NCBI RefSeq assembly: GCF_014062315.1
Contig: NZ_JACGLT010000002.1
Span: 62,001-126,000, forward strand
DNA from: Gelidibacter maritimus
GTDB taxonomy: Bacteria > Bacteroidota > Bacteroidia > Flavobacteriales > Flavobacteriaceae
Length of the DNA stretch: 64,000 nt
Direction: 5' to 3'
The notes under the pieces are model-generated. The model did no database searches, had not been told where the DNA came from, and saw only the letters and a program-made list of their open reading frames with translations. Shown here in pieces: positions 1 to 64,000 of this stretch. Both the position numbers and the translations under genes were made by a program. Positions within the stretch are counted from its first letter, which is position 1, and every line of letters starts with the position of its first letter.

Positions 1-474
1 AGTGGCGGCAGTAGCAGTTTGATCAAGAAAATATATAAAGGCATGCCTTACTACACTCACGGTGTTACAGCCTATGTGGATGTTGATGATGTGGTTAGGG
101 CGATGGTATCATTAATGCAAAGCACCATTAAAAATGAACGGTTTATTGTCATTTCAGAAAATTTATCGTTTAAGGAGTTTCAAGATTTGACCGCCGCAGC
201 GCTTGGTGTAAAACCAGCAAGTAAAGAAGCCACCTCCATAATATTAGGAATAGGTTGGCGATTGGATTGGTTACGTCGATTGCTGACGGGAAAACGCCGG
301 AGATTTTCCAAGCAGATGACCAAAAGCGCCAAAAGCATTACCAAATATGACGCCTCAAAATTAAAAAATAGGTTGGACTTTGAATTTAAGCCAATGCAGG
401 TTTCCATTAAAGAAACGTGTCAATTATTTTTGGAGGATTTAAATCGAGAGGCTAAAGATCCTTCCGGCCGATAG
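1..474 (+). CDS. NAD-dependent epimerase/dehydratase (extended SDR), C-terminal part
   Basis: This is the C-terminal 157 residues of an extended short-chain dehydrogenase/reductase; the N-terminal Rossmann part lies before the window. The frame is open from base 1 (reads SGGSSSLIKKIYKG), so the TTG at 19 is not a start. The segment YYTHGVTAYVDVDDVVRAM is the typical substrate-domain stretch of sugar-nucleotide epimerase-like SDRs, where the conserved V-D-V-x-D-V-V marks the end of the NAD domain. The substrate cannot be told from this fragment. It converges on the DUF4296-pyrC pair, leaving a 93-base gap without an obvious terminator. Confidence 0.85.
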   Translation, partial: SGGSSSLIKKIYKGMPYYTHGVTAYVDVDDVVRAMVSLMQSTIKNERFIVISENLSFKEFQDLTAAALGVKPASKEATSIILGIGWRLDWLRRLLTGKRRRFSKQMTKSAKSITKYDASKLKNRLDFEFKPMQVSIKETCQLFLEDLNREAKDPSGR

Positions 475-567
475 AGACGGCAAGCCAATCAGACACTAAT
501 AAGCACTTGAATTTTTAATCAATGTAAACCTCTGTACATTAAATCACACCGGTAGAACTAAGGATTG

Positions 568-1005
568 CTAATCTACTGATTCGTCTTGTGTGGAGCTTGT
601 GGAATCCTTTACCTTTAATTCCCTACTAACTTTTCTAAGCGAATCATTCATCCGTTGCTCTTCCCTGGTCAGTTTTTCGTATAGTTCTTTGTCCTTTTCT
701 AAATCGGACTTTATTTTTTCTACCAAGGCAGAGTAGGTTTTGGTATCATAAGCATAATAGGTGTTACTTTCAGCAAATTGCAAACTGTCAATATCATATT
801 TTTTGTAAATATACTCTGATGGCATAATCCCATTAAGCTCCAACACCTTTTTATTAACCCCTTTTGCAGCATTAAGAATGTATAAGTCATACATGATGTC
901 AGACATTTTTTCCTTAGCAATTAAGTCTTTAGGCTTTTTAGGTCTGTTAATCTTGTTACACCCAACAAAAGACATTAGGATTAAAATGTAAAAAAAGTGT
1001 TTCAT
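568..1005 (-). CDS. DUF4296 lipoprotein
   Basis: This is a 145-residue lipoprotein. A short hydrophobic leader ends in the lipobox FVGC with Cys16, so it should be anchored in the cell envelope. A DUF4296 segment follows (roughly residues 25-110, with the phrase MSDIMYDLYILNAAKG), then a charged helical tail rich in Lys, Glu and Ser. Its ATG overlaps the stop of the upstream pyrC by four bases (ATGA type), so it is translationally coupled to dihydroorotase. This pairing is common in flavobacteria as far as I recall. The function of the family is unknown and nothing in the sequence suggests catalysis. Confidence 0.85.
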   Translation of the reverse strand: MKHFFYILILMSFVGCNKINRPKKPKDLIAKEKMSDIMYDLYILNAAKGVNKKVLELNGIMPSEYIYKKYDIDSLQFAESNTYYAYDTKTYSALVEKIKSDLEKDKELYEKLTREEQRMNDSLRKVSRELKVKDSTSSTQDESVD

Positions 1006-2348
1006 CTTTCAAAAGTTAAACGTTTTCCTGCTTTGACATCCAAGGTCTTAAAATTCTTGTAAACCAAAGTACCATTGACAAAAGTATGGGTTATTCTGGA
1101 CTTGAATGTTACGTTTTCAAAAGGTGACCATCCGCACTTGTATACTATATTATCTTTATTAACCGTCCAAGGGCTATTGATATCCACTATAGCCAAATCA
1201 GCGTAATAGCCCGGCTTTATAAAACCACGCTTCTCTATCTGAAATAAAATGGCAGGGTTATGGCACATTTTCTCAGCAATTTTCTCCAAACTGATTTTAT
1301 CCTTGTGATACGCTTCAATCATAGCCGTCAAAGCATGTTGCACTAAAGGTCCGCCGGATGGCGCATTGGTATAAACATTTTGTTTCTCCTCTAAGGTATG
1401 TGGAGCATGATCTGTAGCAACCACATCGATACGGTCATCTAAAAGGGCTTTCCACAAAGCCTCACGATCATCGACCGTCTTTACCGCTGGATTCCATTTA
1501 ATGAGCGTTCCTTTTTTCTTATAATCCTCATCGCTAAACCACAGGTGGTGAATACAGACTTCTGCCGTAATTTTCTTTTCCTTCAACGGAATCTTATTTG
1601 TGAACAACTTGGTCTCCTTTGCCGTGGACACGTGGAATATATGCAGACGAGCACCTGTTTTATTTGCCAATTCAATAGCTTTGGATGATGATATATAACA
1701 TGCTTCCGCACTTCTAATTTCAGGATGGCATTCTATAGGAATATCATTTCCGTACTTTTGAATATGTGCTTCAAGGTTCTGTTTAATAGTAGCTTCATCT
1801 TCACAATGCACGGATATCAATAGATCAGTGCTTTCAAATATTTTTTCAAGAACATCCGTATTGTCTACCAACATATCGCCGGTAGACGATCCTAAAAACA
1901 ACTTTAATCCCGCCACATTCTTTGAATCCACCTTTAATATCTCGTCTAAATTGGTGTTGGTTCCTCCAAACATAAACGAGTAATTGGCGTAAGATGTATT
2001 TGCAGCAATTTCAAATTTCTCCTCAAGTTTTTCTATGGTTGTGGTTTGTGGTGATGTGTTTGGCATTTCAATAAACGACGTAATGCCACCTGCCACTGCA
2101 GCTTTAGATTCTGACGCGATGGTTGCCTTATGAGTCAATCCAGGTTCTCTAAAATGCACCTGATCATCAATCACTCCAGGAAAAACATAATTTCCTTCAA
2201 CATCAACCACCATCACATCGGCAGTTTTGGCACTAATGGAATCAGCAACTTCTTTTATAAATTCTCCTTCTATTAAAATATCACCTTCAAAAATGCGTCC
2301 TTCATTGACAATTTTAGCATTTTTAATAAGTACCGTTTTTACTTTCAT
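1002..2348 (-). CDS. pyrC: Dihydroorotase
   Basis: This cytosolic amidohydrolase cyclises carbamoyl aspartate to dihydroorotate in pyrimidine synthesis. I place the start at the ATG opening MKVKTVLIKNAKIV (448 aa); an upstream in-frame ATG at 2381 would add 11 residues encoded by a duplicated segment and is less likely. Family landmarks are PGVIDDQVHFREPGLTHK near the N-terminus, a Lys in VAGLKLFLG, His in VHCEDE and in HIFHVSTAKE, and Asp in VVATDHAPHT. The N-terminal metal motif is Q-V-H-F-R where type I enzymes usually have H-x-H-x-R. The downstream DUF4296 gene overlaps the stop. An imperfect tandem duplication covers the 5' flank. Confidence 0.93.
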   Translation of the reverse strand: MKVKTVLIKNAKIVNEGRIFEGDILIEGEFIKEVADSISAKTADVMVVDVEGNYVFPGVIDDQVHFREPGLTHKATIASESKAAVAGGITSFIEMPNTSPQTTTIEKLEEKFEIAANTSYANYSFMFGGTNTNLDEILKVDSKNVAGLKLFLGSSTGDMLVDNTDVLEKIFESTDLLISVHCEDEATIKQNLEAHIQKYGNDIPIECHPEIRSAEACYISSSKAIELANKTGARLHIFHVSTAKETKLFTNKIPLKEKKITAEVCIHHLWFSDEDYKKKGTLIKWNPAVKTVDDREALWKALLDDRIDVVATDHAPHTLEEKQNVYTNAPSGGPLVQHALTAMIEAYHKDKISLEKIAEKMCHNPAILFQIEKRGFIKPGYYADLAIVDINSPWTVNKDNIVYKCGWSPFENVTFKSRITHTFVNGTLVYKNFKTLDVKAGKRLTFER

Positions 2349-2521
2349 GTGATTTAATTTATTGATTTTTAATGGACTCATGGTGTTCGCAATTAAGCTT
2401 TGTAAAAAGAATTAAAGCTATGAAACGCTCAGATCATGTGATTTAATTTATTGTTTTTAATGGACACATGGTATTCACAATAAACCTTTGTAATAGGATT
2501 AATGGTTTTGATATGTTCATT
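2346..2521. repeat. Imperfect tandem duplication (about 88 bp x 2) at the 5' end of pyrC
   Basis: The segment from 2346 (CATGTGATTTAATTTATTG) recurs from 2435 with most positions conserved, including the following TTTTTAATGGAC and CATGGT blocks and a decaying 3' half. Copy 1 (about 2346-2434) contains the pyrC start codon on the minus strand. Copy 2 (about 2435-2521) carries the same start context as a decoy about 90 bases upstream. It fills most of the gap between pyrC and the glycosyltransferase gene. It looks like a local duplication of the pyrC leader. Confidence 0.75.
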
Positions 2522-2526
2522 TTTTA

Positions 2527-3249
2527 TTATTTGCCAAAAAGGCTTTTTAATTTCATATTTATAACTCCAAAAACAGCTTCGGAAATAATGCCACCGCTCA
2601 TTTTTGATTTTCCTTTTGCTCGATCTGTAAAGATGACTGGAACTTCCACAATTTTAAAACCTTTTAAATGGGCTTTAAATTTCATTTCTATTTGAAACGC
2701 GTAGCCCACAAATTTTATCGCGTTTAGATCTATGGTTTCCAGTACTTTTCTTTTATAACAAACAAACCCTGCCGTGGTATCCTGAATTTTCATACGTGTA
2801 ATAAATCGCACATATTTTGAAGCAAAGTACGACAATAGTATCCTGTTCATTGGCCAGTTGACTACATTGACACCAGTGATATATCGTGATCCGATGGCCA
2901 CATCAGCTCCCTCATTGGCACAGGCATGATAGAGTTTAATCAAATCGTCAGGATTATGCGAAAAATCGGCATCCATTTCAAAAATATAGTCATATTCATT
3001 TTTCAAACACCATTTAAAGCCATCAATATAGGCAGTTCCGAGCCCGGTTTTGTTCTTACGTTGCAGCAAAAACAAACGATCAGGAAATTCGGCTTGAAGA
3101 AACTTCACCTTTTCTGCCGTTAAATCTGGTGAGTTGTCATCTACCACAAGGACATTGAACGCTTTATCTTGGGCAAAAACCGCAATAATAATAGCTTCAA
3201 TGTTCTCAATTTCATTGTAAGTTGGAATGATGACAATAGCGTCTTTCAT
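2527..3249 (-). CDS. Polyprenol monophosphomannose synthase-like family 2 glycosyltransferase
   Basis: This GT-A glycosyltransferase of the dolichol-phosphate mannose synthase type transfers a sugar from a nucleotide donor to a polyprenyl phosphate at the inner face of the membrane. The start is taken at MKDAIVIIPTYNE (240 aa); six extra residues from an upstream ATG are not family-like. VVDDNSPD follows the N-terminal strand and the donor/metal motif is EMDADFSHNPDDL. The central IGSRY and the C-terminal DRAKGKSKMSGGI are typical of Dpm1-like enzymes. No C-terminal membrane anchor pair is present, so it matches the short soluble class. A TAnnTTTG box lies about 15 bases upstream of the start. 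Confidence 0.9.
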   Translation of the reverse strand: MKDAIVIIPTYNEIENIEAIIIAVFAQDKAFNVLVVDDNSPDLTAEKVKFLQAEFPDRLFLLQRKNKTGLGTAYIDGFKWCLKNEYDYIFEMDADFSHNPDDLIKLYHACANEGADVAIGSRYITGVNVVNWPMNRILLSYFASKYVRFITRMKIQDTTAGFVCYKRKVLETIDLNAIKFVGYAFQIEMKFKAHLKGFKIVEVPVIFTDRAKGKSKMSGGIISEAVFGVINMKLKSLFGK

Positions 3250-3264
3250 TGGCAAAGATTTTAG

Positions 3265-3272
3265 CAAAAGTA
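3265..3272 (-). promoter_or_regulatory. -7 box for the glycosyltransferase gene
   Basis: TACTTTTG on the minus strand matches the Bacteroidota -7 consensus TAnnTTTG. It ends 15 bases before the ATG at 3249, predicting a leader of about ten bases. No clear TTG -33 element is visible. Confidence 0.5.
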
Positions 3273-3336
3273 AGTTTTTTTAAAAGATTAATTTTATTGA
3301 AATGGAGAGATAAAATTTTCTTTATAATTTAGCGGC

Positions 3337-3990
3337 ATGATCAGCGAAATAATAACTTACGAATGGTTTACCATTTTCATGGTTTTGGGATTGGTTTTTA
3401 TATGCCTTGCGAAAGTATTATTTACAAATCGATTTATGGATTTTATTCGTGTTTTTGGGAATTCCAGATATCTTAAAATTTATACCAAAGACCAAAAATT
3501 CATTGATATTTTTGACGGCCTCCTATTTTTTAACTTAGTCATTTCTCTGTCCATTTTTGGATACCTATCCTTTCTGACCATACAACCAGATCAAAGTTTT
3601 GAACTTGATGTTTTTTTGAAAATTATCCTCGGGATCTCCACACTGGGGATTATAAAAATTTTAATAGAACGACTGATCGGAAGCCTCTTTGAAATTGACA
3701 AAATCATTGAATCTTATTTGTTCCAAAAAACAAGTTATAAAAATTTTAGCGGCTTTGTACTCTTACCGCTTAATGCCCTGTTATTATATACCATAAACCC
3801 TTCAAAGATTAGTATTCTCATTGTCATTTTGGTTATGATTCTGATAAATCTGATCGGTTTTATAACCTCCTTTAAAATTCATCAAAAAGCAGTCTTAAAC
3901 AACATATTCTATTTTATTTTGTATCTTTGCGCACTTGAAATTGGGCCTTATCTGATTTTATATAAAATAATTGTAGAATATAAAGCTTAA
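3337..3990 (+). CDS. DUF4271 integral membrane protein
   Basis: This is a 217-residue polytopic membrane protein with about six hydrophobic segments spread over the whole length. It matches the DUF4271 family known from Bacteroidota, including the early stretch FMDFIRVFGNSRYLKIYTKD. The function is unknown. It starts 15 bases upstream of hemD on the same strand, an arrangement I recall from other flavobacteria, so the two are probably co-transcribed. A TAnnTTTG box inside its 3' end may give hemD a second promoter. No enzymatic motif is visible. Confidence 0.85.
   Translation: MISEIITYEWFTIFMVLGLVFICLAKVLFTNRFMDFIRVFGNSRYLKIYTKDQKFIDIFDGLLFFNLVISLSIFGYLSFLTIQPDQSFELDVFLKIILGISTLGIIKILIERLIGSLFEIDKIIESYLFQKTSYKNFSGFVLLPLNALLLYTINPSKISILIVILVMILINLIGFITSFKIHQKAVLNNIFYFILYLCALEIGPYLILYKIIVEYKA
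3922..3929 (+). promoter_or_regulatory. Possible internal -7 box ahead of hemD
   Basis: TATCTTTG inside the end of the DUF4271 gene fits TAnnTTTG and lies 77 bases before the hemD ATG. It may be coincidence, because the codons fit the protein family and no -33 element is seen. Confidence 0.3.
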
Positions 3991-4005
3991 AACTACCGCA
4001 AGCCT

Positions 4006-4755
4006 ATGAAAGTGAGAACAATTTTAGTGTCACAACCTGAACCTAAAATCGAAAATTCGCCTTATTTTGATCTTCAGGAAAAACAAAAAGTTAAAATTGA
4101 CTTCCGACCATTTATACATGTGGAAGGTGTGGCAGCGAAAGATGTAAGACAACAAAAAGTCGACTTAAATCAATATTCTGCTATCATTTTAACCAGTAGA
4201 AATTCTGTTGATCATTTTTTTAGAGTGGCTGATGAGATGCGATTTAAGGTGCCAGATACTCTAAAATATTTTTGTCAAAGCGAAGCAGTAGCTTTTTATC
4301 TTCAAAAATATGTAGTTTATAGGAAACGAAGAATTTATGTTGGGAAACGAAATTTTGAAGATCTTTCGCCTTTGATCAAAAAATACAAAGATGAAACGTT
4401 TTTATTACCAACTACCGATAAATTAAAAGAAGAAGTTCCGGCACTTCTAAACAGTTTAAATATTAATTGGAAGGAAGCTATCTTCTACAGAACGGTTATT
4501 AGCGATTTATCTGACCTTGCCGATGTTTTCTATGATATTTTGGTGTTTTTCAGTCCTTCAGGTATTGAATCCTTATTTCATAATTTCCCAGATTTTAAGC
4601 AAAACACTACACGAATTGCCGTGTTTGGTAATACAACGTCAAAAGCCGTTGAAGAACATGGATTGAGGGTTGATATTTTAGCACCGACGCCTGAAACGCC
4701 ATCAATGACTATGGCTTTGGAAAAATATATTGAAAAAGTAAATAAAGGAAAATAA
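4006..4755 (+). CDS. hemD: Uroporphyrinogen-III synthase
   Basis: This 249-residue HemD-family enzyme closes and inverts ring D of hydroxymethylbilane to make uroporphyrinogen III in cytosolic tetrapyrrole synthesis. The protein has the two-lobe alternation expected of HemD. Lobe 1 contains YSAIILTSRNSVDHFF, and the second contains FFSPSGIESLF followed by IAVFGNTTSKAVEEHGL. HemD sequences are poorly conserved, but these three motifs are diagnostic. It lies downstream of the DUF4271 gene and converges on pckA across a perfect palindromic terminator. Confidence 0.92.
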   Translation: MKVRTILVSQPEPKIENSPYFDLQEKQKVKIDFRPFIHVEGVAAKDVRQQKVDLNQYSAIILTSRNSVDHFFRVADEMRFKVPDTLKYFCQSEAVAFYLQKYVVYRKRRIYVGKRNFEDLSPLIKKYKDETFLLPTTDKLKEEVPALLNSLNINWKEAIFYRTVISDLSDLADVFYDILVFFSPSGIESLFHNFPDFKQNTTRIAVFGNTTSKAVEEHGLRVDILAPTPETPSMTMALEKYIEKVNKGK

Positions 4756-4769
4756 CATCTTTACTTATA

Positions 4770-4817
4770 TAAAATAAAATAGGCGATTCAGAATTCTGAA
4801 TCGCCTATTTTATTTTA
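4770..4817. terminator. Bidirectional terminator between hemD and pckA (perfect 24-bp arms)
   Basis: A perfect 48-base palindrome is centred at 4793/4794 (core GAATTC). The GC-containing stem AGGCGATTCAG is flanked by A-rich and T-rich arms, so either strand gives a hairpin followed by a U-rich run. It sits in the gap between two convergent stop codons. Confidence 0.92.
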
Positions 4818-4830
4818 CAGGAAGAGTGTT

Positions 4831-6447
4831 CTAGAACGCGTAACGCTGCGGCCCTCCTCTTCTAATTTCTTCACTGGCAAAGCTTTCAAATTTCTTAAAG
4901 TTCTCTCTAAAAGCATTGGTCAATTTAAAAGCCGTTGTGTAATAGGCCTCATCATCGTTCCAAGTGGTACGTGGACTTAACACTTCAGTAGGCACACCAG
5001 GGCAAGATCTTGGTTGGGCTACGCCAAACACGGAATGAATGTGGTAATGGTCGTAATCATATAGACCCAAATCGCCGTTCAACACTGCATTGATCATTGC
5101 TCTTGTATATTTCAATTTCATTCGGGTACCCACACCGTAAGGGCCTCCTGTCCACCCTGTGTTTACCAACCAAACATTGAGACCGGTTTCTTTCATTTTA
5201 TCACTTAACATCTCGGCATATTTTGCAGGATGCAAAGGCATAAAAGGTGCACCAAAACAGGCTGAAAAATTAGGAGTAGGCTCTACAACACCAGCTTCAG
5301 TACCGGCAACTTTTGCCGTATATCCCGAAATAAAATGATAGGCCGCTTGGCTTGGTGTCAGTTTTGAAATTGGAGGCAGCACGCCAAAGGCATCCGCAGT
5401 TAAAAAGAAAATATTCTTAGGGTTTTTGCCAATAGAAGGCACAGCAATATTATCAATATGATCAATTGGATAACTTACACGTGTATTTTGGGTTATGGAT
5501 ACATCATCAAAATCAACATTCCCATCCGCATCCAGGATGACATTTTCTAAAATGGCGCCTTTCTTAATCGCTTTAAAAATATCTGGTTCATTTTCTTCGC
5601 AAAGATTGATCACTTTTGCATAGCAACCGCCTTCAAAATTAAATACGGTATTTTCTTTGGTCCAACCATGTTCATCATCACCTATCAATCGTCTTTCAGG
5701 ATCTGCAGATAAGGTTGTTTTTCCTGTACCTGAAAGTCCGAAAAAGATCGCGGTATCATCATCCTTACCTATATTCGCACTACAATGCATTGGTAGGGTA
5801 TTCTTAAAAACTGGCAGGATAAAGTTTAAGGCAGAAAAAATTCCCTTTTTAATTTCACCAGTATATCCTGTGCCACCAATAAGGGCAATTTTTCTGGTAA
5901 AATCTAAAATAGCAAAGTTATGTTGGCGGGTCCCATCAACTTTTGGATCGGCCATAAAGCCTGGTGCATTGACGATGGTCCATTCAGGAGAAAAATTCTT
6001 TAATTCCTCTTCTGTTGGTCTTAAGAACATATTATTGGCAAATTGATTGCTCCAAGGATATTCTGTAATTACTCTAATATTAAGCTTATAGTTTTCATCA
6101 GCACACGCATAACTGTCTCTAACAAAAACCTCCTTGCCTGATAGATAATCGGTTACCTTATCATACAGTTTTTGAAAATCGTCGGAATCGAACGGAATGT
6201 TGACCTTTCCCCACCAGACCCGGTCTTTGGTGACATCATCTTTAACAATGAATCTATCCATAGGTGACCGTCCTGTGAATTCTCCCGTATTAACGGCAAG
6301 AGCGCCAGAAGATGCTTCTACACCTTGCCCTTTTGCAATGGTAATATCATGAAGCTTTTCTGGTGAGAGTTGGTAATGTACTTCGGCATTTTTTATACCG
6401 TACTCATTTAACGAAATCGATTTCGTAGCTTGGGTGTTGTTAGCCAT
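4831..6447 (-). CDS. pckA: Phosphoenolpyruvate carboxykinase (ATP)
   Basis: This enzyme catalyses ATP-dependent decarboxylation of oxaloacetate to PEP, the entry step of gluconeogenesis. The start is set at MANNTQATKSISLNEYG (538 aa, the usual family length); the longer reading from 6483 adds a non-conserved leader. The kinase-1a loop GLSGTGKTTLSAD is at about residues 237-249, the kinase-2 region IGDDEHGW follows, and the substrate-binding TGEFTGRSPMDRF lies near residue 55. It is monocistronic, with a -7 box 23 bases upstream and the palindromic terminator downstream. Confidence 0.96.
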   Translation of the reverse strand: MANNTQATKSISLNEYGIKNAEVHYQLSPEKLHDITIAKGQGVEASSGALAVNTGEFTGRSPMDRFIVKDDVTKDRVWWGKVNIPFDSDDFQKLYDKVTDYLSGKEVFVRDSYACADENYKLNIRVITEYPWSNQFANNMFLRPTEEELKNFSPEWTIVNAPGFMADPKVDGTRQHNFAILDFTRKIALIGGTGYTGEIKKGIFSALNFILPVFKNTLPMHCSANIGKDDDTAIFFGLSGTGKTTLSADPERRLIGDDEHGWTKENTVFNFEGGCYAKVINLCEENEPDIFKAIKKGAILENVILDADGNVDFDDVSITQNTRVSYPIDHIDNIAVPSIGKNPKNIFFLTADAFGVLPPISKLTPSQAAYHFISGYTAKVAGTEAGVVEPTPNFSACFGAPFMPLHPAKYAEMLSDKMKETGLNVWLVNTGWTGGPYGVGTRMKLKYTRAMINAVLNGDLGLYDYDHYHIHSVFGVAQPRSCPGVPTEVLSPRTTWNDDEAYYTTAFKLTNAFRENFKKFESFASEEIRRGGPQRYAF

Positions 6448-6470
6448 AATATATTGTGTTGTTTGTTGTA

Positions 6471-6478
6471 CAAAATTA
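6471..6478 (-). promoter_or_regulatory. -7 box for pckA
   Basis: TAATTTTG on the minus strand matches TAnnTTTG and ends 23 bases before the chosen pckA ATG at 6447. This supports that start over the ATG at 6483, which would lie upstream of the box. Confidence 0.55.
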
Positions 6479-6506
6479 AACATTATTTTAAAGTAGGCAC
6501 CTATTT

Positions 6507-6902
6507 TTAGGAATTATCCCGCTTTAGTTTTAAAAAGTTAAGCAGCATTAAGGTCCAGGAAAGAATAAGTAGCATGCCACCAATTGGGGTTATAAAGCCG
6601 ATACTTTTAAAATTAATTCCGGTCAGGTCCATTGTGGCGAGACCGTATATTGAACCTGAAAAAAACAAGACTCCTATAAGGACCATATAATAAATAATCT
6701 TCTTTGATTTCTCTTTTAGAAAGGTTGTGGTTCCAACAAACAACAACATTATGGCGTGGTACATTTGATACCGAACCCCTGTTTCAAAGGTTTGTTGTGA
6801 TTCAAAAGTGAGCAACTCTTTTAAACCATGTGCTGCAAAAGCTCCTAACGCAATGGCAATAATTCCCAACACTGCTGCTGAAATCAAGATAATTCTGTTC
6901 AT
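6507..6902 (-). CDS. DUF423 family small membrane protein
   Basis: This 131-residue inner-membrane protein has four hydrophobic segments and the conserved N-terminal phrase ALGAFAAHGLKE, plus GVRYQMYHAIML, both characteristic of DUF423 (YgdD-like) proteins. The function is not established. It is transcribed toward pckA with 59 bases between them, and away from the saccharopine dehydrogenase gene, so the 86-base gap upstream should hold two divergent promoters. The length is normal for the family. Confidence 0.9.
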   Translation of the reverse strand: MNRIILISAAVLGIIAIALGAFAAHGLKELLTFESQQTFETGVRYQMYHAIMLLFVGTTTFLKEKSKKIIYYMVLIGVLFFSGSIYGLATMDLTGINFKSIGFITPIGGMLLILSWTLMLLNFLKLKRDNS

Positions 6903-6988
6903 TATAATTGTTGTTTTGGCTTCACTAACCGAGAGTTATTTAGTAAATTCGTTCATTCAAAAAACAAAATTACTCAAGAATTCCCATT

Positions 6989-8353
6989 ATGCGAAAGATT
7001 CTAGTCATAGGTTCAGGAAAATCCTCATCTTATTTAATTAAATATTTATTGGACAAATCAGAAGAAGAAGATTTGCACATTATTGTTGGCGATATTGACA
7101 TTAATAATGCTCAGAAGCTTATCAACAATCACGAACATGGGCATGCTATCACCTTGGATGTTTTTAATCATCATTCTCGTAAAGAGGCCATAGAAAATGC
7201 CGATATTGTGGTCTCCATGCTTCCAGCACGATATCATATTGAAGTGGCCAGAGATTGTATTACACTTGGAAAAAACATGGTCACTGCTTCTTATGTGAGC
7301 AAAGAGATGGAAGACCTTGATACTGCTGCAAAAAATAAAGGCTTGGTCTTTATGAATGAGATTGGCGTAGATCCTGGCATTGACCATATGAGTGCCATGA
7401 AAGTTATAGATAGCATCAGAGCAAAAGGTGGCAAGATGATTTTGTTCGAATCTTTTGCTGGCGGCTTAGTGGCTCCCGAAAGCGATAATAATTTATGGAA
7501 CTATAAATTTACTTGGAATCCGAGAAACGTAGTGGTTGCCGGACAAGGAAGTGCAGCAAAATTTATACAGGAAGGTAATTATAAATACATTCCTTACCAC
7601 CGATTGTTCAGAAGAACTGAGTTTTTGGAAGTAGATGGTTACGGTCGCTTTGAAGCGTACGCCAATAGAGATTCATTAAAATACCAGAACGCATACGGTT
7701 TGGATCAAATTAAAACGCTTTATCGTGGCACCATGCGCCGAGTTGGCTTTAGTAGAGCGTGGAATATCTTTGTTCAATTAGGAATGACTGATGATAGTTA
7801 TACCATTGATGACAGCGAAAACATGAGCTACCGCGATTTTGTAAATGCATTTTTACCTTATAGTCATACCGATTCAGTAGAGCTTAAATTCAGATTGTCA
7901 CTTAAAATTGACCAAGATGATATTGTTTGGGAAAAACTTGAAGAATTGGATCTATTTAACGACAAAAAAATGGTTGGACTAAAGAAAGCGACACCGGCTG
8001 AGATTCTTCAAAAAATATTGATGGACAGTTGGATGCTTGAATCCCATGAAAAAGATATGATTGTGATGTACCACAAATTCGGATACAAACTGAATGATAA
8101 AATGCACCAAATTGAATCTACCATGGTCACTCTTGGTGAAGATCAAACGTATACGGCTATGGCTAAAACGGTTGGACTTCCGGTAGCTATTGCCACATTA
8201 GCCATTTTAAATGAAAAAATAACAACACCTGGCGTTCAAATTCCGATAAATAAAGAGGTCTATGGACCTATTCTAAAAGAATTGGAAGCATTTGATATTG
8301 TTTTTACTGAAAAAGAAGTACCTTATTTGGGTTACAACCCATTGAACGTATAA
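6989..8353 (+). CDS. Saccharopine dehydrogenase family protein
   Basis: This 454-residue NAD(P)-dependent oxidoreductase belongs to the saccharopine dehydrogenase/reductase family. The N-terminal Rossmann motif is VIGSGKSS at residues 5-12, followed by ADIVVSMLPARYHIEVA and GVDPGIDHMSAMK, all standard for the family. Members interconvert saccharopine with lysine or with glutamate plus aminoadipate semialdehyde, so a role in lysine breakdown is likely; the exact reaction direction cannot be read. The next gene, an Lrp/AsnC regulator, starts 144 bases downstream on the same strand and is a plausible amino-acid-responsive controller. Confidence 0.88.
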   Translation: MRKILVIGSGKSSSYLIKYLLDKSEEEDLHIIVGDIDINNAQKLINNHEHGHAITLDVFNHHSRKEAIENADIVVSMLPARYHIEVARDCITLGKNMVTASYVSKEMEDLDTAAKNKGLVFMNEIGVDPGIDHMSAMKVIDSIRAKGGKMILFESFAGGLVAPESDNNLWNYKFTWNPRNVVVAGQGSAAKFIQEGNYKYIPYHRLFRRTEFLEVDGYGRFEAYANRDSLKYQNAYGLDQIKTLYRGTMRRVGFSRAWNIFVQLGMTDDSYTIDDSENMSYRDFVNAFLPYSHTDSVELKFRLSLKIDQDDIVWEKLEELDLFNDKKMVGLKKATPAEILQKILMDSWMLESHEKDMIVMYHKFGYKLNDKMHQIESTMVTLGEDQTYTAMAKTVGLPVAIATLAILNEKITTPGVQIPINKEVYGPILKELEAFDIVFTEKEVPYLGYNPLNV

Positions 8354-8497
8354 GAGGCAATTATAAGCACTAAAGAATTGGAGTAATGCCATAAACCCCA
8401 CATCAAGTAAGGACACATGCTTGATATTGGAAGTTCATAGTCCGATTTAAAGGATCAATATAAATTCAAGAGATACCCGCTTTCACTGGAAGAAAAC

Positions 8498-8968
8498 ATG
8501 AAAATAGTCAATCAGAATATACAAATAGATGGCATCGACAAAAAGATACTCCGTGCTTTAATGGCTGATGCCCGTACGCCCATCTTAGAAATTGCGAGGA
8601 GTGTTGGTATTTCGGGGGCTGCCATCCACCAACGGCTACGGAAGTTAGAAAAATCGGGATTGATATCAGGATCAAAATTTATCATTAATCCGAAGGTATT
8701 GGGCTATACCACCATGGCTTTTATTGGCATTTATTTGGATAAGGCCATGAGTAATCCAGAAGCGGTGAAACAATTGCAAAAGATTCCTGAGGTTTTAGAG
8801 TGTCATTACACCACTGGAAATTGGAGCATTTTCATTAAAATTCTCTGTAAGGACAATGAGCATTTGATGCATTTGCTCAACAAGGAAATCCAGTCCATTT
8901 CCGGTGTCTCAAGAACGGAAACCTTCATCTCTCTAAATCAACAGATTGACAGACAGATTGAAGTGTAA
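8498..8968 (+). CDS. Lrp/AsnC family transcriptional regulator
   Basis: This 156-residue regulator has an N-terminal winged helix-turn-helix (about residues 10-60, IDKKILRALMADAR followed by SGAAIHQRLRKLEKSGLI) and a C-terminal RAM effector domain (about 70-150, with GNWSIFIKILCKDNEHLMHLL). Lrp-type proteins bind amino acids and control genes for their metabolism. The position behind a saccharopine dehydrogenase suggests lysine or a related amino acid as effector, which is inference. A bidirectional terminator lies downstream. Confidence 0.93.
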   Translation: MKIVNQNIQIDGIDKKILRALMADARTPILEIARSVGISGAAIHQRLRKLEKSGLISGSKFIINPKVLGYTTMAFIGIYLDKAMSNPEAVKQLQKIPEVLECHYTTGNWSIFIKILCKDNEHLMHLLNKEIQSISGVSRTETFISLNQQIDRQIEV

Positions 8969-8989
8969 CAACATCAAGATATAAAACAA

Positions 8990-9016
8990 AAAACTCCTGA
9001 AATTATCAGGAGTTTT
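8990..9016. terminator. Bidirectional terminator between the Lrp gene and the Bax-inhibitor gene
   Basis: The arms AAAACTCCTGA (8990-9000) and TCAGGAGTTTT (9006-9016) form a perfect 11-bp stem with a five-base loop. The A- and T-rich ends give a U-run on either strand, and the site sits between convergent genes. Confidence 0.9.
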
Positions 9017-9030
9017 CTTTATATAATATG

Positions 9031-9753
9031 TTAATCGCGTGACATAAAGATCTGAAGCACGTACCAGAACAATAACATTAAAGAGGCGAACAACCCTAGT
9101 GCTGCCGGGATATAATCGTCAGTTGTATATTTGTTCACAAGGTTGGACGTTTGGTATAAAATAGAACCACCCGCCAAAAGACACATGCCTACGGAAAACC
9201 ATAGACCCAAGTTAAACCCGAATAATATACCGGCAACTATCAATCCTATAGCAATGAAAAAACCAACGGTCAAGCCTGTTTTAAGGAATGAAAAATCCTT
9301 TTTGGTCACAAACACCACGGCAGATAGTCCCGTGAACAAGGCCAAGGTTACAATTGCTGCCTGATTTAAAATCTCAGGACCGGAATCCATATAATAAGCC
9401 GCAATATAAATTAAGGGCACAAAAATAAATGCTTGCGCCAAAATATAAAGTCCAAAAGCCAAATACTGCTTATTCTTATCCGGTGATTTCATGGTCATTC
9501 TTTCGGCATAATTGGTAATAAACATAAAACCGCCCAACATGATCAGCCATTTGTAACCTTCGGTCATTGACAGCGCAAAACTGACAACGGTTTCACTCTG
9601 CAACAATAAATATTCAAAAATGATAAAAATCAAAACTCCGCCAGCAACGTGGCCATAGGTTTTTTTATAAAAATCAACACGCTCTGCATCAGAGGTGTGC
9701 GCCAGCAGTTTAGTATCTAAACTGTTAAATGGGTTTTCAGTAGGTTGTTCCAT
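9031..9753 (-). CDS. Bax inhibitor-1/YccA family membrane protein
   Basis: This 240-residue polytopic membrane protein has seven predicted hydrophobic segments after a soluble N-terminal stretch of about 35 residues. The pattern of YKKTYGHVAGGV followed by tightly packed transmembrane helices, with a C-terminal LFASLMLLFWYVLQIF, fits the BI-1/YccA (UPF0005) family, whose bacterial members are implicated in calcium leak or in modulating FtsH proteolysis. It has no operon partner. The direction is toward the shared terminator at 8990-9016. Confidence 0.85.
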   Translation of the reverse strand: MEQPTENPFNSLDTKLLAHTSDAERVDFYKKTYGHVAGGVLIFIIFEYLLLQSETVVSFALSMTEGYKWLIMLGGFMFITNYAERMTMKSPDKNKQYLAFGLYILAQAFIFVPLIYIAAYYMDSGPEILNQAAIVTLALFTGLSAVVFVTKKDFSFLKTGLTVGFFIAIGLIVAGILFGFNLGLWFSVGMCLLAGGSILYQTSNLVNKYTTDDYIPAALGLFASLMLLFWYVLQIFMSRD

Positions 9754-10143
9754 AAAGTAGACAAGCTAAATTAGCGGATAAAAATAAAGAAAATAAGCGT
9801 TCATACAACAGCTATACAATTTTTAAGATGTTTATTGTAAAGGCTTGCGTATTTAGACAGTCCATAAGATCCTAAAAATCAGTCAACCATTGACGGAATG
9901 TAAATCCGTTAGAACCCCGGAAGAAGACGTCTCCTCAAATCAAGGCGTCAGTATCTATATTGAATTTAAAAATGAATATTAATATAGAAAATGAATGTCG
10001 TTTGTTGGACTTTTAAGAAAAAACCCTACTTTAGCCCTGATTCTCAAGCACTGAAGTTTTAGAATACACCCAAATCAACCTAAATGAAAATAGCGCCTTT
10101 ACTCTAAATCGGCGACGTTTTTGCTGAACTTAAACCTCAATTT
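9754..10143. other. Gene-free gap between divergent genes
   Basis: This 390-base gap lies between the BI-1-like gene and a lipoprotein gene. It holds no convincing ORF, tRNA or strong hairpin and should contain both promoters; no clear TAnnTTTG box was identified. A small GC-richer patch at about 9890-9955 has no recognisable identity. Confidence 0.5.
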
Positions 10144-10659
10144 ATGAAAAACCTACACCTTATTTACATGTTATTGTTCTCAATGGCTCTAATGTCCTGC
10201 AGCAGTGATGACACAAATAACGATTCTCCTGAGAACCCCGCTTTCGAAGCTACGATTAATGGTGGCACATTTTCCAATTACGGTTTTAAACTTGGCGCCT
10301 ATGAAGCGGTCAAGGGTCCTAATGGCACCACCCTAAGAATTACCATGGCCGATAAGAACGGCAAACAGATGACATTGTTTTTGAACAGTACAGGTGGTTT
10401 CAATAAAGGCACGGTCAAACAGATGGGAGATGTTGATTCAGATAAGTTTAGAACTTATGTAGAGATTAAGGACAACCAACCAGCAACGCTATATTTTTCA
10501 CAAAGTGGCAACTTGAAAATCACCAACAACAGAGAACATCCATCAAAGTCAGAAAAAAGCTTGATTTCTGGGGAGTTCAATATTGAAGCAATTACCGTAG
10601 ATGGCACTAAATCAGTAACGGTAAAAGGCTCTTTTAATGATCTGGAATTTGTGAAATAA
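10144..10659 (+). CDS. Secreted lipoprotein of unknown function (DUF6252-like)
   Basis: This 171-residue protein has a lipoprotein signal peptide ending at ALMSC (Cys19), followed by the acidic Ser/Asp/Asn linker usual in flavobacterial surface lipoproteins. The remainder is a predicted all-beta domain starting AFEATINGGTFSNYG and ending in VTVKGSFNDLEF, a pattern I associate with DUF6252-like proteins, although this is from memory. No catalytic motif is visible. It stands alone between a 390-base gap and a bidirectional terminator. Confidence 0.75.
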   Translation: MKNLHLIYMLLFSMALMSCSSDDTNNDSPENPAFEATINGGTFSNYGFKLGAYEAVKGPNGTTLRITMADKNGKQMTLFLNSTGGFNKGTVKQMGDVDSDKFRTYVEIKDNQPATLYFSQSGNLKITNNREHPSKSEKSLISGEFNIEAITVDGTKSVTVKGSFNDLEFVK

Positions 10660-10689
10660 CCCCCCTACTCTTAATTCGCCAAAAACAAG

Positions 10690-10726
10690 AAACCGAATTT
10701 TACCTATTTAAGGCAAGATTCGGTTT
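10690..10726. terminator. Terminator between the lipoprotein gene and the metallopeptidase gene
   Basis: The arms AAACCGAAT (10690-10698) and ATTCGGTTT (10718-10726) form a 9-bp stem with a 19-base loop, followed by T-rich sequence on the plus strand and A-rich upstream. It sits between convergent stops and may serve both genes. Confidence 0.8.
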
Positions 10727-10751
10727 TTATATATTTAGATGAATCTATGGC

Positions 10752-11459
10752 TTAATCTCTTCCGCCAAAGACTTGCATTGCCCAGTATAACAACGAAGCC
10801 AAAGCGCCAATAGCAGCGACCAAATAGGTTCTAGCCGCCCACTTCAGTGCATCTTCCGATCCTTTGTATTCTTCTGGAGTCAGCATGTTTTCTGATTTTA
10901 ACCAAGCCAATGCTCTATTACTTGCATCATATTCTACCGGTAAAGTAATAAAACTGAATAAGGTAGCAAAGCCCATAAAGACGAGTCCGGCAATAGCAAT
11001 ATAATAGCCAAACCCAGCACCTGCAGCAGCACCAAGAACCAAACCACCAATGACCAACCATTGCGACATTCCTGAGGTCACACTCACTACTGGCACCAAT
11101 GCCGAACGCATTTTCAATGCACTATACGCTTGAGCATGTTGCACTGCATGACCACACTCGTGCGCCGCAACGGCTGCGGCGGCCGCATTACGCTGTGCGT
11201 ACACAGATTCACTTAAGTTAACCGTTTTATTTGCCGGATTATAATGGTCCGTCAATTGACCTCTTACCGAGATGACCTCAACGTCAGTAATGCCGTTGTC
11301 GGCCAACATTTTTTCAGCAATTTCTTTTCCGCTCATCCCATTTCTTAAATGGACTTGCGAATATTTTTTAAATTTCTGTTTTAATTGATTGCTTACCAGC
11401 CAGCTCACCAGCGCGATACCACCAATTAAAATCCAATAGCCCATACCTATTCCTCCCAT
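10752..11459 (-). CDS. Zinc metallopeptidase (YugP-like, neutral membrane protease)
   Basis: This 235-residue membrane-anchored zinc peptidase belongs to the YugP/DUF2268-like family. An N-terminal transmembrane segment (residues 7-23) precedes a soluble domain with the HExxH zinc motif H-E-C-G-H at residues 100-104. Two further hydrophobic segments lie around 130-165 and one closes the protein near residue 215. The C-terminal VEYDASNRALAWL is conserved in the family and should supply the third zinc ligand. The physiological substrate is unknown. An alternative start at Met6 is possible. It is monocistronic. Confidence 0.88.
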   Translation of the reverse strand: MGGIGMGYWILIGGIALVSWLVSNQLKQKFKKYSQVHLRNGMSGKEIAEKMLADNGITDVEVISVRGQLTDHYNPANKTVNLSESVYAQRNAAAAAVAAHECGHAVQHAQAYSALKMRSALVPVVSVTSGMSQWLVIGGLVLGAAAGAGFGYYIAIAGLVFMGFATLFSFITLPVEYDASNRALAWLKSENMLTPEEYKGSEDALKWAARTYLVAAIGALASLLYWAMQVFGGRD

Positions 11460-11636
11460 GTTATTTCTTATTTTAAATTCGAATTAAATATAACAAAAAG
11501 TAAGCCAATTTGACATTAGGAAATTTTGTCAGTGCTGTCCTAATTTCCATCACCATAGCAGCCTCAAAAATAGAACACCAGTGAAAAGTCAATTTGACCT
11601 ATTGACGTGTGTCTGAAGTCGCAACAGCCGACCATA

Positions 11637-14627
11637 TCACCCTACCACATTCACAATTTTTCCAGGAACCACGATCACTTTTTTAGGCGTACGGCCATCC
11701 AATTGTGCTATGGTTTTTTCGTGCGCCATCACTTCTTTTTCGATGTCATCTTTAGACATATCCATTGGCAGCTCCATGGTGAACTTTGCTTTTCCATTGA
11801 AAGAAATTGGATACATCTTACTACTTTCGACTAAATATTTCGCTTCAAATTTCGGAAATGCTGTAGTCGCTATAGATTCTTTATGACCTAACTGACTCCA
11901 TAATTCTTCAGCAATATGTGGCGCATAAGGTGACAATAAAATCAACAGAGGCTCCAAGATTTCCTTACTGTTACATTTTTGAGCGGTCAATTCGTTAACT
12001 GCTATCATAAATGTGGAAACAGATGTATTGAACGAGAAGCTTTCGATGTCTTCTTCAACCTTTTTAATGGTTTTATGAAGGGTTTTTAAAGATTCTGCTG
12101 TTGGTTCAACATTGCTAACCTTTAAACCACTGTCGCCCATATACAGTTTCCAGAGTTTTTTAAGAAATCCGTGCACCCCAGAAATCCCAGCGGTATTCCA
12201 TGGTTTTGCTTGTTCCAATGGCCCAAGGAACATTTCGTACATACGGAGACTATCAGCACCGTATTGCTCGCATATTGTATCCGGATTAACGACATTCAAC
12301 TTTGATTTGGACATTTTTTCGACTTCATGACCAACTTTGTATAGGTCATTGTCTCCTTCAATTATATGCCCGTTTTCTCCAATGAAAATGGCATCTCTAA
12401 AATCTTTACCAAATTCTTTATCAGCTCTTAATCCTTCGATATTTAATTCATCAGAAGTATTTACGTAATCTACTTTTACGTGAAGCGGTGAAATTTCTAT
12501 AATGAATGGCTTAGAGAAGTATTCATCCTTCTTTTCGTCAATATAATAATCTCTAATTTGCTGTTTCAATTTCTCAGCAACTCCAGAATCAGAAAGAATT
12601 AATTCAGAATATTTTCTTGAAACAATAAAATCGGTATAGATTCTCTCAGTTTCCTCAGACTCACTATTGGCCACGACTCTATATACAAAAGCACTCGTCC
12701 CCAAAATCATCCCTTGGTTGATCAGCTTTTTAAAAGGTTCCTCCACACTCACAAAACCTCTGTCTTTTAAGAATTTCACCCAAAAACGGGAGTAGAGCAA
12801 ATGGCCTGTGGCGTGTTCACTTCCACCAATGTACAAATCGACGTCTTTCCAATAGGCCAACGCTTCCTCACTGGCAAATACCTCATCATTCTGAGCATCC
12901 ATATATCTGAAGAAATACCAAGAGCTACCCGCCCAACCTGGCATGGTATTCAATTCTAGTGGAAAAACATTCACATTGTCAATATTTTCATTTTTCACCA
13001 CTTCACCCTTTTTGGTGTCCCATGCCCATACATCGGCACGTCCTAAAGGCGGCTCACCGGTTTCGGTTGGTAAGTATTTTTCAACTTCCGGTAAACGGAT
13101 TGGCAAATGTTTTTTATCAATCATCTGTGGCATCCCGTTAACATAATACACCGGAAAAGGTTCTCCCCAATAACGTTGACGGGAGAACACCGCGTCACGC
13201 AATCGGTAATTTATTTTCCCTTGGCCTTGGCCTAATTTTTCAAGTTCTGAAATGACTTTTTTAGTAGCTTCCTTAAGAGCTAAACCGTTAAGAAAATCAG
13301 AATTGGCGATAACCACATTGTCCTTTGACGCATACGCTTCTTCTGAAATATCAATCCCCTCAAAAATATTAGGAATTGGGATGTTGAAATGTTTTGCAAA
13401 GTCATAATCACGCTGATCGCCAGAAGGTACAGACATCACTGCGCCGGTTCCGTAGCCCGCCAATACATAATCGCCAATCCAAATTGGAATGGGCTCTTTT
13501 GAAAATGGATGTTCGGCATAGGCCCCGGTAAACGCACCTGTAATGGTCTTGACATCTGACATACGGTCGCGTTCACTTCGTTTAGCCGTTGATTTTATAT
13601 AAGCTTCAACTTCTTCTTTTTGATCATCTGTTACAATTTTTGATACAAGATCGTGTTCTGGCGCCAAGGTCATGAAAGAAACTCCAAAAATAGTATCTGG
13701 ACGTGTCGTAAATACTTCTATCCTTTGAGATTGCTGCGCTTCGTTCGCAATGACCGGAAAGGTAACGGAAGCTCCAATGGATTTCCCAATCCAATTGCGC
13801 TGACTTTCCTTAAGAGAGTCTGTCCAATCAATATCATTTAAGCCTTGTAGTAAACGTTCGGCGTAGGCAGAAATCCGCATGCTCCATTGGGTCATTTTCT
13901 TTCTAACCACTGCATGCCCACCACGTTCTGAAACGCCGTTGACAATTTCGTCGTTGGCCAATACGGTTCCCAAAGCTGGACACCAGTTGACTTCAGTTTC
14001 AGCCAAATAGGTCAGCCTGTATTTTAAAAGAATTTCTTGTTGTTTTTCTGAGGAGAAAGCGTTCCAATCTGAGGCAGAGAAAATTTCAACATGATCATCA
14101 CAAACTGCTTCCACAGCCTGGTTTCCTTCTTTAGAAAACACCTCTATTAATTCTGAAATAGGCAATGCCTTGTCAGTGTGTTTACAATACCAGGATTCAA
14201 ACAATTGGATAAAAATCCACTGTGTCCATTTATAATACGACGGATCAGAAGTTCGGACTTCCCGACTCCAATCAAACGAAAATCCAATTTGATCGAGCTG
14301 TCGGCGATAGGTTTTGATATTTTCTTCGGTTGTAATAGCCGGGTGCTGTCCTGTTTGAATAGCGTACTGTTCTGCCGGCAATCCAAAACTGTCATACCCT
14401 TGAGGATGCAATACATTATATCCTTTATGACGTTTGTAACGTGCATATATATCGCTGGCAATATAACCTAACGGATGCCCTACATGAAGTCCCGCACCAC
14501 TTGGGTAAGGGAACATGTCTAAGACATAGTATTTAGGTTTCTCGCTATCATTTTTGGCTTTAAAAGTTTGGTTTTTGGCCCAAAAGTCTTGCCACTTTTT
14601 CTCTATCTCATTAAAATTATAAGTCAT
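11637..14627 (-). CDS. leuS: Leucine--tRNA ligase
   Basis: This class I aminoacyl-tRNA synthetase charges tRNA-Leu. The HIGH motif is HVGH at residues 48-51 and KMSKS is at about residue 770; the CP1 editing domain lies between, with TTRPDTIFG following its entry. At 996 residues it is longer than the usual 850-870, because of an extension of about 100 residues before KMSKS that I recall as normal for Bacteroidota. A second anomaly is the ten-residue stretch VIANEAQQSQ at about 292-301 near the CP1 entry, which is encoded by a palindromic genomic repeat. The C-terminus ends with KVIVVPGKIVNVVG. Confidence 0.97.
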   Translation of the reverse strand: MTYNFNEIEKKWQDFWAKNQTFKAKNDSEKPKYYVLDMFPYPSGAGLHVGHPLGYIASDIYARYKRHKGYNVLHPQGYDSFGLPAEQYAIQTGQHPAITTEENIKTYRRQLDQIGFSFDWSREVRTSDPSYYKWTQWIFIQLFESWYCKHTDKALPISELIEVFSKEGNQAVEAVCDDHVEIFSASDWNAFSSEKQQEILLKYRLTYLAETEVNWCPALGTVLANDEIVNGVSERGGHAVVRKKMTQWSMRISAYAERLLQGLNDIDWTDSLKESQRNWIGKSIGASVTFPVIANEAQQSQRIEVFTTRPDTIFGVSFMTLAPEHDLVSKIVTDDQKEEVEAYIKSTAKRSERDRMSDVKTITGAFTGAYAEHPFSKEPIPIWIGDYVLAGYGTGAVMSVPSGDQRDYDFAKHFNIPIPNIFEGIDISEEAYASKDNVVIANSDFLNGLALKEATKKVISELEKLGQGQGKINYRLRDAVFSRQRYWGEPFPVYYVNGMPQMIDKKHLPIRLPEVEKYLPTETGEPPLGRADVWAWDTKKGEVVKNENIDNVNVFPLELNTMPGWAGSSWYFFRYMDAQNDEVFASEEALAYWKDVDLYIGGSEHATGHLLYSRFWVKFLKDRGFVSVEEPFKKLINQGMILGTSAFVYRVVANSESEETERIYTDFIVSRKYSELILSDSGVAEKLKQQIRDYYIDEKKDEYFSKPFIIEISPLHVKVDYVNTSDELNIEGLRADKEFGKDFRDAIFIGENGHIIEGDNDLYKVGHEVEKMSKSKLNVVNPDTICEQYGADSLRMYEMFLGPLEQAKPWNTAGISGVHGFLKKLWKLYMGDSGLKVSNVEPTAESLKTLHKTIKKVEEDIESFSFNTSVSTFMIAVNELTAQKCNSKEILEPLLILLSPYAPHIAEELWSQLGHKESIATTAFPKFEAKYLVESSKMYPISFNGKAKFTMELPMDMSKDDIEKEVMAHEKTIAQLDGRTPKKVIVVPGKIVNVVG
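13725..13754. repeat. Palindromic repeat element captured in frame inside leuS
   Basis: On the minus strand the 30 bases read GTCATTGCGAACGAAGCGCA followed by GCAATCTCAA. This closely resembles the half of a widespread bacterial intergenic palindrome family with the core ATTGCGAACGAAGCAATCT. It adds exactly ten codons (VIANEAQQSQ) and so keeps the reading frame. It interrupts the usually short strand before RIEVFTTRPDTIFG. Confidence 0.7.
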
Positions 14628-14704
14628 AAATCTTAGTATCGTTGATCTTACGCAGGGACGAAAAGTCGCGAATCTTATATTAATAGGAAACTTTTCGACT
14701 CTGC

Positions 14705-14722
14705 TCCCGCTAACTATCGGGA
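14705..14722. repeat. Short TCCCG(N8)CGGGA palindrome in the leuS leader
   Basis: TCCCGCTAACTATCGGGA is one of several CCCGATAG/CTATCGGG-like short palindromes in the window; related pieces lie at 21844-21856, 34221-34237 and 35151-35160. All are intergenic. This copy lies between the leuS start and its likely -7 box. Confidence 0.55.
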
Positions 14723-14743
14723 CTGCGAATATTATTCAGACCG

Positions 14744-14751
14744 CAAATTTA
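14744..14751 (-). promoter_or_regulatory. -7 box for leuS
   Basis: TAAATTTG on the minus strand fits TAnnTTTG and would give leuS a leader of about 110 bases that contains the TCCCG palindrome and a 7-bp GAAAAGT/ACTTTTC inverted repeat. Confidence 0.4.
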
Positions 14752-14841
14752 AACTTATTATAACAATGTTGAAAGTTTAAACGTTGTAAACCTTAACAGA
14801 TTAGATTTGTTTCATATTTTTACAGCTTCAATCAAAATCCT

Positions 14842-15720
14842 ATGAGTTCATCTTTTGACAGATATCAAAAACGGAAGTTAATTTCGTCTTACTTTTCTGT
14901 GGTTATCAGTATCGCTTTAGTCCTTTTTTTATTAGGTTGTTTGGGGCTTTTGGTATTAAATGCCAAAAAAGTTGCTGACCACTTTAAAGAGCAAGTGGTT
15001 GTGACCATTTACCTCAACGACTCTGCAAAAGAAGTTGAAGTGAAGCAGCTTGAAAAAAGCCTGGCTATGGCAGCCTACACAAAAAGCACGGAATACGTCT
15101 CCAAAGAAGCGGCAGCCGAATCGATGAAAGCAGAAACTGGTGAGGATTTTATGGATTTTGTGGGTTATAATCCGCTACAAAACTCCATTGACGTTCATTT
15201 AAAAGCCGATTTTGTTACCACGGAAACCTTGGCTTCTATTACCGAAGAATTGGCTACGAAAAAATTTATTGAAGAAATCCGCTATGACAATGATTTAGTG
15301 GAATTGATGAATGACAACGTTAAAAAAATCACTTTTTGGGTTTTGATTATCAGTGCCATCTTTACCTTGATTGCCGTTTTATTGATCAACAGTTCTATCC
15401 GATTGGCGGTGTACTCCAAACGATTTATCATCAAAACTATGCAAATGGTGGGTGCAACCAAAAGCTTTATTCGGAGGCCTTTTGTTTATAAAAGTGTACA
15501 ACTGGGCGTTATCGGAGCCATTATCGCCCTAATTGGCATGGGCATCGTACTTTATTATCTCAATGAAACGTTTGCTGAGTTACAACTGCTCTCCAACCCT
15601 GTATTGATTGGTGGTTTATTTGTTGTCATTTTTCTTTTAGGCATTGTTATTACCTGGATCAGTACATTTATTGCCACCCAACGCTTCCTGAATTTGAAGA
15701 CGGATGCGCTGTATTACTAA
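14842..15720 (+). CDS. ftsX: Cell division protein FtsX
   Basis: This 292-residue permease-like partner of the ATPase FtsE acts in activating periplasmic peptidoglycan hydrolases at the septum. It has the FtsX layout: an N-terminal cytosolic tail, TM1 at about residues 20-42, a periplasmic domain at about 45-165 (EQVVVTIYLNDSAKEVEVKQLE), and three C-terminal transmembrane helices. The conserved KTMQMVGATKSFIRRPF sits just before TM3. The ftsE gene is not nearby. The usual flavobacterial order ftsX-DUF3098-uppP-truB follows, but with an extra gene in between. Confidence 0.92.
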   Translation: MSSSFDRYQKRKLISSYFSVVISIALVLFLLGCLGLLVLNAKKVADHFKEQVVVTIYLNDSAKEVEVKQLEKSLAMAAYTKSTEYVSKEAAAESMKAETGEDFMDFVGYNPLQNSIDVHLKADFVTTETLASITEELATKKFIEEIRYDNDLVELMNDNVKKITFWVLIISAIFTLIAVLLINSSIRLAVYSKRFIIKTMQMVGATKSFIRRPFVYKSVQLGVIGAIIALIGMGIVLYYLNETFAELQLLSNPVLIGGLFVVIFLLGIVITWISTFIATQRFLNLKTDALYY

Positions 15721-15945
15721 TGGATAAGTTTGACATCAGAGTAAAGCGAACATGGCATTTAGAATACTGACGGTAAACACATTTGCGTTTATGAATACTG
15801 TTCAGCACAACAACTTAACAACAAACCAACGCACATCTTAATGGAGAAATATAAAAGTATTTCGGCCTTTGGCATCCGTTTACTAGCATTGCGGTAAAAA
15901 ACAGAGTCATTTCCTTTTAAGACATTAATTATAAGTTTTCCTAAC

Positions 15946-16443
15946 ATGTACAGAAGAAAAGAGATGTATTGGTTTATCGGGTCAATGGTTCTGATATTAA
16001 TTTTGAACTTTATTTTTTTTGGAAGTAACGCGTTTAGTACTGATACAACTGTCGATTTAAATATCCATGATACTTATTTTGTAATTGCAAACATCCATTT
16101 GGTTGTATCTCTTTCCGTTTTCCTGTTTTTTGGAATTTATCTTATAAGAACACTTTACAGGAGTTTTAAAAATTTGGCAGCAAATATCATTTTGATGATT
16201 TCCATCATCCTTCTGATATTGATATTCACTACTACATACTCACTTATTACAGTATTGATTCAACAAAGTGCTGGATGGACCATATATCCACCCTTAAGTG
16301 CGGGAGCTATTGAACATGAAATTGAGCCCGCTGAGCATTATTTAGGAGTTCTAAAAAATCTGGTTTATGGGATCCAGATCTTACTTCTGATTTTACTGGC
16401 TTTCTGCGGATATAAGACTGGAAGAAATTATAAACAGAGCTAA
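15946..16443 (+). CDS. Small membrane protein with cytochrome-oxidase subunit I-like motifs
   Basis: This 165-residue protein has four hydrophobic segments (about 9-27, 47-69, 80-105, 134-155). Between TM1 and TM2 it carries NIHDTYFVIANIH (residues 39-51) and between TM3 and TM4 GWTIYPPLSAG (110-120). Both match signature strings of heme-copper oxidase subunit I, but in the reverse order from that protein. The first heme-ligand His of the H-F-H motif is replaced by Asn49 and only His51 is kept. It therefore cannot be a functional oxidase core by itself. It lies inside the ftsX-DUF3098-uppP-truB cluster with 225 bases before it. Alternative start: Met7. Confidence 0.6.
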   Translation: MYRRKEMYWFIGSMVLILILNFIFFGSNAFSTDTTVDLNIHDTYFVIANIHLVVSLSVFLFFGIYLIRTLYRSFKNLAANIILMISIILLILIFTTTYSLITVLIQQSAGWTIYPPLSAGAIEHEIEPAEHYLGVLKNLVYGIQILLLILLAFCGYKTGRNYKQS

Positions 16444-16572
16444 GTAGACCAATCGAATCAACTTTTTATAAAACCAACTCAAATCGTCAGCAAATTCCAA
16501 CTATTTAGATACTATTAACGAAAAGGTTTAAATAAATCCGTTAATTTGCAGCCTAATAGTATTTTATTCGTC

Positions 16573-16842
16573 ATGGGAGAGAAAAAACGCAAAGAAAGCG
16601 CCAACAACAATTTTATTTTCGGTAAAAAAAACTACAAGTTCATGCTCATTGGTTTGGGTGTTATCGCATTGGGATTCATCTTGATGTCTGGTGGCGGAAG
16701 TGACGATCCGAATGTTTTCAATCCTGAAATTTTCAGTTGGAGACGCATCCGTTTGGCCCCCACTTTAGTGCTGATTGGTTTTGGTATTCAAGTGTATGCC
16801 ATTTTGTTGGATCCTAATAAAACGAAAAGCTCTAAATCTTAA
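16573..16842 (+). CDS. DUF3098 small membrane protein
   Basis: This 89-residue protein starts at the ATG of MGEKKRKES; a TTG 27 bases upstream is a weaker alternative. A basic N-terminus leads to FIFGKKNYKFMLIGLGVIALG, whose second half begins TM1; SGGGSDDPNVFNPEIFSWRRI is the conserved loop, and a second transmembrane helix precedes a Lys/Ser-rich tail. This is the DUF3098 pattern. In flavobacteria it is regularly found between ftsX and uppP, as here, which hints at an envelope or division role, although no function is established. Confidence 0.88.
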   Translation: MGEKKRKESANNNFIFGKKNYKFMLIGLGVIALGFILMSGGGSDDPNVFNPEIFSWRRIRLAPTLVLIGFGIQVYAILLDPNKTKSSKS

Positions 16843-16923
16843 CCTCTCTATCTGAGCTTATCAGATTTCTCTAATTTCATTTTGACGTTCTTAAAATTTG
16901 AATCTCAATAATTAATTACTCCT

Positions 16924-17736
16924 ATGAATTTAATTGACGCCATAATTTTAGCCATTATTGAAGGCTTGACTGAATATTTACCAGTTTCTTCTACAGGCCA
17001 CATGATCATCGCTTCATCATTTATGAAAATTGCGTCCGATGATTTTACAAAACTGTTTACCATCGTCATCCAATTGGGGGCTATTTTAGCGGTTGTGGCT
17101 TTATATTGGAAACGCTTTTTTCAAAGTTTGGATTTTTACTTCAAGCTATTGGTTGCCCTTTTTCCTGCGGTTGTTTTAGGCTTACTTTTAAGTGATTTTA
17201 TCGATGACCTTTTAGAAAGTCCACTGACTGTTGCCATTTCCTTAATTATAGGTGGTTTTATTTTACTAAAAGTTGACGATTGGTTTAAATCAAATGAAGT
17301 TGTTGATGAGACAAATCCGGACGCACATACCAAAGTTAGCTACGCAACGGCGCTGAAAATTGGGTTTTTCCAATGCCTAGCGATGATTCCCGGCACTTCA
17401 AGAAGTGGTGCTTCCATTGTTGGTGGGATGACCCAAAAGTTAAATCGTAAAACGGCAGCAGAATTTTCGTTCTTCCTTGCGGTTCCTACAATGTTCGGTG
17501 CCACTGCTAAAAAAACATACGATTATTTTAAAGCAGGGTTTGAACTAAGTAGTGACCAAGTCAATTATCTTATTATTGGAAATGTCATTGCATTTATTGT
17601 GGCTTTTATCGCCATTAAATCCTTTATAGAATACCTAAGTAAGCATGGTTTTAAAGTGTTTGGCTATTACAGAATCCTTGTAGGGATTGCACTTATAATC
17701 ATTCATTATTTCATATATCCTTTAACAACCATCTAA
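16924..17736 (+). CDS. uppP: Undecaprenyl-diphosphatase
   Basis: This 270-residue integral membrane phosphatase recycles undecaprenyl diphosphate to the monophosphate carrier for peptidoglycan and surface glycan synthesis. The two catalytic motifs are [14 protein letters not shown] (residues 13-26) and [10 protein letters not shown] (from about residue 156), both complete. About eight hydrophobic segments span the protein. The stop codon overlaps the truB start (TAATG), so translation of truB is coupled to it. It is also called BacA, because overexpression gives bacitracin resistance in other bacteria. Confidence 0.95.
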
Positions 17737-18431
17737 TGCAATCAGCCGACGATTATCTTTCTGGTCAAGTTTTATTGATAGACAAACCTTTGCATTGGAC
17801 CTCTTTTCAGGTGGTGAACAAATTGCGTTGGGAAATACGTCGCGCCTTCAAGATCAAAAAAATAAAAGTTGGGCATGCCGGAACTTTAGATCCTTTGGCC
17901 ACTGGTTTATTGGTGATTTGCACTGGAAAAATGACAAAAAGGATCGACAGTTTTCAAGCGCAAATCAAAGAATATACGGGCACTTTTGTCTTGGGGAGCT
18001 CAACTCCATCCTACGATTTAGAAACTGAAATTGACCATACCTATCCAACTTCACACTTAACCGAGGAATTGATCCGTAATACCACACACCAATTTATTGG
18101 TGAAATTTCTCAATTCCCACCCGTATTTTCAGCTCTTAAAAAAGACGGGAAACGCTTGTATGAATTTGCTCGAGCTGGTGAATCTGTAGATATCCCCTCA
18201 AGGCAAGTTCATATTTCAGAATTTGAAATCACACGGGTTGAGAATTTAGAAGTTGACTTTAGGGTTGTCTGCAGTAAAGGCACCTATATTAGATCATTGG
18301 CCAACGACTTCGGAAAAGCACTAAGTTCTGGAGCGCATTTATCCGTTTTAAGACGGACTAAAATTGGCGATTTTGATGTGGAAAATGCCGTTGGTATCGA
18401 AGACTTTATTAAAGCACTTCCTTCGGAATAG
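17736..18431 (+). CDS. truB: tRNA pseudouridine(55) synthase
   Basis: This 231-residue enzyme makes pseudouridine 55 in the T-loop of tRNAs. The catalytic Asp52 lies in GHAGTLDPLATGLL, the family signature. An N-terminal VLLIDKPLHWTSF and C-terminal KGTYIRSLANDFG are also typical. It lacks a PUA extension, which fits the short Bacteroidota form. It is translationally coupled to uppP by a one-base TAATG overlap and is followed after 34 bases by an outer-membrane protein gene that may be in the same transcript. Confidence 0.95.
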   Translation: MQSADDYLSGQVLLIDKPLHWTSFQVVNKLRWEIRRAFKIKKIKVGHAGTLDPLATGLLVICTGKMTKRIDSFQAQIKEYTGTFVLGSSTPSYDLETEIDHTYPTSHLTEELIRNTTHQFIGEISQFPPVFSALKKDGKRLYEFARAGESVDIPSRQVHISEFEITRVENLEVDFRVVCSKGTYIRSLANDFGKALSSGAHLSVLRRTKIGDFDVENAVGIEDFIKALPSE

Positions 18432-18465
18432 TTTTTGATAAAGTAATAGTTCCTAATACTGCTTT

Positions 18466-19008
18466 ATGAAATCAATTGTGCTGAGTTGTGTATTGTGCTG
18501 TTCTTTGTTAACACTTTTCGCACAAGAAGATATCAAAACCAATGGTCTGTATTATAAAATTTCAGTAGCCACCACCTTGACCACTAATGAGGAATATACG
18601 CTGTTTAATGACCAAGACGAAAGTTTTATTGTATTTAACGCTGTCTTTATAAACAATTCCATAGGCTATCAATTTGATAACCGCACAAGTATGGATCTTA
18701 ATGTTGAATACGATCATCATAGCCGAAAAAGCTTGAATTTCTTACCCGTATTTTTGGGGTTCAATTACAATATTCTTGACTTTGACGATGTTCTATTTGT
18801 AAGAGGTGGCTATGGAAAGCTCATTAATATTGGAAAAAATTTTGAAAATGGGACCATGTATAAAGTGGGAATTGGACTCAGAATATTTGATGAGAATTTT
18901 AAAAACTCGGGGTTGATTGGATTGGATTTCAACAGAAAACGCTTCGGTTACAAACAAAAAGATAAGCTTTCAAGTGTATCCATCTTTCTGGAATTTATGG
19001 TGTTTTAA
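18466..19008 (+). CDS. Predicted outer-membrane beta-barrel protein, unknown
   Basis: This 180-residue protein has a cleavable signal peptide (about residues 1-19, ending TLFAQ). The rest has alternating hydrophobic and polar residues, many Tyr/Phe and a C-terminal Phe (EFMVF), typical of small outer-membrane beta-barrels with perhaps eight strands. I do not recognise a named family. It follows truB by 34 bases on the same strand and precedes a TonB-like gene by 68 bases, so all may be co-transcribed. Confidence 0.7.
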   Translation: MKSIVLSCVLCCSLLTLFAQEDIKTNGLYYKISVATTLTTNEEYTLFNDQDESFIVFNAVFINNSIGYQFDNRTSMDLNVEYDHHSRKSLNFLPVFLGFNYNILDFDDVLFVRGGYGKLINIGKNFENGTMYKVGIGLRIFDENFKNSGLIGLDFNRKRFGYKQKDKLSSVSIFLEFMVF

Positions 19009-19076
19009 ACTTTTTTACTTACTTTGACGTATATATTGATGCACAATGCTTTTGGAAATTATTAAATAAATATTTT

Positions 19077-19862
19077 TTGGAATTTATAGATAAACATAAG
19101 GCCTTAATAATTACCGCTTTAATCAGTGGTACTGTGGTGCTTGCTATGTTCGCGCTTGGCATTAAGAAGCAAACCGAGGTTATGGCGGAAAGCTACTATG
19201 AGTTACCACCACCTTTAACACCCGAAGAACAGAAAATTCTTGAGGAATTGGCACTGAGTGAGCCCAATATTGCGGAAACCAATAAAGCTTACAACTCCGC
19301 AAATGAATTTAAGGAGATGATGAAAAACTTTAAAACCGTCAATTCTGACGATTTCGACCAAAGCGCAAAAGAAACAGCGACCGAGGCCACGGAGGTTCCA
19401 GAAGAAGTGACGGATGTAGAAGCTAAATCTGCATCTGAAGATTATGCCCTTAATGAACATGAATTGTCCTCCTATAGCAAGATCAACAATGTGCTTGCCA
19501 TGCGATCTGCTGAAAAACGACAATCTTCTAAGTCAAACGGCGATAACTCCACCGATAGATTAGCCAATAACTCTGCTCTCAATACTAATAGTAGTGTATC
19601 TTATAGCTTGGTCAACAGGAAAGACAAGCATTTACCGCCACCTATCTATCTCTGTGAAGAAAGTGGTAAGATAGTAATCAACATTACCGTAAATAATTTG
19701 GGAGAAGTAATTGATGCCTATGTCAACACCTCTTCTACATCAAAAAACGCTTGTCTGATTGAAAGTGCCCTGCAATATGCCAATGAAGCACGGTTTAGTC
19801 CTGACGCGTCCAAGTCTAAGCAAATTGGCTCAATTACCTATCATTTTAAAGGGAAGAACTAA
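19077..19862 (+). CDS. TonB-like energy transducer/envelope protein, TTG start
   Basis: This 261-residue bitopic protein has an N-terminal cytosolic stub (EFIDKHKA), one transmembrane helix (about 10-28), a long acidic, low-complexity periplasmic linker (about 40-180) and a C-terminal domain of about 75 residues. That domain contains GKIVINITVNNLGEVIDAYV and ARFSP, which fit the TonB C-terminal fold. No ATG precedes the conserved N-terminus in frame, so TTG at 19077 is the likely start. A TonB or TonB-like partner for outer-membrane receptors is the best guess. ExbB and ExbD genes are not nearby. Confidence 0.7.
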   Translation: MEFIDKHKALIITALISGTVVLAMFALGIKKQTEVMAESYYELPPPLTPEEQKILEELALSEPNIAETNKAYNSANEFKEMMKNFKTVNSDDFDQSAKETATEATEVPEEVTDVEAKSASEDYALNEHELSSYSKINNVLAMRSAEKRQSSKSNGDNSTDRLANNSALNTNSSVSYSLVNRKDKHLPPPIYLCEESGKIVINITVNNLGEVIDAYVNTSSTSKNACLIESALQYANEARFSPDASKSKQIGSITYHFKGKN

Positions 19863-19951
19863 AATAGCCCTCCCTTTATTTTATTGTAGTACTCTTATTT
19901 AATGGAATTGAAGGTTAATCCTATTGATTTGACCATCATCTTTAGGTGTCT

Positions 19952-20575
19952 TTAGGAAAGTTCCATAAGCTCCAATAAATCGCCAATTGTATGCTGACCT
20001 TTATCTTTGTTATACCATAATTGTAACTTTTCTTTCAATTCTTCCGTAACAACCCCATGTTCAGCTAAATAATCTTGAACAAGTTTTGTAGCCGCAGCTG
20101 GTCTTGGACCAAAGGTGCCGAGAACCTCTTCAGAGGTATTGTCAATCATAATTAACTTAGGAATTGACTTTCCACCATTGGTTAAAAATTGCTGCATAAG
20201 CGCATCGTTCTCATCTCGTAGTACTAATTTCAAATCAATGTCAGCATTCAATTCTGCTGCCTTATTGATTACAGGAATTACGTGTGCTGCGTCACCGCAC
20301 CAGCTTTCAGTAAGCACCAACCAGGTGACATCACCTTTATATGACTTAATTTTTTCTTGGGCTTCTTCTGAAACCTTAACCGTCTTATCCCAACGTTTCA
20401 TGCGCTGCTCATTTAAAACGGTATAAGCAACCATATCAACGCTTTTGTCCAGTCCCGTAGTCGATTGATTTTTAATCAATTCAGCCATTAGTAATCGGTA
20501 TTCCTTATAGGACATACTGTTGTCCAGGCTTTTTTTAATTATTTTTTTTATTTCGTTGTGTGTGATTGTATCCAT
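19952..20575 (-). CDS. Thioredoxin-fold family protein
   Basis: This 207-residue cytosolic protein lacks a signal peptide. A helical N-terminal part (about 1-80) precedes a thioredoxin-like domain with ESWCGDAAH, where only Cys93 of the usual CxxC is present, and a cis-Pro segment GGKSIPKLIMID. With a single active-site cysteine it may act as a monothiol reductase or have another role. The family is common in Bacteroidota and annotated only as thioredoxin family. It converges with the TonB-like gene and has a -7 box 14 bases upstream. Confidence 0.85.
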   Translation of the reverse strand: MDTITHNEIKKIIKKSLDNSMSYKEYRLLMAELIKNQSTTGLDKSVDMVAYTVLNEQRMKRWDKTVKVSEEAQEKIKSYKGDVTWLVLTESWCGDAAHVIPVINKAAELNADIDLKLVLRDENDALMQQFLTNGGKSIPKLIMIDNTSEEVLGTFGPRPAAATKLVQDYLAEHGVVTEELKEKLQLWYNKDKGQHTIGDLLELMELS

Positions 20576-20589
20576 AAATATGTTTTTTA

Positions 20590-20597
20590 CAAATTTA
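20590..20597 (-). promoter_or_regulatory. -7 box for the thioredoxin-fold gene
   Basis: TAAATTTG on the minus strand fits TAnnTTTG, ending 14 bases before the ATG at 20575. Confidence 0.45.
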
Positions 20598-20662
20598 ACC
20601 CTATTTTATGTATTATTGGGTAACCCTAGTTACATTAGTGGTTCAAATCAAAACGATCTAAG

Positions 20663-21226
20663 ATGGAAAAACAGAAATGTGCATGGTGCAAAGGTGATGC
20701 CCTCTACGAGCAGTATCACGATAGCGAATGGGGTGTTCCGGTAAAAGATGACGCCACGCTTTTTGAGTTTTTAGTTTTGGAAACTTTTCAGGCAGGATTG
20801 AGCTGGATTACCATCTTGCGCAAGCGCGAGAATTTTAGAGAGGCATTTGATAGCTTTGACTATAGGAAAATAGCACACTACAACCAAGATAAAATTGACA
20901 GCTTGCTCCAAGATGCTGGCATTGTCAGAAATAAACTAAAAGTTCAGGCAGCGGTTACCAATGCGCAACGCTTTATGGAAGTTCAAGAGGAATTTGGTTC
21001 CTTTTCAAAATATATTTGGGGTTTTGTGGATGGCAAGCCAATTAAAAATAAAGTTGAGAACTATAAAGAAGCACCTTCAACTACAGCCGAGAGTGATGCT
21101 CTGAGCAAAGATTTAAAAAAACGAGGTTTTAAGTTTGTAGGTTCTACGGTTATGTATGCCTATATGCAAGCTGTAGGCATGGTCAATGATCATGAAGTGG
21201 ATTGTTTTAGAAATGAGGAGATTTAA
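20663..21226 (+). CDS. tag: DNA-3-methyladenine glycosylase I
   Basis: This 187-residue base-excision repair enzyme removes 3-methyladenine from alkylated DNA. The zinc site typical of Tag is complete: Cys6 and His19 at the N-terminus (CAWC..., YHDSEWGVP) and His177 and Cys181 at the C-terminus (DHEVDC). The middle contains LETFQAGLSWITILRKRENFR, whose QAGLSW is part of the substrate pocket. It is a single-gene unit; the 3' flank contains repeat-like GATTGAAGATTGA sequence. Confidence 0.95.
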   Translation: MEKQKCAWCKGDALYEQYHDSEWGVPVKDDATLFEFLVLETFQAGLSWITILRKRENFREAFDSFDYRKIAHYNQDKIDSLLQDAGIVRNKLKVQAAVTNAQRFMEVQEEFGSFSKYIWGFVDGKPIKNKVENYKEAPSTTAESDALSKDLKKRGFKFVGSTVMYAYMQAVGMVNDHEVDCFRNEEI

Positions 21227-21358
21227 AAAGGTCGATGATGATTTTTGATTGAAGATTGAGGATCTACGAATGCCGATTTATGAAATAAAAAAGCTGTTGT
21301 ACACAATTTAAACGCAACCTTTTAGAAAAAAATTCATCTATATATAAAAATATAAAAG

Positions 21359-21787
21359 ATGGTAAAAACAATCAAATTTGGAATAATTAGTCTAATCATC
21401 ATTATGCTATCAGGATGTAATAATAGTGATGACGAAATAAAAACTGAACAGTCTATAATTGGAAATTGGAAATTAATAGAAGTTTATAGTGACGTCGGAG
21501 ATGGTTCTGGAGATTGGAATCCTGTTGAAAACGGATATACATATTCTTTCTCTTCAAATGGAGAATTTTCTTCTACTCGATTTCCGGAATGTAGTTCTGG
21601 AACTTATACTATAAATTCTAATGAACTGACTTTGGTTTTCGATTGTAATGGATTTACAACTGGAATTGAAAATCCAGAAGGAACATTTGTTGAAAATTAC
21701 ACTTTTGAATCTAATACAGTAATTTTAGTTCCAACTTATATGATTTGTGACGAAGGTTGTGGTTGGAAATTTAAAAAAATGAATTAA
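21359..21787 (+). CDS. Lipocalin-like lipoprotein
   Basis: This 142-residue protein has a lipobox LSGC (Cys20) after a hydrophobic leader, an acidic linker, and a beta-rich domain beginning IIGNWKLIEVY, the hallmark of the lipocalin-like domain found in many flavobacterial lipoproteins. Four later cysteines (PECSSGTY, DCNG, CDEGCGW) may form disulfides in the periplasm. The ligand is unknown. It is AT-rich and flanked by repeat-bearing intergenic sequence, with no operon partner. Confidence 0.75.
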   Translation: MVKTIKFGIISLIIIMLSGCNNSDDEIKTEQSIIGNWKLIEVYSDVGDGSGDWNPVENGYTYSFSSNGEFSSTRFPECSSGTYTINSNELTLVFDCNGFTTGIENPEGTFVENYTFESNTVILVPTYMICDEGCGWKFKKMN

Positions 21788-22193
21788 TAATAACTGTGGG
21801 CAAGCGGTGTATAATTAATGGCTAGTTCTTGCCTACTTACGAATCCCGATAGCTATATATATGCAGATTTTCTACCTACCGACAGGTTTATTTATTTGCT
21901 AAATTTAGTGCTTGAAACACGGCAATATTACACAAACACGCTCCAGAAAGATGTACAAAGCAGCACTAAGTTCCACAAAGGTTAAAATAAGATAAATAGC
22001 AACTTAGGACTGTAGATTGCTGATTGTAGATTGCTGATTGTAGACTGCTGACTGCTCACTGCTGACTAAAAAGAAGGTATTTCAAAAAGGTTTTTGTCAA
22101 AATCCCCCTTTGTGTTTTTTGTGACTTCCCTACCTGTCGGCAGACAAGTTTCTGTCTTTTGTGAAATAACCATTAAACCAGAAATTTTAAATT
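21788..22193. other. Gene-free repeat-rich gap between convergent genes
   Basis: This 406-base stretch has no credible gene. It holds a TCCCGATAGCTAT fragment (21844-21856), two CCTACC/GACAGG palindrome fragments (21875-21888 and 22129-22147) and a 14-base minisatellite (22011-22067). All look like pieces of dispersed intergenic repeats. Confidence 0.7.
22011..22067. repeat. Four-copy 14-base minisatellite
   Basis: TGTAGATTGCTGAT occurs twice exactly (22011-22024, 22025-22038), then as TGTAGACTGCTGAC (22039-22052) and a degenerate copy to 22067. The sequence resembles the ACTGCnnACTG stretches at about 30693-30735 and 31207-31257. Confidence 0.85.
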
Positions 22194-22829
22194 CTAACCC
22201 TCTTTCAAGTATTCCAAAAACTCATCCCTTCCAATTTCTTCCGCTCCCAAACTCGCCAAATGTTTGGTGTACACCTGACAATCGATAAGTTTATAGTTGG
22301 TGTTTTGAAGAAAAGTGATGAAAGCCACTTTACTTGCGTTACTCACTTTAGCAAACATACTCTCTCCGCAGAATACGCCATTTCCTAAATCAACGCCGTA
22401 TAAACCACCTACTAATGAGTCCTCTTGCCATACCTCAACGGAGGTGGCATAACCCAAATGGTGAAGTTTTGTATAGGCTTTAGTCATTTCGTTAGTAATC
22501 CAAGTGCCTGCCTGCCCTTTACGCTTAGCCTCGGCACACTCTGATATGACTGATTCAAAATCCTTATTGACCGTGACTACAAAATCGTTATTTCGAAGTG
22601 TCTGGGCCATACTCTTAGATATTTTCAAACGTTCAGGAAACAGGACAAATCGCGGATTTGGTGACCACCACAAAATCAGGTCATTATCATCATTAAACCA
22701 CGGAAAAACTCCATTTTTGTAAGCTAAGAGCAATCGCTCCACAGACAAATCGCCACCAAGAGCCAGCAAGCCATCTGGACTGGCATTTGTTGGGTTTGGG
22801 AATTCAATTTTATCTGTTAAAAGAATCAT
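22194..22829 (-). CDS. aat: Leucyl/phenylalanyl-tRNA--protein transferase
   Basis: This 211-residue enzyme adds Leu or Phe to N-terminal Arg or Lys of proteins, marking them for ClpAP by the N-degron rule. The start is taken at [13 protein letters not shown]; two upstream ATGs would add non-conserved residues. The family motifs [35 protein letters not shown] and GVFCGESMF are all present. It lies downstream of the DUF3127 gene, separated from it by a strong terminator, so it should have its own promoter in the gap after 22829. Confidence 0.95.
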
Positions 22830-22867
22830 GACTAGATTATTAATCATTATCAAATATCACAAAAAAA

Positions 22868-22890
22868 CCTCAATGCTATATACATTGAGG
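22868..22890 (-). terminator. Terminator of the DUF3127 gene
   Basis: CCTCAATG (22868-22875) pairs with CATTGAGG (22883-22890) across a seven-base loop. On the minus strand the hairpin is followed by seven T, giving a classic intrinsic terminator downstream of the gene at 22963. Confidence 0.85.
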
Positions 22891-22962
22891 CTCTTTAGTA
22901 GCACTTTCATATTTAAACATTTTGGCAAGCATCATGTTCAAAAAGCTGAAAATTCTGTTTTC

Positions 22963-23337
22963 TTAAAACGGTAGATCGTCGTGATCGTCCTCTTTTAAAT
23001 CGTTTGCAGGTTGAAAGGCTTCAGCCGGTGCAGCTGGAGGCATATTACCTGCAGCGCCCTCTTGTAAACTTTCAATACGCCATCCTTGGATTGAGTTAAA
23101 ATATTTGGTTTCGCCTTGTGGATTAACCCATTCTCTTCCTCTCAAATTGATGTTGATCTTCACATTTTGACCCACTTGGTAACTGTTCAACAAATCGGTC
23201 TTATCCTGTACAAACTCAACCATAATATGTTGAGGATATTGCTCTTCTGTAGTCACTACCACTTCTCTTTTTCTAAACCCATTACTTCCAAAAGTTTGGG
23301 TTTCTCCTATCATTTTGATTTTTCCTTGTACTTCCAT
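22963..23337 (-). CDS. DUF3127 OB-fold protein with an SSB-like acidic tip
   Basis: This 124-residue protein has a conserved N-terminal domain (about 1-90; KIKMIGETQTFGSNGFRKRE, then GREWVNPQGETKYFNS), which matches DUF3127. The domain is probably a single-stranded-nucleic-acid-binding-type OB fold. A disordered Ala/Pro-rich linker follows, and the extreme C-terminus is D-D-L-P-F. That tip is nearly identical to the protein-docking tip of SSB proteins (D-D-I-P-F). A role at DNA replication or repair forks, or as an alternative SSB, is inferred. It is monocistronic with a strong terminator. Confidence 0.8.
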   Translation of the reverse strand: MEVQGKIKMIGETQTFGSNGFRKREVVVTTEEQYPQHIMVEFVQDKTDLLNSYQVGQNVKININLRGREWVNPQGETKYFNSIQGWRIESLQEGAAGNMPPAAPAEAFQPANDLKEDDHDDLPF

Positions 23338-23434
23338 TTGACTATTTTTATTATTCCTATTTATAATTATTCTTTTTCTTTTTTTGATACTCTTTAATCT
23401 CTCAAACTCAAATTTTGAATCTTAAGCTCAACAT

Positions 23435-24304
23435 TTAAGACAGTAACAACTTCCATGCACTATCAACATCGCCATAGCTCAGGTAATTTCTTGCTAATTT
23501 GTGTTTTTCACGATGGCTCATTTCCTTAATATTCGCATGATGTTCAGCAATACTACTTACAAATTCGGCAATGGCTTCATCCGTCGGGAAGGATTCGATA
23601 TTGCCTAACATCCCTAAATCATTACCAGTAAAAATCATACTGTTTTTTATAGCTTCCGGCATTGCATCAATCCCAATTCCAACGGTCCGTAACGGTTTTG
23701 GCACTTTAAAGAAACCTTTTTTAGCGCGGCTATAATGATCGCCACCAGCTCTGGCTACCAAATCCAACTTTTCTTGATCAATCATTTCATTAGCATCCAA
23801 AACTTCCGGCGCAATATGAATTTTTAAAACCTGGCAAATAACCAAGTTTCCAGCACCGCCTTCGGTACCCAACTTTATAATTTCATTGACCTTGCATTCC
23901 AATTGTATTGGTGATTCTGCCACCCTAAAAGGTTTTACAATATCTGATTTTAGCATGGTCAAACCTGCTTTATCAAATTCATTGATGTCTTTATCGTACT
24001 CCGTACTACTTAATGATGCTTGGTGCACCAAATCATAGTTGACTACATTAATTACAACTTCCTTGGTAGCTTCTACATTCTCTAAGGTATGTTTCACACT
24101 ATTGTTTCTAACCCGTCTTGCTGGCGAAAAAACCAGAATTGGAGGATTGGCGCTAAACACATTAAAGAAACTAAAAGGTGATAAATTAGGGTTTCCATCA
24201 GCATCCACAGTACTTGCAAATGCAATTGGTCGTGGAGCCACAGCACTCAATAAATAACCATGTAATCTACCTGTAGACAGGTCTTTAGAATCAAAACTTA
24301 CCAT
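23435..24304 (-). CDS. Flavin reductase family protein (flavoredoxin type)
   Basis: This 289-residue FMN-binding split-barrel protein has AVAPRPIAFASTVDADGNPNL early on and FVFSANPPI-like FNVFSANPPILVFSP, the usual FMN-contacting strings of flavin reductase-like proteins. After the barrel (to about residue 190), a C-terminal helical region of about 100 residues includes DHYSRAKKGFFKVPKP. Such proteins reduce or bind flavin in the cytosol; the partner oxygenase is not in the window. A -7 box lies 19 bases upstream. Confidence 0.88.
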   Translation of the reverse strand: MVSFDSKDLSTGRLHGYLLSAVAPRPIAFASTVDADGNPNLSPFSFFNVFSANPPILVFSPARRVRNNSVKHTLENVEATKEVVINVVNYDLVHQASLSSTEYDKDINEFDKAGLTMLKSDIVKPFRVAESPIQLECKVNEIIKLGTEGGAGNLVICQVLKIHIAPEVLDANEMIDQEKLDLVARAGGDHYSRAKKGFFKVPKPLRTVGIGIDAMPEAIKNSMIFTGNDLGMLGNIESFPTDEAIAEFVSSIAEHHANIKEMSHREKHKLARNYLSYGDVDSAWKLLLS

Positions 24305-24323
24305 TTAAAAAAATTGTTAATTG

Positions 24324-24331
24324 CAAATGTA
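24324..24331 (-). promoter_or_regulatory. -7 box for the flavin reductase gene
   Basis: TACATTTG on the minus strand fits TAnnTTTG, 19 bases before the ATG at 24304. Confidence 0.45.
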
Positions 24332-24497
24332 ACCATATTGTTAAACCTATAAAAATGAATTAGAATAAGAATCAAACAATAATATCAACATTATGGCATT
24401 AGTTAAATAGGGCCAAAAAATTATCGTTATAAAGATATTCAGTTTCCTAAATTCTTTAAGTATATTTAAAATCACAACTGTATTGATGTCTTACGCT

Positions 24498-25637
24498 ATG
24501 AACCGAAATATTTTACGGTGGATCATTATTGCTTCGTCTTTTATCATCATCTCTTTAATTTTATGGAATACGTATATTTTCTTTCAGAATTTTAAGGCTG
24601 AAGAACGTATCAAAATGCAAAACTGGTCATTTGCCCAATCAGAATTATTGAAATCTGATGCTGACGAGAATGTGGAACTTACCCTAAAAATCTTAGAAAG
24701 TAATCATACCACGCCGATGTTGGCCATCAATAAGGATGGAAGTTTAGGCACCTTCAAAAACATTGATCCGAAGAAAGTAAATGACGCGCTCTCTGTTAAT
24801 AATCTTATGGCTAAATTTGAGAGCGAAAACAAGCCCATTGAGGTATTTTATAACAATGAAATCTATTATACAATTTATTATGGCAATTCGCCTTTAATCA
24901 ATAAGCTCAAGTATTATCCACTAGCACTTCTTCTTATTATTGTACTTTTTGCTGCAGTGGTTTATTTTTTCTACCGCAGTTCAAAAATCGCAGCCCAAAA
25001 TAAATTATGGACGGGAATGGCCAAGGAAACTGCGCACCAAATTGGTACACCGCTTTCATCGCTAATCGGATGGACTGAGATTTTACGTTCTGAAGAGGTC
25101 AATCCGTCGTATCTTTTGGAAATTGAAAAAGACATCTCACGCTTGCAAACCATTACCGACCGATTTAGTAAAATTGGTTCGGTACCAACTTTGGAGCGCT
25201 CAGATATTGTTAAGGAAACAGTCGATTCTTACGAGTATCTCAAAGCGCGATCAAGCAAACTGATTAACTTTACGATCAATGCACCTGACCATCCTATTTA
25301 CGTGCAATTAAATCAGCAACTTTATAGTTGGACGATTGAAAACTTAGTAAAAAACGCCATTGATGCCATGCGTGGGAAAGGCCATTTGAAACTGACCCTT
25401 ATTGAAGGCGATAAGGAGGTTAAAATTACAGTTTCAGATTCGGGCAAAGGCCTACCCAAAAGTTTATACAACAAAATTTTTGAACCTGGTTTTACCAGTA
25501 AGAAACGTGGTTGGGGCTTGGGGCTTTCATTGGCCAAACGGATTGTTGAAGATTATCACAATGGTAAGATAAAGGTGTTACATTCAGAAATTGACAAAGG
25601 AACGACCCTACAAATATCATTAAAAATAATTCCGTAA
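24498..25637 (+). CDS. Sensor histidine kinase
   Basis: This is a 379-residue membrane histidine kinase. TM1 is at about residues 5-26, followed by a small extracytoplasmic sensor region (about 30-135) and TM2 (about 140-160). The dimerisation/phosphoacceptor helix has AKETAHQIGTPLSSLIGW with His180. The ATPase domain shows the N box NLVKNAIDAM, G1 DSGKGLP and G2 GWGLGLSLAKRI. Start codons at 24483 (TTG) and 24486 (ATG) are also possible. No response regulator is adjacent. The next gene begins ten bases downstream and is probably co-transcribed. The signal is unknown. Confidence 0.9.
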   Translation: MNRNILRWIIIASSFIIISLILWNTYIFFQNFKAEERIKMQNWSFAQSELLKSDADENVELTLKILESNHTTPMLAINKDGSLGTFKNIDPKKVNDALSVNNLMAKFESENKPIEVFYNNEIYYTIYYGNSPLINKLKYYPLALLLIIVLFAAVVYFFYRSSKIAAQNKLWTGMAKETAHQIGTPLSSLIGWTEILRSEEVNPSYLLEIEKDISRLQTITDRFSKIGSVPTLERSDIVKETVDSYEYLKARSSKLINFTINAPDHPIYVQLNQQLYSWTIENLVKNAIDAMRGKGHLKLTLIEGDKEVKITVSDSGKGLPKSLYNKIFEPGFTSKKRGWGLGLSLAKRIVEDYHNGKIKVLHSEIDKGTTLQISLKIIP

Positions 25638-25646
25638 ATTTGGAAT

Positions 25647-25985
25647 ATGGCGAACAAGTTTTTCACTTTAAGAGAAATCGAGTTAAATAACAATTGCCCT
25701 GAATGCTATTCAAGAGACGGGTTGCAATTGACGTTTAAGCAGCGCTTTATTGAAAACTTTTTTTACAAAGCCATTTCATCAGAAACCGCCCACTCATTAT
25801 TTTGTAAAGTTTGCGAAACCATGATTTTCCCTGTACGGTGGACGGACGATATCGATAGGGTTTTTGAATACCAACAACGGGCCACACCACCAAAACCAAC
25901 CTCTTTTAAATTGAAAGCTTCATCTTGGGTATTAATGGTCGTAATATTCGCTACCCTAACCGCCGCCACACTTTTATTGCTATAA
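25647..25985 (+). CDS. Zinc-ribbon membrane protein, unknown
   Basis: This 112-residue protein has two C-x2-C pairs, Cys17/Cys20 (NCPEC) and Cys53/Cys56 (FCKVC), that should form a zinc ribbon on the cytosolic side. A single C-terminal transmembrane helix (about 92-111) follows. It lies ten bases behind the histidine kinase, suggesting a joint operon and possibly a role near that sensor. I recognise no named family. It converges on the HIT gene with 15 bases between. Confidence 0.7.
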   Translation: MANKFFTLREIELNNNCPECYSRDGLQLTFKQRFIENFFYKAISSETAHSLFCKVCETMIFPVRWTDDIDRVFEYQQRATPPKPTSFKLKASSWVLMVVIFATLTAATLLLL

Positions 25986-26000
25986 ATTTTTGATTTAGAT

Positions 26001-26390
26001 TTACAATCGGTCTGAAATACGTTTAGCAATGGCTTCAAATTCTTCCTTTTCCAAGCTTACCTTGTTCGTAAATCGGATATCATCCATGCTATGCAACGGG
26101 ATCAGATGCACATGAACATGTGGAACTTCCAGGCCAACAACAGACATGCCCACTCGCTTACAAGGCACTGCTTTTTTTAAAGCGATTGCCACACTTCTGG
26201 AAAACTCCATTAATCCCACATAGGTAGTCTCGTCCAAATCAAAAAGTTGATCCACTTCAATTTTGGGAATACACAGGGTGTGACCTTCTGTATTGGGATT
26301 TACATCTAAAAATGCCAAAAAATCTTTTGTTTCAGCAACTTTATAACTTGGAATTTCACCATTGACGATTTTAGTAAATATGGATGCCAT
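26001..26390 (-). CDS. HIT family nucleotide-binding hydrolase
   Basis: This 129-residue histidine-triad protein (Hint/PKCI type) hydrolyses nucleoside phosphoramidates or related adenylylated compounds. The triad HVHVHLIP occupies residues 91-98 with His93 as the likely nucleophile. SIFTKIVNGEIPSYKV at the N-terminus and NPNTEGHTLCIPK are characteristic. It lies downstream of greA in the same direction, but a terminator and a 105-base heptamer tandem array separate them. The array sits 63 bases upstream of this start, where promoter elements would be expected. Confidence 0.93.
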   Translation of the reverse strand: MASIFTKIVNGEIPSYKVAETKDFLAFLDVNPNTEGHTLCIPKIEVDQLFDLDETTYVGLMEFSRSVAIALKKAVPCKRVGMSVVGLEVPHVHVHLIPLHSMDDIRFTNKVSLEKEEFEAIAKRISDRL

Positions 26391-26453
26391 TTTATTTGTG
26401 TTTCTTAGTTGTTTTTGTTTTCCGCCGTTGTTTTGTTACAAACGGGCAGGCCT

Positions 26454-26558
26454 GTTTCTTGCTTCTTGCTTCTTGTTTCTTGTTTCTTGTTTCTTGTTTC
26501 TTGTTTCTTGTTTCTTGTTTCTTGTTTCTTGTTTCTTGTTTCTTGTTTCTTGTTTCTT
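26454..26558. repeat. Heptamer tandem array, 15 copies of GTTTCTT
   Basis: This is exactly 105 bases, fifteen 7-base units on the plus strand; units 2 and 3 are GCTTCTT and the others are GTTTCTT. On the minus strand, the transcribed direction for hit and greA, it reads AAGAAAC repeats. It lies between the greA terminator and the HIT gene start. The perfect identity of most units suggests recent slippage and variable copy number. Confidence 0.97.
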
Positions 26559-26607
26559 AAAGCATAGTTTTTTCTTGGACTCCGAACTCTATAAATATAA
26601 AAAGAAA

Positions 26608-26637
26608 ATTCCTGTTAGAATTGATCTTAACAGGAAT
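26608..26637 (-). terminator. Terminator of greA
   Basis: ATTCCTGTTA (26608-26617) pairs with TAACAGGAAT (26628-26637); on the minus strand the stem is followed by the T-rich run TTTTCTTTTT. It lies 35 bases beyond the greA stop. Confidence 0.85.
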
Positions 26638-26671
26638 GTTGTGTTTTTTATTAAAAAGGATCTAAGCCGGA

Positions 26672-27145
26672 CTATCTCGAAATTTCCAAGATGTCAAACT
26701 TTAAAATGCCGTTAGGCACTTCAATATCTGCAACTTCACCTACTCTTTTACCCAATAGGCCTCTTCCAATAGGAGAGTTGACTGAGATTTTACCGGATGC
26801 CAAGTCTGCCTCACCATCGGCTACCAAAGTATAGGTCATTTCCATACCGTTGGTTTGGTTTTTTATTTTCACGGTAGAAAGCACTAAAACCTTGGAGCTA
26901 TCCAATTGCGATTCATCAATCAATCGGGCATTAGCCAGGGTTTCCTCTAATTTGGATATTTTCATCTCCAGCATGCCCTGTGCTTCTTTGGCTGCATCAT
27001 ATTCAGCATTTTCACTTAAGTCGCCTTTATCCCTTGCCTCACCGATAGCTCGTGAAGCATTTGGGCGTTCAACATCCTTTAAGTAACTGAGTTCTTCCCT
27101 TAATTTTTTTAAACCTTCCGCAGTATAATAAGATACTTTACTCAT
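26672..27145 (-). CDS. greA: Transcription elongation factor GreA
   Basis: This 157-residue factor stimulates transcript cleavage in backtracked RNA polymerase. The N-terminal antiparallel coiled coil (about 1-75) includes the tip sequence ARDKGDLSENAEYDAAKEAQ, whose acidic D and E residues act at the polymerase active site. A C-terminal FKBP-like domain (about 80-157) contains ISVNSPIGRGLLGK. The length is standard. The leader holds two hairpins, one followed by seven U, between a TAnnTTTG box and the start codon, hinting at attenuation. Confidence 0.97.
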   Translation of the reverse strand: MSKVSYYTAEGLKKLREELSYLKDVERPNASRAIGEARDKGDLSENAEYDAAKEAQGMLEMKISKLEETLANARLIDESQLDSSKVLVLSTVKIKNQTNGMEMTYTLVADGEADLASGKISVNSPIGRGLLGKRVGEVADIEVPNGILKFDILEISR

Positions 27146-27172
27146 AATTCATCGTTTTACTATATATAAAAT

Positions 27173-27225
27173 ATGCTGAAACCCCGTTTTGGAGAACAGC
27201 ATAAAAAAATCCCGCTTTCACGAGA
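27173..27225 (-). promoter_or_regulatory. Possible attenuator in the greA leader
   Basis: Reading the minus strand, TCTCG (27225-27221) pairs with CGGGA (27214-27210) around a six-base loop and is followed at once by seven T (27209-27203). A second hairpin (27202-27173) has ATGCTG/CAGCAT ends and an inner CTCC/GGGG stem. The unit lies between the -7 box and the greA start, so it would act on the greA transcript itself. Confidence 0.45.
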
Positions 27226-27232
27226 TATGAAA

Positions 27233-27240
27233 CAAATATA
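27233..27240 (-). promoter_or_regulatory. -7 box for greA
   Basis: TATATTTG on the minus strand fits TAnnTTTG. It predicts a transcript start near 27228 and a leader of about 80 bases containing the two hairpins. Confidence 0.5.
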
Positions 27241-27296
27241 CAAAATATTTACCACAACTTTGAGATTGTTGTAAATTGCATGACAATTTAAACCTG

Positions 27297-27719
27297 ATGA
27301 AACAGATTTTTTTATTAATTAGCCTACTTTTTTTAACTGCCTGCAGCAGAAACAATAACGATGAAAACTGCAAATTCCTCGTCAATGCCGCGGTCAATGT
27401 TACCATCAATATGAATTTACCGCAATACAACCAATTGCAATTTACCAGCAATTCAGTTTATATTGCCAACCAAGGCAATAAAGGCGTGATTTTAATCAAT
27501 GTTGGGAGTGGTTACCGCGCTTGGGACGCTGCAGATCCCAACCATGAACAAAGATCATGCTCACTACTAACAATTAATGGCGCCAACGCCATTTGTGGTT
27601 GCGTTGACGCCAATAATTATAGCTTATTTACAGGAGGTTCCGTCGGAAAACAGTTGCTTTGTGGACTTAAGGAATACCGTGTAACCGTATCTGGAAGCTC
27701 GCTCCATATTACCAATTAG
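27297..27719 (+). CDS. Lipoprotein, possibly a degenerate Rieske-like domain
   Basis: This 140-residue lipoprotein starts at MKQIFLLISLL, with lipobox LTAC (Cys16). The C-terminal domain is beta-rich, with DPNHEQRSC followed by ICGCVDANNYSLF and a closing YRVTVSGSSLHI. This layout recalls Rieske [2Fe-2S] proteins (C-x-H ... C-x2-H), but the first Cys is replaced and the second box lacks His, so a cluster is unlikely. The assignment is tentative. Its stop codon overlaps the stop of the convergent TonB-dependent receptor gene by two bases, so no terminator separates them. Confidence 0.65.
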   Translation: MKQIFLLISLLFLTACSRNNNDENCKFLVNAAVNVTINMNLPQYNQLQFTSNSVYIANQGNKGVILINVGSGYRAWDAADPNHEQRSCSLLTINGANAICGCVDANNYSLFTGGSVGKQLLCGLKEYRVTVSGSSLHITN

Positions 27720-30187
27720 AATTTCAAAGTAGCTCCAACTAAAAAGTTGGTAGTGGCTTGTGGAAAATATCCTGCACCTTCAATAGTAGTCACTTGGTTT
27801 GGATCCGTCCAATTATCGTCATAAGTGTAGTAAAATCCATTGGATATGTATTTCTTATTGAAAATATTATTTACCAATCCCGAGAATAAAACCGATTTGA
27901 GGAAAGGCTTTTTCTGAGTGTCAACATTAGACTTCAAATGCCATTCATAGGTAACATTTATATCGTTCACAAAATAAGCATCCAATTTAGAGGCTTGCGA
28001 ATCGGTATTGCCCATAAACTGTTCGCCGACATACTTACTCAACAAGCTGATTTGAAAATCTTCTTGGGGCTGATACACTAAGGCATTTGAAGCTACGAGC
28101 TCTGGTGAAAACGAAATGTTTGTCTTACCTAAATCCACTAACTCGCCATCGCGTTCAATAACCGTCTTTTTATTTTTATTTGAGCTCAGCGTCACACTAG
28201 GCTGTAACGTCCATTGCGAGGTCAATCTCAGTGCCGCTTCAATTTCCAAACCTAAGCGGTAACTGTCGCCACTATTGGTTCGGATTGGATTTCCAGTGGT
28301 ATCAAGTTCTCCTGTCAATACCAGCTGTTCATTGTACATCATATAATAGGCATTAGCATTGATGCGGAACGCAGGATCATCATAGCGCCATCCCAGCTCA
28401 AAATCATTAAGTTGCTCAGGTTTGACGTCGGCATTATTTTGGAAATCTTTACGGCTCGGCTCTCTATTGGCTCTTGCATAAGAAAAATACAAAGCATTTG
28501 CTGCGTTAAATTGGTAGTTAAAACCTGCTTTTGGATTAAAGAAATTAAAGGTTTCGTCAATTTCCATGAGATCCATATCTGAGTTTGTTCCTGTCGTGGA
28601 ATAGTCCACATTACGATACTGCAAATCGCCATAAAAACTCAATTGTTCATCAAACTGATAGGTGGCTTTTGCAAACACATTGGCATCGGTTTTCTTCCCG
28701 TTACCATCATAATAACGATGTCCTTTAGGTGTGTTTCCTGCATATTGCGCCCAAATCACCTCGCCATAATGATCGCCACTATACGTACTGTAAGAGGTTC
28801 CGAAGGAAAGGTCTAAATTGTTCTTTTTATAATTGGCGTTGGCATTGATCACATAAAAGTGATTATCCAACCATCGGCGGCGCACCAAGTCAGTATCCGT
28901 AATACTCTCACCTCCCAGTTCAATATTTTCCATACCGTATTTTATTAAGTTCTGATCTTCTTTGTATTGCTCAAAAAAGCCCAAACCTCGTGTATAGTTC
29001 AATCCCAAATTTGTAGACCATTGGTTATTGATGCGCTCATTCCAATGTAGTTGGTAGTGATCCTGCTTATAGTCGTCAATTTCATTATCATAAAATTGAA
29101 TATTTCCGTCAGCATCAGTGTACATTCCGGCGGTATTAAAAGTTCTATGATTTTCCAATAGATCCAAATCTTCCAATCCATTCCAGGCTTGATAAGTGAT
29201 TTCTTGGCCTCCAAAAACAACCGCTTTGATCAGGCGATTGGTATCAACATAGGCACCTTGCAAGAAATATGATTTTAGATCTGAACTCGCTCGATCAATA
29301 TAACCATCCGACTTAATATTAGACAGACGTCCTGAAACTTCGAAGTGGTCATTTAAGCGTCCGGTACTAAACTTAAGTGTGTGTTTGTGGGTGTTATAAC
29401 TCCCAAAAGAATTTGCTATTTCAGCACTCGCTTCATTAGACACGCTTTCCGTAAGCACATTTATACTTGCGCCAAAAGCACCAGAACCATTTGTTGATGT
29501 GCCGACACCACGTTGCAATTGCATGCTCTCTGTGGATGAAGCAAAATCGCTCAGATTGACCCAAAAGGTGCCCATAGATTCCGGATCGTTATACGGGATG
29601 CCATTTATGGTAATGTTGGTAGATTGCGCATTAATTCCGCGCACTCTAATGCCTGTATAGCCCACTCCTGCTCCAGCATCTGTCGTGGTGACCACTGATG
29701 GTAAAAAATTAAGAAGCATCGGAATGTCCTGGCCTAAATTACGTTTCTCCAGATCCTCCTTTGATATATTGGAGTGTGTAATGGGTGAGCTTGAACCAAC
29801 GCGCACGGCGTTGACCAATACTTCGTCCAATACCTCAGCCGTTTCGTTAATCACGATATTAAGCACTAAATCAGCAGTGAGTTCAAAGGTTTTCTCGATT
29901 GGTTTTGCTGTTAGATAGCGGATTTCTAAAGTGTGTGTTCCTTGGGGCAAGTCCAAAGCATAGTGCCCGTTGATATCCGTTTGGGTCCAGGTCTCGCTAT
30001 GTTTCAGTTGTATACTGACCCCTGCCAGTGGTTCGGAATTTTGTTGAGTGACAAGGCCAGAAACACGATAGTTTTGTGCAAAAGCCGTCAGGCTCGATAA
30101 GAGCAAAAAACAGGTTAAAATGAAATAAAAAGATGGTTTAAATCGACCTTTAGCCGGTACATTTTTGAATGTGAACAAAGATTTCAT
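27716..30187 (-). CDS. TonB-dependent receptor behind a TPP riboswitch (predicted thiamine receptor)
   Basis: This 823-residue outer-membrane receptor has a signal peptide (about 1-38), a CarboxypepD_reg-like beta-sandwich (about 40-120, VSGLVTQQNSEPLAGVSIQL), a TonB-box-like EVLVNAVR, a plug with GIRVRGINAQSTNITINGIPY, and a 22-strand-type barrel ending in ATLKF. The upstream leader contains a TPP aptamer on the same strand, so expression should fall when thiamine pyrophosphate is plentiful. That makes thiamine or a precursor the likely substrate, in agreement with riboswitch-linked receptors described in Bacteroidetes. A PnuT-type permease and thiamine-binding protein are encoded 3-4 kb upstream. 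Confidence 0.93.
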   Translation of the reverse strand: MKSLFTFKNVPAKGRFKPSFYFILTCFLLLSSLTAFAQNYRVSGLVTQQNSEPLAGVSIQLKHSETWTQTDINGHYALDLPQGTHTLEIRYLTAKPIEKTFELTADLVLNIVINETAEVLDEVLVNAVRVGSSSPITHSNISKEDLEKRNLGQDIPMLLNFLPSVVTTTDAGAGVGYTGIRVRGINAQSTNITINGIPYNDPESMGTFWVNLSDFASSTESMQLQRGVGTSTNGSGAFGASINVLTESVSNEASAEIANSFGSYNTHKHTLKFSTGRLNDHFEVSGRLSNIKSDGYIDRASSDLKSYFLQGAYVDTNRLIKAVVFGGQEITYQAWNGLEDLDLLENHRTFNTAGMYTDADGNIQFYDNEIDDYKQDHYQLHWNERINNQWSTNLGLNYTRGLGFFEQYKEDQNLIKYGMENIELGGESITDTDLVRRRWLDNHFYVINANANYKKNNLDLSFGTSYSTYSGDHYGEVIWAQYAGNTPKGHRYYDGNGKKTDANVFAKATYQFDEQLSFYGDLQYRNVDYSTTGTNSDMDLMEIDETFNFFNPKAGFNYQFNAANALYFSYARANREPSRKDFQNNADVKPEQLNDFELGWRYDDPAFRINANAYYMMYNEQLVLTGELDTTGNPIRTNSGDSYRLGLEIEAALRLTSQWTLQPSVTLSSNKNKKTVIERDGELVDLGKTNISFSPELVASNALVYQPQEDFQISLLSKYVGEQFMGNTDSQASKLDAYFVNDINVTYEWHLKSNVDTQKKPFLKSVLFSGLVNNIFNKKYISNGFYYTYDDNWTDPNQVTTIEGAGYFPQATTNFLVGATLKF

Positions 30188-30334
30188 TCGAATAAATAAA
30201 TTTAGACGAATAAAAAGAGGTAATTATTCTTAGTTAAAAATTATATGATTGTTTTAAGCTTTAAAATTTAGCGGTATCTTATTAAGAATTTTGCCGGCAA
30301 CCGTTAATTAAGTCTTGAGACCTATTTTAAAACT

Positions 30335-30500
30335 TATATTCCTAAACGGCATTATCCGTTCTAGGTTCAATGGGTATGATCTCAGCCGATTCGATTGTAA
30401 ATTTTTGATTTTTGATATCTGATTTTTGAATCTTTTCTATTCAACAATCATCAATCTTCAATCTCCCATTATCAATCTATCAAGCACCCCTTTTTTGAGA
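30335..30500 (-). ncRNA. TPP riboswitch with an enlarged P3 arm
   Basis: On the minus strand the conserved parts appear in order. GGGGTGC (30490-30484) opens P2/P3. GCTGAGATCATACCC, with the invariant CTGAGA, closes that arm. GAACCTA, GGATAATGCCG and TTTAGGAA then form P4/P5 and the end of the core. GGGT pairs with ACCC as P2. Between GGGGTGC and CTGAGA lie about 95 bases, far more than in compact aptamers. They consist of GATTGA- and TTTGATTTTTGA-like low-complexity sequence, so the P3 arm is expanded. The element lies just after a promoter box and about 150 bases before the receptor start. Confidence 0.88.
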
Positions 30501-30506
30501 ACGGTG

Positions 30507-30514
30507 CAAAGATA
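30507..30514 (-). promoter_or_regulatory. -7 box of the TPP riboswitch-receptor transcript
   Basis: TATCTTTG on the minus strand matches TAnnTTTG. A start about 5-7 bases downstream (near 30501) would place the transcript 5' end immediately before the aptamer. Confidence 0.6.
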
Positions 30515-30731
30515 AGAATGAATTAAGAATTAAAAAATAAGAATGACTAATTATTTAACCAACATCAATAGAAGTTGAAGTACTCCGAGAAATGTACGAA
30601 AAACTTTGTTTTAGAGAACCTGAGACGCAGAAGGAAAACCTTCATATTGCGCTTCTCGATTGATATTCAAATTATACTAATGAATGCCATTGCATACTAT
30701 TGACTGCCGACTGCCAACCGTTAACTGTGCA

Positions 30732-31136
30732 CTACTCTATATCCGGCGGCCTCCGATTAGCCTTTTTATCGGAGATTTTCCGTTTCGCCTTCAATCGTTT
30801 TCTAACCACTGATCTTGGTATTTTTGTGGCAATACGTTTTTTGGGAATAATCAATCCTTCCTTGATGAGATCGAAAAAGCGTTGCACGACAAGCGTTTTG
30901 TTTTTATGCTGACTTCTGCTCTCTTCGCATTGAAGCATGAGAACATTTTCTTTGGTGAGTCGGTTTTTGAGGTTTTGCTGCAATAATACTTTTTCATCGT
31001 CGGTCAATCCATTTGAAGCTTCCAAATCGAAAATGAGTTCCACTTTTGAGGCTACTTTATTGACATTCTGGCCCCCTGCGCCTGAGCTCCTCACCGCTTT
31101 AAAATCTAATTCTGATTGCAAAATTTCTTTGTTCAT
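30732..31136 (-). CDS. arfB: Alternative ribosome-rescue factor / peptidyl-tRNA hydrolase
   Basis: This 134-residue release-factor-like protein hydrolyses peptidyl-tRNA on stalled ribosomes lacking a stop codon. The start is taken at MNKEILQSELDF; nine extra upstream residues are not family-like. The catalytic GGQ is at residues 21-23 in SSGAGGQNVNKVASKV. The C-terminal tail is strongly basic (RKRLKAKRKISDKKANRR), as needed to enter the empty mRNA channel. Both flanks carry ACTGCC-type repeat sequence. It sits between the two halves of the presumed thiamine locus without an obvious functional link. Confidence 0.92.
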   Translation of the reverse strand: MNKEILQSELDFKAVRSSGAGGQNVNKVASKVELIFDLEASNGLTDDEKVLLQQNLKNRLTKENVLMLQCEESRSQHKNKTLVVQRFFDLIKEGLIIPKKRIATKIPRSVVRKRLKAKRKISDKKANRRPPDIE

Positions 31137-31142
31137 GGACAA

Positions 31143-31257
31143 GGTTATAGACACGGATTTCACGGATTAACACCGATTTTAAACTCAAATATAAACGAAA
31201 ATTTTGCAGTTCTTTACTGCCAACTGAGGCCTAAAGACTAGCAACTGAGCACTACTC
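31143..31257. repeat. Intergenic repeat fragments upstream of arfB
   Basis: ACACGGATTTCACGGATTAA at 31150-31169 resembles a CACGGATTT repeat I recall from many Bacteroidota genomes. The stretch from about 31207 to 31257 (TACTGCCAACTGAGG ... GCAACTGAGCACTACTC) matches the ACTGCC/GCACTACTC stretch at about 30693-30735 on the other side of arfB. Confidence 0.5.
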
Positions 31258-32805
31258 ATTTTGATGCGTCGGTTTCAGCAAGTCGGTGACTGTTTTTACT
31301 GGATTAAAAGTAATTAATGGCACTTCAACAAAAACAGTATTCCATCCGGCCATACTGCCATTCCAAAGTCCGGGCAATTCCAATGCCATCAAATCTTTTC
31401 CGGCTTTAGTTTTCTTGGTGATAAAGGCGGTTTTTGGATCGACAAAATCTTGTAGGTCAAAAACCTCACCTTTGTAATTTTTGATGCCACAGACCAAATC
31501 GACAGGATTGAAATGTGTAGCGTTCATTAAAATTTCATTTTGCTTTTTATTGTCTTTATCAATTTGTGCCGACTCTACAATTTGAAGTGAGATTTGCCCT
31601 TTTTCGTCCTTTACCCAAAATGGGCCACCTCCAGGTTCTCCTTCGTTTTTGACCATCCCACATATACGGATGGGTCTGTTCAATCTGTCAACTAAATATT
31701 CAATTTTATATTTTGTGGAAAACTTCTCGAACTCAGAGCTGATGACCACATTCAATTTATTAACTAAAAACTCAGAAATTTTTAGAATATCGTCTTCTGA
31801 AACTTCTCCTTTTTCAAGATGCTTCAAATGTTCAAAAACCTCCTGCTGAATTTCCAATAACATGCCGGCCAACATTTTTTTATACTCGGCCACTTCATCC
31901 TCATATTTATAAACGACAACATTATCAATATTCTTTATAAAAATGACATCTGTGTCCAATTGGTTCAAGTTGTCCAGCAGCGCCCCATGACCTGACGGTC
32001 TAAAAGTCAATTGTCCATCATCATCTCGGAAAAGCTCGTTTTGGGGAGTCACCGCAATGGTATCGGTTGAGGCCTTTTGATACGAAAAGGCAATAGTGAA
32101 CTTGGTATTTGTTTTGCGCTCTACAATGTCCTGAATTCGGGCAAATTCGTCATCAAACATTTTTTTATAGACTTCGGAAATTGTAAAATGCAGATATGCC
32201 AAATTATTTGTGGATGCATATAAGGCTGCTTCAAATAAATGCTCCTCAAAAGCGGTTGCCAGATGATTTTTATATTTATGAAATGGCAGCAGCCCTTTTG
32301 GATAGAAGCCATAATTCATTTTATCCACATCCATCATTGTTTTAACGAATAACAATTTTTGCTTGTCCTTACAGAACGAAGCATGATCAGGATAGAAAAC
32401 ATGAAGCTGTTCCATTACCCTATTATAAAACGGTAACTTTTCCATACCCATAAAAAACAAGGACAAATCCGTATCGTTATGTTTATTGATAAAGGAATTT
32501 ATCGTTTCGTCTTCTGGAGCGTATTCTTCAATAAACCTAAACAAGGTTTTAAACATTCGTGTAGCTGCTCCTGAGGCAGGAACGAATTTAGCCAGCGAGA
32601 CTCCATCTCTTTCATTCTCAAAGAAGTTGATATAATATGTTTTCGTTTCTTCAGAACATTTGACGATACCGTTATCTATGGTAGCCGCCGAACTAAGGTT
32701 CACAAAAGGCACACCCGATTTAAAAAGCTCAAGTTGCGCTTGGACCTGCTCTAAAGTCAAACCTTTACCTTTAATTTGCTGAAGATCAATATCTGTAAAT
32801 TTCAC
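31252..32805 (-). CDS. DUF4301 protein (nucleotidyltransferase-like)
   Basis: This 517-residue cytosolic protein is of the DUF4301 family. KFVPASGAATRMFK at about residues 73-86 resembles the G-x-G-T-R-M nucleotide loop of sugar-nucleotide pyrophosphorylases. RPSGHGALLDNLNQLDTD (about 267-284) recalls the P-x-G-H-G segment of UDP-sugar pyrophosphorylases. A nucleotidyltransferase fold is therefore plausible but unproven. Its ATG overlaps the stop of the NadR-like kinase gene by four bases, so it is the last gene of the thiamine-BP/pnuT/kinase operon. Involvement in cofactor activation is inferred only from that context. Confidence 0.8.
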   Translation of the reverse strand: MKFTDIDLQQIKGKGLTLEQVQAQLELFKSGVPFVNLSSAATIDNGIVKCSEETKTYYINFFENERDGVSLAKFVPASGAATRMFKTLFRFIEEYAPEDETINSFINKHNDTDLSLFFMGMEKLPFYNRVMEQLHVFYPDHASFCKDKQKLLFVKTMMDVDKMNYGFYPKGLLPFHKYKNHLATAFEEHLFEAALYASTNNLAYLHFTISEVYKKMFDDEFARIQDIVERKTNTKFTIAFSYQKASTDTIAVTPQNELFRDDDGQLTFRPSGHGALLDNLNQLDTDVIFIKNIDNVVVYKYEDEVAEYKKMLAGMLLEIQQEVFEHLKHLEKGEVSEDDILKISEFLVNKLNVVISSEFEKFSTKYKIEYLVDRLNRPIRICGMVKNEGEPGGGPFWVKDEKGQISLQIVESAQIDKDNKKQNEILMNATHFNPVDLVCGIKNYKGEVFDLQDFVDPKTAFITKKTKAGKDLMALELPGLWNGSMAGWNTVFVEVPLITFNPVKTVTDLLKPTHQNE

Positions 32806-33368
32806 GCTTTCGTTTTTATAAGTTCATCAATTTGATCAACCGCGAGCTGAAATCGCTCAGCAATAGATCCTTTCAATAAAATATAGGGTTTATTATATTT
32901 AATTAAGACGTCTTCAAAGGCTTTAAACATAGCTTCCCTATCATGGGGCCGATCTCTTAGATGGTCAGCTACCCATGGAAAATCAATATAAGTCAAAAAA
33001 TAGAAATCGTAGCTGTTTTCTATAGCATATTTTTCAAGAACCGGGTCACAGACCCCATTGTAATAAGCTTCAGAATAAACTTTTGTTTCCAATAAATCCG
33101 TATCACAAATAAGTACTTTGTTTGCTTTTGGAGCCAGTTTATTTTCCAATCGCATTTGCCCCTCAGCAATCGGCAGGACATCATTTATTGTTAGTGTTTT
33201 TCCGAAACGTAATTTTTCTTCAGCATAAATACGAGAATATTCAGGCACAAATACCGTTTGATAATGCTGTGCCAACTGCTTGGCTAACGTACTTTTCCCG
33301 GTTGATTCTGGACCAAATAAAACTACTTTTATGCAATCTGAGGCGTCTTGTCTAAGCTTTTCTTCCAT
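32802..33368 (-). CDS. NadR-like P-loop kinase in the PnuT operon
   Basis: This 188-residue AAA_28/NadR ribosylnicotinamide-kinase-like protein has a P-loop GPESTGKST at residues 19-27. It is followed by VFVPEYSRIYAEE and CDTDLLETKVYSEAYYNG, the nucleoside-binding pattern seen in NadR kinase domains, and the lid segment LRDRPHDREAMF. There is no nucleotidyltransferase or HTH domain. The start at MEEKLRQDAS is chosen; it lies inside the upstream permease gene (40-base overlap). In NAD salvage such kinases trap substrate entering through PnuC; here, beside PnuT and a thiamine-binding protein, thiamine is an alternative substrate. Confidence 0.85.
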   Translation of the reverse strand: MEEKLRQDASDCIKVVLFGPESTGKSTLAKQLAQHYQTVFVPEYSRIYAEEKLRFGKTLTINDVLPIAEGQMRLENKLAPKANKVLICDTDLLETKVYSEAYYNGVCDPVLEKYAIENSYDFYFLTYIDFPWVADHLRDRPHDREAMFKAFEDVLIKYNKPYILLKGSIAERFQLAVDQIDELIKTKA

Positions 33369-33961
33369 GCTATATATCCGTAAATTGCTATAAATGTAAA
33401 TCCAAAATATTGAATGCTGGTAAATGTGAATCCTTTGTAGAAATAGAGAGGAATGGAAATGAGGTCTCCTATAATCCAGTAAATCCAGTTTTCCACTTTT
33501 CGACGTGCCATAAGCCACATCCCTACAAAGAAAATTGCGGTTGTGAACGTGTCAACATAAGCCACCCAACTGGTCCATTTATCAAAGCCTTTATATACAA
33601 TGAATACAAAGCCAATGGTTGCCAAAAATATTAAAAGACTGATTTTATGCTCCCGAGCGGTCGTTCTTGCAATAGGCGTAACATGAGTGCTGTCTACTTT
33701 TCTGGTCCAAATATACCACCCATAAACACTCATAGCGAAATAATACCCATTGATCATCATATCCCCCAAAAGCTCCCATTTTAAGAGTAGGTACACAAAA
33801 ATCCCCGTGCTGATCATTCCTGTAGGAAAGACCCAAATATTATTTTGTTTAGAACTCCAAACTGAAAGAAATCCGAAGATAACGGCTACAATTTCTAAAA
33901 CAATATCTGTGGTTTCATAGCCTGAATATTGTCCGAAAAGGAAATCAAAAATGTGGCTCAT
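33329..33961 (-). CDS. pnuT: PnuC/PnuT family vitamin permease (predicted thiamine transporter)
   Basis: This 210-residue inner-membrane permease has about seven hydrophobic segments and the PnuC-family sequences NIWVFPTGMISTGIFVYLL and NWIYWIIGDLISIPLYFYKG. PnuC proteins move nicotinamide riboside, and the PnuT branch moves thiamine, by facilitated diffusion driven by downstream phosphorylation. Context favours PnuT: it overlaps a thiamine-binding protein gene upstream and a NadR-like kinase gene downstream (40 bases), and a TPP-riboswitch receptor lies in the same region. NR transport remains possible. The start at MSHIFDFLFGQ is preferred; an ATG at 33985 would add eight residues. Confidence 0.85.
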   Translation of the reverse strand: MSHIFDFLFGQYSGYETTDIVLEIVAVIFGFLSVWSSKQNNIWVFPTGMISTGIFVYLLLKWELLGDMMINGYYFAMSVYGWYIWTRKVDSTHVTPIARTTAREHKISLLIFLATIGFVFIVYKGFDKWTSWVAYVDTFTTAIFFVGMWLMARRKVENWIYWIIGDLISIPLYFYKGFTFTSIQYFGFTFIAIYGYIAWKKSLDKTPQIA

Positions 33962-34205
33962 ATTCGTTTCTATCAGATTTGACAATTTTTATATAAACCA
34001 ATCCACGTTCCACCAAGGTGAATGCTTCTTTAATTTCAGTGGTCAGAAGTTGCATAACCACGTCATAATCGCCATAAACCTGTGTACTCAAAGGATTTTC
34101 CAAGACCGTTAGTCCTGAAGCTCTTAATTTTTTGATAAAATGGATGATGCTTGGCTCATAATCATCATGCAAAGGCGTCAAGGTTAATTCTACTGATATT
34201 TTCAT
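33945..34205 (-). CDS. Thiamine-binding protein (MTH1187/YkoF-like)
   Basis: This 86-residue ferredoxin-like-fold protein of the Thiamine_BP (formerly DUF77) family carries ISVELTLTPLHDDYEPSIIHF and a central GLTVLENPLSTQVYGDYDVVMQLL. Members bind thiamine or hydroxymethylpyrimidine in the cytosol. It is the first gene of an overlapping set with pnuT (17-base overlap), a kinase and DUF4301. Its family is the strongest argument that the operon handles thiamine rather than nicotinamide riboside. Upstream, at 34221-34237, is a short TCCCGATAACTACGGGA palindrome. Confidence 0.85.
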   Translation of the reverse strand: MKISVELTLTPLHDDYEPSIIHFIKKLRASGLTVLENPLSTQVYGDYDVVMQLLTTEIKEAFTLVERGLVYIKIVKSDRNEYEPHF

Positions 34206-34298
34206 AACATTTCCTGTGTATCCCGATAACTACGGGAAAGAATCTCATTTTAGTTAAACTTATCTCTATATTCCCTCTTTTGTGGGAATCTTTAAATA

Positions 34299-35069
34299 TT
34301 ACTTCTCTTCTTTGGACAAATGTTCAAAAGTCATTGCTACATTTAATTCTTCAAAAAACAATTCATTTTCTTCAAATGCGGTTCCGATCACCATCAAATC
34401 TGCTCCGGAATCATAGGCAGCATCCAATTGTTTTTTAGATCTAATACCACCGCCAACAATAAGCGGAATGCCCACATCATTTCTTACCGCTTGAATAATT
34501 TCAGAATTTATAGGATCAATCGCACCACTTCCTGCCTCGAGATAAATACATTGCATCCCTAAAAGCTCTGCTGCTTTTGCGGTATCGACAATAGCCTGAA
34601 TATTTTGTCTATTCAAAGGTTGGGTGTTAGTTACACGTTCCACAGCGGTTTCCTTTCCGTTTTCGATTAAGAGATAACCCGTAGGAATAATTTCAAGTTC
34701 CATAGTCCTTAACACTGAAACAGCTTCAACCTGTTTACCGATTAGATAATCAGGATTTCTCCCCGAGACCAATGACAAAAACAACAAGCCATCAGCTTTT
34801 GACGATAACTGTGAAACATCTCCGGGAAAAATTAGGATGGGTAAATGGGTCCATCGTTTTAACTCTCTAATCAACAAATCCGTTTGACCTGTTTCAACCG
34901 TACTGCCACCAACAAAAATATGAGTGACCAATGAACCATTCAGTTGGGGCACAAATTTTGGGACGACCTCCAACTTCATTTTGTCAGGATCAATCAAGAC
35001 GGCCAAAAGCTTTTCCTTTAAAGAAATTGCAGTTAATAAATCTTGATATAAATTCTTCTGTTTAGCCAC
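34299..35069 (-). CDS. Geranylgeranylglyceryl/heptaprenylglyceryl phosphate synthase
   Basis: This 256-residue TIM-barrel prenyltransferase joins a polyprenyl diphosphate to sn-glycerol-1-phosphate, the archaeal-type ether-lipid step also found in Bacteroidota. LAVLIDPDK near the N-terminus, FVGGSTVETGQTD, YLEAGSGA and the phosphate-binding PLIVGGGIRSKKQLDAAYDSG are all present. The chemistry is known for the family; what the lipid does in flavobacteria is unclear. It lies between the thiamine-binding operon and a phosphopantetheinyl transferase gene on the same strand, with gaps of 93 and 155 bases. Confidence 0.9.
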   Translation of the reverse strand: MAKQKNLYQDLLTAISLKEKLLAVLIDPDKMKLEVVPKFVPQLNGSLVTHIFVGGSTVETGQTDLLIRELKRWTHLPILIFPGDVSQLSSKADGLLFLSLVSGRNPDYLIGKQVEAVSVLRTMELEIIPTGYLLIENGKETAVERVTNTQPLNRQNIQAIVDTAKAAELLGMQCIYLEAGSGAIDPINSEIIQAVRNDVGIPLIVGGGIRSKKQLDAAYDSGADLMVIGTAFEENELFFEELNVAMTFEHLSKEEK

Positions 35070-35224
35070 GACTGTTTTGCTATAAATCTGTTTAAAACTT
35101 TTCTACTTGAAATTTTGATATTATCCTTTCTGCTTAGTCATGCACCCTTTGCTATCGGGAGCACGAATGTATTTTATAATTTCATTACCCTGAATTCAGA
35201 ACTCTGAACTCATACCACCACACC

Positions 35225-35854
35225 TCACCCTTCGTAGGCATAAGCACATGAAAAGCCTTCAAATTCAAAAAAGTGCGTATTATATCTGTATTTCCTATCT
35301 TCATAATCAATCCAAGCTACCGTCTCTTCATCTTTAATCATGAATGGAATTACTAAAAAATGGTGTTTAAACATCATGCCCGGCGTTGCAAACAATTTGT
35401 ACAAAGATTCTTTGATACACCAGATTACGGTTAGTTTGTTAATATAATCGTCAGCAGTAGCTACTAAATAATCTGCTTCATAACCAATAAATTTATGGGC
35501 GATGACCGCTATTTTCTCACGCTGTTTTTCAATGTCTATTCCAACCTTTTGATCACTGACAATAACTCCTGAAAATGTAAATGAATGGGTAATGGAGATA
35601 TGTTTGCCGTCTTTTAGGTGAGGTTTGCCATTTTCGTCATAATACAAATCATGGTCGGTGTAACCAAATTCCGCCAACAGATGGCGTACACTTAAAAATC
35701 CGCGCTGGTGAAGTTCACTTTTCATCCCCAAAACTCTGGTCATGCATTCATCTCTTAGGGTGATGGGCTGCATGAGTGCTTCATAGGATTCTGTAATCTG
35801 CCAGATTTTAACAGTAGTTTGTGAGTTTGGGGTAATGGTTTTATATAATGGCAT
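35225..35854 (-). CDS. 4'-phosphopantetheinyl transferase superfamily protein
   Basis: This 209-residue Sfp-type enzyme transfers phosphopantetheine from CoA to carrier proteins. The metal and substrate motifs are GIDIEK (Asp) and WCIKESLYKL (W-x2-K-E-x3-K), with HISITHSFTF upstream as the first conserved block. It could activate the fatty acid acyl carrier protein or a secondary-metabolite carrier; no acpS or carrier gene is in the window. It is divergent from ahcY, and the 159-base gap between them contains the ahcY promoter and leader hairpin. Confidence 0.9.
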   Translation of the reverse strand: MPLYKTITPNSQTTVKIWQITESYEALMQPITLRDECMTRVLGMKSELHQRGFLSVRHLLAEFGYTDHDLYYDENGKPHLKDGKHISITHSFTFSGVIVSDQKVGIDIEKQREKIAVIAHKFIGYEADYLVATADDYINKLTVIWCIKESLYKLFATPGMMFKHHFLVIPFMIKDEETVAWIDYEDRKYRYNTHFFEFEGFSCAYAYEG

Positions 35855-35878
35855 TTAAGTTTCTCGAAGTTATTAATT

Positions 35879-35886
35879 ATCTTTGC
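35879..35886 (+). promoter_or_regulatory. -7 box for ahcY
   Basis: TATCTTTG fits TAnnTTTG; the implied start near 35892 gives ahcY a leader of about 120 bases that contains a long hairpin. Confidence 0.55.
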
Positions 35887-35911
35887 AGTCGCATAATAAA
35901 ATTATAGAAAC

Positions 35912-35984
35912 AAATATACAATTATGTAATTCGCTATACAACCTCGCTTGTTTAGAAAACATAATATTACAAGATTGTATATTT
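35912..35984 (+). promoter_or_regulatory. Long hairpin in the ahcY 5' leader
   Basis: The arms 35912-35930 and 35966-35984 pair over 19 positions with one G-U and one A-A, enclosing a 35-base loop. The outer 11 bp (AAATATACAAT/ATTGTATATTT) are perfect. It lies between the -7 box and the start codon at 36014. It has no match to the SAM or SAH riboswitch consensus that I can recognise, and AT-richness raises the chance background. Confidence 0.55.
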
Positions 35985-36013
35985 TCTATTGAAGAACACT
36001 TAAAAAATAACAG

Positions 36014-37330
36014 ATGAATACAAAAACATTGCCTTACGTACCTTATAAAGTAAAAGACATATCGCTTGCGGAATGGGGAAGAAAAGAAATCGAATTGGCT
36101 GAAGCTGAAATGCCAGGATTAATGAGCCTTCGTGAAGAATATGGCGACTCGCAACCATTGAAAGGTGCGCGTATTGCAGGATGTTTGCACATGACCATTC
36201 AAACGGCGGTGTTGATTGAAACCTTAATCGCTCTTGGTGCAGATGTCACTTGGAGTTCTTGTAATATTTTCTCTACCCAAGATCAAGCGGCAGCTGCCAT
36301 TGCTGCTGCTGGGATTCCGGTGTACGCATGGAAAGGAATGACCGAAGAGGAATTTAATTGGTGTATTGAACAAACCTTATTTTTTGGTGAAGACAGACAA
36401 CCATTGAACATGATTTTGGATGATGGTGGCGATTTGACCAATATGGTTTTTGATAAATATCCAGAGTTAATGGCTGGAATCAACGGACTTTCTGAAGAAA
36501 CAACCACAGGTGTCCACAGACTTTATGAGCGTATGAAAAACGGCACATTATCCATGCCTGCCATCAACGTGAATGATTCTGTAACCAAATCGAAATTTGA
36601 TAACAAATACGGCTGTAAAGAAAGTGCAGTTGATGCTGTACGTCGTGCTACGGATGTTATGTTAGCCGGGAAACGTGTTGTGGTTTGTGGTTATGGTGAT
36701 GTTGGTAAAGGTACAGCGGCGTCATTTAAAGGTGCTGGAAGTATCGTAACGGTTACTGAAATCGATCCAATTTGTGCATTACAAGCTGCCATGGACGGTT
36801 TTGAAGTGAAACGTCTTGAAACTGTTGTAGGAAATGCGGATATCGTCATTACCACTACTGGAAATAAAGACATTGTTCGTGCTGAACATTTTGAAGCCAT
36901 GAAGGACAAAACTATCGTTTGTAATATTGGTCACTTTGATAATGAAATTCAAGTGGATTGGTTGAACACTACCCATGGTGCTTCAAAAGTTGAAATCAAA
37001 CCTCAGGTTGATAAATACACCATTGATGGTAAAGATATTATCCTTTTAGCTGAAGGCCGTTTGGTCAACTTAGGCTGTGCTACTGGCCACCCAAGTTTTG
37101 TGATGAGTAATTCATTTACCAACCAAACTTTGGCTCAGATAGAGCTGTGGACCAATAGAGATGCTTATAAAAATGAAGTGTATATGTTGCCGAAACATTT
37201 GGACGAAAAAGTAGCCAAATTGCACTTGGAGAAAATTGGTGTAGAACTCACTGAACTTAAAGAAGATCAAGCAGAATACATTGGTGTTGCGGTAGAAGGA
37301 CCTTACAAACCGGAATATTATCGTTATTAA
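36014..37330 (+). CDS. ahcY: Adenosylhomocysteinase
   Basis: This 438-residue enzyme hydrolyses S-adenosylhomocysteine to adenosine and homocysteine in the cytosol, relieving product inhibition of methyltransferases. The N-terminal [17 protein letters not shown], the catalytic-domain [19 protein letters not shown] and the NAD-binding [17 protein letters not shown] are complete, and the C-terminal KPEYYRY closes the NAD pocket. It is transcribed alone, has a structured leader, and ends at an intrinsic terminator. Confidence 0.98.
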
Positions 37331-37333
37331 CCA

Positions 37334-37353
37334 ATTCCTGCGCAAGCAGGAAT
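37334..37353. repeat. Short dispersed palindrome ATTCCTGC/GCAGGAAT
   Basis: ATTCCTGC (37334-37341) and GCAGGAAT (37346-37353) flank a GCAA loop just after the ahcY stop. Such TTCCTGC palindromes are common intergenic elements in flavobacteria. It could form an extra hairpin ahead of the main terminator. Confidence 0.6.
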
Positions 37354-37378
37354 CTCGTGCTGAAACTATAAAACCAAG

Positions 37379-37410
37379 ATCCCAAGCAATTACTGTTTGG
37401 GATTTTTTGT
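37379..37410 (+). terminator. Terminator of ahcY
   Basis: ATCCCAA (37379-37385) pairs with TTGGGAT (37397-37403) and is followed by TTTTTTG; it ends the ahcY transcript about 75 bases after the stop codon. Confidence 0.8.
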
Positions 37411-37745
37411 TTTCTATAGTTTAAATTAAAGATTGTATCAAAATTATTTCTATTTTAATAGTTTCTGAAAAGAGTCAACAGATTAAAGACGAAGTTAATT
37501 TTTACATTTTCTCATAAATGGAATAATTAATCTCCGACGCGATGGAGAATAAAAGTTATTGAAACATCATCGTTTTTTAATTAAACAGAAAATACGACCG
37601 TTTACAATAAAAACATAATTAAAATAATCTTATAAATGACGAAACCAATTTAGAAAAGATTTTATTTAGGTCTCGTAGTAATTCATGAAGAAAAAAGTAG
37701 ATCGAAAAACAAATCTCTCAAATTAGTAATTCAAGTAGCAATTAA

Positions 37746-37862
37746 AATAAGTCCAATTTTAGTCAGCAAAAACCTGATAGTTTAAGTGCAGGAGAAAACA
37801 TTGCACTTTATGCAAGAGATATAGCCGACGCAGTTGAAAGCGTAATGAGAGGAGAATATTAA
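37746..37862 (+). pseudogene. Possible C-terminal gene remnant
   Basis: The frame from 37746 reads NKSNFSQQKPDSLSAGENIA and continues LYARDIADAVESVMRGEY to a stop at 37860-37862. The composition looks protein-like, with balanced charge and a helical ending, but there is no start codon and the frame is closed just upstream by TAA. It may be the tail of a deleted gene at the edge of the accessory patch; chance cannot be excluded. Confidence 0.3.
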
Positions 37863-37909
37863 AGTATGCCAATATATTTCGTCTATGGCAATTTCCAAAA
37901 ACTTAAATA

Positions 37910-38566
37910 ATGAAGGAAACAATGAATTTTAAAGCTTTCAATTTCTCTCCAATAATTTGGTGGAAAATCTTAGATAAATCAATTTACCTTTGTAATGCTT
38001 TTGGAAAAGAAATAAAACCAAATTTTAGTTTTATCGAATGGTTAAATTCAGAAGTCATCCAAAATGAAAGTATTGACTTAATTAACAATGAAATTAATTT
38101 CACTACAGATAAGAGATATTATAACGTAAGAAAAAATGAGTACTTTTTTAGAGTTAAAGGAATTAATACTTATGGTTGTGAAGTTTCTGAAGTCACTGAA
38201 TATGATTTATTCATAAAACATAAAATTGATAAAAACAGACCCCTAACATATACTTTTAGAATTTTCGATTTAAACCATTTAGCTTTAATGCATTTATATA
38301 AATGGTTGGTTTTCAACAGTAATTATGAATGGGTTAGATGGGAAATGTATTTTCAATTTATAATTTCTAAATTAAAAACGACTGAAAGAAAATTATTTAT
38401 ATATATGTGGTATATCACATTAAATGAAATAAATATTCAAGATCATTTTTTTAAAGACGTTGCTCAATATAAGGTGTTTAAAGTCAAATATGAAGAACTT
38501 TCAAAACAAGCTAAATATATAAATGACAAAATAGATAAATTAAGAAAAAAGACAAACAAACAATAA
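37910..38566 (+). CDS. Hypothetical protein in AT-rich patch
   Basis: This 218-residue predicted soluble protein has no signal peptide. It is rich in Asn, Lys, Ile and aromatic residues, and the last 30 residues form a charged helix (YINDKIDKLRKKT). The region around residues 118-160 is Trp/Tyr-rich (LYKWLVFNSNYEWVRWEMYF). I recognise no domain. The AT content is higher than in the flanking core genes, consistent with horizontal acquisition. Met5 is an alternative start. The next gene is 87 bases downstream. The function is unknown. Confidence 0.6.
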   Translation: MKETMNFKAFNFSPIIWWKILDKSIYLCNAFGKEIKPNFSFIEWLNSEVIQNESIDLINNEINFTTDKRYYNVRKNEYFFRVKGINTYGCEVSEVTEYDLFIKHKIDKNRPLTYTFRIFDLNHLALMHLYKWLVFNSNYEWVRWEMYFQFIISKLKTTERKLFIYMWYITLNEINIQDHFFKDVAQYKVFKVKYEELSKQAKYINDKIDKLRKKTNKQ

Positions 38567-38653
38567 CAATCAATTAAAAATCAATTCTGCCACTTTTTCC
38601 TCGAATTGCAAATATTCATAAAACAAACCTCCATCTTTATTCAAAATATAATT

Positions 38654-39271
38654 ATGAAAAAAAATATTGGATTTTTAATTTTTGCTTTTACTATTTTTCA
38701 AAATTCATATTCACAAAAGTTATATGTTTGGTGTCAAAAAGAACAAATACCGGTACCGAGAATTGAATTTCTGACAAACTCAGAAATTGATTTAGTTGTT
38801 TTCGACGGAAGAATATTAACTAAAAACAGCAAAATTGAATGTGATAGTCAAACAATAATTAACAGTTTAGCAGACCTTATTAAATCGACTTATCCATCAG
38901 CACGAATTAATCTATTAGAAACAGATAAATATTTCAGAAACTCCGAGAAAAATAAAATTACGATTAAAATTATGATTTCGGCTTATCATGCAGCTTTTGG
39001 TGGAGATGTAAAGATCGGGATTGGAAATGTTGCGGGTCAATTTAGCTGGGGAGTTTTTCCTGAAGGAAAATGGAATGCTACTACAGGGTATTCTATAAAA
39101 ATCTATGACTACAGAAATAATGAGGAAAATAAATTTTCGAAAGAAATAGGGAAAATTGTTTCAAGACCAAATACTGGCGGATATAGAACTGCAAAAAACA
39201 TTTTGAACAATTCTTATATTCAAGCAAACCAAGAACTTCTCTTTTTCATTGATAATAGTTTAATGGAATGA
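38654..39271 (+). CDS. Exported hypothetical protein in AT-rich patch
   Basis: This 205-residue protein starts at MKKNIGFLIFAFTIF, with a signal peptide ending near NSYSQ. The mature part begins with VWCQKEQIPVPRIEF and has a mixed alpha/beta look, with a Gly-rich middle (HAAFGGDVKIGIGNVAGQFSWG). No lipobox or recognised family is present. It is probably periplasmic. The upstream ATG at 38606 would bury the signal peptide and is not preferred. It is AT-rich like its neighbour, and the two may have arrived together. Confidence 0.6.
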   Translation: MKKNIGFLIFAFTIFQNSYSQKLYVWCQKEQIPVPRIEFLTNSEIDLVVFDGRILTKNSKIECDSQTIINSLADLIKSTYPSARINLLETDKYFRNSEKNKITIKIMISAYHAAFGGDVKIGIGNVAGQFSWGVFPEGKWNATTGYSIKIYDYRNNEENKFSKEIGKIVSRPNTGGYRTAKNILNNSYIQANQELLFFIDNSLME

Positions 39272-39503
39272 TTTGTTTTTCAAAGAACACAAAGTCTTTA
39301 ATTTACAAGCCATAGCGTTGCTATAAGATGCCGCAAAAAACAGGTTCCTATAAAAGCCAGAAGTCCCGTCGAGCACATTTATTTTGAGTAGCAGGGAGAA
39401 TATCTTACAACATGTTAAATAATGTATCTGCATTTTCAACGTTTTGTTAAACCTCCAAAAATCTTTCTATTTAAATTGGAAATTTTCTAATTTAGAGAGC
39501 ATC

Positions 39504-39974
39504 ATGACTTACAATGAACCCAACATCATCGTCCCAAGATTTAACGAGGAATCAGGTTTTTACACCACCAAAAAACGCTCAAAAATGATGAGCAAGATTC
39601 GTGGAAAGAATACTAAACCCGAGCTTTTGTTCAGGAAAGCCTTATGGCGAAAAAACGTCCGCTACCGAGTAGATAGCAAACAACTACCAGGAAAACCCGA
39701 TATCTCTATTAAAAAATACAAGCTCGCTATTTTTATTGACGGGGAGTTTTGGCATGGCTATAATTGGGACGAACGTAAAGACGCCATAAAAAGCAATCGT
39801 AAGTTTTGGCTCCCTAAGATTGAACGCAACATGCAACGCGACCGACAAGTCAATCAAGAGCTTTCTGAAAGAGGTTTTACGGTTTTTAGATTTTGGTCCA
39901 AAGAAATCCTTAACGATTTGGATCAATGCATTAATGATGTTCTTATGTTTATAGCCACTGGAGAAAACACCTAA
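39504..39974 (+). CDS. vsr: Vsr-type very short patch repair endonuclease, zinc-less variant
   Basis: This is a 156-residue Vsr-family nuclease. SKMMSKIRGKNTKPELLFRKALW and LPGKPDISIKKYKLAIFIDG match Vsr, with the catalytic Asp in KPD conserved, and IERNMQRDRQVNQELSERGF also matches. The usual H-G-C-F-W-H-x3-C segment is D-G-E-F-W-H-G-Y-N-W here, so the zinc cysteines of E. coli Vsr and one active-site His are absent. No Dcm-type cytosine methyltransferase is encoded nearby. It ends the AT-rich accessory patch and converges on the dipeptidyl peptidase gene at a shared terminator. Repair of deaminated 5-methylcytosine or a restriction-like role are both possible. Confidence 0.85.
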   Translation: MTYNEPNIIVPRFNEESGFYTTKKRSKMMSKIRGKNTKPELLFRKALWRKNVRYRVDSKQLPGKPDISIKKYKLAIFIDGEFWHGYNWDERKDAIKSNRKFWLPKIERNMQRDRQVNQELSERGFTVFRFWSKEILNDLDQCINDVLMFIATGENT

Positions 39975-39992
39975 GTCAAGCTTGTCCACAAA

Positions 39993-40024
39993 AAAACCCT
40001 TCCAAAGTGAAATGAAAGGGTTTT
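39993..40024. terminator. Bidirectional terminator between vsr and the S46 peptidase gene
   Basis: AAAACCCTT (39993-40001) pairs with AAGGGTTTT (40016-40024) around a 14-base loop; A- and T-rich arms serve both strands between convergent stops. Confidence 0.85.
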
Positions 40025-40044
40025 GTATTAAATTAACAATCTAA

Positions 40045-42186
40045 TTATTTTTTGACCTTGGTCTTCTTAGTCTTCTTAGTCTTCTTGGTTTGTGTATTTC
40101 CTGATTTTGGACGCACCAAACTCATTTCATCAATCAAATGCTGTGCACCCGCATATTTATCAATGATGAATAGGATGTAGCGCGCATCCACCATAATATT
40201 TCTACAAATCTCAGGGTCGTAATATATGTCGCTCATGGTGCCTTCCCAGACCCGGTCAAAATTCAATCCCACTAAGTTCCCATAGGCATCAATAGCTGGG
40301 CTTCCCGAATTTCCACCAGTGGTATGATTCGTTCCTAAGAAGCAAACAGGCACTTTTCCTGTGGCATCCGTATATTGTCCGTAATCTTTATTAGCATACA
40401 ATTCTTGTAGCTTTTCCGGGACATCAAACTCATAATCGCCCGGAATATATTTTTCCATCACCCCGTCCAAATAGGTCAAAGGCTCGTAATAGACCGCATC
40501 TCTTGGCTCATAGCCTTTCACCTTACCATAAGTAACACGCAAAGTACCATTGGCATCTGGGAAGTAACGTTGTTCTGGCAAAACCTCCATCAAAGCTGTC
40601 ATATATTGCTGTTCAAGATTATTTATCTGAGGATTCAACGCTTGGAATCGAGGCTCTACCTCTGTATAAAATGCTATGATAAACGGTTTAATATATTGGT
40701 AGGCGGCATCTTTATTCAGTTTTTCCACCACCTCACTCGAATTGCCTTCCAATACCTTTAGAGCACTTTCCAAATTGGTAAAGGCCGTTTTATCATAAAT
40801 GGAAGCATCAACTTCATCTGTATATAACGGCATGACCGCCTCAAAAACCTCTCTATCTACCTTGGCATTATAATTTTTATAAACGCCTTTCATACGAGCA
40901 ATATTGGCATCTCTTTGCTTTTCAAAAGCCTCTTCACTGTTGGCTGCAGCACCTTCCAATTGCGCAAGACCAAAGATCATTGGTGTCAATTCGTTGGTTC
41001 TTAAAAAGACTTCCATAAAGCTGGTACGCTTTACGTTGATCTCTTCTATTTCATTATAAAGTCGCTCCAGCTCTGGCAACACATTCCCGTATTTACTTTC
41101 CAGTCCTTTAGCTTTTAACTGTTTTGTAAATTCAGCTTCTTGTGCTTTTTTTATGCCGATGGCACCACTTTTTTCAATACCTAAATTCTCACCTTGCCAT
41201 TTTTTCCAGGCGTTGGCAATGCGCGCTTGTTTGGAAGCATATTGGATTCTGATCTGATCATCCGCTTTCATATGAGCGTCGATCACTTTTAACGCCGCTT
41301 CCCTGATGGCAATTGCTCGTGGGTTAATTTTCTCTACAGTTTGTGCTATTGCAGCTGCCGGAAGATACTCATCAGTAGTACCCGGAAAACCAAATACCAA
41401 TGTAAAATCATCCTCGCTCACACCATCTAATGATATTGGTAAGTAGTGTTTTGGTGTAAACGGAACATTATCTTCAGAGTAAGCTGCCGGACGGTTATTT
41501 TTATCAGCATAAATTCTGAATAAGGCAAAATCGCCCGTGTGACGTGGCCAGACCCAATTGTCGGTATCACTACCAAACTTTCCAATACTGGAAGGTGGTG
41601 CGCCAACCAATCTGATATCAGTATAACGTTCAGTCACAAAAAGAAAATATTGATTGCCTTTATAGAACGCTTTGATCCTCGTGTCCTGCCAATCTTCTTT
41701 TTTAGCGGCTTTTTCAATGGCAGTACTGTTACGTCCTCTTATGGATTGCTGCTCTCTATCCGACATAGCATCAGTAACACCTTCCAAAACCTGTTCGGTA
41801 ACATCTTCTATTCTGACAATAAATTCAATATACAGACTGTTATTTGGCAACTCTTCTTTGAAGTTTTTTGCCCAGAATCCGTCCTTCAAATAGTCGTTTT
41901 CCAAAGAGGAATGCGACTGGATTTGACTGAATCCACAGTGATGGTTAGTTAAAATCAAGCCTTTATCGGAAATCACCTCAGAGGTACAGCCTCCATTAAA
42001 ATGACCAATGGCATCTTTTAAACTCGAATTATTAACGTCATAAATGTCTTGAGCTGATAATTTACTACCCAAACTTTGCATTTCGTCTTCGTTCATACCT
42101 TGAAGCAATGACGGAATCCACATACCACCTTGTTGGGCAGATACCTGAACTGCAATAAAAAGAAATAAAATTCTGAAAATTTTCAT
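40045..42186 (-). CDS. dpp11: S46 family dipeptidyl-peptidase, DPP11 type
   Basis: This 713-residue periplasmic serine exopeptidase has a signal peptide ending near VSAQ. The chymotrypsin-like triad is visible as His in TNHHCGF, Asp in SDTDNWVWPRHTGDF and Ser in TTGGNSGSPAID. The S1 region reads LNFDRVWEGTMSD, where Arg marks Asp/Glu-specific DPP11 rather than DPP7 (Gly there). It releases acidic dipeptides from the N-termini of peptides for uptake. The C-terminus carries an unusual tail TKKTKKTKKTKVKK encoded by three 9-base repeats. It is monocistronic, with a -7 box 26 bases upstream. Confidence 0.93.
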   Translation of the reverse strand: MKIFRILFLFIAVQVSAQQGGMWIPSLLQGMNEDEMQSLGSKLSAQDIYDVNNSSLKDAIGHFNGGCTSEVISDKGLILTNHHCGFSQIQSHSSLENDYLKDGFWAKNFKEELPNNSLYIEFIVRIEDVTEQVLEGVTDAMSDREQQSIRGRNSTAIEKAAKKEDWQDTRIKAFYKGNQYFLFVTERYTDIRLVGAPPSSIGKFGSDTDNWVWPRHTGDFALFRIYADKNNRPAAYSEDNVPFTPKHYLPISLDGVSEDDFTLVFGFPGTTDEYLPAAAIAQTVEKINPRAIAIREAALKVIDAHMKADDQIRIQYASKQARIANAWKKWQGENLGIEKSGAIGIKKAQEAEFTKQLKAKGLESKYGNVLPELERLYNEIEEINVKRTSFMEVFLRTNELTPMIFGLAQLEGAAANSEEAFEKQRDANIARMKGVYKNYNAKVDREVFEAVMPLYTDEVDASIYDKTAFTNLESALKVLEGNSSEVVEKLNKDAAYQYIKPFIIAFYTEVEPRFQALNPQINNLEQQYMTALMEVLPEQRYFPDANGTLRVTYGKVKGYEPRDAVYYEPLTYLDGVMEKYIPGDYEFDVPEKLQELYANKDYGQYTDATGKVPVCFLGTNHTTGGNSGSPAIDAYGNLVGLNFDRVWEGTMSDIYYDPEICRNIMVDARYILFIIDKYAGAQHLIDEMSLVRPKSGNTQTKKTKKTKKTKVKK

Positions 42187-42633
42187 ATCTAAAATGATTT
42201 TAAAAAAGTACCCAAAGATAAGAAAGCCACCACTAAGTTTAAACTATTTATTGATGTATGTTGGCTAAAAGAATCAAGACCGCTTCGCTTTTAGAGTCAA
42301 GAACAAAGACTTGAATCGTCAAAATTCGAAAAACTGTATTCTCAATCAAAATTCAGAACAAAGTAAACAGTCTTGTAAATGACTTTAAACATAGAATGTA
42401 CATAACCTAGAAAACTTAATCGACTGAATAGATGAAAGTTGAAATCAGCATAAATTGGATGATGATAATATGTAGCTAAGACTGAGTTATCATTTAATCA
42501 ACTATGACATGCCAAACAAAAGTCGATTAAAGTAGTCAAATATTTTGTTTATATTATCTTTAAACAAGAAACTCGATGCAAGTCTCGGGATATTAAAAAC
42601 CCACTAATGGGAATAAACCTAAAACATCATATA
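42187..42633. other. Gap between divergent dpp11 and the aminotransferase gene
   Basis: These 447 bases hold the dpp11 -7 box (42213-42220) and otherwise AT-rich sequence with no ORF, RNA or strong hairpin that I can support. Confidence 0.5.
42213..42220 (-). promoter_or_regulatory. -7 box for dpp11
   Basis: TATCTTTG on the minus strand fits TAnnTTTG; it ends 26 bases before the ATG at 42186. Confidence 0.5.
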
Positions 42634-43776
42634 ATGCAATACCAATCAAAACTCCCTAATGTCGGTACTACAATCTTTACGGTCATGGGAAACTTGGCTC
42701 AAAACCATAAAGCCCTCAATCTATCTCAAGGATTTCCTAATTTTAAAAGTGATCAAAAATTGATTGATTTGGTTACCAATGCCATGAATTCTGGCTATAA
42801 CCAATACGCTCCAATGGCGGGGAATTTAGAATTACGTGTTGCGATTACCAATAAATTTGAAAAACTCTATAATAGCTCCTACCATCCCGATTCAGAAATT
42901 ACAATGACTGCGGGTGCTACCCAGGCCATTTTCACCATAATTTCTACTTTTATAAAACCAGAGGACGAGGTTCTTATTTTCAGACCGGCTTATGATTGTT
43001 ATGAACCGGCCATAGAATTGAATGGTGGGAAAACAATTTCCGTACAATTGGAAGCACCACACTACGCGGTTGATTGGGCTGCTGTTTCGAAAAAAATCAA
43101 TTCGAAAACTAAAATGGTGATTATCAATACACCTCAAAATCCAAGTGGGACCGTGTTCTCGAAAGCGGACATGCTGCAGCTCCAAGACTTATTAAAAGGT
43201 ACAGACATTATTTTGCTGAGCGATGAAGTTTACGAACATATCATTTTTGACGATAAAAAGCACCAGAGTGCCTGCCTGTTTCCTGATCTGAAATCGCGAA
43301 GTTTTGTAGTGGCATCCTTTGGAAAAACCTTCCACAATACAGGTTGGAAATTGGGGTATTGCTGTGCGCCAAAAGCTTTGATGGCCGAATTTCAAAAAGT
43401 GCATCAATTTAATGTGTTTTGTGTGAATCATCCGATGCAAAAAGCCTTGGCAGATTACCTACAGGAACCTGAGCATTATTTAAAATTATCAGCCTTCTAT
43501 CAGCGTAAGCGCGACTTGTTTTTGAGTTTGATCAAAGATTCTCGATTCAAATTTACGCCGGCCCAAGGTGCTTACTTCCAGATTTTGGATTACTCAAATA
43601 TCAATATGGAAAATGACTTAGATTTTGCCAAGCGATTGACCATTGATCATAAAATTGCTGCGATTCCGCTCTCGGTTTTCAACGCCGATAATTTAGATCA
43701 TAAAGTGCTAAGATTCTGTTTTGCCAAAACCGATGACACCTTAAAAAAAGCCGCTGACATTTTGAATTCTATTTAA
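42634..43776 (+). CDS. Methionine/glutamine aminotransferase (YbdL-like, PLP class I)
   Basis: This is a 380-residue PLP-dependent aminotransferase starting at MQYQSKLPNVGTTIF. The fold-type I motifs NLSQGFPNF, YAPMAGN, NTPQNPSGTVF and the PLP-lysine segment SFGKTFHNTGWKLGY are present. This subgroup transaminates methionine, using glutamine-derived partners, and fits the last step of methionine salvage. An omega-amidase gene lies downstream on the same strand (44350), and the two together form the glutamine transaminase plus omega-amidase couple. A small exported-protein gene is inserted between them. Confidence 0.9.
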   Translation: MQYQSKLPNVGTTIFTVMGNLAQNHKALNLSQGFPNFKSDQKLIDLVTNAMNSGYNQYAPMAGNLELRVAITNKFEKLYNSSYHPDSEITMTAGATQAIFTIISTFIKPEDEVLIFRPAYDCYEPAIELNGGKTISVQLEAPHYAVDWAAVSKKINSKTKMVIINTPQNPSGTVFSKADMLQLQDLLKGTDIILLSDEVYEHIIFDDKKHQSACLFPDLKSRSFVVASFGKTFHNTGWKLGYCCAPKALMAEFQKVHQFNVFCVNHPMQKALADYLQEPEHYLKLSAFYQRKRDLFLSLIKDSRFKFTPAQGAYFQILDYSNINMENDLDFAKRLTIDHKIAAIPLSVFNADNLDHKVLRFCFAKTDDTLKKAADILNSI

Positions 43777-43829
43777 AAAACGAATCCCCAATACCTTGTT
43801 AAAAGTTAAATTTTGACCTTAAAAATTGC

Positions 43830-43837
43830 TATTTTTG
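43830..43837 (+). promoter_or_regulatory. -7 box ahead of the Lys-rich protein and omega-amidase genes
   Basis: TATTTTTG fits TAnnTTTG, with a TTG 14 bases upstream, closer than the usual spacing. The leader would contain the hairpin ATAGCC/GGCTAT (43854-43870). Confidence 0.5.
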
Positions 43838-43912
43838 CATACCCAAAAACGCTATAGCCTCACTGGCTATCAAGAGGTTTTAGGGATCTGAATAAAGAAA
43901 AAAAACAATGTT

Positions 43913-44350
43913 ATGAAAAACTGGATATTTATATTTTTTATGAGCCTTGGCATCATGGCTAATGCCCAACACGTTATTAGCGAAGGTGTAGCTTATGAAG
44001 TTAAGGGGAAGTCTATTTTTAAAGAGGGTATTGATATTACACACACTCTTGACAAAAGCAAAAAAGACAAAATTATCAAGACCCACAAGAATAAATTAAG
44101 GGCGGATAAAAGAGCTGAGAAAGCAAGAAAAAAGCAAGAAAAAGCCCGTAAAAAAGCTGCAAAAGACTTAAAGAAAAAGCAAAAGGCCCAAGACAGGTAT
44201 CTAAAGGCCACCAAAAGATTGGAACAAAATCAGGCAAAGTACAACAGACTTAAGGAAAGAGGAAGGCTCTCTCCTAAGGATGAAGAAAAATGGCTCAAAA
44301 AATTAGATCGGTATAAAAAGGATGTTGAAAAAAGAAGAAAAAAGCTATAA
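43913..44350 (+). CDS. Exported Lys-rich coiled-coil protein, unknown
   Basis: This 145-residue protein has a signal peptide (about 1-19, ending MANAQ), a short beta-like stretch (HVISEGVAYEVKGKSIF), then about 100 residues of Lys/Ala/Glu/Arg-rich continuous helix. The helix starts at KLRADKRAEKARKKQEKA and the protein is strongly basic. It resembles other flavobacterial exported basic proteins of unknown function; binding to acidic surface polymers is a guess. Its TAA stop overlaps the ATG of the omega-amidase gene (TAATG), so the two are translationally coupled. Confidence 0.65.
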   Translation: MKNWIFIFFMSLGIMANAQHVISEGVAYEVKGKSIFKEGIDITHTLDKSKKDKIIKTHKNKLRADKRAEKARKKQEKARKKAAKDLKKKQKAQDRYLKATKRLEQNQAKYNRLKERGRLSPKDEEKWLKKLDRYKKDVEKRRKKL

Positions 44351-45129
44351 TGTCTGAAAATTTAAATATCGCTTTAATTCAAACGGAATTGGTTTGGGAG
44401 CAGCCTGAACAAAACAGAACAGATCTGTCAAAAAAAATAGATGCCCTAAAGAGTCCTGTGGATATTATTGTGTTGCCTGAGATGTTTACCTCAGGTTTTA
44501 CCATGAATCCGTCTCATGTTTTTGAAACCATGCAAGGGGAAACCGTTGATTGGTTAAAATCAGTGGCCGCCAAAAAACAAGCTGCCATCACCGGCAGTAT
44601 GGTCATCAAAGAAGATGGACATTATTATAATCGTATGCTATTTGTCCATCCAGATGGGGCGATAGACCAATATGATAAACGTCATACTTTTACCTTTGCG
44701 GGTGAAGATAAAGTCTATTCGTCAGGTACTAAAAAGATCACTGTGGATTATAAAGGATGGACAATCTGTCCGTTAATTTGCTACGACCTTAGGTTTCCCG
44801 TTTGGGCAAGAAATGTGGAGAATTATGATGTGTTGATTTATGTTGCCAATTGGCCTGCTTCGCGCATGGTGGCATGGGATACCTTATTAAAAGCCCGTGC
44901 CATTGAAAACATGAGCTACTGTGTGGGTGTCAACCGAGTTGGCAAAGACGATAATAATCATGACTATTCAGGACATTCAGCTGTGTATGATGTGTTGGGA
45001 AATCGGATAGATACTATTCCTCTTGAAAAAGAAGCGGTTGAAATTGTGAGCCTTAAAAAAGAACACATCCAACAGAATAGGTCCAAATTTAATTTTTTGG
45101 CAGATCAGGATCAGTTTTCAATAAGGTAA
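44350..45129 (+). CDS. Omega-amidase (YafV-like, nitrilase superfamily)
   Basis: This 259-residue C-N hydrolase carries the catalytic triad: Glu in VLPEMFTSGF, Lys in YDKRHTFTF and Cys in CPLICYDLRFPVW. The YafV branch hydrolyses alpha-ketoglutaramate and alpha-ketosuccinamate produced by glutamine and asparagine transaminases. The aminotransferase two genes upstream supports this. Its 3' end overlaps the 3' end of the convergent Ig-like lipoprotein gene by 41 bases, so transcripts from the two sides are mutually antisense there. Confidence 0.92.
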   Translation: MSENLNIALIQTELVWEQPEQNRTDLSKKIDALKSPVDIIVLPEMFTSGFTMNPSHVFETMQGETVDWLKSVAAKKQAAITGSMVIKEDGHYYNRMLFVHPDGAIDQYDKRHTFTFAGEDKVYSSGTKKITVDYKGWTICPLICYDLRFPVWARNVENYDVLIYVANWPASRMVAWDTLLKARAIENMSYCVGVNRVGKDDNNHDYSGHSAVYDVLGNRIDTIPLEKEAVEIVSLKKEHIQQNRSKFNFLADQDQFSIR

Positions 45130-46720
45130 ATTCTTCTACCAAATCCCAACCTGTTCTTGCATCGATAATTTTGGAATAATAACTAATGCGCTCAGGCTGA
45201 ACCTTCTTGAGATAGTTTCCTGTATCCCATTTTCTATTCCCGTTGGCATCATAAATAACTCGCAAATAATAAGTGCCTGGATTAATATGCCTGAAATCAA
45301 ACATGCGTGGGGCATCTGCAAACTGTTCGTATTTAACCTTGCCACTATTATCCGTTAATTGTACGATTACCGGATATTCTGCATCAATTAAACTGACACG
45401 TACATCGGATAGATCAGAGAATTTCTTGGTTTTGATGGTATAGTTTAGCGTATCATTGACTTTTCCAAAGAAATCTGTTACCGCTTCCGGCAAGAATTGA
45501 ATTTGATAAGTATTAGCTTCGGTTTTCTCAAATTTAAATCGGTAGGTGTTTCTTAAGGTATCAAATTCTGTTTTAAAATCCACTTTTATAGAATCTCTAT
45601 CCATAATAGTAATTCTATCGAGATCAAGCTGCTCAAAGGGCACATTACCGGCAATTGAAAAATCTTTATCAAAATCAATGGTTCCTGTTCCTGATGGTTT
45701 GATAATTAGTGAGTCAACTTTTAAGTCCCGAAAACGGTGCTTTAAGGTATCAACGTAAGCTTTATTTCTGACCACAAATAACGTGGTATCCAACTCAATA
45801 TTCGGTTTATACCAATAATATAAAGTATCTCTTTGTTCATCTTTCACAATACGGTATTCAAAACCTTCGGGTTTCTCTTCCAGCATTTCAATGGATAGCT
45901 CTTTGGCATCGCCGCGATAACCGAATTGTATTTTCTGCTTTGCAACCTGGGTGGGACGTTCTACATAAAAATCAGCCACCTCCTTAAATAGTTTTATTTC
46001 GTAAAAAGAATCGGTTGGCACAGTAATTTCCTTATCATAAAATCCAATTTTATCAGATTTCTGCTGATAGGTATAATTGGCGTTTTCATCTTTTAATGCT
46101 ACCAAACGATATTTCCCAGCTTTAATATTATCAATACTAAACGTGCTGACGCTATCCAAAGTATTGGTCACATATTTAGGTCTGGATTTATAAATCGTCG
46201 AATCGTTATAAATAGAATCCACTTCGTACAACATTACCGAAACAAACTTTTCCGGTTCTCGTTTTTCAGCATCAACTATTGCACCTCTTACAGAAAGAGA
46301 GTCAATATAATCACCGGTAGAAAAAACATATTTATAATATGAAAAGGGGTTTTCCTCATTATTATCTACAATGCTTTGACCAAAATTAAAAGCATAAGTG
46401 GTGTTGGGCTGTAAAGTATCGTTAATCTTAATTGTGATGTATTTGCTTGCGCTGCCCAATGGCGTGATGTCTGGAGCTGGCTCCATTGGCGGGGAGATAA
46501 TCAGCTGTTTTTGGGCGTTTTTTATTTTGACATATTCATCAAAATAAATCTCAATCTCATTACTGTTAAAATTTGTAGTGAAGTTATCGGGTGTTGAGTA
46601 TCTTATTTTAGGTGGCTCAGTATCTTTCTCACCACCGGAGGGCATGCCTCTATTGGCACAATTGACGAGCATTGCAAGAATGCTAAAAAAGAGAAACAGT
46701 TTATAATAGGATTTAAACAT
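45089..46720 (-). CDS. Ig-like domain lipoprotein (SbsA_Ig/Big_5)
   Basis: This 543-residue surface or periplasmic lipoprotein starts at MFKSYYKLFLFF, with lipobox LVNC. An N-terminal Ig-like domain (about residues 30-130: EPPKIRYSTPDNFTTNF, NEIEIYFDEYV, TTYAFNFG) matches the SbsA_Ig/Big_5 type. Further beta domains follow, and near the C-terminus is a prealbumin-like repeat with NPGTYYLRVIYDANGNRKWD. Binding or structural roles are likely; no enzyme motif is seen. It is transcribed from upstream of comF's end and overlaps the omega-amidase gene tail to tail. Confidence 0.82.
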   Translation of the reverse strand: MFKSYYKLFLFFSILAMLVNCANRGMPSGGEKDTEPPKIRYSTPDNFTTNFNSNEIEIYFDEYVKIKNAQKQLIISPPMEPAPDITPLGSASKYITIKINDTLQPNTTYAFNFGQSIVDNNEENPFSYYKYVFSTGDYIDSLSVRGAIVDAEKREPEKFVSVMLYEVDSIYNDSTIYKSRPKYVTNTLDSVSTFSIDNIKAGKYRLVALKDENANYTYQQKSDKIGFYDKEITVPTDSFYEIKLFKEVADFYVERPTQVAKQKIQFGYRGDAKELSIEMLEEKPEGFEYRIVKDEQRDTLYYWYKPNIELDTTLFVVRNKAYVDTLKHRFRDLKVDSLIIKPSGTGTIDFDKDFSIAGNVPFEQLDLDRITIMDRDSIKVDFKTEFDTLRNTYRFKFEKTEANTYQIQFLPEAVTDFFGKVNDTLNYTIKTKKFSDLSDVRVSLIDAEYPVIVQLTDNSGKVKYEQFADAPRMFDFRHINPGTYYLRVIYDANGNRKWDTGNYLKKVQPERISYYSKIIDARTGWDLVEEFTLLKTDPDLPKN

Positions 46721-46772
46721 CACCACACACAAATTTCAGCAAATTAACGATATATTATTTTAAACGAAAAAA

Positions 46773-47453
46773 TTATTCCGCAATTGCCATAGTGGCGATA
46801 CTTATAGTGGTTCCTTCAATTTTGGAAAGCGCATTGGCACAGGTCTCGATTGTTGCACCTGTTGTAATAATATCATCCACCAAAAGAATGTGTTTTCCTT
46901 TTAAAGATTCAAATTCGGTCACCATGAACAAGGCATCATCATTAACCCAGCGCCTGATCCGATCTTTGAAAACTTGGGTCGTTGTAGCTTTGGATTTCTG
47001 TAAGACCTCTGTATTGAATTCGCATCCCAAAGCCGCGGCAAGCTGTTCTCCAAACTTATGCACCTGATTATACCCACGTTGCCTTAACCGTTTGGTATGC
47101 AATGGCACCGGAACAACCACATCAATTGTCTTAAATCCATCACGTTGGCGCAAGTCTTCACCAAGCCATTTTCCAAGAAATTCACCAATCTCTTCATGGC
47201 CCTTGTATTTGAGATTATGAAGTAAGCGTTGCACCATTCCTTTCTTCGAAAACCATAAAAGTGCGGTGGCGTTTTTCAATAATACACGACCATATAACAT
47301 TTTGGTCAGTGGATTTTCTGTTGTGCTTTCAAAATTTGTTAAAGGAAAATCATGTCTGCAAACCGTGCAAACATAACGTTCATTGATGTCCAAATGATGG
47401 TCACACGACAGACAAACCATTGGAAAGAACAAGTTTAACAAATTTTTCATCAT
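46773..47453 (-). CDS. comF: ComF family phosphoribosyltransferase-like protein
   Basis: This 226-residue protein has an N-terminal four-cysteine zinc finger (CLSC ... CTVC, within the first 35 residues) and a phosphoribosyltransferase domain with the PRPP loop ILLVDDIITTGAT. VPVPLHTKRLRQRGYNQ is the ComF signature. In naturally competent bacteria ComF helps process incoming DNA; in flavobacteria its role is not settled. The start may be Met1 or Met2. A -7 box with a near-consensus TTG lies 24 bases upstream. Confidence 0.92.
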   Translation of the reverse strand: MMKNLLNLFFPMVCLSCDHHLDINERYVCTVCRHDFPLTNFESTTENPLTKMLYGRVLLKNATALLWFSKKGMVQRLLHNLKYKGHEEIGEFLGKWLGEDLRQRDGFKTIDVVVPVPLHTKRLRQRGYNQVHKFGEQLAAALGCEFNTEVLQKSKATTTQVFKDRIRRWVNDDALFMVTEFESLKGKHILLVDDIITTGATIETCANALSKIEGTTISIATMAIAE

Positions 47454-47477
47454 TTTATCGATTAAAATCAGCCATCA

Positions 47478-47485
47478 CAAACTTA
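47478..47485 (-). promoter_or_regulatory. Promoter of comF
   Basis: TAAGTTTG on the minus strand fits TAnnTTTG, with TTG 16 bases upstream, close to the -33/-7 spacing described for flavobacteria; the leader is about 18-24 bases. Confidence 0.55.
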
Positions 47486-47542
47486 ATATATATTTTCGCT
47501 CCAATTAATTAAATAATCCCTATCCCTTTTTAATAATTAATT

Positions 47543-48424
47543 ATGATAGTTAACCCTCAGTTTTTTAACTACAAAATTATTATTGGCTCTTTGATTATTG
47601 GCATAACTGCTTTAGGCATTGTAAGTTTCAATAGTTATGAATCTAGTAAGTCACAACAACGCTTTGTGGATCAAGAAAAAAAACTTGTTGAAAATGAATT
47701 GTCTGATATGATTTCAAGATATGACACTTTGAACCTCAACAACACGCTCTTATCTGAACAGCTTGATAGCGCCAAGAAATCCACTGAATCAGTCTTAGAA
47801 CAATTAAGACTGATGGAAGGCGATATTGCAGTTTTGACGAAAGTTAAATCTGAACTTTCCAATATTAAAGCTAAAAACCATGCTCTATTCACGACTGTAG
47901 ATTCTATCAACTTGTTAAATAAGCGCTTAGAGAGTGAGAAAGCGATAGCTTATACGGAGTTAAATGTGCAACAAAAGGTCAATTCTAAGCTTAAAAAAAT
48001 TAATAAATCTTTAAATAGCACGATTGAAAAAGGCGCCTTATTGACCGCAAATTCTTTTTCAGCCAAAGCCTTTGGAACTGGCATCAATGCAGCTTCAACA
48101 ACTAAAGCCGCACATGCCAATCGGATTGACGTTTGTTTTACATTAGCAGAAAACACCTTAACTGAAAAAGGGATGAAAGACATTTACATCCAAATATTAG
48201 ATCCATTAAACAATGTTATTGGCGATAAAGGTTCGGTTGAATTTGGGAAGTTTCTACTTTTTTACAGCCATAAACAACACATCCAATACAACAATGACGT
48301 CATTGATGTTTGCACTATCGTTCAAGCTCAGAAAAATGACAAACCGCTTGCTAAAGGCACCTACTATGTCTCAGTTTTTCACAAAGAAAGGAAGCTTGGA
48401 GGCACACAAATTGAATTAAATTAA
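47543..48424 (+). CDS. Membrane-anchored coiled-coil protein, unknown
   Basis: This 293-residue protein has one N-terminal transmembrane helix (about 11-29) and a long coiled coil (about 35-165) with heptad-like Leu spacing (LVENELSDMISRYDTLNLNN). The globular C-terminal domain of about 110 residues contains IDVCFTLAENTLTEKGMKDI and GTYYVSVFHKERKLGG. This architecture recurs in flavobacteria, often beside glyS, but its function is unknown. The long periplasmic coiled coil suggests a scaffold or tether. It is divergent from comF and 62 bases upstream of glyS. Confidence 0.72.
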   Translation: MIVNPQFFNYKIIIGSLIIGITALGIVSFNSYESSKSQQRFVDQEKKLVENELSDMISRYDTLNLNNTLLSEQLDSAKKSTESVLEQLRLMEGDIAVLTKVKSELSNIKAKNHALFTTVDSINLLNKRLESEKAIAYTELNVQQKVNSKLKKINKSLNSTIEKGALLTANSFSAKAFGTGINAASTTKAAHANRIDVCFTLAENTLTEKGMKDIYIQILDPLNNVIGDKGSVEFGKFLLFYSHKQHIQYNNDVIDVCTIVQAQKNDKPLAKGTYYVSVFHKERKLGGTQIELN

Positions 48425-48474
48425 GCCCATAAAATATATTCATACAAACCGTTCCTTTAATGGGAAGGGTTTTC

Positions 48475-48482
48475 TATTTTTG
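48475..48482 (+). promoter_or_regulatory. -7 box immediately before the glyS start
   Basis: TATTTTTG fits TAnnTTTG and ends four bases before the glyS ATG at 48487. The predicted transcript start falls on or next to the start codon, so the glyS mRNA may be leaderless. It also rules out the ORF start at 48460. Confidence 0.55.
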
Positions 48483-48486
48483 CAGC

Positions 48487-50028
48487 ATGACAAATCAGGA
48501 CGACCAATTTAAGAAAGTGATATCTCACGCTAAGGAATATGGCTACGTATTTCAGAGCAGTGAAATATATGATGGCCTAAGTGCAGTTTATGACTATGCA
48601 CAAAATGGCGCTGAGTTAAAGAAAAATATTCGTGACTACTGGTGGACCGCCATGGTACAAATACACGATAATATTGTAGGCATTGATTCCTCTATTTTCA
48701 TGCATCCAACCACCTGGAAAGCTTCTGGACACGTTGATGCGTTTAACGACCCCTTAATTGACAATAAGGATTCCAAAAAACGCTACCGTGCCGATGTTTT
48801 AATTGAAGACTACTGCGCTAAGATTGAGACTAAGATTGACAAGGAAATCAAGAAAGCGGAAAAACGTTTTGGAGATGCGTTCAACAAGGAAGAATTCATT
48901 ACTACCAATCCAAGAGTTGTTGGGTACTACGAAAACATAAAAACTATCCTTTCAAGAATGGGTAGGTCTTTGGAAAACGAAGATTTAGCTGATGTAAAAG
49001 CACTCATCGAGGAATTGGAAATTGCCGATCCTGTAACGGGAAGCAGAAACTGGACTGAGGTAAAACAGTTTAACTTGATGTTCGGCACCAAATTAGGTGC
49101 TTCAGCAGAAAGTGCGATGGATTTATACCTGCGTCCAGAAACGGCACAAGGTATTTTTGCGAATTTCCTCAACGTCCAAAAATCAGGACGTATGAAGATT
49201 CCTTTCGGAATAGCCCAAACCGGAAAGGCATTTAGAAATGAAATTGTCGCACGACAATTCATCTTTAGAATGCGCGAGTTTGAGCAAATGGAAATGCAAT
49301 TTTTCATTAAGCCGGGTACTCAAAAAGAATGGTTTGAACATTGGAAAGAAGAACGCTTAAAATGGCATTTATCACTAGGCATGGGTGAGGAGAATTACCG
49401 TTTCCATGACCATGAGAAGATGGCACATTATGCAGATGCTGCAACAGACATAGAATTCAAATTCCCATTTGGATTTAAAGAACTTGAAGGCATCCATTCC
49501 AGAACGGATTTCGACTTAAAGCAGCACGAAGAATATTCAGGTAAAAAACTTCAGTATTTCGACCATGAAACGAAGGAAAGCTACACGCCATATGTATTGG
49601 AAACCTCAATTGGTTTGGACCGTATGTTTTTGGCTGTTTTCTCCAATTCATTGGTAGAAGAGGAATTGGACAACAATACCACAAGAACGGTCTTAAAATT
49701 ACCTTCAGTATTGGCACCGGTAAAAGCTGCTATTTTACCCTTGGTGAAAAAAGATGGCTTACCAGAGATTGCACAGCAAATTCAGGATGATCTGAAATGG
49801 GATTTTAACGTGGTTTATGACGACAAAGATGCTGTAGGAAGACGCTATAGAAGACAGGACGCCAACGGGACGCCGTTTTGTATCACTGTTGATCATGATA
49901 CTTTAGAAGACAACACGGTAACCATCAGACATAGAGACACTATGGAACAGACCCGCGTAAAAATTGAAGATCTGAGCAAGATCATCAAGAACGAAGTAGA
50001 TATCAAGTCCTGGTTGAAGAAAATGTAG
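48487..50028 (+). CDS. glyS: Glycine--tRNA ligase (single-chain, alpha2 type)
   Basis: This 513-residue class II synthetase is of the eukaryote/archaeal-like dimeric type (GlyQS), not the bacterial alpha2beta2 form. The start at MTNQDDQFKKVISHAKE is supported by the promoter position. Class II motifs are LRPETAQGIFANFLNV, with downstream KIPFGIAQTGKAFRNEI (motif 2 region), REFEQMEMQFF, and the motif 3 segment PYVLETSIGLDRMFLAVF. The C-terminal anticodon-binding domain begins near LAPVKAAILP. It is followed by a strong terminator. Confidence 0.97.
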   Translation: MTNQDDQFKKVISHAKEYGYVFQSSEIYDGLSAVYDYAQNGAELKKNIRDYWWTAMVQIHDNIVGIDSSIFMHPTTWKASGHVDAFNDPLIDNKDSKKRYRADVLIEDYCAKIETKIDKEIKKAEKRFGDAFNKEEFITTNPRVVGYYENIKTILSRMGRSLENEDLADVKALIEELEIADPVTGSRNWTEVKQFNLMFGTKLGASAESAMDLYLRPETAQGIFANFLNVQKSGRMKIPFGIAQTGKAFRNEIVARQFIFRMREFEQMEMQFFIKPGTQKEWFEHWKEERLKWHLSLGMGEENYRFHDHEKMAHYADAATDIEFKFPFGFKELEGIHSRTDFDLKQHEEYSGKKLQYFDHETKESYTPYVLETSIGLDRMFLAVFSNSLVEEELDNNTTRTVLKLPSVLAPVKAAILPLVKKDGLPEIAQQIQDDLKWDFNVVYDDKDAVGRRYRRQDANGTPFCITVDHDTLEDNTVTIRHRDTMEQTRVKIEDLSKIIKNEVDIKSWLKKM

Positions 50029-50052
50029 AAAACTACAGATTATAAATTATAA

Positions 50053-50090
50053 ATCCCAAGTTCCAATGTCACAATATTGGAATTTGGGAT
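50053..50090. terminator. Terminator after glyS
   Basis: ATCCCAAGTTCCAAT (50053-50067) pairs with ATTGGAATTTGGGAT (50076-50090) with a single G-U, followed by a T-run. It lies between the convergent glyS and outer-membrane protein genes. Confidence 0.9.
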
Positions 50091-50106
50091 TTTTTATGTA
50101 TTGACC

Positions 50107-50664
50107 TTAAAACCTGAACCCTAGGTTAAAACCAAATTTCCCGACTATGGGCGAATAATTGTAATAATCGTCGTTGCTTTTTGTAAACAAGTTTCTACCT
50201 ATACCACCAGTGACTTCAAAAACAAAACCACCTCTTGTCATCCATTTACCACCCAATCCAAAGCCTAAGGCAAAATCGGTGACATCCTCTTCCCAATACT
50301 TATAATTTCCTTCTTGCGAATGGTCATAATGCTCACGATCGGAAGAGTTCAACATCGCAAATCCTTCCAAGAAAAAACCGGCAGCGTATTTCTGACCAAA
50401 GAAAATTCGGTAATAAGGAGAAATATAGTAATTCGTACTGACATCAAAATTCTCATCATCAAACGGAATAAACAATGACACTCCAACAGACGAACTTTCT
50501 GACAGATTATACTCATAACTCGGCTCGAAAGACCCAAGTAAAAGCATGATGGCGTTTAATTTGATCTCATTGTTGCCAAATTCCCTATTTGAAATACTGT
50601 CGTTCTGAGCTTGAGAGGCTAGGACTGCAAAGAACAACAAACAGGCGCATCCATAATTCTTCAT
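50107..50664 (-). CDS. Outer-membrane beta-barrel protein, unknown
   Basis: This 185-residue protein has a signal peptide (to about ASQAQ, residue 20) and an amphipathic beta pattern rich in Tyr and Phe, ending in GFNLGFRF, the C-terminal aromatic motif for outer-membrane insertion. The phrase NEIKLNAIMLLLGSFEPSYEYNL resembles DUF3575-like small barrels. The function is unknown. It lies downstream of the metal efflux operon in the same direction, with 141 bases between, so read-through expression is possible. Confidence 0.7.
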   Translation of the reverse strand: MKNYGCACLLFFAVLASQAQNDSISNREFGNNEIKLNAIMLLLGSFEPSYEYNLSESSSVGVSLFIPFDDENFDVSTNYYISPYYRIFFGQKYAAGFFLEGFAMLNSSDREHYDHSQEGNYKYWEEDVTDFALGFGLGGKWMTRGGFVFEVTGGIGRNLFTKSNDDYYNYSPIVGKFGFNLGFRF

Positions 50665-50805
50665 ATAATAGTGGTTTAAAAAAGTTAGCGGTTACTTTTT
50701 TAAGATGCCATTATAAATAAATGGTTGCGTAGTGAGCGTTTAATTTTAGTTTTCCATCGGTAATTCTAATACCGCATGAATAAAAACTTGTTGCTATGAT
50801 TACTA

Positions 50806-52788
50806 TTATTTCTCATTGTAAGCCAGCAATCGCAGGGCATTAAGAACAACCACCAAGGTTGAGCCTTCATGGAAAACAACGGCCAATCCAATGCCCGTAA
50901 AACCAAATATGGTTGCTGGCACCAATAAGGCCACAACGCCCATACTGATCCAGATATTTTGGGTAATAATTCGTTTAGACGCTCTACTCAAACCTATGGC
51001 AAAGGGTAACATTTGTATTTTATCAGACATCAATGCCACATCTGCGGTTTCCAAAGCTACATCACTACCGGCAGCTCCCATGGCTACACTAACCGTGCTA
51101 TATGCCATTGCTGGCGCATCGTTGACCCCGTCACCTACCATCGCGATTTTCCCATCACGCTCCATAAGTTTCTTGATCGCTTCTACTTTATCTTCGGGCA
51201 ACAAATTACCTTTGGCCTCTGTCAATCCAATTTGTTTGGCTATGGCATCGCCCACATTTTGATGATCGCCCGTAAGCATGATCATTCGTTTAATACCAAT
51301 CTTCTCCAATCGTTTTAAGGTCTCAACTGCTGTTTTTCTTGGAAGATCCATCACGCTCATTAATCCGATAACCCTACCATTATGGGCGACCAACATAGCA
51401 GTATGCCCCTCTTGCAGCAAGCCATCCATCTTTAAACGTAACTCAGCGGGAATAGCCATCCCCTCATCTGTCATCAACTTTTCATTTCCAATAAAAACAG
51501 ATTTATCCTGATAAGTTGCGCTGATGCCTTTACCTTGTATAGCATTGACATTGGACGCTAAGTTTTTGTGCTGCATGCCATATTTAAATTGGACATCTTT
51601 AACAATAGCTCTTGCCAAGGGATGATTGCTCAAACTTTCCACTTCCAAAACAAGTCGCGCCAAATCTTCTTCGGAATAATCATTATGCGGTATCATGTTG
51701 GTGAGCTTTGGCTTTCCTTCAGTCAAGGTTCCTGTTTTATCAAAAGCAATCGTTTTAATAGAGCCCAGATCTTCTAAAGCCTTTCCGCCTTTGATCAACA
51801 CCCCTTTTTGAGCGGCTCTTGCAATCCCACTCAATACGGCACTCGGTGTTGAAATTGCCAAGGCACATGGGCTGGCCGCTACCAAAACCGTAATAGCACG
51901 ATATAAACTATCCTCAAAAGGCTCATCGATCACCAAGAAAGCAAAACACAGCGCAAACACCACCAAAATTACAATGGGTACGTACTTCTCCTCAAACTTC
52001 TTCGTCATCCGTTGGGTAGGCGATTTCTGTGTTTCTACATCACTTACCATTTTAATCAGTCGCGCAACCGTAGAATCTTTACTCAATTTCAGAACCAAAA
52101 CCTCAATGCTTCCATCGCCATTAATGGTTCCCGTATATACAACATGGGATGTATCAATATCATTAAAACTTGGAAGCTTGTCCACTGAGGAAATGGCAGT
52201 TTTATCAATAGGCATACTTTCTCCTGTAATAGGAGCCTGATCAATGGAACTACTGCCTTTGATGATAACTCCATCGGCTGCAATTTTAGAGTTTGGTCTC
52301 ACTACAATAACATCATTGATTTTCAAATCATCAACGCTAACTTCTTCAACTTTACCGTTTCTTTTAATCAATGCCGTTTTAGGTGTTAATTCCCCTAAAG
52401 CCTCAATGGATTTCTTGGCCTTGTCCATGGCATAAGTTTCTAAAGCATGCCCCAAACTGAACAGGAATAAAAGTAAAGCACCCTCTATCCAACTCCCAAT
52501 ATAAGCAGCACCGATAGCTGCTGCAATCATTAAAAAGTCAATTTCAAATTCGCCTTTTTTTATCTTTTCAAATGCTTCAATGCTGATATAATAGCCACCA
52601 AATCCGTAAGAAATCAATAAGGGCACCAGATAAAGCCACATAGATTGGGTGTCAGGTCCTAAAATTTTGAATAGGAAACCCATTAGTAGAAATAGCCCAC
52701 ATAGCAATGAAAAATACAACTCCGTACGTGGTCCGAATATACCATCATGGTCGTGATGGCCATGGTCTTCTTTATGATGATCTGTCAT
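50806..52788 (-). CDS. P1B-4-type heavy-metal P-type ATPase
   Basis: This is a 660-residue metal-exporting ATPase. The N-terminus is His-rich (HHKEDHGHHDHDG) but lacks a classical metal-binding domain. TGES is in PITGESMPID, the ion-site motif is ASPCALAIST, phosphorylation is at DKTGTLTEG, the hinge is MVGDGVNDAPAMA, and the last helix carries HEGSTLVVVLNALRLL. SPC plus HEGxT and only about six transmembrane helices are the marks of subgroup P1B-4, whose members export Co(II), Zn(II) or Fe(II). It is the last gene of the RND efflux operon, nine bases after the membrane-fusion gene. Confidence 0.93.
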   Translation of the reverse strand: MTDHHKEDHGHHDHDGIFGPRTELYFSLLCGLFLLMGFLFKILGPDTQSMWLYLVPLLISYGFGGYYISIEAFEKIKKGEFEIDFLMIAAAIGAAYIGSWIEGALLLFLFSLGHALETYAMDKAKKSIEALGELTPKTALIKRNGKVEEVSVDDLKINDVIVVRPNSKIAADGVIIKGSSSIDQAPITGESMPIDKTAISSVDKLPSFNDIDTSHVVYTGTINGDGSIEVLVLKLSKDSTVARLIKMVSDVETQKSPTQRMTKKFEEKYVPIVILVVFALCFAFLVIDEPFEDSLYRAITVLVAASPCALAISTPSAVLSGIARAAQKGVLIKGGKALEDLGSIKTIAFDKTGTLTEGKPKLTNMIPHNDYSEEDLARLVLEVESLSNHPLARAIVKDVQFKYGMQHKNLASNVNAIQGKGISATYQDKSVFIGNEKLMTDEGMAIPAELRLKMDGLLQEGHTAMLVAHNGRVIGLMSVMDLPRKTAVETLKRLEKIGIKRMIMLTGDHQNVGDAIAKQIGLTEAKGNLLPEDKVEAIKKLMERDGKIAMVGDGVNDAPAMAYSTVSVAMGAAGSDVALETADVALMSDKIQMLPFAIGLSRASKRIITQNIWISMGVVALLVPATIFGFTGIGLAVVFHEGSTLVVVLNALRLLAYNEK

Positions 52789-52797
52789 AGTTTAATT

Positions 52798-53943
52798 TTA
52801 ATGTGAATGCCCGCCCCCTTCTGCTTCATTTAACAACATATAGGTGCCGTTCACTACTATTTTTTGATTCGCTAAGGATGCTGCATTTAAGACTTCAACA
52901 ACATCTTCGGTTTGCAAACCTATGTCTAATTTTACCTTTGTGAAATAATAGTCATTAGAAGTTTCCTTCTCCAATATTAATGCAAAATAATCATTTTCAA
53001 CTTGAATTACCGCTGTTTTAGGCAATGCTATTCCGTTTAAAGAACCCACAAAGATATCAGCTTCGGCAAACATTCCAACTATAAATGCGGTATGGTCGTC
53101 ATCAATATGACCATGGACTACTACTCTTCTATTTGTTGGATCGATGCTAGTACCAACCAAGTGGACTTCTGCCTTAAAAACACTGTCAGAAGCTTCCGGA
53201 ATTCTAAACTCGATTTTTTGACCTTTTTTTACTTTGAGAATATCCTTTTCAAACACCGACAATTCCAAATGGATATGATGTGTATTTATAATTTCCAAAA
53301 TAATATCTGCAGGAGACACATAAGTTCCATTACTAACGTTGACCTTGGTCACAAATCCATCAATAGGCGCATAGAGATTAATGGTCGAAGTAATATTGCC
53401 ATTTTCTACAGATATCGGATTGATATTGAGCATTTGGAGCTTCTTTTTTAGTCCATTATAATGTGCCAAACTGCTCTTATAATCGCTTTCTGCCTTTAAA
53501 AAGTTCTTTTCCGAACTGATGTTTTCATCATACAAGGTCTTCTGGCGTATAAACTCAGATTTCAAGAAATTAAGCTGTTGCGCAACTTCCAAATAACGTT
53601 GTTGTATTTCAACAAACTCTGTGCTTTCCAAAGTGACCAAAAACTGTCCTTTCTTAACTTCATCTCCAATAAGCATTGGGCTTTTGGTGACATAACCTCC
53701 AAGAAAAGTGCTCACACTCGACTGGTTTTGGGTAGGAACTTCAATCTGACCACTCACCTTTACAATGGTATTAAAATCGTGTTCAGAAAGGGTGCCAAAT
53801 TCCATTTGTTCACTTTTAAACTGCTCCTTGGAGACTACCAATTCGTCTGTTTTCTGCAAATTTTCTTCTGTTTGTTCTTCATTTTTATCATTTCCACAAG
53901 CTACCAAAAGCATGAAAACAAATAGTATATATAACTGTTTCAT
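52798..53943 (-). CDS. RND efflux periplasmic adaptor (CzcB-like membrane-fusion protein)
   Basis: This 381-residue lipoprotein has lipobox LVAC (Cys16). It has the adaptor layout: beta-barrel and lipoyl halves around an alpha-helical hairpin (about 110-180; FVEIQQRYLEVAQQLNFL) and the barrel segment with YAPIDGFVTKVNVSNGTYV. The C-terminus is His-containing (EGGGHSH), a feature of metal adaptors. Its ATG overlaps the stop of the RND-TolC fusion gene (TAATG). It links the inner-membrane pump with its outer-membrane channel. Confidence 0.93.
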   Translation of the reverse strand: MKQLYILFVFMLLVACGNDKNEEQTEENLQKTDELVVSKEQFKSEQMEFGTLSEHDFNTIVKVSGQIEVPTQNQSSVSTFLGGYVTKSPMLIGDEVKKGQFLVTLESTEFVEIQQRYLEVAQQLNFLKSEFIRQKTLYDENISSEKNFLKAESDYKSSLAHYNGLKKKLQMLNINPISVENGNITSTINLYAPIDGFVTKVNVSNGTYVSPADIILEIINTHHIHLELSVFEKDILKVKKGQKIEFRIPEASDSVFKAEVHLVGTSIDPTNRRVVVHGHIDDDHTAFIVGMFAEADIFVGSLNGIALPKTAVIQVENDYFALILEKETSNDYYFTKVKLDIGLQTEDVVEVLNAASLANQKIVVNGTYMLLNEAEGGGHSH

Positions 53944-56900
53944 TAGTCTAAAATTAAATAATTGATTGCAATAATAGTTTGATTGTAGGCATTAAGATTA
54001 TCGAGATAGGTCATTTCAATATCCTTCGAAGTCTCAATGCTCTGAATGTATTGGAAAAAATCAATTTCTCCTTCCTTGAAGGTGCGTTCTGCAGTTTTTA
54101 TGATTTCTTCGGAAAGACGCCTCCCTTGTGTTTCATAATAAATAACGGCCTCATCATATTGCTCCAGCTTGGCGAGTAAAGCTTCTTTTTCAGCTTGCCA
54201 TTTTGATTTATAATCTTGTTGTTTTTCCTCAATAATATCCTGTGCGATTTTTGATGCCTTTATTTTAGAAGAATTTCCTCCAAACAACAAGGGGATTTTC
54301 AAACCCAATTGGTAACCCACAAAATCCCTGTTCAACCCATCGTTAACGCCATGAAGATATTCAACACTTATATCAGGCATTAAACTTTGATGCTCTTGCC
54401 GTAATTTGGCATCGTAAAAGGATTTGGACTGTTCAAAATGGAGCATTCCAACGTTTTCATTAATAGATTCTGAACGAACGGTTAACTTCCCTAATGGCTC
54501 ATCGGCAATCTCAATATCTTCAACCTGAACAATTTTTTTCAGTAGCGACTGATACATGACCACCTCTTGCTGCGCCTGTCGATAAAAAGTTTCCAACTGT
54601 TTCTGCTTAGATTGAGCGGTGATCATTTCTAAATAATTGGTCTCCCCCAATTCAAACCGTCGTTTGGCAGATTGTGCAAAATTTTGATATAAACTATCCA
54701 AAAAACGATAAGATTTCGCCTTGTTCTTGGCATAACTCAAATTGTAATACGCTGAATACACCTCCTTTTTCAAGACTTGAAGTTCAATAGTATGAGCTGA
54801 TTCCTGCAATCTGACTTTCGCTCTGTTGACATTTCTGTCCGCTATATAGGCCGTTGGGAATTTAAAATCTTGAGAAACCCCAAAGACCTTTAAAGGTTCA
54901 ACCTCATTGGCGTTATTTTCATACTTGTAATAAACAGAGGTTTTATCAAAACTGAAAGCGCTTCCTATTAAGGCATCGGCTTCGTCAATTTGAAGTGATG
55001 ACGCTTTTAATCCAGCATTGTTTTCAATAGCCAAATTCAAAGTCTCTTCAATCGACATCGGCTTTTCTTGTGCGCTCATCTGAAATGACAGCATGATAAA
55101 AGCTAAAGTTACCAGAGCGGTTTTATTAATTTTTAAATCTCGTTTCTTTTCTACCCAAGCGTAAAGCACTGGTAACACCATTAAGGTTAATATGGTAGCA
55201 CTGATCAATCCACCAATAACCACGGTGGCCAATGGTCGCTGCACCTCAGCCCCAGCATTGGTAGAGATGGCCATAGGCAAAAAACCTAAGGCTGCCGCCG
55301 ATGCCGTTAACAATACAGGTCTTAATCGCTCATGGGTACCACGCTTGATACGTTCATCTATATTCATAATCCCTTGGTTTTTAAGTTCTTTAAAATGCTC
55401 TATCAATACGATCCCATTCAGGACTGCTATTCCGAAAAGGGCAATAAAACCAACACCTGCTGAAATACTGAATGGCAAGTCCCTAATCCATAAAAACAGA
55501 ATCCCACCCACTGCTGACAGTGGGATGGCAGAGTAGATCAACAAAGCATCTCTGACCGAATGAAACGCAAAGTACAATAGGATGAAAATCAGCACCAGCG
55601 CAACAGGAACAGCAACCATTAATCGCGCCTTGGCACTTTGTAAATTTTCAAACTGTCCGCCGTAAGTAATGCTATATCCCGCTGACAGTTGCAAGTTGTT
55701 TTCAATCAAATCTTGCACCTCGTCCACCACCGATTGCAAATCCCGATTTCTAACATTAACACCAACCACAATCCGGCGTTTCGTATCATCTCGCGATATT
55801 TGCGCTGGTCCTGTGGTATAAGTAATATCCGCCAATTCACTCAACGGAATCTTCCCGCCGCTTGGAATATCCACATACAAGTTTTTCAGATCTTCAATAT
55901 TCTGTCGCTGTGATTCTTGTAACCTGATGACCAGATCAAATCGCTTTTCACCTTCAAAGACACTACCAACAGTTCGGCCGGCAAATCCTGCAGCAATCAA
56001 ATCGTTTAAATCGGCAATATTGACGCCATATCGGGCAATTTTACTGCGGTTGAAAGTGACACTCATTTGCGGCAAACCCTCTACTTTTTCAACAATAATA
56101 TCTGAAGCACCCTCAACGTTTTGGATCAAGTTTTTTATTTCATCCGCTTTTTGCGCCAAGATTGATAAATCTTCACCAAATATCTTAATGGCAAGATCAG
56201 CCCTTACCCCGGTAATCAATTCATTGAAACGCATTTCTATGGGCTGTGTGAATTCCACTTCCATTCCTGGGATGACCCGCAACGCTTCTTCAAACATGTC
56301 CGCCAATTCATTTTTAGAAGAGGCAGATGTCCATTCCTTCTTTGGTTTCAATTTGATAATGACATCACTTTCTTCCATTGACATCGGATCTGTTGGCACC
56401 TCTGCCGCTCCTATTCGTGTCACCACTTGCTCCACTTCAGGAAAATTGTTCAATAGTATTTGTTCAATTTTGGTGGTGACTTCTATCGTTTTGCTCAAGG
56501 AGGTTCCCGTCTTCAAGACGGGTTGGATGACAAAATCACCTTCATCCAACGTAGGCACAAACTCACCGCCCATTCTACTGAAAATCCATCCACTTAAAAC
56601 CAGTAGAACTATGGAAACTCCAACAACGAGGCGCGTATTTAGCAAGGCCCAATTGATTACTGGTCGGTATTGCCTATTTAAAAATCGCATTAAACGGACT
56701 GAAATATTAGAATCCTTAGGCTTGGTCGCTTTTAGAAACATTGAGGACGCCACTGGAACGTAGGTGAGACAAAAGATCATAGCTCCGATCAAGGCAAAAC
56801 TAAAGGTCATGGCCATTGGTTTGAACATCTTTCCTTCTACGCCACTCAATGACAGAATCGGAATAAAAACTATGAGGATAATGAGTTGGCCGAAAATGGC

Positions 56901-58253
56901 TGAATTCATCATTTTAGAGGCACTTTTCAAAGTGATCTGATCAATTTCAGTCTGCCGATCACCCTTCGAAAGCGCTTTAATTTTGGCACTTTGGGTCACA
57001 ATCTGATAAGCGATGAATTCTACTATAATGACGGAACCATCAATGATAATTCCAAAATCGATGGCACCAAGACTCATTAAATTGGCATCAACACCAAAAA
57101 TATTCATTAGAGAAATGGCGAACAGTAAGCTCAGTGGTATCACAGATGCCACAACTAAACCAGAACGCCAATTCCCCAACAATAAAACCACTACAAAAAT
57201 AACGATTAAGGAACCCAAAATGAGGTTTTCTGACACAGTATAGGTAGTTTTATCAATAAGTTCGGTCCGTTCTAAAAAAGCATTAATATAAACGCCTTCT
57301 GGCAAGGTTTGCTCTATAGAAGCCACGCGTTCCTTGACCGCATTAATGATCTTTTTGGAGTTTCCATCCTTAATCATCATAATCTGTCCCATCACCTTCT
57401 CACCCTCACCATTACCCGTAATGGCTCCAAAACGGGTCGCACTACCAAAGCCAACTTTTGCAACGTCTTTTACATAAATAGGTACACCATCGTTTCGGAT
57501 CACAATATTTTCAATGTCCTGAAGTGATTCCACCAAGCCTTCTCCCCGTATAAAAAATGCTTGATTAGCCTTTTCTATGTATCCACCACCGGCTATACTA
57601 TTGTTTTTTTCGAGCGCCTCATAAATCTCCAGAATGGAAATATTCATGGCATTCAACTGTTTCGGATTGATGGCCACCTCGTATTGCTTTAAAAAACCAC
57701 CCCAAGTATTCACCTCAACCACACCGGGAATCCCTGAAAGTTGACGCTTGACAATCCAATCCTGAATAGTCCGTAACTCAGTAATACTGTACTTATCCTC
57801 ATAGCCAGGTTTGACATCAAGGATATACTGATAGATTTCACCTAAACCAGTTGTAATAGGACCCATCTCTGGGGTTCCGAAGTTCTCCGGTATTTTTTCT
57901 GATGCCGATTTGATTTTCTCAGCAATGAGCTGCCGTGGCAAATACGTTCCCATCGCATCTTCAAACACAATAGTGACTACGGAAAGTCCAAATTTTGAAG
58001 TCGATCGAATTTCAATAACGCCAGGCAGATTGGCCATTTCCAACTCAACAGGATAGGTGATAAATTGCTCAACATCCTGCGTTGACAAATTACGTGACGT
58101 AGTAATCACTTGCACCTGGTTATTGGTAACATCAGGCACGGCACCAATGGGGATTTTTGTTAAGGAGTAAATTCCGAAACCGACCACAAACCCCATAAAT
58201 AAGAGAATAATAAGTTTATTCCTTAAACTGAATTTTATAATATTTTCTAACAT
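53943..58253 (-). CDS. CzcA-type heavy-metal RND pump fused to a TolC-like outer-membrane channel
   Basis: This 1436-residue fusion has residues 1-1038 forming a complete HME-RND pump: N-terminal IPIGAVPDVTNNQVQV, TM4 motif IDFGIIIDGSVIIVE (the D-F-G-x3-D-G ... E pattern of divalent-cation pumps such as CzcA) and the final helices ending VLPVLYAWVEKKRD. Residues 1039-1062 look like an intact signal peptide (KINKTALVTLAFIMLSFQ then MSAQ), and residues 1063-1436 are a TolC-type outer-membrane efflux domain (IEETLNLAIENNAGLKASSL). RND-OMF fusions are known in Bacteroidota. Export of Co, Zn, Cd or Ni is expected. It is coupled to the adaptor by TAATG. Confidence 0.93.
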   Translation of the reverse strand: MLENIIKFSLRNKLIILLFMGFVVGFGIYSLTKIPIGAVPDVTNNQVQVITTSRNLSTQDVEQFITYPVELEMANLPGVIEIRSTSKFGLSVVTIVFEDAMGTYLPRQLIAEKIKSASEKIPENFGTPEMGPITTGLGEIYQYILDVKPGYEDKYSITELRTIQDWIVKRQLSGIPGVVEVNTWGGFLKQYEVAINPKQLNAMNISILEIYEALEKNNSIAGGGYIEKANQAFFIRGEGLVESLQDIENIVIRNDGVPIYVKDVAKVGFGSATRFGAITGNGEGEKVMGQIMMIKDGNSKKIINAVKERVASIEQTLPEGVYINAFLERTELIDKTTYTVSENLILGSLIVIFVVVLLLGNWRSGLVVASVIPLSLLFAISLMNIFGVDANLMSLGAIDFGIIIDGSVIIVEFIAYQIVTQSAKIKALSKGDRQTEIDQITLKSASKMMNSAIFGQLIILIVFIPILSLSGVEGKMFKPMAMTFSFALIGAMIFCLTYVPVASSMFLKATKPKDSNISVRLMRFLNRQYRPVINWALLNTRLVVGVSIVLLVLSGWIFSRMGGEFVPTLDEGDFVIQPVLKTGTSLSKTIEVTTKIEQILLNNFPEVEQVVTRIGAAEVPTDPMSMEESDVIIKLKPKKEWTSASSKNELADMFEEALRVIPGMEVEFTQPIEMRFNELITGVRADLAIKIFGEDLSILAQKADEIKNLIQNVEGASDIIVEKVEGLPQMSVTFNRSKIARYGVNIADLNDLIAAGFAGRTVGSVFEGEKRFDLVIRLQESQRQNIEDLKNLYVDIPSGGKIPLSELADITYTTGPAQISRDDTKRRIVVGVNVRNRDLQSVVDEVQDLIENNLQLSAGYSITYGGQFENLQSAKARLMVAVPVALVLIFILLYFAFHSVRDALLIYSAIPLSAVGGILFLWIRDLPFSISAGVGFIALFGIAVLNGIVLIEHFKELKNQGIMNIDERIKRGTHERLRPVLLTASAAALGFLPMAISTNAGAEVQRPLATVVIGGLISATILTLMVLPVLYAWVEKKRDLKINKTALVTLAFIMLSFQMSAQEKPMSIEETLNLAIENNAGLKASSLQIDEADALIGSAFSFDKTSVYYKYENNANEVEPLKVFGVSQDFKFPTAYIADRNVNRAKVRLQESAHTIELQVLKKEVYSAYYNLSYAKNKAKSYRFLDSLYQNFAQSAKRRFELGETNYLEMITAQSKQKQLETFYRQAQQEVVMYQSLLKKIVQVEDIEIADEPLGKLTVRSESINENVGMLHFEQSKSFYDAKLRQEHQSLMPDISVEYLHGVNDGLNRDFVGYQLGLKIPLLFGGNSSKIKASKIAQDIIEEKQQDYKSKWQAEKEALLAKLEQYDEAVIYYETQGRRLSEEIIKTAERTFKEGEIDFFQYIQSIETSKDIEMTYLDNLNAYNQTIIAINYLILD

Positions 58254-58322
58254 AACTCATATGTAAAGCGTTGCAAGCCGTTGAATAAACGACTTATTTA
58301 AAATAACTTAAACTAAAATGAA

Positions 58323-58712
58323 TTATGCGAATTTAGGCGGTTGAAACACAGATGGTTTCTCAAATAAGGAGAAGGATTCTTTATAATGAAAATTAAGAGG
58401 AATTTCAATAAAAGCCTCGTAAGAATCTATAAACTCAGTGTTTTGAAGTGTAAAAGAGGTGTTTATATGACAACAATTCTGATCATTATGTTTGAAGGGT
58501 AAATTTTCGTGCTCTGAATGCTCATTTTCATGTGCCACAGAAGCTTCGCCATAATGCTCAGAAAGGAAGTCAAAAAAAGAATCGCCGTAAGTTTCCTGAT
58601 GATAGGACGCATGTTCCATAAGCGCACTGAATTTTGACACGTCTTCAAAGCTGATATTCAAACTTTGAAAAAGAATCAAAACAGTATAAAATATGGCAAC
58701 TAACTTTGACAT
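58323..58712 (-). CDS. His-rich exported protein at the head of the metal efflux operon
   Basis: This 129-residue protein has a hydrophobic N-terminus (about 1-20) that may be a signal peptide or anchor. The middle (residues 33-82) is dense in potential metal ligands: MEHASYHQE, SEHYGEASVAHENEHSEHEN and DQNCCHINTSF. It is the first gene of the operon with the RND-TolC fusion 69 bases downstream. A periplasmic metal buffer, chaperone or sensor for the pump is the natural guess. I recall similar short proteins beside CzcA genes in flavobacteria but no named family. Confidence 0.7.
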   Translation of the reverse strand: MSKLVAIFYTVLILFQSLNISFEDVSKFSALMEHASYHQETYGDSFFDFLSEHYGEASVAHENEHSEHENLPFKHNDQNCCHINTSFTLQNTEFIDSYEAFIEIPLNFHYKESFSLFEKPSVFQPPKFA

Positions 58713-58717
58713 GTCAG

Positions 58718-58725
58718 CAAAGCTA
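58718..58725 (-). promoter_or_regulatory. -7 box of the metal efflux operon
   Basis: TAGCTTTG on the minus strand fits TAnnTTTG and ends five bases before the ATG at 58712, so the operon mRNA may be leaderless. Confidence 0.5.
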
Positions 58726-58747
58726 CGAAAAAATCTTTATACGTTAT

Positions 58748-58761
58748 GTGACATAAGTCAC
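58748..58761. promoter_or_regulatory. Operator-like palindrome GTGAC-N4-GTCAC
   Basis: GTGACATAAGTCAC has 5-bp inverted arms around four bases. It is centred about 33 bases upstream of the -7 box, in the 52-base gap before the metal efflux operon. The layout resembles Crp/Fnr-family sites (TGTGA-N6-TCACA), and such a regulator is one candidate; a metal-responsive repressor is another. Confidence 0.4.
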
Positions 58762-58764
58762 CTT

Positions 58765-61700
58765 CTAAAAATAAGCTTTCAACTGAATAGTTCCTGTATG
58801 GATAGTTTTGGAAGTTTCTGTTTTACGGCCGAAATAATTCAGGTTTAAATCTAAAAATGCGGTCAATTTACGTTGTGCCAACAAAGTCCATGTGAAGTTC
58901 TTACCAGGCTGTAAACCTTCCAGCATTTGATACGACACGGGTGTATTTGCATTGCCCTCAAAGCTATTGTCATAAAAATTAATCTCACCGGTAAGCGCCA
59001 CTTTCTGTGCTCTGTTATAAGTGAAAGACAGGCCGAAGTTATTTTGAAGCAAAGTTTCCATATTGCCGATGGTATTTTCCTTGGAAGTGTATTGGTAAAA
59101 GATATCAAAGCGGGCATTTTCATTGAACAGATAAGACAATTTAGGTTGTAAACGAGTTTCATCTATTATATAGTTTCGACTGGCGAAATTCTCACTCAAA
59201 CTTTGATTTTCCTCTAAACTTGTTTTTAAATTCAAAAGCCAACTTTCAGCAAATTTGTGATTAAAATTGAGTTGATGGCTATTTAGTTTGCTCTCTTGGA
59301 ATCCGATGGAAAGTAAAGTCTTCGCTGCATTGGTTAAAAATGTGTAGGAGGTTGTGAAGTGCTGTTTGCCCCTGTTAAAAAAAAGGACATTTCTAACACT
59401 CTTGTTCAAGGCCAATTGATTCTCATCGTCATTAGCAAACGGATTGAGATCAAAGGCATTATCTTCTCTTTTTAACTTTCGATCTACCAAATAGGAGGTC
59501 TGATTGTAAAAATGCGACCAAAATCTCTTGCTACCACTTTCGCTTACCGCCCATTGCTGAGGATTGATGGTTATGGTTTGACTTAGCCTATTCTGATGCG
59601 TTTTGACAAATACTTGATTAGGCAGTAACACCCTGATAAATTCACCTTGATCCTGAAACTGTGCAATTTCAAATTCGTTGAGCTCTTGAATGCCATTGTT
59701 GTTATAGTCAATCCATGTATAAGCACCTTGGCCAGGCTCCACCTTCACATAGGTGAAATCTTGCTGAGGCAGACTTCCGGCATTGGTTTCAAAAACCGTA
59801 TTCCATAACACTATTTGGGAAAACAATTGCTGGCTAAAGGTCACTCTCGAATTTAAGGATTTTTCATTTTCAATGGCTTTATCCACCGATTTTAAGGTGC
59901 GATAATTGATATAAACCCCTAAATCGGTTGCGGCATTCTGAATGATTTTAGACTTGATATAATAGGTATTGGAGCTGCTCACTTTTTCAACGCTATTCAT
60001 CCGTAAACTGTCGTTGACACGATGTCGATAACCCACCTCCGCAAAAACATTGGTGCTGTCGCCAATGCCGTAAAATATTTCGGCCGATTTAAAGCGTTGA
60101 CTCAATGTGGTCAGTTGGTCGGTGGCAATTTCACGTTGCTCATTATCTTCCGCCGCAAGCTTAGTGCCTACCCATTGGTTCTTGAAGTTATAGGTGACCC
60201 GATTAAAAGTCCGTAAAAAGGTTGATTCTGAAATATTACTTTCACTATTCAAGATACTGGAATTGGTAAAGAGCTGCCATTTACCAAATTTCAAACTAGC
60301 AAACGCACTATGCCGATTGCCGTTGAAATTTTCAGAATAATTAAGATGCTCAAATTTATAACTGGCCATACCGTTTTCTGGGTGATAAAGATCAAGGCCA
60401 GCAGTCAGTAAACTTTGATTTCCAAGCGGCATCTCCAAATTCCAATCCCGATTGAACTCCGCATAATACAAACGTTGGATGGATTTAAAATCCTGTTGAA
60501 TTATATCTGCGTCAAGTATTGCTGACAAATTCCAAAGACTATCACTTTTTATGACCTCCTGTCGTACGCGAAGTTTCCCAGCGAACCCGTCGTTATTGTC
60601 ATCATCCAAATTTGAAAAGAGGTTCAAATCGTTTTTACTACCGGCGGCTTCAAAATAAATATCGGTTCGTTCAGTAGGCTTATAACTTCCATTGACCACG
60701 GCAACCTGCAATTTGGTAGGCGCAATCAATTGGACAATGGCTGCATAATTCCCTTGAGGCACCCCGGAAATTGGTGACACATACTCATATATATTAGAAA
60801 CCGCATTGCTATTGACCAGCACATAATTCCCTTGATTATCGCCAACCAAACGAAATTTCACACTGTAGAGATCATCTTCAGGATTGTTTGAAAACACATA
60901 AGCCTCTGCACCGTCAATAAGTTCCTTTTTGTATAAAATACGGTTTTCATTATACGGCTCGGGTACGCCAGAAGGTGCCACCATCAAGGACTGATCATCG
61001 CCGGCATTGGCCAAGATCTGATCCTGTTCAGGGGATAGATTTTGTTGTAATGGTTGGTTTTTAGAATCGACTTCTGAATAGACCGAAGCGCCTATTTTAA
61101 ATTTTTCGGTTTCTACACTTCCACCGCCATATACTGTAAACCGTGAAAAATTTCGTTCACTAAATTGATAATCTACAGTAATGCGCATTTCAGAAGTTAT
61201 GGGGAATGTCGAATTGAAGATAATTTCACCCGCATTATAATCGATGATATAATCTTCATTTTCACCACGTTTAATAGGTGTTCCATTCACATAAACCGTT
61301 TCACTTCCCGAAACCACCAGCACATACAACTCGTTATTTGGTCCTCTTAACTTGTAAGGACCTTGATTGCCTTCTTGCGCTCTGAATTGGCTGGTTGTAA
61401 ATTGGCCCCTTACCAAAGCTCCCGCCGCAAATAGATTTGTTTTGGAAGTATCATTGCCCAAATCCACATCCACATTCAGACCCTGAACACGTTTTGTAAA
61501 ACTGGCAAAATACGAGTCGTTGTTTTGCAAATCAATATCTCCTGCCCTAATGCGCCAGGTGTCGCTAAATAATTCAATAAAAACCTGATCAAACTCATCC
61601 AAACGCTGCGAATAACCACTTTCCTGCAACGGGATATTGGCATCTTGGATAGAGGCTCGCAAAGACACCTTATCACTGAGTTTACCAGAAATTTGAAGGT

Positions 61701-62175
61701 CGAGTTCGCTGTTCAATACCGAATTTTGATTATTGCCAATGGTCACACCTCTTGAAATACTTCCAGAAGTGGTCAATCCATCAAATGGCGTGTAATTTCT
61801 GGTCAAGGTAGATTGGCGCATTTTGTACAGCTGCTGCATATTATCGGTATTGTCAACGATGATCTTGTCATCAAGCTGAAAATATTTTCGAGTAATAAAG
61901 TTTGGATATCTGAGATAGTCGATGATAACAGAGTCCGTTTCAACAGGTTTTTTAAATGTCAACAGCGCCTTTGAAAAGTCGATTTTATAATAAGAAGTAT
62001 CAAGGACGACATTTTCTTTAGTTTTAAGACTGAATTGACTAGAGTTGATACTCACCGAGTCAATCTGTATAGAAGCCTTCACCGCCATTTTCTTTGTCCT
62101 ATAATTGGATGTTGGTTGCTGTGCATACACACAACAACAGGTTAAAAAGAAGATAAGAAGAACAGCAATTTTCAT
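58765..62175 (-). CDS. Very large predicted outer-membrane protein, unknown
   Basis: This 1136-residue protein has a signal peptide ending CVYAQ (about residue 19). The first 130 residues are a beta domain (KASIQIDSVSINSSQFSLK). The rest shows long runs of amphipathic strands with Tyr/Asn-rich turns and a C-terminal aromatic (IQLKAYF), as in large barrels. LTTSGSISRGVTIGNNQNSV and RIRAGDIDLQNNDSYFASFT recall barrel strands of porin- or usher-like proteins. I do not recognise a functional family. No TonB box or plug is seen. It ends 52 bases before the metal operon start and is divergent from xth. Confidence 0.75.
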   Translation of the reverse strand: MKIAVLLIFFLTCCCVYAQQPTSNYRTKKMAVKASIQIDSVSINSSQFSLKTKENVVLDTSYYKIDFSKALLTFKKPVETDSVIIDYLRYPNFITRKYFQLDDKIIVDNTDNMQQLYKMRQSTLTRNYTPFDGLTTSGSISRGVTIGNNQNSVLNSELDLQISGKLSDKVSLRASIQDANIPLQESGYSQRLDEFDQVFIELFSDTWRIRAGDIDLQNNDSYFASFTKRVQGLNVDVDLGNDTSKTNLFAAGALVRGQFTTSQFRAQEGNQGPYKLRGPNNELYVLVVSGSETVYVNGTPIKRGENEDYIIDYNAGEIIFNSTFPITSEMRITVDYQFSERNFSRFTVYGGGSVETEKFKIGASVYSEVDSKNQPLQQNLSPEQDQILANAGDDQSLMVAPSGVPEPYNENRILYKKELIDGAEAYVFSNNPEDDLYSVKFRLVGDNQGNYVLVNSNAVSNIYEYVSPISGVPQGNYAAIVQLIAPTKLQVAVVNGSYKPTERTDIYFEAAGSKNDLNLFSNLDDDNNDGFAGKLRVRQEVIKSDSLWNLSAILDADIIQQDFKSIQRLYYAEFNRDWNLEMPLGNQSLLTAGLDLYHPENGMASYKFEHLNYSENFNGNRHSAFASLKFGKWQLFTNSSILNSESNISESTFLRTFNRVTYNFKNQWVGTKLAAEDNEQREIATDQLTTLSQRFKSAEIFYGIGDSTNVFAEVGYRHRVNDSLRMNSVEKVSSSNTYYIKSKIIQNAATDLGVYINYRTLKSVDKAIENEKSLNSRVTFSQQLFSQIVLWNTVFETNAGSLPQQDFTYVKVEPGQGAYTWIDYNNNGIQELNEFEIAQFQDQGEFIRVLLPNQVFVKTHQNRLSQTITINPQQWAVSESGSKRFWSHFYNQTSYLVDRKLKREDNAFDLNPFANDDENQLALNKSVRNVLFFNRGKQHFTTSYTFLTNAAKTLLSIGFQESKLNSHQLNFNHKFAESWLLNLKTSLEENQSLSENFASRNYIIDETRLQPKLSYLFNENARFDIFYQYTSKENTIGNMETLLQNNFGLSFTYNRAQKVALTGEINFYDNSFEGNANTPVSYQMLEGLQPGKNFTWTLLAQRKLTAFLDLNLNYFGRKTETSKTIHTGTIQLKAYF

Positions 62176-62315
62176 CTAATACATTAACTTCTAAAGACGG
62201 ATATTATTTTATCGTTAAAATGCCTTTAAAATTATCGTATAAAAGTACAGTATTATTTAAGTTTGTGCGAAATCAAGTTTTAACTTAAAGATTCCCATTT
62301 TCAAGGGAAATACAT

Positions 62316-63080
62316 ATGAAAATCATCTCCTATAACGTTAATGGGATTCGTGCAGCACTCAAAAAAGGTTTTATAGAGTGGTTAAAAAGTGCCAATCCAG
62401 ACGTCATTTGCCTTCAAGAGATCAAAGCGATGGAAGAACAATTGGACGTGTCTGTTTTTGAAGAAGCAGGTTATCGTTATCACTATTGGTTCAGCGCGCA
62501 AAAGAAAGGCTATAGTGGTGTGGCGATCCTCTGTAAGACCGAACCCAACCACGTTGAATACGGCACAGGAATTGCGTCAATGGATTATGAAGGACGAAAC
62601 CTGAGGGTGGACTATGACAACGTTTCTATTATGAGTTTATATTTACCGTCTGGCACCAATGACGCCCGCTTGCAGCATAAACTTGACTATATGGATATGT
62701 TCCAGGTTTATATTGATGAACTTAAAACACGCATCCCGAATTTGATTATTTTAGGCGATTATAACATTTGCCACGAAGCCATAGACATCCACAACCCAGT
62801 AGGACTTTCCAATGTTTCTGGTTTTCTACCTGTGGAGCGCGAATGGATTGGGAATTTTTTAGATCGTGGGTTTATAGATTCGTTCCGACATTTTAATAAA
62901 GAACCTGAGCATTATACCTGGTGGAGCTACCGAGCCAATTCAAGAGCAAGAAACAAGGGCTGGCGATTGGATTATGCTTTAGTAAGCGACCCATTACAAG
63001 AAAAACTAAAACGCAGCGTTATCTTGTCAGATGCCGTGCATAGCGATCATTGTCCGATATTACTGGAAATTGAGAGATGA
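62316..63080 (+). CDS. xth: Exodeoxyribonuclease III
   Basis: This 254-residue AP endonuclease/3' exonuclease acts in base-excision repair. The EEP-family motifs are KIISYNVNGIRAALKKGF, DVICLQEIKA with the metal Glu, ILGDYNICH, WWSYRANSRARNKGWRLDY and the catalytic SDHCPILLEI. The length and order are normal. It stands alone; a 72-base gap with a fragment of a GATGACGGAAGTCCGAAGAC-type repeat (about 63084-63120) separates it from the OmpA gene. Confidence 0.96.
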   Translation: MKIISYNVNGIRAALKKGFIEWLKSANPDVICLQEIKAMEEQLDVSVFEEAGYRYHYWFSAQKKGYSGVAILCKTEPNHVEYGTGIASMDYEGRNLRVDYDNVSIMSLYLPSGTNDARLQHKLDYMDMFQVYIDELKTRIPNLIILGDYNICHEAIDIHNPVGLSNVSGFLPVEREWIGNFLDRGFIDSFRHFNKEPEHYTWWSYRANSRARNKGWRLDYALVSDPLQEKLKRSVILSDAVHSDHCPILLEIER

Positions 63081-63152
63081 TGACGGTGGACCGATGACGG
63101 AAGTCCGAAGACTGCCGATGTCAAATAAACCTAACAATAAATACTTATAAAA

Positions 63153-64000
63153 ATGATTAAAAAATTGTCCCTTATTGCGTTGACGCTTGTGCTGACCACG
63201 TCTTGTGTATCTAAAAAAATCTATACCGATTTAGAAAGTAAATACGCCAACTTAAGAAAAGAGAATCGGGAAATTGCTGATGAAAATGCCAACCTAAAAA
63301 AGGATTTAATCCTGGCACAAAATAGATTATCTCAATTACAAAGAGATTACGATGATACCACCGCGAAACGCAATCAGCTTCAAAAGGAGTATGACATTAC
63401 GAGTACCAATCTTAGAAATCTACAGGAATCGTATCAGGCCTTAGAGAAAAACAGTTCTTCTGCAATTGCCGAAAACTCCAGAAAGAATAGAGAGTTATTA
63501 GCACAATTGGACGCAAAAGAGCAAGCTTTAGCCAATGAAAACTCGCGTTTGCAAAAATTAAAAGAAGATATGGAAGCCCGTTCACAACGGATTGCAGAGC
63601 TTGAAAGCGTGATTGCCGCGAAAGATGCAGCCATGAACAAACTAAAAAATGCGATTTCTACTGCATTGACCAATTTTGAAGGCAAAGGTCTGACCGTTGA
63701 ACAGCGTGATGGCAAAGTCTATGTCTCCATGGAAAATAAGTTATTGTTTCAATCAGGCAGTTGGGCCGTGGGCGCTAATGGTAGAGAAGCCGTAAAACAA
63801 TTGGGAAGCGTATTGGCTCAAAATCCAGATATTGCCATTCTGATAGAAGGCCATACGGACACTGATCCTTATAATGGCACTGGGCCAATGAACAGTAACT
63901 GGGATTTATCCACTAAACGAGCTACCGCTATTGTTCAAATTCTAAAAGAGAATCCTGCCATCAATCCAGAGAACCTAACCGCCGCTGGTCGTGGTGAATA
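63153..64000 (+). CDS. OmpA family lipoprotein, 3' end outside the window
   Basis: A partial gene with 282 codons visible. MIKKLSLIALTLVLTTSC is a lipoprotein signal with Cys18. A coiled coil (about residues 22-165, LRKENREIADENANLKKD) leads to an OmpA-like peptidoglycan-binding domain from about residue 190. That domain includes LLFQSGSWAVGANGREAV, ILIEGHTDTDPY and LSTKRATAIVQIL. It should anchor the outer membrane to peptidoglycan. The C-terminal part of the domain lies beyond 64000. Confidence 0.92.
   Translation, partial: MIKKLSLIALTLVLTTSCVSKKIYTDLESKYANLRKENREIADENANLKKDLILAQNRLSQLQRDYDDTTAKRNQLQKEYDITSTNLRNLQESYQALEKNSSSAIAENSRKNRELLAQLDAKEQALANENSRLQKLKEDMEARSQRIAELESVIAAKDAAMNKLKNAISTALTNFEGKGLTVEQRDGKVYVSMENKLLFQSGSWAVGANGREAVKQLGSVLAQNPDIAILIEGHTDTDPYNGTGPMNSNWDLSTKRATAIVQILKENPAINPENLTAAGRGE

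Follow-up and report, generated by a model that had tools for sequence, protein, structure and literature searches.

A predicted split thiamine import-and-trap locus with a NadR-like kinase and a DUF4301 protein in Gelidibacter maritimus

The window, a 64,000-nucleotide stretch of the Gelidibacter maritimus genome (Flavobacteriaceae), carries on its minus strand a run of genes in the order Thiamine_BP protein, PnuC-family permease, NadR-like kinase, DUF4301 protein and ArfB, followed by a TPP riboswitch and a TonB-dependent receptor. The features, including two upstream neighbours, are as follows.

27716-30187, minus strand: TonB-dependent receptor with a predicted role in thiamine passage through the outer membrane (OMthi/omr1); Pfam barrel 107.9 bits, plug 46, CarbopepD_reg_2; preceded by the TPP riboswitch
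30318-30504, minus strand: TPP riboswitch aptamer, its P3a arm lengthened by an insert, core spanning 30363-30386; cmscan 22.5 bits, exact core
30732-31163, minus strand: ArfB ribosome-rescue hydrolase, a syntenic neighbour with no obvious role in the locus; NCBIfam NF006718 130 bits, cut-off 100
31252-32805, minus strand: DUF4301 protein of 517 aa starting at GTG, its fold predicted to be of the UDP-sugar-pyrophosphorylase type; PF14134 722 bits, AlphaFold2 pLDDT 92, Foldseek and VIA matches to UAP/UGP
32802-33368, minus strand: NadR-like P-loop kinase of 188 aa, predicted to phosphorylate thiamine; AAA_28 (PF13521) 136 bits
33329-33985, minus strand: PnuC-family permease, placed by the tree in the PnuT (thiamine) clade, likely ATG start at 33961; PF04973 182 bits
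33945-34205, minus strand: small Thiamine_BP (UPF0045-type) protein, predicted thiamine-binding; PF01910 26.3 bits, marginal against the cut-off of 24.9
34299-35069, minus strand: PcrB/GGGPS (GGGP-synthase-family) gene, a frequent upstream neighbour whose synteny extends to many family loci, though not to every one; NCBIfam NF003198 263 bits
35225-35854, minus strand: 4'-phosphopantetheinyl transferase, a frequent upstream neighbour by synteny; PF01648 37 bits

Inspection of the open reading frames and Pfam matches located every part that a sequence-only reading had named. The Thiamine_BP gene overlaps the permease gene, the permease and kinase genes overlap by 40 nt, and the kinase and DUF4301 genes by 4 nt (GTGA). 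The longer listed reading frame of the kinase begins at 33518, and its start is placed at the ATG at 33368, where an alignment of 14 relatives begins. Among 73 named loci with full flanks, the Thiamine_BP gene lies directly upstream in 64 and DUF4301 immediately follows the kinase in 68. The split arrangement proposed in that reading, a receptor plus an overlapping operon on one strand, is thus borne out by the coordinates, the Pfam matches, the overlaps and the family-wide conservation, the last of which rules out chance. The reading did not mention ArfB between DUF4301 and the receptor, nor the PcrB/GGGPS and phosphopantetheinyl-transferase genes upstream, both of which probably lie outside the mechanism. 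Profile matches of the Thiamine_BP protein in the PDB include SP2199 (2ibo; E 3.7e-5) and MJ1052 (E 0.0037).

At the riboswitch site, TPP (RF00059) is the best RNA match, located at 30322-30501 and aligning over the full length of the model (22.5 bits, E 0.052, against a gathering score of 54.3). No RNA in the window reaches its Rfam gathering score, none of six other scanned loci of the window's family does so, and a whole-genome search with the RF00059 model returned nothing at E 0.001; riboswitches at three loci of other families (L101 and L117 in f5, L119 in f9) pass. The aptamer is odd in carrying an insert of about 93 nt in the P3a arm, which folds as a single long hairpin in the minimum-free-energy structure (z −1.92). 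The core GCTGAGATCATACCCATTGAACCT fits the pattern exactly, with any match in 0 of 100 shuffles, and is the sole such core in the 4.7-Mb genome at two or fewer mismatches. The conserved aptamer core GGGGTGC ... GCTGAGAT..ACCC..GAACCT is present with its helices, is kept in relatives and agrees with the fold. A receptor relative follows the core in 15 of 16 family loci, the present one included, and in 18 of 20 further loci. The placement of the receptor behind a TPP riboswitch therefore stands, though at a score below gathering. Of the 47 stand-alone kinases, 19 (families f1, f5 and f9) also have a TPP core no more than 10 kb away, compared with none of nine NadRs; however, no core was found within 10 kb of the remaining 28, which counts against a thiamine kinase.

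The kinase is a P-loop domain of the ribosylnicotinamide-kinase type (PF13521), and its three best PDB matches are all NadRs (E 3e-26 to 3.6e-21). It fails the full NadR model TIGR01526 (103 bits vs. 341), being 188 aa long and devoid of the NMN adenylyltransferase domain, and most stand-alone kinases group apart from the Bacteroidota NadRs in the tree (support 86/80). No sequence family other than NadR/AAA_28 was found for it, a residue pattern separating thiamine from nicotinamide riboside specificity was sought in the kinase sequences and none was found, and a literature search returned no publication linking the kinase or DUF4301 to thiamine. The permease matches PF04973 and falls in a 100/99 clade with eight of nine TPK-adjacent permeases, while five of nine NadR-adjacent permeases form a separate 100/99 clade with E. 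coli PnuC, predicting a PnuT-type protein apart from the nicotinamide riboside permeases. In other families, 19 permeases from kinase loci were placed, and 11 of them, those of f9 included, fall outside the thiamine-type clade, as does one permease of the window's own family (L150).

The distribution of thiamine genes bears most directly on the substrate. The G. maritimus genome encodes ThiL (318 bits) and has no match to TPK (PF04263) at E 0.001 and none to ThiC; a ThiE-like gene scores 143.9 bits, just under the TIGR00693 cut-off of 145.1, and may provide thiamine monophosphate from precursors as an additional source. Among 198 Bacteroidota genomes, 34 have ThiL and neither ThiE nor TPK, a gap defined with these two genes only, which YjbQ (a ThiE stand-in, PMC5613172) or ThiK might also fill. 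The kinase family is present in all 34 gap genomes, in 30 as a stand-alone protein (nine families) and in four only as NadR (G013, G034, G131 and G096), the latter counting against the thiamine-kinase reading; among the 164 other genomes, 17 have a stand-alone kinase. This contrast lies largely between families and is modest within them (CMH p 0.013, three informative families). No gap genome is among the 67 ThiC-positive ones. Where a genome has the permease and no kinase, TPK is present in 29 of 30 cases, and within the window's class a stand-alone kinase occurs in 36/36 TPK-less genomes vs. 7/13 with TPK. However, all nine genomes of one genus (g2) have TPK and seven still keep the kinase, which counts against the reading. 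Taken with the permease tree and the riboswitch linkage in three families, the filling of the gap in 34 of 34 genomes supports the earlier proposal that the NadR-like kinase phosphorylates thiamine rather than nicotinamide riboside.

The locus is thus likely to be a thiamine import-and-trap system in which the kinase feeds ThiL and DUF4301 is accessory. Thiamine would cross the outer membrane through the riboswitch-controlled TonB receptor, equilibrate over the inner membrane through the PnuT-type permease and, judging from its family, be bound in the cytoplasm by the small Thiamine_BP protein. The kinase, most likely taken over from vitamin B3 metabolism, would convert thiamine to thiamine monophosphate, trapping it, and ThiL would turn this product into the cofactor TPP. 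Gene order, fusions, distribution, trees and the predicted fold are what the analysis shows directly, and all substrates are inferred from them. DUF4301, often encoded beside or fused to the kinase, would act as an accessory enzyme with a UDP-sugar-pyrophosphorylase fold.

An unlikely alternative is nicotinamide riboside salvage, in which the permease imports the riboside, the kinase phosphorylates it to NMN and DUF4301 transfers an adenylyl group to NMN, yielding NAD. The pair would then do the work of NadR with other parts, and the thiamine features would be mere neighbours. The kinase does belong to NadR's family, and enzymes of the UDP-sugar-pyrophosphorylase fold catalyse reactions of the type NMN + ATP → NAD + PPi. 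DUF4301 is also anticorrelated with NadA (present in 12/32 genomes with DUF4301 vs. 145/166 without), and in family f8 the kinase matches include a NadR in the three genomes without DUF4301 and in none of the three with it, but inside families the NadA association is only weak (CMH p 0.046). For the kinase itself, the pattern that the sequence-only reading had set against its own proposal, a regular link with NAD genes and never with TPP riboswitches, did not appear, yet NadA is missing in 22 of 47 kinase genomes vs. 19 of 151 others. This association disappears within families (CMH p 0.59), NadA being present in 25 of the 47, and the ThiE/TPK gap predicts the kinase even among NadA-bearing genomes alone (16/20 gap genomes vs. 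9/137 others with a stand-alone kinase). Six of 19 family genomes match neither NadA nor NAPRTase (G029, G057, G130, G134, G142 and G182, the last also having its own NadR), which leaves some room for a nicotinamide riboside role; the TPK-linked clade of the permease, separate from NadR-linked PnuC, and the linkage to the riboswitch and Thiamine_BP speak for thiamine. Less probable still is a kinase whose substrate is a precursor of thiamine or one of its breakdown products, such as HMP or the thiazole alcohol. Relatives of the Thiamine_BP protein (YkoF) bind HMP, and the ThiE-like gene of G. maritimus could use salvaged precursors; however, the 34 gap genomes have no ThiE match over the cut-off, so that only YjbQ could condense phosphorylated precursors in them, and ThiL would otherwise be left without a substrate.

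For DUF4301, the "pyrophosphorylase-like loops" noted from sequence find support in structure prediction, since the AlphaFold2 model (pLDDT 92) resembles UGP/UAP enzymes (Foldseek E 1.2e-10 vs. UDP-sugar pyrophosphorylases; best whole-chain Z 21.7, the lowest among the best 50 matches listed being 16.3, with GlmU as the last two), so that a UDP-sugar pyrophosphorylase fold is predicted with high confidence. Identity is 14 to 19% among the best ten structures, PF14134 is the sole Pfam family with no UDPGP match at E 0.001, and the best PDB profile match is a UDP-GlcNAc pyrophosphorylase (E 0.0087). Invariant residues in 32 sequences are R82, P168 K169, GHG at 271-273 and KNxDN at 290-294, and in a profile search of the PDB the stretch from GHG to NiDN aligns to 3oc9. 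These candidate residues resemble the UGP/UAP family motifs, and those outside that stretch may be equivalent to the catalytic Arg, Lys and Asp. A literature search found no study of DUF4301.

Of 36 family loci that have DUF4301, 14 encode it as a fusion with the kinase, seven of them having been picked for fusion. The fused state requires seven changes on the tree, at least five of them forced by supported branches, so that fusion arose or reverted repeatedly; it is retained in most of one genus-level clade. This recurrence argues for a link, and DUF4301 is probably an accessory enzyme of nucleotidyl transfer with a small phosphorylated compound as its substrate. It may, as the sequence-only reading suggested, act after the kinase. 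There is nevertheless close to an even chance that DUF4301 is a housekeeping enzyme of this fold unrelated to thiamine, short overlapping genes in a conserved row fusing occasionally by frameshift. Its distribution does not track the thiamine genes tested, it occurs without permease or kinase in the fetched stretches of 16 genomes (f6, f7, f8, f10, f15, f20 and f33), it is absent from some permease-kinase loci (G029, G088 and G107), it is retained after kinase loss in G084 and G154, and the overlap of just 4 nt in the window makes fusion easy; however, its place directly after the kinase in 68 of the 73 named loci and the repeated fusion count against this reading. A far more speculative assignment is a thiamine-phosphate nucleotidylyltransferase, joining a nucleotide to the kinase-made thiamine monophosphate (or TPP) to give adenosine thiamine di- or triphosphate. 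If true, no gene before DUF4301 would have been assigned to making adenylated thiamine, and the fused protein would synthesise thiamine nucleotides in two steps. According to the accessible part of PMC8615392, in vitro synthesis of AThDP has yet to be demonstrated, and further purification left the ThDP adenylyl transferase inactive, so a result on DUF4301 would be informative either way.

DUF4301 shares its predicted whole-chain fold with UGP/UAP enzymes (PDB 2i5k, 3r2w, 1vm8 and 9g53) and differs in its low identity, the missing UDPGP match and a run of helices (residues 85-157) that separates the PK motif from the first loop. With NadR-PnuC salvage the locus has in common a PnuC-family permease adjoining a NadR-type substrate-trapping kinase, but it lacks the NMN adenylyltransferase domain, its permease lies in another clade and a TPP riboswitch is near. 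The kinase is not known to be related in protein family to ThiK, ThiN and ThiM, with which it would share the predicted metabolic step or its bypass. In the accessible part of PMC6593275, ThiK, ThiN (TPK) and ThiM form the B1 salvage signature, in which the NadR-like kinase is not named. The closest parallels are the Bacteroides pnuT-tnr3 and OMthi loci (BT2396-BT2397 and BT2390 in B. thetaiotaomicron), which, as far as described in the accessible part of PMC5613172, share the riboswitch-controlled TonB receptor, the PnuT-type permease, a phosphorylating enzyme and the split arrangement. In contrast, the present locus has a NadR-like kinase and separate ThiL instead of TPK, additional Thiamine_BP and DUF4301 genes, and a riboswitch found at the receptor only. 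The kinase would thus replace the thiamin pyrophosphokinase (Tnr3/ThiN) of those operons.

The analysis gives DUF4301 a partner, candidate catalytic residues and a fold prediction, and the fused kinase-DUF4301 proteins would make both steps accessible in one purification. For the organisms, it predicts the missing thiamine kinase of Bacteroidota that have ThiL but no usual route to its substrate, Flavobacteriaceae included, many of which look like B1 auxotrophs.

All parts of the locus described in the sequence-only reading, with the gene order and overlaps that it claimed, are present on the minus strand of the window, and the operon genes overlap (by 4 nt between the kinase and DUF4301). From upstream to downstream, the locus reads as follows.

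Upstream end of the locus, minus strand, phosphopantetheinyl transferase gene
Next downstream, minus strand, PcrB/GGGPS-family gene
33945-34205, minus strand, small Thiamine_BP protein
33329-33985, minus strand, PnuC-family permease
32802-33368, minus strand, NadR-like P-loop kinase
31252-32805, minus strand, DUF4301 protein
30732-31163, minus strand, ArfB
30318-30504, minus strand, TPP riboswitch
27716-30187, minus strand, TonB-dependent receptor

The window's family, f1, was taken to be Flavobacteriaceae because Gelidibacter gilvus has the closest named kinase among the matches listed (84% identity). Of 198 sampled Bacteroidota genomes, 32 have DUF4301, and 16 of these belong to f1 (19 f1 genomes sampled); in these 16, the window's genome included, the permease is adjacent in 16/16, the kinase is present in 14/16, and 15/16 have a TPP core with a receptor relative after it. 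Twenty further f1 genomes, seven chosen for a long DUF4301 frame and 13 spaced along a ranked match list, have the permease in place in 19, a full kinase in 18 (truncated in two), the TPP core in 19 and a receptor relative after the core in 18. Among the best 80 loci of named genomes, which were selected by the kinase and are thus uninformative on how often it is absent, 73 have full flanks, with the permease adjacent in 71, DUF4301 adjacent in 68, Thiamine_BP just upstream in 64 and a TPP core no more than 6 kb downstream in 56. The kinase is truncated or lost, with DUF4301, permease and receptor kept, at L151 and L152 (genomes G344 and G345) and at L044 (G154) and L047 (G084), the last two in genomes with thiamin pyrophosphokinase (TPK). 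At L150 (G213), the locus has lost its PnuT-type permease, and a distant member of the PnuC family stands after the receptor. An open reading frame at 26362-26715 (plus strand) of the window consists of repeated FLFLVSC-like units and is probably not a gene but a tandem DNA repeat.

The window's riboswitch has an exact core and scores under the Rfam gathering threshold; it carries the following insert, predicted by minimum free energy to fold into a single long hairpin.

30387-30483, minus strand, insert in the P3a arm of the TPP riboswitch, about 93 nt, A/T-rich, apparently composed of simple repeats

Inserts of relatives at the same P3a site range from less than 10 nt to more than 80 nt. In scans of nine further loci, the gathering threshold was reached at the three that belong to other families (f5, f9) and not at the six of f1, some of which have short inserts; f1 therefore seems to have a variant TPP aptamer. 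A search for the TPP core allowing at most two mismatches, for which the reversed-pattern control stands at zero in the table, found it in 84/198 genomes, the window's genome having one, at the receptor. The core lies within 10 kb of 19/47 kinases that stand alone, i.e., without the NMN adenylyltransferase domain of NadR (15 in f1, two in f5 and two in f9), and within 10 kb of 0/9 NadR genes. For the remaining 28 stand-alone kinases, it is found elsewhere in the genome for 21, and seven genomes are without it by this search pattern. Since the proximity is confined to f1, f5 and f9, the link between riboswitch and kinase is present in three families and is not seen in the rest. Flavo-1 RNAs (RF01705) lie near the thiamine loci of two genomes of g2, a genus in f1 (L040, 10762-10840 and 12416-12494; L042, 2188-2263).

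The role of the kinase was approached through the thiamine genes of 198 genomes, which were scored for ThiE (counted above its cut-off in 89 of 124 genomes with a match), TPK, ThiL (148 of 197) and the kinase; the permease was likewise counted in 82 of 83. Kinase matches at E 0.001 were found in 58 genomes, of which 52 with E < 1e-17 were counted and six with weak, mostly partial matches were left out (G018, G032, G062, G089, G148, G154). Five of the 52 (G013, G034, G096, G131, G190) have only NadR, leaving 47 with a stand-alone kinase; NadR was called with Pfam for seven proteins (the domain being below cut-off in G096) and by reading the N-terminus for G131 and G186, and the other kinases were called stand-alone from their length, or because their gene overlaps that of the permease, rather than by scanning each protein. 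All 34 genomes that have ThiL and neither ThiE nor TPK carry a kinase of this family, which stands alone in 30/34, across nine families; the other four (G013, G034, G131, G096) have only NadR with an N-terminal adenylyltransferase-like domain, weak in G096. Outside this gap set, a stand-alone kinase is found in 17/164 genomes (Fisher p 3e-19), a contrast that lies mostly between families and gives p 0.013 when stratified by family, with three informative families. Each of the 198 genomes has at least one of ThiE, TPK and a member of the kinase family, NadR counting as a member, and 29/30 genomes with the permease and without the kinase have TPK. In the window's class, a stand-alone kinase is present in every one of the 36 genomes without TPK, and the six genomes that have no stand-alone kinase all have TPK. 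Seven g2 genomes have both TPK and kinase, and in G084 and G154, also of g2, TPK is present and the kinase lost, a pattern that fits redundancy. The window's genome has ThiL and gave no match to TPK or ThiC. It retains a ThiE-like gene, whose neighbours are not thi genes but include an ABC transporter, an FtsX-type permease and a flavin-type protein. The ThiE-like gene at L134:8149-8790 (contig C18 of G000, a genome without a ThiC match) has no thi gene among its scanned neighbours.

In a tree of 80 permeases, that of the window falls into a 100/99 clade of 57 rows, comprising 38/39 f1 loci, 8/9 TPK-adjacent permeases, 8/19 from other kinase loci and three from TPK genomes. Of the nine NadR-adjacent permeases, five form a separate 100/99 clade with E. 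coli PnuC, three fall into a third clade and one is unplaced, so that these four, together with one TPK-adjacent permease (L163), lie outside the two 100/99 clades. G182 has two permeases, of which one is like that of the window and the other like that of E. coli. Eleven permeases from other kinase loci fall outside the window's clade (f3, f5, f9 and some long branches), and for their families the permease tree gives no support to a thiamine reading. The window's permease is a predicted PnuT-like transporter, and thiamine transport is reported for a Bacteroides PnuT (PMC5613172).

The best three PDB matches of the window's kinase are NadRs (E 3e-26 to 3.6e-21), whose kinase domain it resembles; it is without their adenylyltransferase domain. 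A tree was built from 53 kinases, with f1 thinned to 15 of the sequences available. These 15 form one clade (100/99), which groups with 26 further stand-alone kinases (86/80) and is separate from the NadRs of the Bacteroidota families f8, f10 and f17. A few stand-alone kinases, from f24, f28 and f36, are placed outside the main clade with weak support, NadR is split over more than one clade, and here, as in the permease and DUF4301 trees, some rows are long-branched. G049 and G146 have one kinase of each type, in different clades, as does G186 by reading, its NadR being outside the tree set. A residue signature separating thiamine from nicotinamide riboside (NR) was dropped: the positions of H. 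influenzae NadR that we take to stack against NR vary even among the aligned Bacteroidota NadRs and are therefore uninformative on the substrate of the kinase. At L102:6666-8108 (G072, f9), the fusion partner of a NadR-like kinase is not DUF4301 but an aldose 1-epimerase domain (PF01263).

The suggestion that DUF4301 is pyrophosphorylase-like is supported by its predicted fold. An AlphaFold2 model from 32 sequences (pLDDT 92, pTM 0.91) gave UDP-GlcNAc and UDP-glucose pyrophosphorylases as the best PDB matches over the whole chain in Foldseek (E 1.2e-10), and VIA-align superposed it on Ugp1 with Z 21.7 (323 residues at 3.6 Å); the profile search reached UDP-GlcNAc pyrophosphorylase at E 0.0087 only, over the GHG...NiDN stretch. 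Residues resembling what we take to be the catalytic motifs of the UDP-sugar pyrophosphorylase family are invariant in the 32 sequences, suggesting that DUF4301 probably has catalytic activity, in a reaction of the form X-P + NTP <-> NDP-X + PPi. Kinase and DUF4301 share one open frame in seven g2 genomes, in at least seven other f1 genomes and in two of the best 80 named loci, sets that may overlap and are not additive, and in most fusions the domains lie within a few residues of each other. On a 52-row DUF4301 tree, the fused state needs seven changes, at least five of them forced by supported branches, so that fusion or fission occurred repeatedly. A common substrate or a complex is thereby suggested, with the reservation that the genes nearly touch anyway. 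A shared channel was not upheld from domain orientation, as the fused-protein model has pLDDT 89.5 but a pTM of 0.73 (vs. 0.91 for DUF4301 alone), which is too low.

Outside f1, stretches of 9 to 15 kb around DUF4301 (16 genomes) contained neither a permease nor a kinase related to those of the window, and its neighbours vary between families, with no context common to families found. In G076 (f8), DUF4301 is preceded by three genes, LamB/YcsF and two with a carboxyltransferase domain; in G031 (f15), the adjacent gene is a cation-efflux gene; and the surroundings in G111 and G124 appear to be the same, as judged by reading alone. Within f1, G029, G088 and G107 have permease and kinase without DUF4301, and two genomes have DUF4301 without the kinase. 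In f8, DUF4301 alternates with NadR. The alternative that the kinase serves NAD synthesis by salvaging NR was kept because NadA is missing more often from kinase genomes overall (22/47 vs. 19/151 others); however, this link vanishes within families (CMH p 0.59), where NAD as the driver of the kinase is not upheld. The NadA comparison made the thiamine-kinase reading slightly less likely and NR salvage slightly more so. NadA is also missing in 20/32 genomes with DUF4301 vs. 21/166 without it, a link that is weak within families (CMH p 0.046). In view of the excess of DUF4301, and less clearly of the kinase, in NadA-less genomes, a NAD role is retained, as an unlikely one. The boldest reading, in which DUF4301 would make adenylated thiamine, we regard as very improbable; in PMC8615392, AThDP synthesis is described as so far undemonstrated in vitro and ThDP adenylyl transferase as losing its activity on purification.

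The accessible open-licence PMC text yielded no assignment of a NadR-like kinase or DUF4301 to thiamine, and the open-licence search yielded nothing under PF14134 or on a NadR-like thiamine kinase; for DUF4301 by name it gave a single paper, on a rumen metaproteome. The best-supported reading, which we consider likely from genome comparison, is that the NadR-like kinase makes ThMP from thiamine and feeds ThiL; the window's locus would then be a new variant on the theme of the pnuT-tnr3 loci.
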